Assembly (NCBI GenBank): GCA_003584005.1
Contig: QXHL01000026.1
Location: forward strand, 1 to 37,458
DNA length: 37,458 nt
Source: Alicyclobacillaceae bacterium I2511
GTDB lineage: Bacteria; Bacillota; Bacilli; Alicyclobacillales; Alicyclobacillaceae
Direction: 5' to 3'
This document shows, one piece after another, positions 1-37,458 of this stretch. Both the position numbers and the translations under genes were made by a program. Below the pieces are notes generated by a model, which was not told where the DNA came from, ran no database searches, and was given only the letters and a program-made list of their open reading frames with translations. Numbering within the stretch: the first letter of the stretch is position 1; each line of letters opens with the position of its first letter.

Positions 1-321
1 AGGGCGGCCCCCTTTCGAGATTGGGGGCCTGGTGTCGGTGGCCTGTGGCAGGGTGATTTGGGGTGGGCAGGACCGTAGCCCGCCCTTTTGTGTCTGTACT
101 TTTGATATTCTCCGGATGCGGGTTGCTCGGGATTGGCTGAATAGGAGAACACAGCAAGGGGACGCCCTCCAAGCGTCGGGGACTTGCGTGTAAAGGGTGG
201 GTGAACAAATACCCAGGTGTATGGGGTCTATCCAGGTAGTCGCTCGTGATCCAACACGAAAATTTGAATCTATAAAAAACAATGGTGAAATTGGAAACAA
301 ATTACTGCGACAGGCTGTCTG
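1..321. other. Upstream non-coding leader region
   Basis: No gene is recognisable here. It holds a 7-bp perfect hairpin at 6-29 (GGCCCCC/GGGGGCC), a terminator at 61-89, and roughly 230 bases of leader before the first gene. A weak dyad GACGC/GCGTC lies near 161-177. No riboswitch family was recognised and no convincing -35/-10 pair was found. Confidence 0.4.
61..89 (+). terminator. Intrinsic terminator of a gene left of the window
   Basis: GGGTGGGC (61-68) pairs with GCCCGCCC (78-85), an 8-bp stem with one G-U pair and a 9-nt loop, followed directly by TTTT (86-89). It probably ends a transcript entering from the left edge. Confidence 0.6.
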
Positions 322-1965
322 ATGGAGGAGATGAAGTTTTTGACGGCTGTATTGGTGGTTATTCTCATTCTGGTGGCCCTTTTGTTTCTTTCGCCCCTGG
401 CTGTATTAGGGTATCTTTGGGTGCTGTCTAGAAAGCCTCAGCACTCCGTGATTCGTGCCCATCCCTATCTGGGCTGGGTTCGCTATTTTCTAGAGAAGAT
501 GGGGCCAGAGTTTCGTCAGTACTGGTTTGACGGAGACAACACAGGCAAACCCTTTTCTCGAGCAGATTTTTTGGGCATTGTGTTTGCATCCAAGTACCGT
601 ACTGATTTGATTAGTTTTGGATCTCGTCGGGACTATGAGCAACCGGGATTCTACTTGGCCAACGATTTATTTCCCAAGTTGGAAGAGGAACTGCGCGTAG
701 ATAATGAGACGCCCCTGAAGAGTCGAAAGTATGAGGTATTGCGCGAGGGCCTGTTTACCCGGCATGAACGAATGGAGGCTGACAAATCTGCAGGATGGCT
801 GTACGAGGACCCCGATGCGGTTGTGGTGGGTGCGAGTAGGGCCCACCCTTGGCACATTAAGGGAATGTTTGGGGCTTCTGCGACCTCTTATGGAAGTGTC
901 GGAGAACACTATATTTTATCTACGGGCAAGGGTGCCCAGATGGCGGGTGGGTCCTGGATAAACACGGGTGAGGGGGGAGTGGCTCCGGAGCATCTAGCCA
1001 CGGGTGTGGATGTGGTGGCCCAAATTGGCCCAGGGTTGTTTGGATATCGGGATGACGCTGGCAATTTTTCTTTCACAGAGTTTGTTCAGAAGGCGGCCCA
1101 ACCCAATATCAAGGCGTTTGAGCTGAAGTTTCACCAGGGGGCGAAAATTCGTGGCGGTCATCTAGAAGGTAACAAGGTCAATGAGAAAGTGGCCGCCATT
1201 CGCAAGGTACCTGTGGGGAAGACTGTCAACTCACCCAATCGTTTTCCCTTTCTTACCAGTACAGAGGATACCCTGCGCTTCGTCCAACGGTTACAGAATG
1301 AGGGCGGTAAACCAGTAGGTATCAAAGTAGTGGTGGGGGACGGGAAACGCCTGGAACCTTTTTTTCAGGCCATGTTGGATCTAGAGATTTATCCTGACTT
1401 TTTGACGGTAGATGGGGGTGAAGGCGGTTCTGGGGCCACCTTTAAAGCGATGGCAGATGGCATGGGGCTGCCTCTGTTTTCTGCGCTCTTGTTATTGGAC
1501 GACGTCGCCAGACAGTTTGGTGTACGCGAAAAGATCCGGATTTTTGCCTCTGGGAAACTGGTAACCCCAGACAAGGTGGCGATGGCCCTGGCCTTGGGTG
1601 CGGATTGTGTTAATTCGGCGCGCGGTTTTATGATGGCCAACGGGTGTATCATGGCGATGCAGTGTCACACTGGTAAATGTCCCACGGGGGTAACCACAAC
1701 GGATCCCAAGTACCAAGAGGCGCTGGTGACGGAAGAAAAGCAGTGGCGGGTTATGAACTATATCTTGCAGTTGCGGCAAGGGGTATTCGCACTGGCGGCT
1801 GCTTGTGGCCTGGCTAGTCCGCGAGAGTTGAACCGCAGTCACGTGGTTTACAAAAACGAGTACGGCCGCGCCGTTCGGGTGTCTGACCTGTTTCCCTATC
1901 CGCGAGGGATGGGCCCAATTCCGAAGACAAAAAAACCGGTAGAACCACAGGAGGTGGTTGGATGA
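322..1965 (+). CDS. FMN-binding glutamate synthase family protein, membrane-anchored
   Basis: This resembles the free-standing FMN/iron-sulphur domain of glutamate synthase (GltB central and FMN region) without the amidotransferase domain. Residues 5-36 form one strong hydrophobic segment, so the catalytic domain is probably anchored to the membrane. The FMN-site glycine-rich motif TVDGGEGGSG is present, as is the 3Fe-4S pattern C-x5-C-x4-C at about residues 442, 448 and 453, ending in CPTGV. At 547 aa the length suits this family. The true substrate of these stand-alone proteins is not established, and glutamate synthesis should not be assumed. The ATG at 322 has little upstream Shine-Dalgarno sequence. 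GGAGGAG at 324-330 lies 9 nt before an in-frame TTG at 340, which may be the real start. The gene overlaps the next by 4 nt. Confidence 0.85.
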   Translation: MEEMKFLTAVLVVILILVALLFLSPLAVLGYLWVLSRKPQHSVIRAHPYLGWVRYFLEKMGPEFRQYWFDGDNTGKPFSRADFLGIVFASKYRTDLISFGSRRDYEQPGFYLANDLFPKLEEELRVDNETPLKSRKYEVLREGLFTRHERMEADKSAGWLYEDPDAVVVGASRAHPWHIKGMFGASATSYGSVGEHYILSTGKGAQMAGGSWINTGEGGVAPEHLATGVDVVAQIGPGLFGYRDDAGNFSFTEFVQKAAQPNIKAFELKFHQGAKIRGGHLEGNKVNEKVAAIRKVPVGKTVNSPNRFPFLTSTEDTLRFVQRLQNEGGKPVGIKVVVGDGKRLEPFFQAMLDLEIYPDFLTVDGGEGGSGATFKAMADGMGLPLFSALLLLDDVARQFGVREKIRIFASGKLVTPDKVAMALALGADCVNSARGFMMANGCIMAMQCHTGKCPTGVTTTDPKYQEALVTEEKQWRVMNYILQLRQGVFALAAACGLASPRELNRSHVVYKNEYGRAVRVSDLFPYPRGMGPIPKTKKPVEPQEVVG

Positions 1966-2453
1966 ATCATACAATGGACGAAATTGTGAATGAACTGAAG
2001 GGACTTCCGGACAACGAATTGACGGAAATTTTGGGGCTCATTCGGGCCAAACGGGCGACTTACCACAAACCGCTGGCGTTTGTGCAGGAGCTCATGGGTT
2101 TTCGTTACTTGGGGCCGGTGGGGGAGCATCATTTCCAGTACGAAATGCGGGTGACAGATGACTTGCTCAATCGCTATGGGCTACTGCATGGGGGACTGAT
2201 GACCGCGTTTATTGACACCGCCATGGCAGAAACAGCTTTTCTTATTGACCAGACTGTGGAACGCGCGCTCACACTAAACATGGCGGTCGATTTCATTCGT
2301 CCGGGCATGCTGGGAGTTCTAACGGCCGACATTCACGTCGTGCAAAACAGCAAGACCATCATTGTTTTCCAAGGTAGCGTGATGGACACTAAAGAGCAAC
2401 TGCTCGCCACGGCCATGTCCCATTTCTATAAACAACCCCATCGCCCGTCGTAA
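1962..2453 (+). CDS. PaaI-type hotdog-fold thioesterase
   Basis: This is a 163-aa single-domain hotdog protein of the PaaI/acyl-CoA thioesterase family, which hydrolyses acyl-CoA thioesters in the cytoplasm. The diagnostic segment GLLHGGLMTAFIDTAMA (residues 73-89) contains the His-Gly-Gly at the start of the hot-dog helix and the usual acidic residue (D85). A charged, probably helical extension of about 35 residues precedes the fold. The ATG overlaps the stop of the upstream gene (ATGA), with AGGAGG 7 nt before it, so translation is coupled and the two proteins are probably made together. An in-frame ATG at 1974 is an alternative start with poorer spacing. The acyl substrate cannot be read from the sequence. 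Confidence 0.85.
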   Translation: MNHTMDEIVNELKGLPDNELTEILGLIRAKRATYHKPLAFVQELMGFRYLGPVGEHHFQYEMRVTDDLLNRYGLLHGGLMTAFIDTAMAETAFLIDQTVERALTLNMAVDFIRPGMLGVLTADIHVVQNSKTIIVFQGSVMDTKEQLLATAMSHFYKQPHRPS

Positions 2454-2461
2454 GACGGGCG
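2442..2461 (+). terminator. Hairpin overlapping the thioesterase stop codon
   Basis: CGCCCGTC and GACGGGCG form an 8-bp perfect stem around a GTAA loop that contains the TAA stop. No T tract follows, so it may work as a pause or 3' stability hairpin, or as a boundary facing the convergent gene at 2524. Confidence 0.45.
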
Positions 2462-2523
2462 GGAAACCTCTCCCCCCATCGTAAACCATGGGTTGGATTG
2501 TGCCTAAATTTTATAGAGGATCG

Positions 2524-2886
2524 CTAAAAGTTTTTCATAATTTTCTCTTGAATGGTTGGATCTGCTTTGCCCAGAGCTTCCTGCAGCAATTTTTTATCTC
2601 GGTCCGCCAAGTTGGGGGTGAGTTGTGAGGCCGCCTGTGCACGAATGGCCAGAAAACCTTTGAGGTCTGAGTCCGGGAGTTGTGCGGCAATCTGCAAATT
2701 AGTTTTACAAACATTCAGATACTGTACATCTGTGGCTTTTTCAGCCATTTGTTGAATCAAAGCCTTCATTAAACTGACTTGTTCGGATGCGGGGAGGGGC
2801 ATGAGCTGTTGAAACAATGTAGACAGTTGCTGTTGCCGCTGTTCGTCAGATAGCTGTGCCAGGCCAATCATATCTGGAAACTCCAC
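2524..2886 (-). CDS. Uncharacterised small helical protein
   Basis: I do not recognise a family. The protein is about 120 aa, strongly alpha-helical by composition (many Gln, Leu, Ala, Lys), with no membrane segment, no cysteine pairs except one isolated Cys, and no catalytic motif. It stands alone, convergent with the thioesterase and divergent from rfbB. The start was chosen as GTG at 2886 because AGGAGG lies 7 nt before it; an ATG 30 nt upstream (2916) lies before that ribosome site and is less likely. A TATAAT box lies about 55 nt upstream. Low-complexity helical proteins of this size are often structural or spore-associated in Firmicutes, but nothing here proves that. Confidence 0.6.
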   Translation of the reverse strand: MEFPDMIGLAQLSDEQRQQQLSTLFQQLMPLPASEQVSLMKALIQQMAEKATDVQYLNVCKTNLQIAAQLPDSDLKGFLAIRAQAASQLTPNLADRDKKLLQEALGKADPTIQEKIMKNF

Positions 2887-2940
2887 TGAGAAACCTCCTA
2901 AATAAATAATTGTCACACCTTACACTGCTGTACCTTTATT

Positions 2941-2946
2941 ATTATA
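2941..2946 (-). promoter_or_regulatory. -10 box for the small helical protein
   Basis: TATAAT on the minus strand lies about 55 nt upstream of the GTG start. No good -35 hexamer is visible at 16-18 nt, so only the -10 element is claimed. Confidence 0.35.
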
Positions 2947-3046
2947 CCATTCTTTTTTACCTATATTCTGGATATCGCAAAATGATTTTGATCCCATTCA
3001 ATGCTTGTCTGGGACGTTGCTGGTAGCCCTCGCAAATCCTTGACCG

Positions 3047-3052
3047 TATAAT
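3047..3052 (+). promoter_or_regulatory. -10 box for the rfb operon
   Basis: TATAAT lies 49 nt before the rfbB ATG at 3101. Transcription would start near 3059, which argues against the in-frame ATG at 3062 as the translation start. A matching -35 is not evident. Confidence 0.35.
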
Positions 3053-3100
3053 GAGCAAAGCATGAAAAGACTTGATGTGCGGGAAGGCTGGGATGCAAAC

Positions 3101-4141
3101 ATGCGTATACTGGTGACGGGTGGCGCTGGATTCATTGGCAGCAACTACATTCGCTACGTTTTGCGGGAGCATCCGGAAGATGTGGTCCTCAATCTGGATG
3201 CCCTGACATATGCGGGAAACTTGGAGAACCTACAGGATTTAGAACACAGTACACACTACCGCTTCATCAAAGGGGACATTGCCAACCCGGAAGATGTCGC
3301 GGAGGTGTTTGCGCACGGAGTGGATGGGGTGGTAAATTTTGCCGCCGAATCCCATGTGGACAGGAGCATTCTTAATCCTGAGGCTTTTGTTCGCAGCAAT
3401 GTGCTGGGAACCCAGGTGCTGTTGGAAGCAGCCCGTCAGGCAAAGGTGGAGAAGTTTGTCCAGGTGTCCACAGACGAGGTGTATGGCACATTGGGGGAAC
3501 AGGGGTATTTCACGGAAACAACTCCCTTGGCGGCCAACAGCCCTTATTCGGCCAGCAAGGCGGGGGCAGATCTATTGGTTCGAGCCTATGGTCAGACCTA
3601 TGGGTTGCCACTGAATATCACACGCTGTTCAAATAACTATGGTCCCTATCAGTTCCCCGAGAAACTAATTCCCTTGATGATTATCCAAGCGTTGGCAGAT
3701 AAGCCCCTGCCAGTCTATGGAGATGGCCTGAATGTACGAGATTGGTTGCATGTGGAAGACCATTGTCTGGGTGTGGACATGGTATTGCGACGCGGAAGAC
3801 CGGGAGAAGTGTACAATATTGGGGGTCATCACGAACACACAAATCTGGAAATTGTGAATCAAATTCTTGCAGAATTAGGGAAGCCGCGGACGCTCGTGCA
3901 GTTTGTCCAGGATAGGTTGGGTCATGACCGACGCTACGCCATGAATGCGGACAAAATTACTCGGGAGTTAGGGTGGCAACCGCAAATTGGTTTTCACGTC
4001 GGAATTCGGCAAACCATCCGCTGGTATCTGGAACACCGGGAGTGGTGGCAACGGGTTCGCAGTGGAGAGTACCAGGCGTACTTTGCACAACAATACGGAA
4101 ATCGGACGGGCAGCCGGATGATTGGAGGGGAGACGAAATGA
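3101..4141 (+). CDS. rfbB: dTDP-glucose 4,6-dehydratase
   Basis: This enzyme converts dTDP-glucose to dTDP-4-keto-6-deoxyglucose in the dTDP-L-rhamnose pathway, using bound NAD+. It is an extended short-chain dehydrogenase: the dinucleotide motif GGAGFIG (residues 7-13), the catalytic STDEVYG (123-129, with T124, D125 and E126) and the YSASK pair (Y149, K153) are all present. The segment RCSNNYGPYQFPEKLIP that follows is typical of RfbB. The start was set at ATG 3101 because the Rossmann strand begins there (346 aa, normal length); an upstream in-frame ATG at 3062 would add 13 unrelated residues. It overlaps rfbD by 4 nt (ATGA), so the two are coupled. Identification is very secure. Confidence 0.95.
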   Translation: MRILVTGGAGFIGSNYIRYVLREHPEDVVLNLDALTYAGNLENLQDLEHSTHYRFIKGDIANPEDVAEVFAHGVDGVVNFAAESHVDRSILNPEAFVRSNVLGTQVLLEAARQAKVEKFVQVSTDEVYGTLGEQGYFTETTPLAANSPYSASKAGADLLVRAYGQTYGLPLNITRCSNNYGPYQFPEKLIPLMIIQALADKPLPVYGDGLNVRDWLHVEDHCLGVDMVLRRGRPGEVYNIGGHHEHTNLEIVNQILAELGKPRTLVQFVQDRLGHDRRYAMNADKITRELGWQPQIGFHVGIRQTIRWYLEHREWWQRVRSGEYQAYFAQQYGNRTGSRMIGGETK

Positions 4142-5058
4142 AGGTCCTGGTGACAGGCGGGGGTGGACAACTGGGTCAATCCTTGGCGAGAGTGCTGACA
4201 CAGACGGGGCACCATGCCGTGGTGTGCCTGCATGGGGACCTTGATATCACAGATGGGTTGGCGGTTCGGCAGAAGTTGGCAGTGGAGCGGCCTGACGCGG
4301 TGATCCATGCCGGGGCCTATACGGCTGTGGACCAAGCGGAAGAGCAACCGGATCAGGCCTATCGCGTGAATGTGGCTGGCACCCGCAATGTGGTTTTGGC
4401 TGCGGAGGCGGTGGGTGCTAGGGTAGGCTATGTGAGTACAGACTACGTGTTTGATGGGAAAGCTCACCATCCGTACACAGAGTTTGCGATGCCCCATCCC
4501 TTAGGGGTGTACGGGGGCACCAAGCTGGCGGGTGAACAGCTTGTACAATCTCTCAGTTCCCGTTGGTTTGTAGTGCGCACTGCCTGGGTCTACAGCGCTG
4601 TGGGAAAAAATTTTGTCAAAACGATGCTTCATTTGGGCCGTCAGGGGGGAGTCGTGCGAGTGGTTCAGGACCAGTGGGGATCTCCCACGTACGCCTTAGA
4701 CCTGGCGGAGTTTCTGGTGCAATTGTTGACGACGGAACGTTATGGCCTCTATCATGCCACTAACGCCGGGGTGTGCACATGGTATGACTTTGCCAAAGAA
4801 ATTTATACTGTCGCTGGTTTTGCTGTGGCGGAGGATATAGATGCAGGGGTGCTGGGTCGAGTAAAAGTGCAGCCCTGCACCACGATGGATGTTTCTCGTC
4901 TCGCCCCCCGTCCGGCGTACTCCGTCCTGGCTAACCTGGCTTTGCGGGCAGAAGGTTTTTCTCCACTGCGGCCGTGGCAGGAAGCGTTGCGACAGTGCAT
5001 GGGGGAGTTGGCGCAAACCGCGGAGTTTGGCTGGTTGCGGTTGAATCAGCATGGCTAG
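4138..5058 (+). CDS. rfbD: dTDP-4-dehydrorhamnose reductase
   Basis: This enzyme performs the last step of dTDP-L-rhamnose synthesis, reducing dTDP-4-dehydrorhamnose with NAD(P)H. The 306-aa protein begins at the ATG overlapping the rfbB stop, with GGAGGGGAG upstream. It has TGGGGQLG (6-13) for the cofactor, STDYVFDG (100-107), and the YGGTK catalytic Tyr/Lys pair (Y125, K129). The C-terminal half carries the usual DQWGSPTYA substrate-domain motif. The open frame extends 165 nt further upstream, but that part is only an out-of-frame reading of rfbB. Its length is at the usual family size. Next is rfbC, after an 87-nt gap. Confidence 0.94.
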   Translation: MKVLVTGGGGQLGQSLARVLTQTGHHAVVCLHGDLDITDGLAVRQKLAVERPDAVIHAGAYTAVDQAEEQPDQAYRVNVAGTRNVVLAAEAVGARVGYVSTDYVFDGKAHHPYTEFAMPHPLGVYGGTKLAGEQLVQSLSSRWFVVRTAWVYSAVGKNFVKTMLHLGRQGGVVRVVQDQWGSPTYALDLAEFLVQLLTTERYGLYHATNAGVCTWYDFAKEIYTVAGFAVAEDIDAGVLGRVKVQPCTTMDVSRLAPRPAYSVLANLALRAEGFSPLRPWQEALRQCMGELAQTAEFGWLRLNQHG

Positions 5059-5145
5059 GCTGTGGTAGGGGCACAGACGAAACATGGATGGAAAAATGGG
5101 AAAGTGGAATAAAGGGGTGTTGAGTCCACATAAAGGGGGATGTAT

Positions 5146-5688
5146 ATGAAGGTAATTCATACGCATTTGTCGGAAGTCATCATGCTTGAACCTGCGGTGT
5201 TTGGTGATGTCCGGGGGTATTTCACCGAGATCTACAATCGCGGAGATTGGGAGAGTGCGGGGGTGTACACAGAATTTGTGCAGGATAATCATTCCTTTTC
5301 TGCACCTGCGGGAACCCTCAGAGGGTTGCATTACCAGTTGCCTCCAATGGCTCAGACAAAACTGGTGTCCGTGCTGGTGGGTGCGATTTATGACGTGGCT
5401 GTCGATGTCCGAGTGGGTTCTGCCAGTTTCGGTCAGTGGGTAGGGGTAATTCTCAGTCAAGACAACCATCGGCAACTACTGATTCCTAAAGGTTTTGCAC
5501 ATGGGTTCTGTACTCTGGTTCCGAACACTCACGTGCTGTATAAGGTGGATACACACTATGCACCACAATACGATAGGGGAATTCGCTTTGATGATCCGGA
5601 CCTCAAAATTGATTGGCCATTCACAGACCCGGTGCTTTCTGACAAAGACAAGCGGCACCCAGGGTTGCAGGAAGCGGAACTTAGCTAG
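5146..5688 (+). CDS. rfbC: dTDP-4-dehydrorhamnose 3,5-epimerase
   Basis: This cupin-fold epimerase acts between RfbB and RfbD, inverting C3 and C5 of the dTDP-4-keto sugar. The protein is 180 aa. Diagnostic features are RGLHYQLPP with the catalytic base H62, DVAVDVR (83-89), IPKGFAHGF (113-121), and the tyrosine region near Y132. The ATG at 5146 lies about 7 nt after AAGGGGG; a second in-frame ATG at 5140 overlaps that ribosome site. The gene order rfbB-rfbD-rfbC lacks rfbA, so glucose-1-phosphate thymidylyltransferase must be encoded elsewhere. The product would feed rhamnosylated cell-surface polymer or S-layer glycan synthesis (inference). Confidence 0.94.
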   Translation: MKVIHTHLSEVIMLEPAVFGDVRGYFTEIYNRGDWESAGVYTEFVQDNHSFSAPAGTLRGLHYQLPPMAQTKLVSVLVGAIYDVAVDVRVGSASFGQWVGVILSQDNHRQLLIPKGFAHGFCTLVPNTHVLYKVDTHYAPQYDRGIRFDDPDLKIDWPFTDPVLSDKDKRHPGLQEAELS

Positions 5689-5761
5689 TCTATGAGTCCG
5701 TTTTGCTGTGAGATGGATTCCCAAACTGCAGGATAACAAAGGAAGGACGGTGAGACATTAA

Positions 5762-6625
5762 ATGACATTCAGGATGGTACTGGCTCAACTAGAGTCGTCG
5801 GAGCACAAACAGGTCAACCTGGTGCAGGCACAACATGCGGTCGCAGTGGCAAAAAATACTCATGGGGCGGACTTGGTTGTATTTCCGGAAATATTCATGA
5901 ATCAGTTTGCTCAGCAGGCGAATCCACAGTGGGTGTGGCAGGAGGCGGAGTCTTTGGACGGCCCCTTTGTGACTGGCATGGCCAGTTTGGCCAGGCAACA
6001 CGGGGTGTGGTTGATATTTGGCATGCGGGAAGTACCTGGGATTTCAGACGGGGACGAACGCGGATTGGTGAATTTTCCGCCTCCAGTGGAGGCGGAAGAC
6101 CTGCGGGTTTTCAACACCACGGTGGTGGTGGATGCGACGGGTGAGGTTGTGGCCCATTACCGTAAGACCCACCTGTATGATGCATTTGGCGGCCGGGAGT
6201 CTGAGCAGTATCTGGTTGGCGATGCTCTGTTTCAGCCCATTACAACGCCCTTTGGTCGATTGGGTCTATTTGTTTGCTATGAGTTGCGCTTCCCGGAAAT
6301 TGCTCGTCACCAAGCTGGACTGGGTGCAGAGGTGTTGATTGTTCCTGCCGCATGGGTACGCGGGCCGCGCAAGGAACACCATTGGCAGACACTGGTTACG
6401 GCCCGCGCGTTGGAGAACACAGTTTTTGTGGCGGCCTGTAATCAGGCAGGTCACGTTTATACTGGAGGCAGCATGGTGGTAGACCCCATGGGAATTCCGC
6501 TGGTCCATGGGCCAGAGACGGCAGCACTTATTCCGTGCGAGATTGACCTGGAACGGATTGAAGCGGTTCGCGCCAAGCTCCCCTCATACCGTCATCGTCG
6601 GCCAGAATTGTATGGGCAGGGCTGA
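5762..6625 (+). CDS. Carbon-nitrogen hydrolase (nitrilase superfamily, omega-amidase-like)
   Basis: This is a 287-aa nitrilase-superfamily protein with the full catalytic triad: E43 in VVFPEIF, K135 in YRKTHLYD and C172 in FVCYELRFPE. The YELRFPE context is typical of the Nit1/Nit2 branch (omega-amidase or deaminated-glutathione amidase), which hydrolyse small alpha-keto acid amides. It differs clearly from the second family member in this window at 18735, whose motif is CYDRHFPE. The ribosome site AAGGAAGG lies upstream of ATG 5762. It follows rfbC by 73 nt, possibly by read-through, but there is no functional reason to link it to rhamnose synthesis. The exact substrate is uncertain. Confidence 0.85.
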   Translation: MTFRMVLAQLESSEHKQVNLVQAQHAVAVAKNTHGADLVVFPEIFMNQFAQQANPQWVWQEAESLDGPFVTGMASLARQHGVWLIFGMREVPGISDGDERGLVNFPPPVEAEDLRVFNTTVVVDATGEVVAHYRKTHLYDAFGGRESEQYLVGDALFQPITTPFGRLGLFVCYELRFPEIARHQAGLGAEVLIVPAAWVRGPRKEHHWQTLVTARALENTVFVAACNQAGHVYTGGSMVVDPMGIPLVHGPETAALIPCEIDLERIEAVRAKLPSYRHRRPELYGQG

Positions 6626-6851
6626 AAGGTCGCTGTAAACGCTGTGTTTTTGGGGTTTCCCAGGGGGTGGCAGATTCAAACATTGACACACTCCTCTAAT
6701 CCGCTTGTTTCCAGCCTAATCTCAATAGGACAATTTGCAAATTGAGAAGTGGAAAACGAAAACGGCTGCGCCAAATACCGAAAAGTGTACTATCATTGAA
6801 AATAGACATTACACACTAAAAAGCAGAGTTCATGAGTGGGGGAGACGAAAC

Positions 6852-8048
6852 ATGAACAAAGTGAAGCAACACTTTGCGGAGGAAGTGGCAGCCGTTCAAG
6901 GGGATGTGGTGAAGTGGCGCAGATTCCTGCACACCCACCCGGAGCTTTCATTTCATGAAGATAAAACGGCGCAGTTTGTATATGACACACTTCAGACTTT
7001 TGGCAACTTGGAGCTTTCGCGGCCGACAAAAACCAGCGTGGTGGCGAGACTTGTCGGCAAACACCCGGGCTTTGTATTGGCGGTTCGGGCGGACATGGAT
7101 GCACTGCCCATTCGGGAGGAAAATGAGTTTGATTTTGTTTCGCAAAACCCTGGGGTGATGCATGCCTGTGGTCATGATGGGCATACCGCCATGTTGCTGG
7201 GAACGGCAAAAATTCTCAGTCGACATACGGATCAAATGAATGGCGAGGTGCGTTTTTTATTTCAACATGCAGAAGAATTATTTCCGGGTGGCGCCCAGGA
7301 ACTGGTGGATGTGGGGGTCATGAACGGGGTGGACATGGTGATTGGGGCACACCTTTGGGCTTCCCTTGAGGTGGGTAAAATTGCTGTCAAAACGGGGGCC
7401 ATGATGGCTGCACCAGATACGTTCCGCATCATGGTGCAGGGTCGCGGCGGACACGCTGCACAGCCCCACCTGACGGTGGACAGCATTGCCGTTGCTGCCC
7501 AGGTGGTGACAAATCTACAACACATGGTGTCCCGTGATACAGACCCATTGGAGTCCCTGGTGGTTTCAGTGACCGAGTTTATTGCGGGAACGGCAGACAA
7601 TGTCATCCCCGGATCAGCGGAACTGGTGGGGACCGTGCGCACCTTTAATCCGGATTTGCGTCATACAGCCCCATCCCTGATGGAACGAATTGTAAAGGGA
7701 ATCACCGAAGCGCACGGAGCCACGTACACCTTTTCTTATCAATATGGTTACAGGCCCGTGGTAAACGACGAACGGGTGACAGAATTGTTGCGGGAGTCTT
7801 TGTTAGAGACGTTTGGGACCGAGAGGGTAGTGGATGCGTTGCCCACCATGGGGGGGGAGGACTTTTCCGCATATCAGACCCAAGCTCCAGGCAGTTTCTT
7901 TTTCATTGGAGCGGGAAACTTGGCTAAAAACATTGTATATCCCCACCATCACGCCCGCTTTACGGTGGACGAAGACGCGTTACCCATGGGAGTTCAGGCG
8001 TTTGTCAATGGTATTTTCAAGTTACTGGGAGAGTCGGGAGGAAAGTAA
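6852..8048 (+). CDS. M20 family metallo-amidohydrolase
   Basis: This is a dizinc amidohydrolase of the M20D group (N-acyl amino acid, hippurate or aminoacylase-like hydrolases). The 398-aa protein shows RADMDALPI (79-87), the metal ligands in HACGHDGHTA (C106, H108), the catalytic/ligand pair HAEE (E141, E142), a dimerisation-domain segment GRGGHAAQPH, the late ligand region GGEDFSAY, and the final HHARFTVDEDAL. The start is ATG 6852 after GGGGGAGA; the frame is open 117 nt further upstream but with no ribosome site. A 268-nt gap separates it from a transporter pair, so the three could form an uptake-and-hydrolysis unit for an N-acylated or N-carbamoylated nitrogen compound (inference). Confidence 0.9.
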   Translation: MNKVKQHFAEEVAAVQGDVVKWRRFLHTHPELSFHEDKTAQFVYDTLQTFGNLELSRPTKTSVVARLVGKHPGFVLAVRADMDALPIREENEFDFVSQNPGVMHACGHDGHTAMLLGTAKILSRHTDQMNGEVRFLFQHAEELFPGGAQELVDVGVMNGVDMVIGAHLWASLEVGKIAVKTGAMMAAPDTFRIMVQGRGGHAAQPHLTVDSIAVAAQVVTNLQHMVSRDTDPLESLVVSVTEFIAGTADNVIPGSAELVGTVRTFNPDLRHTAPSLMERIVKGITEAHGATYTFSYQYGYRPVVNDERVTELLRESLLETFGTERVVDALPTMGGEDFSAYQTQAPGSFFFIGAGNLAKNIVYPHHHARFTVDEDALPMGVQAFVNGIFKLLGESGGK

Positions 8049-8316
8049 GAACAAACGTGGACTTGCCCCAGTGGTTCTTGTCTCTGGACCGTGGTATGAT
8101 GCGGTTAACCTCAATTCGACAGAAGATACGGTATATTGGGACATAAATGTGGTTCCACGCGATTCTGTCGATTTTTAAATTTTTTAGAAAGGAACTGATA
8201 TTTTATAATGGTTAAAAAATTTTAGAAAAGTTTTAGAGTTTTAGAATAGTTTTGGGTATCTGGGAAGGTACACTTCTTTTGGATGGGCTTAAGGTCTCTG
8301 GAAAGGAGGTGGGTAT

Positions 8317-8505
8317 ATGTCCATTCGCTGGCTGGCATTACTTCCTGCCCTCGGGGTTTTTGTGGGTGTTATTTTTGCCAATCGCGTCACCCCCTATGTG
8401 CTGGGGATGCCGTTCTTGTGGTTTTACGTGTTGCTGTGTGTGCTTGTGACATCTGCGGTGATGGCCATCATTTATGCCTTGGACCCTGAAAATAAGCGGT
8501 CCTAA
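8317..8505 (+). CDS. DUF3311 small membrane protein
   Basis: This 62-aa protein has two hydrophobic segments (about residues 4-22 and 32-53) and the short charged end expected of DUF3311. Members of this family are almost always encoded just before a sodium:solute symporter, as here (24-nt gap), and are thought to be a small accessory subunit of it. A very strong ribosome site, AAAGGAGGTG, lies at the right distance from the ATG. A TATAAT box near 8204 in an AT-rich stretch is a possible promoter, but no clean -35 accompanies it. Confidence 0.85.
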   Translation: MSIRWLALLPALGVFVGVIFANRVTPYVLGMPFLWFYVLLCVLVTSAVMAIIYALDPENKRS

Positions 8506-8529
8506 GATGGAGAGAGGGGGAAGAGGAGT

Positions 8530-9963
8530 TTGCATATCTCGGCCTTAATCATCATTTTTGCCACTATTCTGATTGCACTTTTACTCGGTATTATGGCACA
8601 ACGTCACAGAAAAATGGACATGGAGCAGTGGACTGTAGCTGGTAGGGGTTTTGGCATTTTGTTTGTGTTTTTACTCCTGGCTGGGGAGATTTACACTACC
8701 TTCACTTTTCTCGGGGGCAGCGGTTGGGCTTATGGCGTGGGCGGCCCCACGGTGTATATCCTAGCCTATGGAGCCATGGCTTACGCGCTGTCTTACTTCA
8801 TCTTGCCGCGAATATGGCGCTATGGTAAGGAACACAAGCTGATTTCTCAACCGGATTACTTTGAACAAGTGTTTCACAGCAAGGCCTTGTCTATGTTGGT
8901 GGCACTTGTGGGTGTGGTGGCCATCATTCCTTACTTGCAGTCCCAGTTTACCGGTTTAGGTTTGATTGTGCAGGTGGCCTCATACGGAGAAATTAGTCAC
9001 GTCTGGGCGATGGTCATTGGCATGGTGGTAATTGCCATCTATGTGACCATTAGTGGTGTCCGGGGTTCCGCCTGGACTGCAGTCCTGAAGGACATCACTA
9101 TTCTCTTGGTGGTGCTTATTATTGGGATTGCTTTGCCCATGCATGTTGGCGGGCTGTCTGCAATGTTTCATAAGATAAATCAGTTGCACCCCGGGTTCTT
9201 AACCCTCGGCGGCCATGGCATGGGTCTGCCCTGGTTTATCTCCACGGTTTTGCTGACCTCGCTGGGATTTTACATGTGGCCGCACAGTTTTGGCGCTGTG
9301 TACACGGCGAAAAACGAGCGCGTATTCCGTCGCAATGCCACATTTTTGCCGTTGTACCAGTTGATTTTGCTATTTGTTTTTTTTGCTGGCTTTGCCGCTA
9401 TTTTAATTACACCTGGGTTGAAAAACACCAACCTAGCCTTGATGGTTGCTGTAGAAAAGGTATTCCCCGCCTGGTTTGTGGGTGTAGTGGGGGGAGCAGG
9501 GATTTTAACGGCCATTGTTCCAGGTTCCCTCATGCTGATGACGGCGGGGACTCTGTTGGCGGAAAATATTTATCGCCCCTTGACAGGCGCAACTTCCCGT
9601 CAGGTACAATTGGTGGCCCGGATAATGGTGTGGGCGGTAGCGGCTATCACGCTGTACTTTTCCATTAACAGCAATGCCACAATTGTCACTCTGCTGTTGA
9701 TGGGATACAACTTTGTCACACAATTTTTCCCCGCTGTTTTGCTGAGTCTGTTTACTCCTAGGGGTGTGACGAAAGCCGGTGCGGCGAGTGGAATTATTGC
9801 GGGGGTCGCGCTCGTAGTTTACTTCAATCTGACAAGCACCTCTATTTTATGGGGCGTAAATACCGGTTTTCTGGCACTGTTATTAAACATCGTGGTGGTG
9901 CTTTTGGTCTCTTCCTTGTCGCGCAACACCTCTGTTAGCGATGTAAAAGGAGTGCAAGTCTGA
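8530..9963 (+). CDS. Sodium:solute symporter family protein
   Basis: This 477-aa integral membrane protein of the SSS family (the PanF/proline symporter type) has about 13 hydrophobic segments. It takes up a solute with Na+. Visible family features are the conserved glycine-rich stretch after helix 1-2 (GRGFGILFVFLLLAGE), the GVRGSAWTAVLKD region near residue 180, and PHSFGAVYTAKN around residue 255. The start is TTG at 8530, with GAGAGGGGG and GAGGAG upstream. The substrate is unknown; pairing with DUF3311 and proximity to an M20 amidohydrolase and a PucR regulator favour a nitrogen-containing organic acid or amide. Confidence 0.88.
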   Translation: MHISALIIIFATILIALLLGIMAQRHRKMDMEQWTVAGRGFGILFVFLLLAGEIYTTFTFLGGSGWAYGVGGPTVYILAYGAMAYALSYFILPRIWRYGKEHKLISQPDYFEQVFHSKALSMLVALVGVVAIIPYLQSQFTGLGLIVQVASYGEISHVWAMVIGMVVIAIYVTISGVRGSAWTAVLKDITILLVVLIIGIALPMHVGGLSAMFHKINQLHPGFLTLGGHGMGLPWFISTVLLTSLGFYMWPHSFGAVYTAKNERVFRRNATFLPLYQLILLFVFFAGFAAILITPGLKNTNLALMVAVEKVFPAWFVGVVGGAGILTAIVPGSLMLMTAGTLLAENIYRPLTGATSRQVQLVARIMVWAVAAITLYFSINSNATIVTLLLMGYNFVTQFFPAVLLSLFTPRGVTKAGAASGIIAGVALVVYFNLTSTSILWGVNTGFLALLLNIVVVLLVSSLSRNTSVSDVKGVQV

Positions 9964-10008
9964 GCACTGTCGAGCCTTGTGTGGACCCTGTTTCTAGGGC
10001 ACATCAAC

Positions 10009-10060
10009 TGCGGCCCACCATACTGCCCGTCTGTGCGGGCGGACAGTGTGGTGGGCCGCA
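10009..10060. terminator. Large hairpin between convergent genes
   Basis: TGCGGCCCACCA (10009-10020) pairs perfectly with TGGTGGGCCGCA (10049-10060), a 12-bp GC-rich stem. Inside, CCCG/CGGG can extend the helix. It lies between the symporter and the convergent pucR-type gene, where it can act on both strands. There is no T tract on either side. Confidence 0.5.
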
Positions 10061-10083
10061 CATAGATTGTGGGTGGGTAAGTT

Positions 10084-11355
10084 TCACTTCCCATCAGAAG
10101 TTTCTGATTCCCTGCCTGTATGGAACAGATGGGCGTAAAGGGAGAGTTGTATTGAGAGACGCTGGGCTGGATTATCCAAACTTCCGTGAATCAGTGTCTG
10201 AATTTGTTCAAGACGGTGGTATAGGGTTTGCCGGTGAATGAAAAGCTGGTCTGCTGTTTGCTGTTTTGAGCGGTCACAGTCCAAATAAACTTTCAAAGTT
10301 TGCAGGAGATTGGTATGGTATTTTTTGTCGTGCAATAAGAGAGAGCCGATGTCTTGATCAATTAGATGTTGTATGCTGGGCAATTCACTAAATGACTCCA
10401 TCCAACGGTAGATTCCGGCAAGCTCATAAAACTGAACGGGCAGATGGTCTGACCGTTGCTGGGCAATGAGCAGTGTGGCGAGGGCCTCTTCATGGCTTAG
10501 AAAAACTTCTGATAATTGTTTTGTTTCGCTCCCCACCCCTGCGCGGACCTGGCTGACATCCAGGCCTCGTTTAACAAGAAATGTACTCAAGTCGTTGAAT
10601 CCAGTGAGAATACGCTGGTGGATGTCGACGCCTTGTGGATGAAGACTGTATTCTAAAATAAACAAAATCGTCGCATGACGAAGGGCAAGCAAGGGACGAA
10701 TTTGTAGACGGGCAAATGTAGCGCGAATGGTCTGCACCAAGTCGTAGGTGTGTAGGGAAGTTGGAACTGTGGCAGAGGATGGGTGTGAAATCGTGAGAAC
10801 CATCACCCGATAGGCAAGAGTTCCTCGGTCTATAACAGAGCCCTCAAGCTGGGTGTGGGGGAGGTTATTTTGCAGGACTTGTTCTACAAAACGCTGTTCT
10901 TCAACGAAACGGGCTGCCCAATCGCTGTGTACACGATTTCTATGTTGTACAAGATAGGTATGAATGTCCTGTGTAATATCGACAAATCGCACTTGATGCG
11001 GGAAAATAATAATTGGGAAATTGTGCTGATTCGCAAGTTCAACAACGGATTGAGGGACCTCTTTAACAAAACTGCCCAGTTCAATACATAGCGCGGCGGC
11101 GTGAACATCAATTAATTGGGTTACATAAGACAAAAATTTTTGTTCATCCCCGTAAAATCCTGCTCCAGTAGTGAGTACCATTTCGCCGCCGTCGAGCATA
11201 TGGCTGACCTCACTAACCTCCAAAATATGTATCCAATGCATTGGGAAAATTAATCCACCGTGACCTGCCACAACTTGGGAACCGCGGAATACCTTCCTCT
11301 GAAGGACATCTTCAACGAGGACCTCTGCATCCCTTTCTTTCGTCCTCGTACTCAT
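10084..11355 (-). CDS. PucR-family transcriptional regulator
   Basis: About 423 aa with the three-part PucR layout. An N-terminal ligand domain (about residues 15-140, containing GGEMVLTTG and FPIIIFP) resembles the PucR 'purine catabolism' sensor. A central GGDEF-like region follows (about 170-300), then a C-terminal helix-turn-helix (about 360-415) with the family signature QTADQLFIHRQTLYHRLEQI. PucR proteins usually activate purine, pyrimidine, amino-acid or other nitrogen catabolism genes in response to the substrate. It diverges from the aminotransferase that opens the pyrimidine-degradation locus, so it most likely controls that locus. The ATG at 11355 has AAGGAAG 7 nt before it; a TTG at 11373 with AGGAGG 7 nt before it is an equally spaced alternative. 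Confidence 0.88.
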   Translation of the reverse strand: MSTRTKERDAEVLVEDVLQRKVFRGSQVVAGHGGLIFPMHWIHILEVSEVSHMLDGGEMVLTTGAGFYGDEQKFLSYVTQLIDVHAAALCIELGSFVKEVPQSVVELANQHNFPIIIFPHQVRFVDITQDIHTYLVQHRNRVHSDWAARFVEEQRFVEQVLQNNLPHTQLEGSVIDRGTLAYRVMVLTISHPSSATVPTSLHTYDLVQTIRATFARLQIRPLLALRHATILFILEYSLHPQGVDIHQRILTGFNDLSTFLVKRGLDVSQVRAGVGSETKQLSEVFLSHEEALATLLIAQQRSDHLPVQFYELAGIYRWMESFSELPSIQHLIDQDIGSLLLHDKKYHTNLLQTLKVYLDCDRSKQQTADQLFIHRQTLYHRLEQIQTLIHGSLDNPAQRLSIQLSLYAHLFHTGRESETSDGK

Positions 11356-11577
11356 GGGTACACTTCCTTTCAACACAGTCCCTCCTAACGCAGGCACAAA
11401 AGAAAATGTAAGAAAAACATAGTGGATTTAAGTTGATATTAGAAGATGCAGATTTCATCAAAGTGTATGAAGATTCGTGTCTACTTTCATATGCTCCGTA
11501 CAGTTTTATAAACAAGTATCTATAGTAGTATTTTAGATGAACTAGACTGCAGTTGAAATAGGCTAGATGGCACAGTC

Positions 11578-11598
11578 AAGGGACAATCTTTGTCCCTT
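11578..11598. promoter_or_regulatory. 21-bp perfect dyad in the aminotransferase leader
   Basis: The arms AAGGGACAA (11578-11586) and TTGTCCCTT (11590-11598) are exact reverse complements around TCT. The dyad lies 37 nt before the aminotransferase ATG and within the space shared with the divergent pucR-type gene. It could be an operator for that regulator or an RNA hairpin in the leader. Confidence 0.5.
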
Positions 11599-11635
11599 TA
11601 GGGGCCTTCAAAACCTACAAAAGGAGGACGAAGTG

Positions 11636-12970
11636 ATGACCCAAGAGATAACCCCTGTGACGCCAGATGTCAAGACCCTTGCAGAGAGACAGGCTAAATA
11701 CTTGGTACCAGCGATAGCCACCTACTATGAGGAACCGATTGCCATGGACCACGGGGATGGCTGTTACCTTTATGATGAATCGGGACAACGTTACTTAGAT
11801 TTTTTTGGGGGCATTCTCACGGTCTCTGTCGGTCACAGTCATCCAAAAATCACGGCTGCAGTGGCGGAACAAGTTCATCGGATAACCCATGTATCCACGC
11901 TCTATTTGGTTCGGCCAATGATTGACTTGGCAGAGCGGTTGGCCAAAATGACACCCGGACCGCTCACCAAGACATTTTTTACGGCCAGTGGTACGGAAGC
12001 TGATGAGACGGCGATTTCAATGGCGCGATTGGCAACGGGGGCTTATGAAATAATAGCTTTACGCCATAGCTACAGTGGTCGTTCTGCGTTAGCCATGACA
12101 CTCACGGGTCAATCACCTTGGCGCCTCGGGATGCATGGGAGTCCTGGGGTTGTACATGCCATGAATGCGTATTGTTATCGTTGCCCATTTGGTAAAACTC
12201 CGGATGCTTGCGGACTGGAGTGTGCCAAAGATATGGAAGAGTTAATTCGTACATCTACTTCCGGACGAATTGCGGCATTTTTGGCGGAGCCAATTCAGGG
12301 TGTGGGAGGGTTTATTACACCTCCGGACGACTATTTCTATGAGGTCGCACGGATTGTGCGCAAGTACGGTGGGCTGTTTATTTCTGATGAAGTGCAAACC
12401 GGGTTTGGACGAACCGGCAAGCCTTTTGGAATTGAGCACTATGGGGTGCAACCAGATATTATGACGTTTGCGAAGGGATTTGCGAATGGCTTCCCGATTG
12501 GAGCTGCCATTGCGACCGATGGGGTTGCAAGCCATTATACAGGTCCATCCATTTCTACCTTTGGGGGGAATCCTGTATCGATGCGGGCAGCCTTGGCAAC
12601 CTTGGATGTGATGGAAGAGGAGCATCTTGCAGAGAACGTGAAAAACCAAGGTAAGCGCTTACGTGAAGGGTTGGAACTACTTCAACAGCAATTTCCAATT
12701 ATTGGGGATGTGCGGGGGAAAGGCCTCATGCAGGGGCTGGAATTTGTTCGTAATGACAAAGAACCTGCGCCTGACCTTGTTGCTGAATTCTTTGAACTCA
12801 CAAAGAGGGAAGGGTTATTAATTGGACGTGGGGGTCTCTATGCCAATGCGGTCCGCATTGCTCCACCCATGAATGTCACTCACTCACAGGTGGAGGATGC
12901 TCTTGCAGTGATGAAACAGGCCCTGACACATATGTACGAGCAACACCCAGACCTCACACAGGTTCGGTGA
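11636..12970 (+). CDS. Class III aminotransferase (AGXT2-like, probable beta-alanine transaminase)
   Basis: This is a 444-aa PLP enzyme of aminotransferase class III. Visible are the phosphate-binding ASGTEADE (117-124), DEVQTGFGRTG (251-261) with the PLP ring aspartate D251, and the Schiff-base lysine K280 in TFAKGFANG. A Cys-rich insert NAYCYRCPFG...CGLEC (177-196) is typical of the AGXT2-like (alanine-glyoxylate/beta-alanine) branch. In this locus it most likely transaminates beta-alanine and 3-aminoisobutyrate, products of uracil and thymine breakdown, to malonate- and methylmalonate-semialdehyde. The ATG at 11636 has AAAGGAGG 8 nt upstream. The frame stays open to 11567, but without a ribosome site. 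The next gene is the semialdehyde dehydrogenase. Confidence 0.88.
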   Translation: MTQEITPVTPDVKTLAERQAKYLVPAIATYYEEPIAMDHGDGCYLYDESGQRYLDFFGGILTVSVGHSHPKITAAVAEQVHRITHVSTLYLVRPMIDLAERLAKMTPGPLTKTFFTASGTEADETAISMARLATGAYEIIALRHSYSGRSALAMTLTGQSPWRLGMHGSPGVVHAMNAYCYRCPFGKTPDACGLECAKDMEELIRTSTSGRIAAFLAEPIQGVGGFITPPDDYFYEVARIVRKYGGLFISDEVQTGFGRTGKPFGIEHYGVQPDIMTFAKGFANGFPIGAAIATDGVASHYTGPSISTFGGNPVSMRAALATLDVMEEEHLAENVKNQGKRLREGLELLQQQFPIIGDVRGKGLMQGLEFVRNDKEPAPDLVAEFFELTKREGLLIGRGGLYANAVRIAPPMNVTHSQVEDALAVMKQALTHMYEQHPDLTQVR

Positions 12971-12984
12971 ACCTGTGTGATTTT
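12954..12984 (+). terminator. Terminator overlapping the aminotransferase stop codon
   Basis: TCACACAGGTTC (12954-12965) and GAACCTGTGTGA (12969-12980) form a 12-bp perfect stem with a GGT loop, followed by TTTT. The TGA stop (12968-12970) lies inside the hairpin, so ribosomes reaching the stop should interfere with folding. It would lower expression of downstream genes. Confidence 0.7.
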
Positions 12985-13042
12985 CGAGTGAGTTCCTCGG
13001 GTTTAAGTGAGTTCTTCGAGAATGAATAAGGAGGTTTTTTGT

Positions 13043-14488
13043 ATGGCGATTTTGAAAAATTTTATCAATGGTAAGTTTGTGGACGCACAGGCAGAACAAT
13101 GGCAAGATCTCCCTAACCCCGCCAACGGCGAACGAATGGCACAGGTACCTTTATCACAGGCCCAAGACGTGGACAAAGCGGTGGCTGCAGCGTCGGCGGC
13201 ATTTGAAAATTGGGCACGAGTACCGGCAATGGAAAGGGCTCGATATTTATTTCGTTTTCGTGACCTGTTGGAACAAAACAAAGCAGAACTGGCGGAATTG
13301 GTGACACGAGAAAATGGCAAAAACTTGGACGACGCAAAGGGGGAAGTGCGACGGGGGATTGAAGTTGTAGAGTTTGCTTGCGGAATTCCCACACTGATGA
13401 TGGGACGGGTTTCAGCCGATGTTTCTCGGGGCATTGACCAAGAATTAATTCGTTATCCACTAGGTGTGGTGGCAGCCATCACGCCATTTAATTTTCCCTT
13501 TATGGTGCCGCTGTGGTCACTTCCTATTGCAATTGCTGCAGGCAATACATTTGTGCTTAAACCCTCTGAGCGTACGCCACAGTCCTCCAACCGGCTTGCC
13601 GAGTTATTATTGGAAACCGGATTACCTGCGGGTGTAGTGAACATTGTTCATGGTGCAAAGGAAGTGGTAGACCGGGTTTTAGAGCACCCAGATATTAAAG
13701 CCGTTTCTTTTGTCGGCTCAGCGCCAGTGGCCAAGTACGTGTACCAGACGGCGGCGGCCCACGGCAAGCGAGTGCAGGCCCTGGCAGGTGCGAAAAATTA
13801 TCACATCGTTTTAAAAGATGCTCCGCTAGAAAAAGTAATCAGTCTATTGATGAGCTCTGCATTTGGGAATGCGGGCGAGCGTTGCCTGGCGGGGACGGTT
13901 GTGCTCGTCGAGGATGCAGTGGCAGACAACTTTGTGGACGCACTACGCAAGGCGGCAGAAGAATTGCCAATTGGGGATGGCATGGTGCCTGGAAATGAAC
14001 TGGGACCAGTTATCCGTGAAGACCATCGACAAAAAGTCATTGGGTACATTGATACAGGGGTCAAAGAAGGGGCGCAACTCCTCCTGGATGGCCGAAAACT
14101 AAACGTGTCGCTGCCTACGGGATATTTCCTAGGTCCAACCTTGTTTGACCATGTGACTCCTGAGATGACAATTGTTCGTGAAGAGATTTTTGGTCCAGTC
14201 TTGAGTATCATGCGCGTTTCAGACCTTAAAGAGGCGTTGTCGATTGCCAATCGGTCCCGCTATGGGAATTCTGCAACTCTTTACACCAACAGTGGCCCTG
14301 CGGCTCGAACCTTCCGGGAACAGATTCAGGCGGGGATGTTGGGAATCAATATCGGCGTACCAGCTCCGATGGCCTTTTTCCCATTCGGGGGTTGGAAGGG
14401 CTCTTTTTATGGGGATTTGCATGCCACGGGGCAAGAGGGAGTGGACTTTTACACGCAGGAGAAAGTCGTAATTACGCGCTGGCTGTAG
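13043..14488 (+). CDS. mmsA: CoA-acylating (methyl)malonate-semialdehyde dehydrogenase
   Basis: This 481-aa aldehyde dehydrogenase superfamily protein is of the MmsA/IolA type. It oxidises malonate- or methylmalonate-semialdehyde with NAD+ and CoA to acetyl-CoA or propionyl-CoA plus CO2. Features: N150 in TPFNFPFMVPLW, GSAPVA in the cofactor region, and the catalytic cysteine C281 in GNAGERC. In place of the usual ALDH glutamate motif there is LAGAKNYHIV, the GAKN type seen in CoA-acylating members. The start is ATG 13043 with AAGGAGG 8 nt before it; a GTG frame opening at 13007 is less likely. It sits downstream of the transaminase that would supply its substrate and upstream of preT/preA, which supports the pyrimidine assignment. 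Confidence 0.88.
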   Translation: MAILKNFINGKFVDAQAEQWQDLPNPANGERMAQVPLSQAQDVDKAVAAASAAFENWARVPAMERARYLFRFRDLLEQNKAELAELVTRENGKNLDDAKGEVRRGIEVVEFACGIPTLMMGRVSADVSRGIDQELIRYPLGVVAAITPFNFPFMVPLWSLPIAIAAGNTFVLKPSERTPQSSNRLAELLLETGLPAGVVNIVHGAKEVVDRVLEHPDIKAVSFVGSAPVAKYVYQTAAAHGKRVQALAGAKNYHIVLKDAPLEKVISLLMSSAFGNAGERCLAGTVVLVEDAVADNFVDALRKAAEELPIGDGMVPGNELGPVIREDHRQKVIGYIDTGVKEGAQLLLDGRKLNVSLPTGYFLGPTLFDHVTPEMTIVREEIFGPVLSIMRVSDLKEALSIANRSRYGNSATLYTNSGPAARTFREQIQAGMLGINIGVPAPMAFFPFGGWKGSFYGDLHATGQEGVDFYTQEKVVITRWL

Positions 14489-14548
14489 AGAAGCATAGAA
14501 AATAATCTAGCAATGTCAGATAATATAACATTAATTGTTGATAATAGA

Positions 14549-14579
14549 AATCCCTGGTGATATTCTGTCACCAGGGATT
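14549..14579. promoter_or_regulatory. 12-bp-arm perfect dyad upstream of preT
   Basis: AATCCCTGGTGA (14549-14560) and TCACCAGGGATT (14568-14579) are exact reverse complements around a 7-nt spacer. It lies 21 nt before the preT ATG, after an AT-rich stretch that could hold a promoter. No T tract follows on the plus strand, so an operator or a translation-controlling RNA hairpin is more likely than a terminator. Confidence 0.5.
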
Positions 14580-14600
14580 GAGAGGGAAGGATGGTGGCAT

Positions 14601-15944
14601 ATGAACGCGGACGCACCGGTGGGGGATGAAATTGATTCACTGCACCGTATGGTCTACAGGCCAATCTCCCAGTTTGAGGCCCTGCAGGAAGCAAATCGCT
14701 GTCTATATTGCTATGACGCGCCGTGCACCAAAGCTTGCCCGACCCACATTGATGTGCCTGCTTTTATTCGTAAAATTACGACGAAAAATTTGCAGGGGAG
14801 CGCCCGTGTAATTATGGAGGCAAACCCTGTTGGAGCCAGTTGTGCCCGGGTTTGCCCGACAGAGCAACTGTGTGAAGGGGCCTGTGTATTGCAGAAGAAT
14901 GCGGTCCCCATTCGGATTGGCGACCTGCAACGCTACGTGACTGATTTTGCGCGAGACCGGGACCTGACCCTGTTTTCGCCCGGTCCGTCGAGTGGTAAGC
15001 GGGTTGCCATCCTCGGTGGCGGGCCTGCGGGGTTGTCTGCAGCCCGCGAGTTGGCGCGGTTTGGACATACAGTGACTATTTACGAACAAAAACCGCACCT
15101 TGGTGGGCTAGATACCTATGGAATTGTCCCTTTTCGGTTGCCTGTGGATATCTCTTTATGGGAAGTGGAACAAGTTCGCAAGCTCGGCGTGGAGATGGTC
15201 ACTGGCGTGCGGGTAGGGCAGGATGTGGATTTCAACCACATTGTCAATAGTTTTGATGCTGTAGTGTTGGCTGTGGGAATGGGAACGGTGCCTAAACTCA
15301 ATATTCCGGGTGAGGAGCTCGAGGGCGTTTGGGATGCACTTGCGTTGATTGAACAAGTGAAGTCGGGTCTGTTCAAGGGTTCCTTGGGGGAGCATGTGGT
15401 TGTCATTGGGGCTGGAAACACAGCTATTGATGCAGCTACAAGTGCCTGTCGTTTGGGTGTGCCCGAGGTTGAAATTTATTATCGCCGGACGCAGCGGGAA
15501 ATGACCGCGTATCCATCAGAATTCAACTTTGCTAAACAAGAGGGGGTGGGGTTTCACTGGTTGAGCCTTCCAAAACAGATTTTGGGGCAAGGTGGGCGGG
15601 TCACGGGGATAGAGTTCTTGAAGGCCCGTTTCGCAGAGGACAATAACGGTCGGCCTGTGCCAGTGCCGATTCTCGGATCAGAGTTTGTGGTTCCAACGGA
15701 TGGAGTAATTCGGGCTATTGGTCAATCCCGGGTTACCGAATTTCTACAATCATCGGGTATAAAAACTGAACACGGCGTTATCTCAGTAAATTCAAACGGA
15801 CAAACAAGCCACCCAAAGGTATTCGCGGCAGGAGACTGTATCTTTGCGAAGGGTCACTCCGAGGCTATGGTGGTGGAAGCGGCCCAACAGGGAAAAATCG
15901 CAGCTGCCAGTATCCACCGTTTTCTTTCTGAAAAAAATGGATAA
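14601..15944 (+). CDS. preT: NAD-dependent dihydropyrimidine dehydrogenase subunit PreT
   Basis: This is the electron-input subunit of bacterial dihydropyrimidine dehydrogenase. It oxidises NAD(P)H through FAD and passes electrons by iron-sulphur clusters to PreA. The 447-aa protein starts with eight cysteines in two sets (C34, C37, C42, C46 and C81, C85, C91, C95), fitting two 4Fe-4S clusters. The FAD motif AILGGGPAGLSAAR (136-149) follows, then an NAD(P)-binding motif VVIGAGNTAIDAA near residue 270. This is the GltD-like architecture. The start is ATG 14601, with GGAAGGA about 9 nt before it; the frame remains open further upstream through the dyad. The downstream preA gene confirms PreT over a glutamate synthase small subunit. 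Confidence 0.9.
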   Translation: MNADAPVGDEIDSLHRMVYRPISQFEALQEANRCLYCYDAPCTKACPTHIDVPAFIRKITTKNLQGSARVIMEANPVGASCARVCPTEQLCEGACVLQKNAVPIRIGDLQRYVTDFARDRDLTLFSPGPSSGKRVAILGGGPAGLSAARELARFGHTVTIYEQKPHLGGLDTYGIVPFRLPVDISLWEVEQVRKLGVEMVTGVRVGQDVDFNHIVNSFDAVVLAVGMGTVPKLNIPGEELEGVWDALALIEQVKSGLFKGSLGEHVVVIGAGNTAIDAATSACRLGVPEVEIYYRRTQREMTAYPSEFNFAKQEGVGFHWLSLPKQILGQGGRVTGIEFLKARFAEDNNGRPVPVPILGSEFVVPTDGVIRAIGQSRVTEFLQSSGIKTEHGVISVNSNGQTSHPKVFAAGDCIFAKGHSEAMVVEAAQQGKIAAASIHRFLSEKNG

Positions 15945-15986
15945 ATCCTTGTTGTACCCTTACCTAGATTGGATGGAGGGTTAAAA

Positions 15987-17255
15987 ATGGCAGACCTCTC
16001 GGTAAACGTCGCCGGCATTCACAGCCCTAATCCGTTTTGGTTGGCTTCCGCCCCACCAACCAACAGCGGTTACCAGGTCATGCGTGCTTTTGAGGCAGGA
16101 TGGGGTGGGGCGGTATGGAAGACGCTCGGAGATCCGATTGTCAATGTGTCCTCTCGTTTTGCCGGATTGAATTGGAAAGGGTCTCAAATGGTTGGAATCA
16201 GTAACCTGGAACTGATTACGGACCGTCCGTTGGCAGATAATCTGCGCGAAATTCGGGAAGTGAAGCGAGCCTTTCCAGACCGAGCGTTGATTGTGTCCTT
16301 GATGGTGGATCCCGTACGTGAACAGTGGCATGAGATTGTCAAGCAGGTCCAGGATGTGGGTGTGGACGGCTTGGAGCTAAACTTTGGTTGCCCCCATGGC
16401 ATGGCGGAGCGGGGAATGGGCTCGGCTGTTGGCCAAGTTCCTGAGTATGTGCAACAGAACACCGAATGGGTGATGGAGGTTGCGCAGGTCCCAGTTCTTG
16501 TAAAGTTGACCCCCAATGTCACGGACATCCGTTATACAGCCCGAGCCGCGGTGAAGGGCGGGGCCAATGCGGTGAGTATGATTAATACCATCAACAGCTT
16601 GATTGGCGTTGATATCAATACCTGGAGTCCTACGCCCAGTGTAGATATTATGGGGGCCCATGGGGGATACAGTGGCCCTGCAGTGAAGCCAATTGCATTG
16701 CATATGGTCAGCGAATGTGCGCGCGATCCGCATGTGAACGTGCCCATCTCCGGAATTGGTGGGGTGTCTACTTGGCAAGATGCAGTGGAGTATTTGCTTT
16801 TGGGGGCGACCTCGGTCCAGGTGTGCACCGCAGTCATGAACCACGGTTTTCGCATTGTTGAGGATATGATTGATGGGTTAAACAACTATTTGGAAGCCCG
16901 GGGAATTGCCGCTGTAACAGATTTAATTGGAAAGTCTGTGCCGCGGGTGACCGATTGGGGGAGGTTGAACCTCAATTATCAGGTAGCTGCTCGAATTGAC
17001 CAGGAAGTCTGTATTCAGTGCAATAAGTGTTATATCGCTTGTGAGGAAACCGCCCACCAGTGTATAGACCAGGTTCCACAAGCCAATGGCAAGACCATGC
17101 TGGTGGTGGATGAGGAGGAGTGTGTCGGCTGCAATCTCTGTGCAATGGTTTGTCCCGTGGAGGGCTGTATTACGATGACGGACGTGAGTACGGGTGTTGC
17201 TTCAATGTCTTGGCAACAACGGCAGGCGCAGACATGGACAGATGTTTCACTGTGA
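15987..17255 (+). CDS. preA: NAD-dependent dihydropyrimidine dehydrogenase subunit PreA
   Basis: This is the catalytic subunit that reduces uracil or thymine to the 5,6-dihydro form using FMN. The 422-aa protein has a dihydroorotate-dehydrogenase-like barrel with the catalytic-loop motif NFGCPHGMAERGMG (active-site cysteine in FGCPHG), KLTPNVTD, and SGIGGVSTWQDA for the FMN phosphate. The C terminus carries two ferredoxin-type motifs, CIQCNKCYIAC and CVGCNLCAMVCPVEGC, that pass electrons from PreT. The start is ATG 15987, 7 nt after GGATGGAGGG; a TTG at 15969 precedes that site. The spacing to hydA is 27 nt, consistent with one operon. Confidence 0.93.
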   Translation: MADLSVNVAGIHSPNPFWLASAPPTNSGYQVMRAFEAGWGGAVWKTLGDPIVNVSSRFAGLNWKGSQMVGISNLELITDRPLADNLREIREVKRAFPDRALIVSLMVDPVREQWHEIVKQVQDVGVDGLELNFGCPHGMAERGMGSAVGQVPEYVQQNTEWVMEVAQVPVLVKLTPNVTDIRYTARAAVKGGANAVSMINTINSLIGVDINTWSPTPSVDIMGAHGGYSGPAVKPIALHMVSECARDPHVNVPISGIGGVSTWQDAVEYLLLGATSVQVCTAVMNHGFRIVEDMIDGLNNYLEARGIAAVTDLIGKSVPRVTDWGRLNLNYQVAARIDQEVCIQCNKCYIACEETAHQCIDQVPQANGKTMLVVDEEECVGCNLCAMVCPVEGCITMTDVSTGVASMSWQQRQAQTWTDVSL

Positions 17256-17282
17256 AAAAATTGAAAAACAGGAGGGGTTTCC

Positions 17283-18674
17283 ATGGGCACGCTAATTCGC
17301 GGGGGCACGATTGTAACAGCCAGCGATATTCAGCGAGCGGACGTACTGATTGAGGGTGAGCAGGTTGTGGCGATTGCAGCGGACATTCCTGTGCAAGGTC
17401 ACCAGGTGGTAGAGGCAAAAGGCCGCTATGTTTTTCCTGGTGGGGTGGACCCACACACTCACTTGGATATGCCCTTTGGCGGTACGGTAACGGCTGACGA
17501 TTTTCGTACGGGCACTATGGCGGCGGCATTTGGCGGAACTACCACCGTGATTGACTTTGTTCTCCATGCGAAAGGCGACACTTTGAAAAACTCCTTGCAT
17601 GTGTGGCATGCCAAAGCGGAGGGCAAAGCCGCTATTGACTATGCTTTTCACGTGATGATTGGGGATCTCAGGGATGAAGTGATGGCAGAAATTCCACGTT
17701 TGGTGGAGGAAGAAGGCGTGACTTCTTTTAAACTTTTCATGGCTTATAAAAACAACCTCCAAGTGGATGATGAAACCCTGTTTCGCGCCTTACGGATGGC
17801 GGGTCAGGCTGGAGCTCTGGTGCAGGTGCACGCAGAGAATGGCGACGTAATAGATGTCTTGGTGAAAGAGGCGCTCGCCAATGGGCAAACAGAACCTAAG
17901 TACCACGCCTTGACTCGTCCGCCAGAAGCCGAGGGGGAGGCGACTGTTCGTGCGATTCATTTGGCGGAAATGGCGAAAGCCCCGCTTTATGTGGTCCACG
18001 TCACTTGTGCCCAGGCTGCTGATGCCATCAGTGATGCTAGAAAACGTGGACTTGCGGTGTATGGAGAAACGTGTCCACAGTATTTGGTTTGTGACAACAG
18101 CGACTATGAACGTCCAGACTTTGCAGGGGCTAAGTATGTGATGTCCCCCCCCCTGCGGGAGAAGTCTAACCAAGAAGTTTTATGGAATAAATTGAAAAAT
18201 GCAGAGTTGCAAGGGTTTGGTTCGGATCAGTGTTCCTTCAACTTAAAAGGCCAAAAGGAACTGGGCCGAGACGATTTTTCGCGCATTCCGAATGGTGCCC
18301 CAACGATTGAAGATAGAATGGGCATCTTATATCACTACGGGGTACAGGAAGGACGAATTGGACTAAATCGATTTGTTGCTCTCACAGCAACCAACAATGC
18401 GAAACTGTTTGGATTGTTTCCCCGCAAGGGGACGATTGCCATTGGCAGCGACGCAGATATTGTGATTTGGGATCCGACCGTGGAACGGACCCTCTCTGCA
18501 GCCACCCATCACATGAACGTAGACAACAATATTTTTGAAGGAATGACCGTCCGCGGTAAGGCAGAGAAGGTATTTGTTCGTGGGAAAATGGTGATTGATG
18601 GCGAGAAATTTGTCGGCACTGCTGGGTACGGACACTTTGTGCCGTGCGCAAAGTTTTCCCAAGTAGATTTGTAG
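17283..18674 (+). CDS. hydA: Dihydropyrimidinase (D-hydantoinase)
   Basis: This enzyme opens the ring of dihydrouracil or dihydrothymine to N-carbamoyl-beta-amino acids. It is a 463-aa cyclic amidohydrolase with a dimetal centre: H58 and H60 in DPHTHLD, the carboxylated lysine K150 in TSFKLFMAYK, H183 in VHAENGD, the next histidine in VVHVTCAQAA, and the aspartate in GFGSDQCSFN. The length and all ligands match active dihydropyrimidinases. AGGAGGGG lies 6 nt before the ATG. It follows preA closely and precedes the ureidopropionase, the order of the pathway. Hydantoin cleavage is also possible, as in other members. Confidence 0.94.
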   Translation: MGTLIRGGTIVTASDIQRADVLIEGEQVVAIAADIPVQGHQVVEAKGRYVFPGGVDPHTHLDMPFGGTVTADDFRTGTMAAAFGGTTTVIDFVLHAKGDTLKNSLHVWHAKAEGKAAIDYAFHVMIGDLRDEVMAEIPRLVEEEGVTSFKLFMAYKNNLQVDDETLFRALRMAGQAGALVQVHAENGDVIDVLVKEALANGQTEPKYHALTRPPEAEGEATVRAIHLAEMAKAPLYVVHVTCAQAADAISDARKRGLAVYGETCPQYLVCDNSDYERPDFAGAKYVMSPPLREKSNQEVLWNKLKNAELQGFGSDQCSFNLKGQKELGRDDFSRIPNGAPTIEDRMGILYHYGVQEGRIGLNRFVALTATNNAKLFGLFPRKGTIAIGSDADIVIWDPTVERTLSAATHHMNVDNNIFEGMTVRGKAEKVFVRGKMVIDGEKFVGTAGYGHFVPCAKFSQVDL

Positions 18675-18734
18675 CAGGGATGGATACAGGTTTCATTTTC
18701 AACTCAGGAATACGATAATAGGAGGGCTTCATCC

Positions 18735-19625
18735 ATGGATACAAACGTCACAATTGGGCTGATTCAAGCACATCACGATGTGGATGGCAATGAACCTGTG
18801 CAGGTGCACAAGCAGTCTGCAGTGGAAAAACATCTGTCGATGATTCGGGAGGCGGCGGCAAAAGGGGCACAAATTGTTTGTCTGCAGGAACTATTTTATG
18901 GTCCGTATTTTTGTACCGAGCAAAATCCCAAGTGGTATCAGGCCGCAGAGGCGGTTCCCGATGGGGAAACGGTTCACTTAATGCAGGATTTGGCGAAACA
19001 ACTGGGCGTGGTTTTGATTGTTCCCATTTATGAAGAGGAACAGCCTGGAGTTTATTACAATACTGCAGCTGTTCTTGATGCGGATGGCACGTTTTTAGGC
19101 AAGTACCGCAAGCAGCACTTGCCCCAGGTGCAGGCGGGTCCTGCTGGATGCGGTTTTTGGGAAAAGTATTATTTTAAGCCGGGTAATTTAGGCTATCCGG
19201 TGTTTGACACGGCCTATGCAAAAATTGGAGTGTACACTTGCTATGACCGCCACTTCCCCGAGGGGGCCCGGCTGCTGGGTCTCAACGGAGCGGAAATTGT
19301 GTTTAACCCGTCCGCCACGGTGGCAGGACTGTCAGAATACCTGTGGCGGTTGGAACAACCTGCCCATGCGGTGGCCAATGGCTACTATGTTGCGGCCATT
19401 AATCGGGTGGGTTGGGAGACCCCTTGGAACATGGGGGAGTTTTATGGGCAGGCCTACCTTGTCAATCCCAGGGGTGAGTTTGTTGCCATGGGAAGCCGTG
19501 ATAAGGATGAAGTGGTGATTGGACAAATGAACCGCGACTTGATCCGGGAGGTAAGGAATACCTGGCAATTTTATCGGGATCGCCGACCTGAAACGTACCA
19601 AGATATGGTGGAATTACTTCCATAG
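18735..19625 (+). CDS. Beta-ureidopropionase / N-carbamoyl amidase (nitrilase superfamily)
   Basis: This enzyme removes the carbamoyl group from N-carbamoyl-beta-alanine, giving beta-alanine, CO2 and ammonia. The 296-aa protein has the triad E52 (LQELFYGPYF), K126 (YRKQHLPQV) and C169 (VYTCYDRHFPEGAR). The CYDRHFPE context and the FYGPYFC stretch are characteristic of the ureidopropionase/N-carbamoylputrescine amidase branch. Its place directly after dihydropyrimidinase selects ureidopropionase over polyamine metabolism. The ribosome site AATAGGAGGG lies upstream of ATG 18735. The 60-nt gap to hydA shows no terminator. Confidence 0.92.
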   Translation: MDTNVTIGLIQAHHDVDGNEPVQVHKQSAVEKHLSMIREAAAKGAQIVCLQELFYGPYFCTEQNPKWYQAAEAVPDGETVHLMQDLAKQLGVVLIVPIYEEEQPGVYYNTAAVLDADGTFLGKYRKQHLPQVQAGPAGCGFWEKYYFKPGNLGYPVFDTAYAKIGVYTCYDRHFPEGARLLGLNGAEIVFNPSATVAGLSEYLWRLEQPAHAVANGYYVAAINRVGWETPWNMGEFYGQAYLVNPRGEFVAMGSRDKDEVVIGQMNRDLIREVRNTWQFYRDRRPETYQDMVELLP

Positions 19626-19644
19626 TTCATGATGGAGTGTGACA

Positions 19645-19678
19645 GACTGGGACAGGGGTGTATGGGCCTGTCTCAGTC
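19645..19678 (+). other. Hairpin between ureidopropionase and permease genes
   Basis: GACTGGGACAGG (19645-19656) and CCTGTCTCAGTC (19667-19678) pair over 12 positions with one G-U and a 10-nt loop. No T tract follows. It may protect the upstream mRNA or set a lower permease level. Confidence 0.5.
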
Positions 19679-19712
19679 GACCGTCCCTCTCTGAGAAGAA
19701 GGAGGTATTGGC

Positions 19713-21218
19713 ATGGCATCACAGGTCCAACACGAGGACATCGTCACACTCACAGATGCCGCGGTTCCAAAAGTGAGTGGTAATCTGTCTCTTTGGAATG
19801 AGGATCTTCGGCCCTGTACATTGAAGGAGCATTCCTGGCCGGGTCCAAAATTTGCTGCCTTATGGATTGGCATGTCCCTGTGCTTGCCAACATATTCGTT
19901 GGCAAGCGGTATGATTGTACTTGGAATGAACTGGTGGGAGTCGGTAATGACGATTTTCATCGGCAGTGTTGTGGTGTTAATCCCAATTTTACTGGTGTCT
20001 CATGCAGGGACTAAATTTGGCATCCCCTATCCGGTTTTTGCTCGACTATGGTTTGGTAACCGTGGGGCGCATATTCCAGCATTGGCCCGTGCGCTAATCG
20101 CCTCTGGCTGGTTTGGCATTAATGCCTGGTTTGGGGGTCAAGCTTTGGATGCCATCCTAGGTCGTATCGTCCCCGGGTGGAATGGGATTGGCGTTCACTT
20201 GGCCCTTTCATTTATCCTCTTTTGGGTCATCAACGTTTTGATTTCCATGCGCGGACCACAGGCCATTGGGCGGTTGGCAACCATTGCGGCACCCACCTTG
20301 GCAGTGGGTGCGATAGTGTTATTGATTTGGGCGGCGACACATGCAGGCGGATTTGGCCCCATGCTGGCAGCTCCAGCAAAAATTCATGGTGCTCGCTTCT
20401 GGGCCGTCTTTTATCCGTCTGTCATTGGCGTGATTGCCTTTTGGGCCACCATGGCACTCAACATTCCTGACTACACCCGCTACGCGAAAACCCAGAAGGG
20501 ACAACTGCTGGCACAGACTTTATCGATGCCAATTACGATGGCGGTGTTCTCGTTTATTGGTATTGCGGTAACCTCTGCTACTGTGATTCTTTATGGACAG
20601 GCTTTATGGAATCCTGTCGAGCTTATTTTAAAGTTCCCCACACTTTTTGTCATTATTGCAGGTGCCGTTGTGATTTTGTCCTCTGTTACCATTAATGTGG
20701 GTGCCAACGTGATGGCTCCCGCCCGTGCCTTTGAAAACCTCTGGCCACGACGAATTACTTTTGCCATTGGGGCAATCATTACAGGAATTTTAGCGCTTGC
20801 CATGCAACCCTGGTATGTATTATCGGCATTTGGCAATTACATTTTTACTTGGTTGGGTACGTATGGAGCGCTGCTTGGTCCATTTGACGGCATTGCGATT
20901 GCCGACTATTGGCTGGTCCGTAGACGGCAGTTAGATTTGCAACAGCTCTATACGGTGGGAGGGCGATATGATTACTCGCGAGGGTTTAACTTGCGGGCCA
21001 TTGGCGCCTTACTCATTGGTTGGGCAATTTCATTGCTCGGGCTGACCAGCCCTAAATTGCACTTTTTGTGGAGTGGTGGGTGGCTGTTTGGACTTTTGGG
21101 TGGACTGCTTGCTTACTGGTGGTTGATGCGCAACGAACAATCTGTTTTATCTAACGACGATTACCGTAGATTAATGGTTGAAGACCGACCCATTAAAACC
21201 ACAGGGGAATCTGTCTAA
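19713..21218 (+). CDS. NCS1-family nucleobase (probable uracil/thymine) permease
   Basis: This is a 501-aa integral membrane protein with about 12 hydrophobic segments. NCS1 features include the N-terminal SLWNEDLRPC followed by WPGPKFAALWIGM, the PYPVFARLWFGNRGAHIPALARA loop (about residues 108-130), and SGWFGINAWFGGQAL in the substrate helix. NCS1 carriers take up uracil, hydantoins, allantoin, cytosine or thiamine precursors by cation symport. Being the last gene of the reductive pyrimidine locus, it most likely brings in uracil, thymine or a dihydropyrimidine. GAAGGAGG lies before ATG 19713. A bidirectional terminator follows. Confidence 0.92.
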   Translation: MASQVQHEDIVTLTDAAVPKVSGNLSLWNEDLRPCTLKEHSWPGPKFAALWIGMSLCLPTYSLASGMIVLGMNWWESVMTIFIGSVVVLIPILLVSHAGTKFGIPYPVFARLWFGNRGAHIPALARALIASGWFGINAWFGGQALDAILGRIVPGWNGIGVHLALSFILFWVINVLISMRGPQAIGRLATIAAPTLAVGAIVLLIWAATHAGGFGPMLAAPAKIHGARFWAVFYPSVIGVIAFWATMALNIPDYTRYAKTQKGQLLAQTLSMPITMAVFSFIGIAVTSATVILYGQALWNPVELILKFPTLFVIIAGAVVILSSVTINVGANVMAPARAFENLWPRRITFAIGAIITGILALAMQPWYVLSAFGNYIFTWLGTYGALLGPFDGIAIADYWLVRRRQLDLQQLYTVGGRYDYSRGFNLRAIGALLIGWAISLLGLTSPKLHFLWSGGWLFGLLGGLLAYWWLMRNEQSVLSNDDYRRLMVEDRPIKTTGESV

Positions 21219-21254
21219 CACCTCTTTCTTACCCAGTAGTCAGGTGAAAATTAG

Positions 21255-21293
21255 AAATGAGGTCGGTCCCGCTGCATGGGTCCGACCTCATTT
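21255..21293. terminator. Bidirectional terminator after the permease
   Basis: AAATGAGGTCGG (21255-21266) pairs perfectly with CCGACCTCATTT (21282-21293), 12 bp, with T-rich ends on both strands. It separates the plus-strand pyrimidine locus from the minus-strand CBS gene. Confidence 0.7.
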
Positions 21294-21334
21294 GTGGCTG
21301 GGAATAATTGAAGCTACTGGTTTCCACCGCACAG

Positions 21335-21817
21335 TTACCTATTGGACATCAAATATTTAGAAACCACCTTGTGAATTACATCGCCGCGGCTAATAATACC
21401 AATCAAACGACCCTCTTTGATTACGGGGACTTTTTTTATTTTGCGTTGGCTGAGAATGCGTGCCACTTGTTCCAACGGCTCATCTGCTTGCACACAGATG
21501 ACACGACGCACGCCAGCGTCTAAGGCACGGCGTTGGCAAAACTCGTGAAACTTTGTGGCAAAGCTGTCGTCTTCGCCAATGGCCTCTAAAAAGGGAAACA
21601 TATAAAAGCCACTATCAAAGCCATGAAAGCCGTGATATTGCTGGGCAAACGCCCGCATCACATCGCCATCACTGATATATCCGACAATCTTGTTATCCTG
21701 CACCACAATGGGCACACCACTAATTCGGTACTCCACAAATTTGCGCAAGACGGTCTCTACGTTTTCTGTGTCTGTCACAGTGATGACTGAATGAATCATA
21801 ATGTCTTCGGCATTCAT
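21335..21817 (-). CDS. Tandem CBS-domain protein (copy 1)
   Basis: This 160-aa soluble protein is made of two CBS motifs (about residues 5-60 and 92-155) with a linker of about 30 residues. Typical marks are DIMIHSVITV and GYISDGDVMRAF in the first, and KKVPVIKEG and GIISRGDVIHKVV in the second. CBS pairs bind adenine nucleotides and act as energy or ligand sensors. There is no effector domain, so a partner is expected. ATG 21817 is 7 nt after GAGGTG; an ATG 6 nt upstream is too close to it. A paralogue with about 60% identity and no gaps lies on the other strand at 28584. Confidence 0.88.
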   Translation of the reverse strand: MNAEDIMIHSVITVTDTENVETVLRKFVEYRISGVPIVVQDNKIVGYISDGDVMRAFAQQYHGFHGFDSGFYMFPFLEAIGEDDSFATKFHEFCQRRALDAGVRRVICVQADEPLEQVARILSQRKIKKVPVIKEGRLIGIISRGDVIHKVVSKYLMSNR

Positions 21818-21914
21818 CTGCATACACCTCATTTCAAATGATGTATTTCTGATGAAGAGAGGAGGCCCCCCATGGGCTATGTGCTGAGAATAGAGGATTA
21901 GACCAAAGGACTGG

Positions 21915-23102
21915 TTAGACCGAATGGATGTCCACTGCGAGTCTTTCTGGGTTTTGACGTAAAGCGGTACGTAAGATTCCGCCTTGAACCAAGAGGGCCC
22001 CGACCCCCAAGAGAACCACTGCGCCCGCAATAAAAAAGGGAACGGTCATGCCAATGGTTTGCCCAATCCAGCCGGAGAGAGCCGGGGCAATGGCGGCTCC
22101 CGACCAGCGGAGAAAATTATAGGCCCCAGAAGCCAATGAGCGGGGAAAGGTGGAGACTTCCATAGCAAGTGTGGTAAATAGGGCATTGGAAATTCCACAG
22201 AACAATCCTGAGGCCACAATGAGGAACAATAACTCCTGGGGGTTAGCAAGGCCTGCTAAGCCCATGAGAATCACTAACCCTGCCAAGTTGAGGGTTAGCA
22301 ATGTGACAGGGTGAATGCGGCGTGTGAGCACATTGACCAGAAACACGGATGCGAACGCAACTAAAATGCCCCAGGCAAAATAGACGAGACCGAGCGTCAT
22401 TGCTGAGATATGGGGCAATGTTAGCGGAGAATAGGCCAAAATAGTGAAGAATGCGTAACTGTAACTCATGCCAATTAGCGCATTTGTGAGCACGGTACGA
22501 TGTCCGAGTGCGTGAAAAATGTCGCGCGCTGTACGGGGTTTTTCCCGCTGGGGCGGTTCCACCACAGAGGTTAAGGTGAACAAAAAGCCAACTGCCATGA
22601 GGGTTGCCGTACCAAAAAACGGATAGCGCCAGGATGCGGATCCTAAGAATCCCCCTAAGAGAGGACCAGAAGCAATTCCCAATCCCAGTGCGGCTTCATA
22701 CAGTGTGATGGCCATGCTGGTGCGTCCCGCAGATAAGCCGACGATGAGAGACAGCGCAGTGGAAGTGAAAAATGCATTTCCTAGCCCCCAGCCTCCACGA
22801 AACACGGCCAGCATCCCAATGCTGGGAGAGAGGCCTGAGGCCGTGGCAAAAATGACGACCAATCCCAGCCCTAATAACATCGTTTTTTTACTGCCAAGGC
22901 GGGTGCCGACAACCCCAGAGATGAGCATGGCGATGGCCATGATGGCGATATAACTGGTGAACAACCATTCTATCTGGGCCGGGGTAGCCCCCATCTTTTG
23001 ACCGATGAGGGGCAGAATGGGATCTACAACCCCAATACCCATAAAGGCCACAAATGTTGCAAACGCCGTAGCCCATACGGCTGCAGGGAACCGAAAATTC
23101 AA
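21915..23102 (-). CDS. MFS efflux transporter (DHA1-type)
   Basis: This 395-aa major facilitator has about 12 membrane segments. An early motif GVVDPILPLIGQKMGA follows helix 1, and GTRLGSKKTM is the loop 2-3 motif A. A hydrophilic central loop near EPPQREKPRTA separates the two halves. These features match small-molecule/drug efflux carriers. It starts with TTG, overlapping the stop of the merR gene by 4 nt (TTGA), with GAGGTGAG upstream; translation is therefore coupled to the regulator. A MerR-MFS operon of this kind usually means drug-induced efflux, with the regulator sensing the exported compound (inference). Confidence 0.88.
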   Translation of the reverse strand: MNFRFPAAVWATAFATFVAFMGIGVVDPILPLIGQKMGATPAQIEWLFTSYIAIMAIAMLISGVVGTRLGSKKTMLLGLGLVVIFATASGLSPSIGMLAVFRGGWGLGNAFFTSTALSLIVGLSAGRTSMAITLYEAALGLGIASGPLLGGFLGSASWRYPFFGTATLMAVGFLFTLTSVVEPPQREKPRTARDIFHALGHRTVLTNALIGMSYSYAFFTILAYSPLTLPHISAMTLGLVYFAWGILVAFASVFLVNVLTRRIHPVTLLTLNLAGLVILMGLAGLANPQELLFLIVASGLFCGISNALFTTLAMEVSTFPRSLASGAYNFLRWSGAAIAPALSGWIGQTIGMTVPFFIAGAVVLLGVGALLVQGGILRTALRQNPERLAVDIHSV

Positions 23103-23554
23103 CAGGACTCACCTCGCGTGTGTGATTGGGTGGATAGCGCCTGGTATCGGGCCAGTTTTTCTTCCAGATCTTGTTGGAGGTTTTGAAGACCAATCAGGCG
23201 CTGACGAACCCGCGTGAGTTGATTGATGGTGAGAGTGGTAGCCTCTTCCAGCAAGGCTTGGCGATTGAGGGCAGAATTGCTGTGATGATAACGATTGCGG
23301 AGTGTCGCCACTTGATCTTCCAAAGCCAAGACCGCCCGGATATCTTCTAAGGACCAGTCTAGTAGGGATTGAAGTTGTTGAATGCGCTCAACCCGCGGAA
23401 TCAGGTCTGGAGAATACCGCCGCATCGTCCGGACTTGGCGAGTGGGGGTGGGCAAAAGACCTCTTTCTTCATAAAAGCGGAGGGTGCGTGGGGTGACTCC
23501 GCACGCGGCCGCAAATTGACCAATGCGGAGAGACTCTGCCATGTGTGGAGACAT
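23099..23554 (-). CDS. MerR-family transcriptional regulator
   Basis: This is a 151-aa MerR protein. The winged-helix DNA-binding domain spans residues 8-75 with the signature IGQFAAACGVTPRTLRFYEERGLLP. Residues 85-140 form a long coiled-coil dimerisation helix, and the tail is short. No metal-binding cysteines are visible (one Cys is in the DNA-binding domain and one is the last residue), so an organic ligand is more likely than a metal. It is expected to regulate its own operon with the MFS carrier. An alternative start is the ATG four codons downstream. A consensus-like promoter with a palindrome at the start point lies just upstream. Confidence 0.88.
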   Translation of the reverse strand: MSPHMAESLRIGQFAAACGVTPRTLRFYEERGLLPTPTRQVRTMRRYSPDLIPRVERIQQLQSLLDWSLEDIRAVLALEDQVATLRNRYHHSNSALNRQALLEEATTLTINQLTRVRQRLIGLQNLQQDLEEKLARYQALSTQSHTRGESC

Positions 23555-23581
23555 CCAATCATCTTCTTCAACATAATTTTT

Positions 23582-23622
23582 ACGTGCACGTTAATTATGA
23601 TTAGAAAAATTGTCTTTGTCAA
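23582..23622 (-). promoter_or_regulatory. merR-MFS promoter with ACGTGCACGT palindrome
   Basis: On the minus strand TTGACA (23622-23617) is followed after 17 nt by CATAAT (23599-23594). Two bases later comes the perfect 10-bp palindrome ACGTGCACGT (23591-23582), which covers the expected transcription start. A palindrome there suggests repression rather than the usual MerR spacer-twisting mode. Confidence 0.55.
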
Positions 23623-23649
23623 GAAAAGATCACCGGTGCAGAAGCCCAT

Positions 23650-23670
23650 GCCGCAAACATCGATTGCGGC
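23650..23670 (-). terminator. Short hairpin after the HxlR gene
   Basis: GCCGCAA and TTGCGGC form a 7-bp perfect stem with a 7-nt loop just downstream of the HxlR stop. There is no T tract, so termination would be weak. Confidence 0.3.
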
Positions 23671-23679
23671 TAAGTCATC

Positions 23680-24111
23680 TCAGTGGTTCTGAAAATTAGG
23701 CAAAGTTTTTCTTGCTTCCGCTTTTCCGTCTGTGCCGGGTGTTGAACTGGGTGACAGCAACAACTCGTCCTCGCATAGATCGGGGGCGACGTTGGGCCCA
23801 GGCCCAGGCATCCACCGCTCACCAAATGCCTGCAGAGCTTTAAGCACTGGAATTAATGCAACACCCTTCTCAGTCAATGAATACTCCACACGTGGGGGCC
23901 GTTCTGCATAAACTTGACGAACTAAGACTTGATTGTGAACCAACAATTTCAGTCGTTCTGTTAAGGTACGAGGATTGATTCCCGACTCAGCCAATTGTGT
24001 AAAGCGGAGCGGGCCTGCCATCAAGTCACGGATAATCATAATGGTATACACGTCGGCAAATACCATGGCTGTTCGTTGAATGGGGCAAGGTATTTCTCTC
24101 CAGGACCGCAT
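23680..24111 (-). CDS. HxlR-family transcriptional regulator
   Basis: This is a 143-aa winged-helix protein of the HxlR family. The core (about residues 5-100) has the CPI motif near the N terminus (a cysteine that is redox- or electrophile-sensitive in some members), FADVYTIMIIRDLMAGPLRF, the recognition region INPRTLTERLKLLVHNQVLVR, and the wing PPRVEYSLTEKG. The C-terminal 40 residues are Pro/Ser/Asp-rich and probably disordered. ATG 24111 follows TGGAGGA; an ATG at 24126 overlaps that site. It may have controlled the broken efflux genes upstream on the same strand, or the ABC exporter. A TATAGTATA dyad about 100 nt upstream is a possible binding site. Confidence 0.85.
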   Translation of the reverse strand: MRSWREIPCPIQRTAMVFADVYTIMIIRDLMAGPLRFTQLAESGINPRTLTERLKLLVHNQVLVRQVYAERPPRVEYSLTEKGVALIPVLKALQAFGERWMPGPGPNVAPDLCEDELLLSPSSTPGTDGKAEARKTLPNFQNH

Positions 24112-24759
24112 GGATGTATCCTCCATTGACCCCCCCCCATTTTTTCACACACCGTTATTTTATGAATTTCAGTGGTGATGTGTAGGGGGGTGCCCAGGTT
24201 TCATCATGGCTATAGTATACCAAATTGCGCTGATATGGAGGGTCGAGCAAGTTCGTTCTTAACGGCGGAGAGAAAGTTGCTCCACCGCTAGGTACCAACG
24301 CAAATTTAATTTGTTCGGCATCATTAGGGAGTGCTGGCGTGATGAGAAAACGTGCTGTCAAACTCAAACCCCCACCTGTCCGAAGAATTGGGGAGACCTC
24401 CTTAGTGTACAGGGGGGCTGATTTTTCGATTCTGGAAATAAGAGTTCCCCAGTCGCTAAATCCTCAAATAACGAGGGATGAAACGCAAATAAGGGTGTGA
24501 AAGTCGTCTATTGTGCGTTTTCCCCCGTGTTTGCACCGATTTTGTTGAAATAAGGGCCTGGCGGACGCCTATTTATGCGAAACGTGGCTTGAAAAGGCAC
24601 ATAAGCGACCTGTGGCCCCTTATTTGAGACCGGCGAATCCGTTCCCAAGAGAATCTCAGTTGGAGAGTATAATTTGCAGAAGAAACCCCTATAGGGAATG
24701 TGAATGTCCCAGGACATCGTGAGCGAAGCATGAAGCCATCCCATCAGAAAAGGCACCAC
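24112..24759. other. Degenerate non-coding stretch
   Basis: No gene can be supported here. Short minus-strand open frames (24155-24367 and 24508-24759) match nothing I recognise. The word AAATAA(G) recurs at about 24437, 24466, 24488 and 24548, with an inverted copy near 24619. It reads as decayed sequence downstream of the ABC ATPase fragment. Confidence 0.4.
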
Positions 24760-25070
24760 TCATAGGCCTACAGATAAAATCGACACCCTATAGGCCGCAC
24801 GTTGCTCTCCTACACGCAGGGCCACATTGGTCACCGTAGCCCGCCATTCATTGCCGACCAGGATGTGTAATTGGGCATCGCGCGGCAATATCGGTATGCC
24901 AATTTTATCCGGATCAGCGTCGGATAGCATTAACCGAACCGTTGAGAGATCTTGACCACCCAAGTTATTTGAATCCCCCACGGACACCAGGTGCCCGCCC
25001 TGAATGATGGCCACACGGTCACAAATACGCTGGGATTCGGCCAAATGGACGCTTTGCGTTCTTCATCCAA
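24760..25070 (-). pseudogene. ABC transporter ATPase fragment (C-terminal part)
   Basis: The frame reads HLAESQRICDRVAIIQGGHL followed by VSVGD, which is the H-loop and post-H-loop region of a drug/lipid-export type ABC ATPase (compare THxMEEAExLCDRVAII). Walker A, the signature motif and Walker B are all missing: upstream of about 25070 the frame is lost to stops and shifts. Roughly 95 codons of tail remain. An ATG overlaps its TGA stop, the usual arrangement before a permease gene, but no permease follows. It is a remnant, probably of the same efflux cluster as the broken MFS gene. Confidence 0.6.
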
Positions 25071-25241
25071 ATCCGCTGCCAATATGAACACTCCTTGTCT
25101 GCACAGTCCAAGTTCTTCGGGAAAGGGTACCGCAAGGGGTCCAAGTTCCTTGATCCCTGAATGGGACAGGTTCACACGAAAACCTTAGGACAGGAGGGTT
25201 GGCATGGGCGAGCGTTGATCCCACTTGACGGTAAAGTCTCT

Positions 25242-26131
25242 TCAGGGGGAGCTACGTACCTTATGTCGTCCGCGTAGAGAGGAGCTGGCGGCGGCCAAGA
25301 TCATCATGACGATGGAACCATAAAATGCGTTGTGAATCCCTATGTCGAAATTGTGCGTGAGGTGTGGGGTTAATGTGGCAGTGCCCACGAAAATCGCGTC
25401 TACCAAACGCTGCGGAATGCTCTGGGCGGCTATGAACATGGCCACGGCGAAGGACATGACCATCCCAATGTTGGCGAAGGTGCGCAGCATGCCCGACACA
25501 ATGCCATAGACGCCAGAAGGGGCCGCCTTCATCACGGCGGCATTGTTGGCAGGAAAGAACAGACCGCTGCCCACGCCATTGATGAGACTGCCAACGGTCA
25601 CCCACCCCAGGGCTGTGCTCGTTCCCAGTTGGGCGTAGAGAAGAATAGCCATCATCTGGGCTACCAGTCCCCCTGTTGCAGGAACTATCGCACCAATTCG
25701 GTCGGTCAATCGCCCGGATAAAGGTCCCATGGCGCTTCCCACAATGTACCCAGGAACCAATAGCAGGGAGGCTTGCAGCGGTGATAACCCACGGACCCCT
25801 TGTAAGTACATCATCAGCAAAAATAACACTGCAAAGTTCCCCAAGGATTGAAAAAATGAAGCCAGAAGGGAAAAACTAAGAGATGGAATCCGAAAGAGGG
25901 ATAAATTCAAGGCAGGACTTGCTTGTGCTTTTTCCGCCCAGACCAATCCACCCAACAGAATGCCGATGATGGCCCCCAGATTCCAGCCAATGCTGTTGTA
26001 ACCGTAAGCCCTTCCCCGAAGTTGGGGCGGAAAAGTGTCGGCAATGACGGCTCCACTGCTGTAATGAGCACTCCAATCAAAATAACGGTGAGAGAAAGTC
26101 GTTGGTAGCGCGACATTACAACTTTGGTCAT
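25242..26131 (-). pseudogene. DHA2-type MFS drug transporter with internal deletion and frameshift
   Basis: The N terminus (from ATG 26131) reads RLSLTVILIGVLITAV, helix 1 of an EmrB/QacA-like 14-helix pump. The frame then changes, and in the next frame the protein continues as SSGAVIADTFPP, LRGRAYGYNSIGWNLGAIIG, then an open 237-codon run to the stop at 25242. The part between helix 1 and the SGAVIADTFPP loop (about 100 residues in complete homologues) is absent, and the junction is out of frame. The remaining C-terminal half looks otherwise undamaged, so the loss is probably recent. It follows the intact ABC exporter by 36 nt on the same strand. Confidence 0.8.
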
Positions 26132-26166
26132 GGTAGAGCCCACTCCTTTTAGCTTTTTACGGGGAT

Positions 26167-28053
26167 CTATGCCTCTTGTTGAACGGCAAATTGGGCCACA
26201 TACAATTCCCGGTACAAGGGACAGTGGCTGAGTAACTCGCGATGGGTTCCCTCTGCCACAATGGTTCCTTGGTTCATCACGACAATTTTGTCTGCAGCCA
26301 GAATGGTGGACAAACGGTGGGCAATCACCACTGCCGTTCGATTTCGCAACATATCCAACAGGGCCACTTGAATTTTTCGTTCCACCAGGGTATCCAAGGC
26401 ACTGGTGGCTTCGTCCAGCAACACAATCTGCGGTGATTTTAAGAGCACCCGGGCGATGGCCAAGCGCTGTCGTTCTCCCCCAGACAAGCGGTAGCCGCGT
26501 TCTCCCACAACTGTATCATAACCGTAAGGCAGGGCCGAAAGGGTATCATGAATTTGGGCGCTGGTACAGGCTACCACCATGTCTGCTTGTGTGGCTTTTG
26601 GGTTTGCGAAGGCCAAGTTGTTGCGCACGGTATCATGAAAGAAAAATGGGTCCTGTGGAACCATGCCCATGTGTTGCCGAAGGGAAACCAGAGTGAGGTC
26701 TCGCAGGTTGTGACCATCTAGCTCAATACAGCCCTGTTGTGGATCTGCAAAGCGCAAGATGAGATGGATGAGACTAGTTTTTCCTGCTCCACTTGGACCC
26801 ACCAGGGCGGTCAGCTGACCGGCTGGAAGAGTCAAGTCAATCCCACGCAACACCCAAGGTGGGTTGGGACTTTGCTCGGACTGGGGAGTGGAAGGGGAAA
26901 AGGATCGTTCTTTAGGATAGGCGAAGTTGACTCCTTTGAAATCTATCCGTCCGAACAATCCCTGTTCCGGAAGAGATTGTTGCCCCTCTTTTACCATTGG
27001 GGAGACGTCTAGTAAGGCAAAAATCCGTCTGAACAAAGCGATGGATGCCAGGATACCGACATGGATTTGTGCCAATTGACTCAGCGGTCCGTACAATCGA
27101 CTGAGCAGCGCCGTGAAAGCCACAATTGTGCCAAGTGACAACTGGTGGTGAATGACCAGCCATCCTCCGTAAGCCCACAGCAGCGCGGGTCCAATGGATG
27201 AAAACATCCCTAACCACATAAAGAGCCAGCGCCCTGTGAGAGTTTGTTGGATTTGCAGGGTACGCAGTTCTTGGTTAACACTCTGAAATTGTTCAGTGCT
27301 ACGAACTTCCAGACCAAAAATGCGGGTGAGCAGCGCACCGCTGACGCCAAATTGTTCACTAAGTTGGATGGTCAAAGAGGAGAGGCGTTCTTGAATTTTC
27401 GATTGCAGACTTTGGCGACGACGTCCCACCTTTTGGGTGGGGAGGACAAATCCCGGTACCACTAACAGCGATAACAGGGTCATTCGCCAGTTCATTGTAA
27501 ACATTAAAGCTAGGGTTGCAGCGATAATGAGGAGGTTACTCAACAGTCCTACCAGGGTGGTGGTAATAGCACTCTGAATAGCTGTCACGTCATTCATCAC
27601 CCGTGAGATTAAGTCCCCAGAGGAATGGGTGGTGAAAAAATACAAAGTTTGTTTTTGAATGTGCTCGAAGAGTTTTAAACGATAGTCTGCCATCACGTCT
27701 TGTGCAATGGCATTACTTAACCAGGTCTGAACCACCCCTAAGAGCCCGGTTACAACCGCCACTCCGATTAAGATAGCGGCATAGAGAAACAACAAATGGA
27801 TATTTTTGATTAAAATGCCTCGATTAATCATCTGTTGGGACAACCATGCGGGCAAGGATCCACCCAGGGCTGTCAAAACCAACATTATGGAAATGAGGCT
27901 GGCTTTTCGCCAATAGGGGACAAAGGCAAGCAAGGCACGGTGCACAATTTTCCCATCAAAGTGTTCCTGTTGAGCTAATTCTCGTAGTTGCCAGGGATGT
28001 TTTCCACCACTGGAACCTCCACCGCCCATGCCGTACCCATTGCCCCACATCAT
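26167..28053 (-). CDS. ABC multidrug/lipid exporter (fused membrane and ATPase domains)
   Basis: This half-type exporter of about 628 aa probably works as a homodimer. After a Gly/Met-rich N-terminal tail (MMWGNGYGMGGGGSSGG) come six membrane helices (roughly residues 45-330). The ATPase domain follows with GPSGAGKTS (Walker A), LSGGERQR (signature), IVLLDEATSALD (Walker B) and IAHRLSTI (switch histidine). All key residues are present. The start is uncertain: ATG 28053 is preferred because a -10 box inside the palindrome at 28113-28132 would place transcription near 28112. The open frame extends to a GTG at 28107, which would be almost leaderless. The downstream MFS remnant was probably in the same operon. 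Confidence 0.9.
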   Translation of the reverse strand: MMWGNGYGMGGGGSSGGKHPWQLRELAQQEHFDGKIVHRALLAFVPYWRKASLISIMLVLTALGGSLPAWLSQQMINRGILIKNIHLLFLYAAILIGVAVVTGLLGVVQTWLSNAIAQDVMADYRLKLFEHIQKQTLYFFTTHSSGDLISRVMNDVTAIQSAITTTLVGLLSNLLIIAATLALMFTMNWRMTLLSLLVVPGFVLPTQKVGRRRQSLQSKIQERLSSLTIQLSEQFGVSGALLTRIFGLEVRSTEQFQSVNQELRTLQIQQTLTGRWLFMWLGMFSSIGPALLWAYGGWLVIHHQLSLGTIVAFTALLSRLYGPLSQLAQIHVGILASIALFRRIFALLDVSPMVKEGQQSLPEQGLFGRIDFKGVNFAYPKERSFSPSTPQSEQSPNPPWVLRGIDLTLPAGQLTALVGPSGAGKTSLIHLILRFADPQQGCIELDGHNLRDLTLVSLRQHMGMVPQDPFFFHDTVRNNLAFANPKATQADMVVACTSAQIHDTLSALPYGYDTVVGERGYRLSGGERQRLAIARVLLKSPQIVLLDEATSALDTLVERKIQVALLDMLRNRTAVVIAHRLSTILAADKIVVMNQGTIVAEGTHRELLSHCPLYRELYVAQFAVQQEA

Positions 28054-28096
28054 GCCCACGGTTCCCACACCCCTCTTGGCGCTGTGTGTGGATTGC

Positions 28097-28132
28097 TTGA
28101 ATACCACACTTATGTTATATTATAATATAACA
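28097..28132. promoter_or_regulatory. Divergent promoter with 20-bp perfect palindrome
   Basis: TGTTATATTATAATATAACA (28113-28132) is a perfect palindrome. It contains TATAAT on both strands. On the plus strand TTGAAT (28097-28102) lies 18 nt before TATAAT (28121-28126). It sits between the ABC exporter (minus) and the metallo-hydrolase stub (plus), where a bound dimeric repressor would block both. Confidence 0.6.
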
Positions 28133-28138
28133 CGAAAC

Positions 28139-28324
28139 TTGGAGATAAGAAAAATTCAATTTCGAATGTCTGTGAATGGACGTGAAATGACCGTACACTC
28201 GACTCTCTTGTGGGATGAAGGGGATGTGGTTTTGGTGGACACTGGGGTACCTGGCATGATGGCGGCTATTGAGTCCGAGATGGAGCAGGCAGCAGTCGAT
28301 ATACCGTATCCTTTTGCAATCTAG
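28139..28324 (+). pseudogene. Truncated metallo-beta-lactamase-fold hydrolase
   Basis: About 60 codons remain. They read NGREMTVHSTLLWDEGDVVL then VDTGVPGMMAAIESEMEQA, the first strands of an MBL-fold metallo-hydrolase. The frame stops at 28324, before the metal-binding HxHxDH motif, so the protein cannot be active. The upstream promoter still looks good. The probable start is TTG 28139 or the ATG 27 nt later. MBL-fold proteins often sit beside efflux genes as detoxification partners. The downstream sequence to 28583 contains no continuation that I can see. Confidence 0.7.
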
Positions 28325-28387
28325 CAGAAGGATCTTTAAGCGTTCTCTCCAGTCTACGCCCGAGAAAGCACAGTCTGGAGTTGATTA

Positions 28388-28443
28388 TGGGGTACATATT
28401 CGCGTACCATAAAAAGAAACAATCGCATTTTTCGTAGATTGTT
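28388..28443 (+). other. Two small hairpins upstream of CBS copy 2
   Basis: TATGG-GG-TAC pairs with GTACCATA (28388 to about 28411), followed by AAAAAG. Then AACAATC (28418-28424) pairs with GATTGTT (28437-28443). They may mark old transcript ends after the truncated hydrolase. The rest of the 28325-28583 gap is AT-rich with no recognised gene. Confidence 0.3.
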
Positions 28444-28583
28444 GTCTCAATAACAGCAGTCTAGTAAAAATGGGAGTAGTATATTTCTGAAATTTCATAA
28501 TCATAGTGATATTAAATAATTTCAAGTTACTTTAGGATGTGAAACTTGAGATATTTACCTTTTTCAGAATCGAGATGAAAAAC

Positions 28584-29063
28584 ATGAAAGCAACAGATAT
28601 TATGATTCATTCTGTCATCACTGTCAGAGGTTCAGACACGGTTGAAACAGTTTTAAGAAAGTTTGTGGAATATGGTATTGGAGGCATGCCTATTATAAAC
28701 GACGGCGGTAGGATGATGGGCTACATCAGCGATGGGGACATCATGCGGGCGTTCGCTAAAAACTATCAATCTTTACACGTTGTTGAGACAGGTATGTATG
28801 TGATGACGTTTTTTGAAGCCATGGATGACGACGAGATATTTGCTGAAGAGTTTAGGGAGTTTTGTCAGCACCGTGTTTTGGACGTTGGGGTGCGGAGAGT
28901 TATTTCTGTGAAAGGAGACGATCCGATTGACGTGATTGCACGGGTGCTGAGCGAACGGAAGATTAAAAAGGTACCTGTGGTTCATGACGGAAATTTAATT
29001 GGGATTATCAGTAGGGGTGATGTCATTCGTAAAGTGGTTTATCGTTACTTGGGAGGTATCTAA
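28584..29063 (+). CDS. Tandem CBS-domain protein (copy 2)
   Basis: This 159-aa protein has two CBS motifs and aligns without gaps to copy 1 at 21335, with about 95 of 160 positions identical. Shared blocks include DIMIHSVITV, VETVLRKFVEY, GYISDGD, RKIKKVPV and LIGIISRGDVI. The central linker (about residues 62-85) is the most divergent part, which suggests that ligand or partner specificity differs there. Start choice is uncertain: ATG 28584 gives the same length as copy 1, but the ribosome site is weak, and in-frame ATGs occur at 28575 and 28539. It faces away from copy 1, with the efflux and decay region between them. Confidence 0.85.
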   Translation: MKATDIMIHSVITVRGSDTVETVLRKFVEYGIGGMPIINDGGRMMGYISDGDIMRAFAKNYQSLHVVETGMYVMTFFEAMDDDEIFAEEFREFCQHRVLDVGVRRVISVKGDDPIDVIARVLSERKIKKVPVVHDGNLIGIISRGDVIRKVVYRYLGGI

Positions 29064-29241
29064 TGGAGAAATTTGAACACATGAGATCTCTAAACGCACC
29101 ACGACAATGTTCATTAGGAAATGTACATTAATGGTAGGGTATCCTTAATAACCCGGCTTATCTGGGGTCGCAAATTTTTGATTGCCAGGCCATTCTGGGA
29201 CTTTCGCGGCCAGGGGGCGGATGTGAGGAGGCTCATTTGAA

Positions 29242-30447
29242 GTGCAAAAATCTTTTGATTCAGTAGAGTTCCCTGCCCGTGTTGGTCCCATACCATATTT
29301 GGGAATGGCCTTTATGTCACAGACAGGGATGTCCTTTGTGCAACAGGGCCTGGTTATCCTGGGAACGTTTTTTCTCTTCATGTACCATCTGAATTTAACG
29401 GAATTGGGATTCATTACGACCTCTTTGTCTTTGGGCGTGATGGTGAGTATGGCGTTTGTCGGGGTGGTAGTAGATAGATTTGGCCCCCGTGTGGTGTTGT
29501 TCTGGGGTGCTGTGCTGATGGCCGGATTCAGTCTATTACTCCTAAGAGTGCAGAAGTTTGGTGTTTTACTGGCGACCTTGTTTTTCATCGGAGTCACTCT
29601 GGCCATTGTACCCTCAGCGGGAACCAAAGCGGTTTTTACGGCTTTTGCGGATAGACCCAGAGGATTGGTGATGGGAATTCGCCAAACTGGGGTTCCAGTG
29701 GGAGCGGCACTGGCCGCATGGCTGTTGCCACAGATGGTGCCACACTTAGGAATGCACTGGGTCTACGTTGCCTTTGCCATTGAATTGTGGGTGACTGGTT
29801 GGGCCTTTTCAGCGGTAATGCCAGCGTGGCATCGGGTTTCGGTGGTGGGGGACGGTGTGCGTTTGCGCCGTGAGCACTGGGTGAAACTCTCACGGCCCGC
29901 GCTGGTTGCCTTTTTGATGGTGTCGGGGCAGTATATTCTCCTGACGTACTCCATCGCTGACTTGCATCAAGCACACCATCTCACTGTCGCAATGGCAGGA
30001 GCCGTTTTAGCCCTGAGCCAAATTGGCGGAGGAGTGGGCCGCATTGTGCTGGGTCAAGTGAGCGATTACCTGGGTGGACGGCGGGCTCCAGTGATTGCAT
30101 TTACAGCATCCTTGGGAGCTATTATGGCCTTTTTTGTAGGTCTGTTACCGGGTACTGTGTCGGTGTGGCTGTTGTTTGTCCTCTGGATATTTTTTGGGTT
30201 TGCGGCCGTAGGATGGAACGCCCTCGCCTTGACCTGGGCAGGGGAATCTGTCCCCGCTTCCCACAGTGGATTGGCGATGAGTTTGACCGGGTCCATCGTA
30301 TTCCTTGGTTCCTCCATTTTTCCGCCGTTGTTCGGCATTGTCGTGGACACGTCCCATCGGTTGGCTTTTGGGTGGTGGCTCTTGGCAGGAATTCTCGCCC
30401 TAGCTGCTTTCATCGCCTGGCAAGCAGCAAAAAGGACATTGGATTGA
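29242..30447 (+). CDS. MFS transporter (probable organic-acid uptake)
   Basis: This 401-aa major facilitator has about 12 hydrophobic segments. GVVVDRFGPR is the loop 2-3 motif, RGLVMGIRQTGVPVGAALAA (about residues 133-152) is the helix-4/5 region common in organic-acid carriers, and GQVSDYLGGRRAP is the second-half repeat of the loop motif. It starts with GTG at 29242, with AGGAGG 10 nt before it. It precedes the UxaA-type lyase genes by about 200 nt, so it is a candidate importer for their substrate (inference). The 29064-29241 gap shows no clear promoter. I see no reason to call it a drug exporter. Confidence 0.82.
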   Translation: MQKSFDSVEFPARVGPIPYLGMAFMSQTGMSFVQQGLVILGTFFLFMYHLNLTELGFITTSLSLGVMVSMAFVGVVVDRFGPRVVLFWGAVLMAGFSLLLLRVQKFGVLLATLFFIGVTLAIVPSAGTKAVFTAFADRPRGLVMGIRQTGVPVGAALAAWLLPQMVPHLGMHWVYVAFAIELWVTGWAFSAVMPAWHRVSVVGDGVRLRREHWVKLSRPALVAFLMVSGQYILLTYSIADLHQAHHLTVAMAGAVLALSQIGGGVGRIVLGQVSDYLGGRRAPVIAFTASLGAIMAFFVGLLPGTVSVWLLFVLWIFFGFAAVGWNALALTWAGESVPASHSGLAMSLTGSIVFLGSSIFPPLFGIVVDTSHRLAFGWWLLAGILALAAFIAWQAAKRTLD

Positions 30448-30575
30448 AAAATGTCGTAGTGGGATATTGCAGGGTGCAATCGTCTCGGAACAAGGGCTTC
30501 TAAAGTAAGCGGTGTTTTCGTTTAGGCAGAATACTTGTAAGCTGACGGAGTTGGCTGACCCCGATAGCCAAGTGA

Positions 30576-30604
30576 TTGACAAAGGGAAAATATTTAGATA
30601 TTAT
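30576..30604 (+). promoter_or_regulatory. Sigma-A promoter of the lyase operon
   Basis: TTGACA (30576-30581), a 17-nt spacer, then TATTAT (30599-30604). It lies 45 nt before the small lyase subunit ATG. This is the best consensus promoter found in the window. Confidence 0.75.
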
Positions 30605-30609
30605 TTTAT

Positions 30610-30620
30610 TGGTAATACCA
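30610..30620. promoter_or_regulatory. FadR-subfamily operator TGGTAATACCA
   Basis: TGGTAATACCA matches exactly the TGGT-N3-ACCA operator bound by FadR-subfamily (FCD) GntR repressors such as LldR and PdhR. It lies 6-16 nt after the -10 box, over the expected transcription start, where a bound repressor would block initiation. The GntR gene at 33260 is the obvious candidate. Confidence 0.75.
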
Positions 30621-30649
30621 CATACCTAATACTTTTGGGGGGCATTGAA

Positions 30650-30931
30650 ATGCACAAATTTCTCGTGCACAAGCGAGGTGATCACGTGGGAGTGGTCACC
30701 TCGGACATTGAACGCGGGGACAGGGTGACTGGCGTATTCATGGATGATAATTCAGCCATGGAGGTAGTCGCAGGTCAGTCCATTCCTCTGGGTCACAAGA
30801 TTGCACTAGTCAGTCACGGGGATGGAGAGGAAGTCGTGGAATACGGGCAAATCGTGGGTGTGACGACTCAATCCTGGTCTGTTGGCGATTATGTTCACAC
30901 GCACAACATTCGGTCAAAGAGGTGGTCCTAA
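30650..30931 (+). CDS. UxaA-family lyase small subunit (SAF domain, SuyA-like)
   Basis: This 93-aa protein is one SAF-like domain, the N-terminal part of altronate/galactarate dehydratases, which in (2R)-sulfolactate sulfo-lyase is a separate subunit, SuyA. It starts [18 protein letters not shown] and ends GDYVHTHNI, the usual closing motif with metal- or substrate-contacting histidines. ATG 30650 follows a G-rich ribosome site; longer in-frame starts would run back through the promoter and operator. Its TAA overlaps the ATG of the large subunit by 1 nt, so both are co-translated. Substrate: sulfolactate is favoured, another 2-hydroxy acid is possible. Confidence 0.82.
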
Positions 30932-32085
30932 TGGCGGAGCAGATTTGGGGTTATCGACGTCCAGATGGTTCGGTTGGGGTTCGCAATCATGTGGTGATTA
31001 TTCCGGTGGATGATATTTCAAACGAGGCCTGTGAGGCTGTGGCCGATAAGATTCCCGGCACTCTGGCTCTCTCCCATCCCTATGGGCGTTTGCAGTATGG
31101 TGAGGATTTGGAACTTCATTTTCGAACCCTCATTGGAACGGGGAAGAATGCCAATGTCGCTGCCGCAATCGTTATTGGGATTGAAGATAACTGGGCGAAG
31201 CGTATAGCGGATGGAATTGCACAGACTGGGAAGCCCGTCGCTTGGTTTGGAATTGAAGGACAGGGAGAAATCGAAACCATTCGTCAGGCTTCATGGCGGG
31301 CCAAAGAATTTGTTCAGTTCGCAACAGAATTGCACAGAGAACCCGTTGAATGGTCGGATCTTGTGGTGAGCATTAAGTGTGGGGAATCGGATACCACGAC
31401 AGGGCTGGCTTCCTGTCCGACGGTGGGGGTGGTAGTGGATCGTTTGGTGGACGCAGGGGCCACGGTGATTTTTGGCGAGACATCGGAATTGACAGGAGGG
31501 GAGCATTTAATTGCTGAACGTTGTGTCACACCAGAGGTTCGCGATAGGTTTATGAAGACCTTTGATGATTATGTATCCTTCATTGAATCTCAGGACGCTG
31601 ACCTCTTTGGTTCTCAGCCCACCCAGGGGAACATTGCGGGAGGTCTGAGTACCATTGAAGAAAAGGCCATGGGCAATATTGAAAAGACTGGTACCAAGCC
31701 AGTAATGGATGTTCTCAAACCCGCTCAAGCTCCGTCGGTTAAGGGGCTGAGTTTTATGGATACCTCGTCCGCTGCAGCCGAGTGCGTGACTCTCATGGCG
31801 GCGGCGGGTGCTGTGGTCCACCTTTTTCCTACTGGACAAGGTAATATTGTCGGTAATGTCATAGAACCGGTGATTAAGCTCACCGGGAACCCCAAGACGG
31901 CGAAACGTATGGCCGAGCACATTGACCTAGATGTGAGCGGACTGCTGTCTTATGAAATGACCCTTCAAGATGCGGGGGATGAGTTGGAAAAATTAATGGT
32001 TCGTACTACCAATGGGCGGGCCACCTCAGCGGAGGCTTTGGGTCACAAAGAATTTGTTCTCACCAAGTTATATCCGAGCGCATGA
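30931..32085 (+). CDS. UxaA-family lyase large subunit (SuyB-like)
   Basis: This 384-aa protein is the catalytic domain of the altronate/galactarate dehydratase superfamily. Hallmarks: [18 protein letters not shown] at the start, [18 protein letters not shown] (about residues 148-165) with iron-ligand cysteine candidates, [13 protein letters not shown], and a C-terminal [20 protein letters not shown]. UxaA itself is a fused protein of about 495 aa. A split pair of 93 plus 384 aa is the architecture of sulfolactate sulfo-lyase SuyA/SuyB, which releases sulfite and pyruvate from (2R)-3-sulfolactate. The following LDH2-family dehydrogenase also occurs with suyAB. The family call is firm; the sulfolactate call is inference (about 60%). 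Confidence 0.85.
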
Positions 32086-32202
32086 CCACAAGAAAATTGC
32101 TGACTAGTTCTGATACGGTGAGGTGAGAAACCCTTGAATCTGTCTATGGGAAGGGCCTGTGCCGCCCATCGGCAGACAGGGCTTGGAGGGGGAGCAATTT
32201 CA

Positions 32203-33267
32203 ATGACTGCGTTTGAGGTCCGCGCCCTGCAAGAGTTCGCCTGTGCATGTTTTAAAAATGCGGGGGTAGATCATGAGGATGCAGACTGGACGGCAAATGT
32301 ACTGATGACCGCAGAGGCACGGGGAAAGTCCACGCATGGAGTTTCCCGGCTTTCTGATTACGTAAAGGCCCTGTTGCGAGGTAAAATTAATTCGAGTCCA
32401 CACCGAGAGATTTTACAAACCTCACCTGTCAGTACCCTTGTCCAGGGAGACAATGGGCTGGGGCCTCCAGCGGCCAGAGAGGGCATGATATCCGCGATGA
32501 AAGCCGCCTTCCAGTATGGGGTGGGCGTTTCCACGGTACAGTCCGGGAATCACGTAGGAATTCTGGCGTGCTATACAGAACTGGCAGCTGATGAGGGGCT
32601 CGTTGGGATGGCGTTCACCAACGCCCAACCAGCGATTCCGCCCTCGGGAGGTAAGCGGGCATTTTTCGGAACAAATCCAATGGCTTTGGCGGCCGGGATG
32701 GGGAATCACAGGGTATCCATTGATATGGCGACGAGCACGGTGGCACGTGGCAACATCATTATGGCCGCGAAAAGAGGAGACTCCATTCCTGAGGGTTGGG
32801 CCATTGACGCGGAAGGTCATGATACAACCGATCCGAATTTGGCTCTTTTAGGTGCAGTCTTACCGATGGCTGGAGCCAAAGGGTATGCCCTGGCTTTAGG
32901 GGTGGATGTGCTGTCCGGCGTGTTGTCGGGGGCCCAATTTGGAAATCAGGTGGGTTCCATATATGATAGGGATACTGAACCTGCCGGAACCGGCATGTTT
33001 TTCATGGCTTTAGACCCTGCCTTTTTTGTGGGGAGGAAGGTGTTTGTTGAACGGATGACCCAGCTTGCCAGGAACCTTACACAGTCCCCAAAAGCCTCGG
33101 GGGTGGAACGGATTTACCTTCCTGGCCAGCGGGCTCGTGAGGTGGAAGTAGCTAGACGTATGCATGGGGTGTTCATCAACGCACAGCTCATGGATGAACT
33201 GAACGGACTATCGGAGACGTTAGGCGTCCCATTACTGAATAGAATCGAGGGTACCCCGAGTGTTTGA
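32203..33267 (+). CDS. LDH2/MDH2-family 2-hydroxyacid dehydrogenase (ComC-like)
   Basis: This 354-aa NAD(P)-dependent oxidoreductase belongs to the malate/L-lactate dehydrogenase (LDH2) family, which is unrelated to classical LDH. Family marks are ARGKSTHGVSRL with the catalytic histidine (about residue 47), SGNHVGI, FGTNPMALA, DMATSTVARGNI and GAKGYALALGVDVLSG. ComC, (R)-sulfolactate dehydrogenase, is in this family, so next to a SuyAB-like pair the best guess is interconversion of sulfopyruvate and sulfolactate. Ureidoglycolate or malate dehydrogenases cannot be excluded. ATG 32203 follows GGAGGGGGAG. The open frame goes back to 32134, but without a ribosome site. Its 3' end overlaps the gntR gene by 8 nt. 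Confidence 0.85.
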   Translation: MTAFEVRALQEFACACFKNAGVDHEDADWTANVLMTAEARGKSTHGVSRLSDYVKALLRGKINSSPHREILQTSPVSTLVQGDNGLGPPAAREGMISAMKAAFQYGVGVSTVQSGNHVGILACYTELAADEGLVGMAFTNAQPAIPPSGGKRAFFGTNPMALAAGMGNHRVSIDMATSTVARGNIIMAAKRGDSIPEGWAIDAEGHDTTDPNLALLGAVLPMAGAKGYALALGVDVLSGVLSGAQFGNQVGSIYDRDTEPAGTGMFFMALDPAFFVGRKVFVERMTQLARNLTQSPKASGVERIYLPGQRAREVEVARRMHGVFINAQLMDELNGLSETLGVPLLNRIEGTPSV

Positions 33268-33988
33268 GCCCATCTCCGACAACATGGCATTGAGCCAAAA
33301 AATTGTTTCTCAGATTTCGGATGCCATTATCAGTGGACGGTTAAATTCAGGGGATCGGCTGCCCACGGAGCGTGCTTTGGCCAAGGAGTTTCAGGTCAGT
33401 CGAACGGCTATCCGAGATGCAATCAAGATTTTGTCCGGTAGAGGGTTGTTGGACGTTCGTCATGGGGTTGGAATTTTTGTAGCTCATCACTCCGAGAACG
33501 GTGGAGAAATTGTCTGGAATTTCACGGATGAAAAATTGAGAGATGTGTTCGAAATTCGCAAGGCGCTGGAAACCGAGGCCGCCTACCTGGCGGCCATTCG
33601 GCGAGATGATGCCCACCTGTCGCGATTGCGGGACGTGCTGTGGAATGCCAAACAACACCAGGACAGCTTGACCGTTTTGAATGAGAGGGATGCACAGTTC
33701 CACGTGGCCATTGCCGAGGCGTCACAAAATTACTTATTGGTGCGGGTAATGTGGACGCTATTGGATGTCCTAACCGACAGTAGGCAGGCGAGCTTGAACA
33801 TTCCACACCGGGCCCAAGCCTCTCTCGGAGAACACGAAGCTATTTTTGATGCGATTGCACGTCAAGATCCAGAAACGGCCCGTTTAGCGATGTTGGCTCA
33901 TTTGGAAAGTGTCGAACGGTCAGTGATCACGGGACGAACCTCCACGGAGGAAGGGTTGACTGCGTCTGATAATTTGCAATCCTCATGA
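33260..33988 (+). CDS. GntR-family regulator, FadR (FCD) subfamily
   Basis: This 242-aa repressor has a winged-helix GntR domain at residues 8-75 (SDAIISGRLNSGDRLPTERA, VSRTAIRDAIKILSGRGLL) and a helical FCD ligand domain at about 90-225. The FCD metal-site residues are visible: the aspartate/arginine of FEIRKALE, the histidine of DAQFHVAIAEAS, and the late histidine of LGEHEAIFDAI. FCD proteins typically sense the 2-hydroxy or dicarboxylic acid degraded by their operon. It starts with GTG inside the end of the dehydrogenase gene, so it is the last gene of the operon. The upstream TGGTAATACCA site makes autoregulated, substrate-relieved repression likely. Confidence 0.9.
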   Translation: MFEPISDNMALSQKIVSQISDAIISGRLNSGDRLPTERALAKEFQVSRTAIRDAIKILSGRGLLDVRHGVGIFVAHHSENGGEIVWNFTDEKLRDVFEIRKALETEAAYLAAIRRDDAHLSRLRDVLWNAKQHQDSLTVLNERDAQFHVAIAEASQNYLLVRVMWTLLDVLTDSRQASLNIPHRAQASLGEHEAIFDAIARQDPETARLAMLAHLESVERSVITGRTSTEEGLTASDNLQSS

Positions 33989-34002
33989 TTTTCATGGGTT
34001 TT
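33982..34002 (+). terminator. Weak terminator at the end of the lyase-gntR operon
   Basis: CTCATGA (33982-33988, containing the TGA stop) pairs with TCATGGG (33992-33998), with one T-G, around a 3-nt loop, followed by TTTT. Confidence 0.45.
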
Positions 34003-34289
34003 AAAAAGTTATGGTTAATGGGTGTGTTCCGTGAGAGATAGATATAAGCTTAATTATCTGAATAGTATATTTTATAACAAATATTTTCCTAAATAACATC
34101 GGTATAAATGAATTCATTGGTTGAAGATGAAGAGTATGAGGGAAGCAATTTTGTCTCTATAGGTCTGGGTTGATATCAGAACTGAAGGACCAGGTTTTCA
34201 TAAAATAGGTGTTGTCGTATGTCGCTAATTTTTTGAAATTAACTTTTTAAGGGACTACACACACTTTTTATTTGGGGGAAGGAAAATTT
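33989..34289 (+). other. AT-rich intergenic region before the permease
   Basis: There is no gene. It is noticeably AT-rich compared with the flanking genes. TTGAAA near 34233 followed after 17 nt by TACACA is a possible but poor promoter for the permease. No further TGGT-N3-ACCA site was found here, so the permease may be controlled separately. Confidence 0.4.
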
Positions 34290-35807
34290 ATGCATGAGAA
34301 CCAGTTGAACCGAGTACTAGGTATTATGGCTGTGATTGCATTTGGTGTGACCAATGAAATCGCCGCAGGACTGTTCTTTATTTCGACCCAGATTCAACAG
34401 AGTTCGCCTGGAGTAGGAAGTCTCGTTCCACTGCTGATGATTATCGGTGGCATGATTACCTTTGCTACTGTCGTTGTTTACCGATTTTTCTTCGCAGCAG
34501 GACTTGTGGGAGCCGGTGGAGAGTACGTCATCATCTCCCGAGCGCTTAGCCCTGGGGTTGCTTTCGTGGCGACATTTTTGGCCTGGTTTGGGTTCACTGG
34601 TGCACTCGGCACGTTGGCCTATACAGCTCCTCATTTTCTCGCCACCGCAGCCACATCGTTTGGAGATGCTAGTTTGGGCAAATTTCTCTCTTCCACTGGG
34701 GGTATTCTCATTGTCGGGCTGATTATCTTGTGGGGGTTTTGGCTGATTCACGTTCGTGGCGTCCGTTTGGCGGGGTTGCTTGCGATTATTGCAATGGGGC
34801 TTGTTCTACTGGTTGCACTTGTCATGATAGTTTACGGTTTTTCTACCAGTCCGGCTACTTTCGATTTTGCACTGGCGCATCACCTGCATAAGTCAGCAGA
34901 GTCCATTATGGCTGTGGCGCCCGTGAAAAGAACTAGCTTAGGAGTCGCGTTCGGCTCGGCTTTACCTGTTCTATTCTTTGGGTACCTTGGACTTTCTACG
35001 GCAACTCAGACTGGTGGGGAAGCGAGGAATGCAAAACATTCTCTGGCAAGGGGTGTGCTGATTGCCGTCTCACTTGTGACCGTGATTTATACCTTATTTG
35101 CGGCGGCCATTTACCACGCTGTACCTTGGCAGGTCATTGCCGGCCTTGCCAAATTAAAGATGTCTGCCTATACTACATCATCCGGTCTTCTACAGTTTGT
35201 CATGCCACAGTGGCTGGCGTCACTGATTAACCTCTTGGTGGCGCTCATTGTTATGAAGACCTTGCTCCCTATTTTCCTGGCCCAGTCACGTTGGGTCTAT
35301 GCTTGGAGTGAAGACGGACTAATTCCACCTTTCTTTGCCAGGACACATGCCAAGTTCAAGACTCCTGTCTTAGCTCTGACTCTGAGTGCTCTGTTTGGAT
35401 CAATCAGTCTAGTGGAATCAATTCAATTGGGATACGTGTTTGGGGTGAACGTCCGGGTCCTGTCCGTAATGATTGTGTTCTTCTTTATGGGTCTCGGTAT
35501 GCTGATGTTTCCGAAACATGCACCGGAACTATACGCTGCAAACCAATCCTCCCTTGCGACGAACAGACTCTTGCAGGTGACGGTTGGTGTATTCTTGATG
35601 CTGGTATCAGTTTGGTTTTCAGTGTCCATCACGTTGTCTTCTTTGAAATCACCATTTTTCTTACAGCCAGTGGTGCAAACGGTCATTGTTGCTTTGATTG
35701 GGGTTCTGATTTACTGGCGCTACTTGACTACGTTAAAAAGACCAGGTTTGGACCCTGCGGTGATATCCGCTTCTAGAGAACGATTCAAACACGCGCCGTT
35801 ACAATAG
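34290..35807 (+). CDS. APC-superfamily amino acid permease
   Basis: This 505-aa integral membrane protein has about 12 hydrophobic segments and the APC hallmark in helix 1 (IAFGVTNEIAAGLFF). GAGGEYVIISRALSP (about residues 76-90) is the helix-3 region, and FGYLGLSTATQTGGEARNAKHSLARG is the helix-6 and following loop. It carries an amino acid or related amine across the membrane. ATG 34290 lies after GGAAGGA. A racemase-family gene follows on the same strand, which fits amino-acid uptake and conversion. The two genes are separated by a 145-nt structured element. The substrate cannot be assigned. Confidence 0.88.
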   Translation: MHENQLNRVLGIMAVIAFGVTNEIAAGLFFISTQIQQSSPGVGSLVPLLMIIGGMITFATVVVYRFFFAAGLVGAGGEYVIISRALSPGVAFVATFLAWFGFTGALGTLAYTAPHFLATAATSFGDASLGKFLSSTGGILIVGLIILWGFWLIHVRGVRLAGLLAIIAMGLVLLVALVMIVYGFSTSPATFDFALAHHLHKSAESIMAVAPVKRTSLGVAFGSALPVLFFGYLGLSTATQTGGEARNAKHSLARGVLIAVSLVTVIYTLFAAAIYHAVPWQVIAGLAKLKMSAYTTSSGLLQFVMPQWLASLINLLVALIVMKTLLPIFLAQSRWVYAWSEDGLIPPFFARTHAKFKTPVLALTLSALFGSISLVESIQLGYVFGVNVRVLSVMIVFFFMGLGMLMFPKHAPELYAANQSSLATNRLLQVTVGVFLMLVSVWFSVSITLSSLKSPFFLQPVVQTVIVALIGVLIYWRYLTTLKRPGLDPAVISASRERFKHAPLQ

Positions 35808-35829
35808 AAACCAAATGGGTACAAGTGTG

Positions 35830-35974
35830 TGTCCGGAAAGGGGTCTGGTCAGACCCAAGCAGTGCGAGGAGACCAGCCCCAAATGCGCACTGAGCGTACG
35901 TTTTCGGTACGTGAAGGAGCATTTGGGGCGACGACGCGGCAATGCGTCGGGGAGTTCTGACCCCTTTCCGGACA
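35830..35974 (+). other. Cloverleaf-forming element (structured RNA or small mobile repeat)
   Basis: A 16-bp perfect closing stem pairs TGTCCGGAAAGGGGTC (35830-35845) with GACCCCTTTCCGGACA (35959-35974). Inside lie three hairpins: TGGTC/GACCA (35846-35850 with 35871-35875); GCCCCAAATGC/GCATTTGGGGC (35876-35886 with 35919-35929, 11 bp perfect), enclosing a further CGTAC/GTACG hairpin; and CGACGC/GCGTCG (35932-35937 with 35944-35949). The GGGTCTG/CAGACCC dyad at 35841-35856 is an alternative fold. TACAAG occurs just outside both ends (35820-35825 and 35980-35985), which could be a target-site duplication. No known RNA class was recognised. A 60-codon open frame across it looks accidental. Confidence 0.65.
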
Positions 35975-35990
35975 ACCTCTACAAGAGGTT
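35974..35990 (+). other. Small hairpin after the cloverleaf
   Basis: AACCTC and GAGGTT form a 6-bp perfect stem with a 5-nt loop. Its CCTCT could alternatively pair with the AGGAGG ribosome site of the racemase gene at 36045-36050. Confidence 0.35.
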
Positions 35991-36059
35991 AAACTGAAAT
36001 TTGTTTGGGTTAAACGATAGACTCACGCAGGTGCAGAATCACTTAGGAGGACGATTTTG

Positions 36060-36815
36060 GTGAAAACAGTTGGCATTTTAGGTGGATTAGGCCCACTTGC
36101 GGGTGCTCATTTTTATCGTAGGTTGATTGAGTTGACCCCTGCATCCGGGGATGATTCTCACTTACCTGTGATACTTCTGTCGGACCCGGCAATACCAAGT
36201 CGAATTCTGCACCTAGAAGGAGTAGGGGAGTCTCCTGTCCCCAAACTACGGGAACTTGCCAGTAAGCTAGAGGCGATGGGGGCAGGTTTGATTGCTATTC
36301 CTTCTACCACTACGAGTATTTATTTGAAAGAAATTTCTTACGGACTTAGTATTCCGATTCTCTCCCTTGCGGAGGAAGTTACCCAGGAAATTGTGAGGGC
36401 AGGGGCTGAAAAAATTGGAATATTAGCCACAACTCCTACGCAAGTGCTAGGCATCTACAATGCGGTATTTCGTCAGGCTGGGTTGCACGCAATCTATCCT
36501 GACGAAGTATCACAGCGGGAAGTGATGGGGGTTATTATGCGAGTCAAGGATAGTTCTAGATTTTCTATTCACCCGACTTCACAATCCAAATTTGAGTCAT
36601 TTTCCCAGTTAGGCAAAGAAATTCTTACCTTAGCAGGAAGGCCGTGGAGTCGAGGCATAGATGTGTTACTCTTAGCCTGTACAGAAATACCTGTAATATT
36701 TCCTATTGAAGACTGGTATCAAAGTGATAAATCTACAATACCATTATTTAGTTCAACTGATATTTTGGCGCAGGCTGTGATACGAGAGGCGTACGAATTA
36801 GGACATCTCAATTAA
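36060..36815 (+). CDS. Aspartate/glutamate racemase family protein with one catalytic Cys replaced
   Basis: This 251-aa protein of the Asp/Glu/hydantoin racemase superfamily opens with KTVGILGGLGPLAGAHFYR and has SDPAIPSRI. PLP-independent racemases use two cysteines, normally in PCNTAH and LGCTE. Here the first motif is IPSTTTSIY with serine at residue 82, while the second, LACTEIP, keeps C207. Some one-cysteine members (such as E. coli YgeA-type, with Thr in place of the first Cys) are still active on one enantiomer, so this may be a directional racemase or epimerase, or a different isomerase. The start is GTG 36060 (9 nt after AGGAGG) or TTG 36057. The neighbouring APC permease suggests an amino-acid substrate. 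Confidence 0.82.
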   Translation: MKTVGILGGLGPLAGAHFYRRLIELTPASGDDSHLPVILLSDPAIPSRILHLEGVGESPVPKLRELASKLEAMGAGLIAIPSTTTSIYLKEISYGLSIPILSLAEEVTQEIVRAGAEKIGILATTPTQVLGIYNAVFRQAGLHAIYPDEVSQREVMGVIMRVKDSSRFSIHPTSQSKFESFSQLGKEILTLAGRPWSRGIDVLLLACTEIPVIFPIEDWYQSDKSTIPLFSSTDILAQAVIREAYELGHLN

Positions 36816-36894
36816 GGTTAGCAAGAAACATGGCTCAACACTGGGAAACGGCCAACAAAACGCGGATTATAGTGAATCCACAATCTTAGATAAT

Positions 36895-37059
36895 CCATTC
36901 GATTGTCGACAGGATCTCTGTCGAAGAGACGATGACCATAAAGCAATATTCTTCGCAGGGAATTTCTCTGAGTTCTGCCATACCCATGTTCTAGAGGTTC
37001 CACCACAAACTTGCCATACGTGTCCGTGGACGCCAACACCTTGATCGTCGGTTTATCAT
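36895..37059 (-). pseudogene. rpoA: Decayed 5' fragment of rpoA (RNA polymerase alpha)
   Basis: The minus-strand frame from about 37054 reads [20 protein letters not shown] then [18 protein letters not shown] (ending at 36941). This is unmistakably the start of the RNA polymerase alpha subunit (family: [31 protein letters not shown]). After a short insertion and frameshift, TCGTCTCTT (SSL) and a degenerate continuation can be followed to about 36895. The ATG at 37059 with GAGGAGGAGAG upstream is out of frame by a small deletion. Only about 50 of some 315 codons remain. The normal upstream neighbour rpsD is absent. It lies about 235 bp from an IS4-family transposase gene on the same strand. 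Confidence 0.75.
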
Positions 37060-37294
37060 CCGTTTCTCTCCTCCTCGTCCCCTATAACGGGAGTACCCAT
37101 CTCTTCGTGGGTAAATAAACGTCCCGTCCTTGTCCAACGGGGGCCGTGTTAAAACGGTATGGGCTGGACATGCTCCAAGAGGGTTTTTCAAACATGGAGA
37201 CTGTGGGCTCTTTTCGCGGAGACCCATCACGGCGCCTGCTTTCCCTAGAGTGGAGGGAATCCCCGAGACCCTAACCCTTAGCATTACCCATAAG
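37060..37294. other. Spacer between rpoA relic and transposase
   Basis: No gene was recognised on either strand. The terminal inverted repeat of the IS should lie close to the transposase stop, near 37260-37290, but I cannot fix its limits from one end. ACCCA/TGGGT makes a small hairpin near 37095-37112. Confidence 0.35.
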
Positions 37295-37458
37295 TCATGT
37301 TGGATGGAGGATCTCCCACATTGTGGTTAGATCCTCAAGTCGACGGAGTCCTTTCCAAAGGACTTTCAGACCCGGATTACCGTCATGTGCACGCCCTAGA
37401 AAACCGCCGAGCTTTGCAATCCACAGTACTGCGGTTTGCAAGTTTGGTGGGTGTTCGG
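37295..37458 (-). CDS. IS4-family transposase, C-terminal end (partial, runs off window)
   Basis: The minus-strand frame entering from the right edge reads LWIAKLGGFLGRAHDGNPG, then LKVLWKGLRRLEDLTTMW, and stops at TGA 37297-37295. This closely follows the conserved C terminus of IS4/IS50-group DDE transposases (IARLGGFLGRKSDGEPGVKVLWRGLRRL). Only about 54 residues lie in the window; the DDE catalytic residues would be outside it. It shows that the right border of this segment is an insertion sequence, and it explains why a plus-strand open frame from 37297 is only a shadow. Confidence 0.8.
   Translation of the reverse strand, partial: EHPPNLQTAVLWIAKLGGFLGRAHDGNPGLKVLWKGLRRLEDLTTMWEILHPT

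Follow-up and report, generated by a model that had tools for sequence, protein, structure and literature searches.

Introduction

The nearest published case of the element described here is bcr1, which, like the group A repeats of the Bacillus cereus group, is an intergenic repeat of about 147-167 bp that occurs in many copies, has a conserved secondary structure and resembles miniature transposons (MITEs) (PMC2267715, PMC6542083, PMC3446304). It has been tied to a 5-bp TTTAT motif and is partly transcribed (PMC6542083, PMC2267715, PMC3446304), and these repeats have been described as specific to the B. cereus group (PMC2267715, PMC6542083, PMC3446304). TIMEs are Tn3-derived inverted-repeat miniature elements, whose ends derive from the larger transposon that moves them (PMC4133298).

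In this study, we analyzed a stretch of 37,458 nucleotides from Alicyclobacillaceae bacterium I2511 (hereafter the window), in which a strongly folded segment lies between two genes. Based on its copies, their target duplications and a candidate partner insertion sequence, we suggest, with a probability of roughly 0.88, that the segment is a non-autonomous miniature transposon moved by an IS1182-related transposase. We found no published account of this family, which is weak evidence of novelty since most subscription papers lay outside the literature search.

Results

Boundaries and fold of the element

The folded stretch lies in the 249-nt gap between the permease and racemase genes (35808-36056), upstream of the racemase gene and on its strand, and its unit is a 155-bp element at 35825-35979 (Table 1). 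A first-pass annotation had already named the two genes, and both labels were right by Pfam. It had also pointed out strong pairing, all of which was present: a perfect 16-bp closing stem (35830-35845 with 35959-35974), a perfect 11-bp internal stem (35876-35886 with 35919-35929), and TACAAG on both flanks (35820-35825 and 35980-35985). The folding energy of 35815-35995 was -91.6 kcal/mol, compared with -59.6 ± 4.3 kcal/mol for shuffled sequences (z = -7.45), and none of the 200 shuffles folded as well.

When the edges were set by aligned copies and their duplications, the reading of TACAAG as a target duplication was right in kind but one base too long. The duplication is the 5-bp TACAA, and the G does not belong to it, being base 1 of the element on the left and a flanking, preferred target base on the right. 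No open frame of at least 80 aa is listed inside the element, which carries no gene, and no sigma-70-like promoter was found around it. The element scored 188 bits with a covariance model built from copies that include the window copy itself. Comparison with Rfam 15 gave no match at the gathering threshold, and the matches at E values up to 10 were only at chance level, in agreement with the earlier remark that the fold belongs to no RNA class that could be named.

Table 1. Features of the element and its neighbors in the window
Feature	Position	Strand	Basis
Amino-acid permease gene, upstream neighbor	34272..35807	+	Pfam AA_permease_2
Target duplication TACAA, left copy	35820..35824	.	Identical to 35980-35984; perfect 5-bp repeat at the same place in 69/116 copies elsewhere
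Putative miniature transposon, 155 bp	35825..35979	+	Edges from aligned copies and duplications; covariance score of 188 bits
Left end: tip GTGTG and 16-bp inverted-repeat arm TGTCCGGAAAGGGGTC	35825..35845	+	First 16 bases resemble the insertion-sequence end GAGCGTGTCCGGAAAG
Covarying middle stem, 5' side	35876..35886	+	11-bp perfect inverted repeat; most pairs change on both sides across copies
Apical hairpin GCGTAC...GTACGT, near-invariant	35894..35912	+	Consensus helix 6; sequence nearly fixed among copies
Covarying middle stem, 3' side	35919..35929	+	11-bp inverted repeat and covariation
Right end: inverted-repeat arm GACCCCTTTCCGGACA and tip ACCTC	35959..35979	+	Right tip same as in the Alicyclobacillus fastidiosus plasmid insertion sequence
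Target duplication TACAA, right copy	35980..35984	.	Duplication at the edge
Asp/Glu racemase gene, downstream neighbor	36057..36815	+	Pfam Asp_Glu_race

Copies in the own genome and in relatives

The dispersed copies for which the first-pass annotation had proposed to look were found in the genome itself and in relatives of the same genus, family and order. The own genome contains about 26 near-full copies that are 86-99% identical to the window copy, together with many partial ones and short forms of 43-96 bp. A search with the 16-base arm, allowing up to three mismatches, hit 83 and 85 places on the two strands, compared with 30 and 23 for a reversed control. Among 46 paired copies collected from this genome, 23 were exactly 155 bp long, 11 were 48-bp hairpins of the two ends alone, and the rest were intermediate; the collection was not exhaustive, and the own-genome counts are lower bounds. 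By a simple open-frame survey, 24 of 25 examined own-genome copies lie between genes. Lone ends, considered as possible edges of a large autonomous element, were rejected as such, because they proved to be short or degenerate copies with ordinary genes next to them.

Sulfoacidibacillus thermotolerans and Ferroacidibacillus organovorans are among the named carriers, and copies also occur in Bacillota genome bins. The covariance model found matches in 30 of 399 Bacilli genomes, the weakest of which are doubtful, and the same design of 152-157 bp recurs in other Bacilli families. We re-read 20 further copies together with their flanks, taken both from the same order and from other families; 19 measured 152-157 bp and one 216 bp. 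No match to the element emerged from searches of plasmids and phages, nor did three distant copies match anything in the plasmids searched; one pattern scan of viral contigs was also empty.

Relatives also carry a form of 279-280 bp that encloses another structured repeat, about 125 bp long (L101 6465-6589; also L106, L125, L140, L146, L155 and L170). The positions and terminal stems of this nested repeat differ between host elements, and standalone relatives occur at L104 7478-7600, L146 930-1042, L155 2370-2483 and L149 1060-1173. Rfam gave no family at a credible score for the nested repeat or the longer form. In another copy (L147 7349-7502), the apical stem-loop is inverted relative to the remainder of the element, which is expected if the hairpin arms recombine. 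Short tandem GTGTCCGAAA repeats run on from one element end at L064 4097-4190 (G000:C186) and apparently arose when the end sequence slipped locally.

Target duplications and insertion sites

Perfect 5-bp direct repeats stood exactly at the edges of 69 of 116 distinct copies, and when the frame was shifted by 1-3 bases the number fell to 0-2. The duplications follow the consensus TWWWA (TATAA, TTAAA, TAAAA, TTATA and similar). Among the 69 perfect ones, C precedes in 48 and G follows in 52, giving a preferred target of C|TWWWA|G. The left tip is mostly GTGYG or GAGCC. Of the 20 further copies, drawn from seven genomes in the same order and in other families of Bacilli, 17 also had perfect duplications. 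No clean empty site came to light when the sister genome was compared. Since the 48-bp forms that lack the core also have perfect duplications, the core would not be needed for insertion, unless these forms arose by deletion after landing.

A candidate partner insertion sequence

Searches with PF13751, DDE_Tnp_1 and rve first turned up an IS1380-family insertion sequence in the own genome (L173 508-2216, G000:C194), which is apparently intact; it was rejected as a partner for its different ends (CCTGAAATATTCAT) and AAAAA duplication. The true IS1182 copies of one relative, which were also set aside, resemble the element at their ends (GAGTCTGTCCGAC) but are flanked by CTAG duplications. Because of the similarity of these ends, we searched the carrier genomes with the NCBIfam IS1182 model and then read the ends of the hits, and this search found the partner. 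A same-order genome contains an intact insertion sequence of 1638 bp (L299 1593-3230) that has GAGCGTGTCCGGAAAG at both ends and is flanked by the duplication TATTA within CTATTAG. It encodes a 441-aa protein with DUF772 and DDE_Tnp_1 domains, whose best NCBIfam match is IS1182. With NF033551 (IS1182), this locus scored 109 bits and L296 scored 100 bits, neither reaching the cut-off of 270, and thus the L299 transposase is IS1182-related and not a member of IS1182 by this test.

A plasmid of Alicyclobacillus fastidiosus carries an intact homologue (L314 2383-4018) with the left tip GAGCG, the right tip ACCTC and the duplication TATTA, and the ends of further homologues, GAGCCTGTTCAAAAAG and GAGGTTGTTCAAAAAG, are exactly the left and right MITE ends in a second family of the same order. 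The partner and the MITEs of the related group agree in 16 of 16 end bases, in left and right tips that differ from each other, and in a 5-bp TWWWA duplication. Beyond the ends, the element and the insertion sequences have no common sequence, and the insertion sequences contain nothing like the core. The IS1182-model search revealed no intact partner in the draft genome of the window, only a decayed, shortened copy (L294 2071-2903 = G000:C148:25070-25902) that is 74% identical over 165 aa. Based on these sequence comparisons, the L299-type insertion sequence is probably the mobilizer of the element, and the evidence from ends and duplications for cross-mobilization by its transposase, which we infer, is strong.

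Apart from the element, two relatives (L187 and L185) have stretches that lie next to or inside DDE transposase genes and match the last 182 bases of the window (37277-37458) at 75-77% identity, so that the start of an insertion sequence is probably located at the contig end.

Structure and constraint of the core

The first-pass annotation had described a 145-nt cloverleaf. Its fold was real, but the unit is longer, and the consensus of 42 diverse copies formed one long imperfect rod of 37 pairs, in which 98% of cells pair. Double changes at 14 pairs amounted to 108 cells in these 42 copies, compared with a shuffle mean of 33 and at most 34 when the pairing was slid. In the 20 re-read copies, the letters of the middle stem were quite different yet paired, and the apical hairpin was nearly fixed. 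Double changes occurred at all 10 middle-stem pairs in a wider alignment, which was fitted to the structure, holds a few reverse-strand rows and so leans towards structure.

When two near-invariant G-U pairs were set aside, G-U cells of the core exceeded A-C cells on the + strand by 67 to 24. Since such an excess favors single-strand folding over a duplex signal, these results favor a core that folds as one strand, either RNA or single-stranded DNA, but are only indicative, the copies being related. Recent copies in the own genome showed no G-U bias (6 to 5), which suggests a constraint on the spreading lineage and not on individual landed copies.

In several Bacilli, weak matches of the model at 30-47 bits fell in 16S-23S spacers (L250, L251, L252, L256 and L262) and in tRNA clusters (L255, L258, L260 and L263), and a GAGCGTAC...GTACGTGA hairpin was common to these matches and the element by eye. 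However, reverse strands of true copies reached 37-50 bits with the same model, so that the spacer matches are not secure, and we did not accept homology.

Discussion

The element has the hallmarks of a MITE: it is 155 bp long with no coding capacity and perfect 16-bp inverted-repeat arms, it occurs in many dispersed copies with target duplications, and its ends and duplication length are common to an autonomous element (L299 and the A. fastidiosus plasmid copy, TATTA). Based on these observations, we suggest that an IS1182-related DDE transposase would recognize the common ends of about 16 bp, cut with a 5-bp stagger and insert the element. Less surely, the covarying core may act as a single strand, as RNA in read-through transcripts or as single-stranded DNA, and may be retained because the lineage spreads better with it or because insertions are then better tolerated. 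Any effects on the racemase gene at this locus would be incidental.

The first-pass annotation had weighed a REPIN- or MITE-like mobile repeat against a leader RNA of the racemase gene, and the MITE-like reading is borne out by the dispersed copies, the TACAA-like duplications that sit exactly at the edges and an insertion sequence whose ends match. A REPIN, in which a RAYT (Y1-type) enzyme would move a pair of palindromic repeats, would also be a short intergenic palindrome in many copies, and Y1-type genes are present in carrier genomes. However, the open frames of several top Y1 hits are 134-150 aa long, the size of IS200-type TnpA, the perfect 5-bp target duplications are not made by REPINs, and the ends match a DDE-type insertion sequence and would not belong to a RAYT/Y1 system. 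A REPIN is very unlikely here. A structured leader that controls the racemase gene, for instance by blocking access to the ribosome-binding site, agrees with the strong fold upstream on the strand of the gene and with a core that covaries like RNA. Against it, own-genome copies of the same element adjoin unrelated genes (cas1, SNO/pdxT, beta-eliminating lyase, amino-acid permease, ketoacyl synthase and hemerythrin), the flanking duplication is the mark of an insertion, and the CCTCT opposite AGGAGG, previously proposed as a masking signal, is the conserved right tip ACCTC (99 of 116 copies) plus the first base of the target. In addition, a racemase search of six same-family genomes gave only two matches, both in the sister genome. 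We thus rejected the racemase association, and a dedicated racemase leader is very unlikely.

Two further readings accept the transposon ends. Another, unseen transposase might be chiefly responsible for moving the same MITE, in which case the IS1182-related insertion sequence would be alike only at its ends; an intact partner was not found in the own genome, and a relative's true IS1182 copies also have similar ends, yet with CTAG duplications. We consider this quite improbable, since the partner has all 16 end bases of the related-group MITEs together with the asymmetric tips and the 5-bp TWWWA duplication. Alternatively, the core might be a host-useful RNA, domesticated in places such as the rRNA and tRNA spacers, for which the transposon ends are a vehicle. 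Its pairs covary, with two G-U pairs almost invariant and an excess of G-U over A-C cells among the others on the + strand, and the weak matches fall in 16S-23S spacers and in clusters of tRNA genes. On the other side, the 6-to-5 ratio in recent own-genome copies makes single copies look neutral, and the scores of reverse strands leave the spacer matches insecure; we regard a host-useful core as unlikely. A wider proposal, which we put forward only tentatively and consider doubtful, is a Bacilli-wide MITE superfamily whose structured RNA core is selected for spread or host use, with degenerate cores domesticated in 16S-23S spacers and tRNA clusters.

With the miniature-transposon reading, a structured intergenic repeat of several Bacilli families gains a mechanism and a probable partner transposase. 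MITE interiors usually drift freely, whereas in this element a covarying fold and an almost constant apical hairpin have persisted while the sequences diverged widely, and the conserved core offers a way to test if a working RNA can be carried by a miniature transposon.

The known systems resemble the element in different respects. REPIN and REP sequences are likewise intergenic palindromes in many copies, while the element has target duplications and ends in common with a DDE insertion sequence and probably not with a RAYT. IS1182 is approached through the partner transposase, by its DUF772 and DDE_Tnp_1 domains and best NCBIfam match, and through the similar ends of true IS1182 copies; the partner differs in its score of 109 bits against a cut-off of 270 and in its 5-bp TWWWA duplication in place of CTAG, and the element itself is geneless. 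Tn3 transposons usually make a 5-bp AT-rich duplication, and their ends start with GGGG at the outer edge. TIMEs are similar in being miniature elements with the ends of a larger transposon, but the Tn3-type outer edge GGGG contrasts with the tips GTGYG or GAGCC and ACCTC of the element. The bcr1 repeats, compared by description only, are similar in size, structure, intergenic multi-copy occurrence and a 5-bp motif; they are described as specific to the B. cereus group, whereas the element is spread across several Bacilli families, and its analysis may bear on the unexplained bcr-type repeats of Bacillus.
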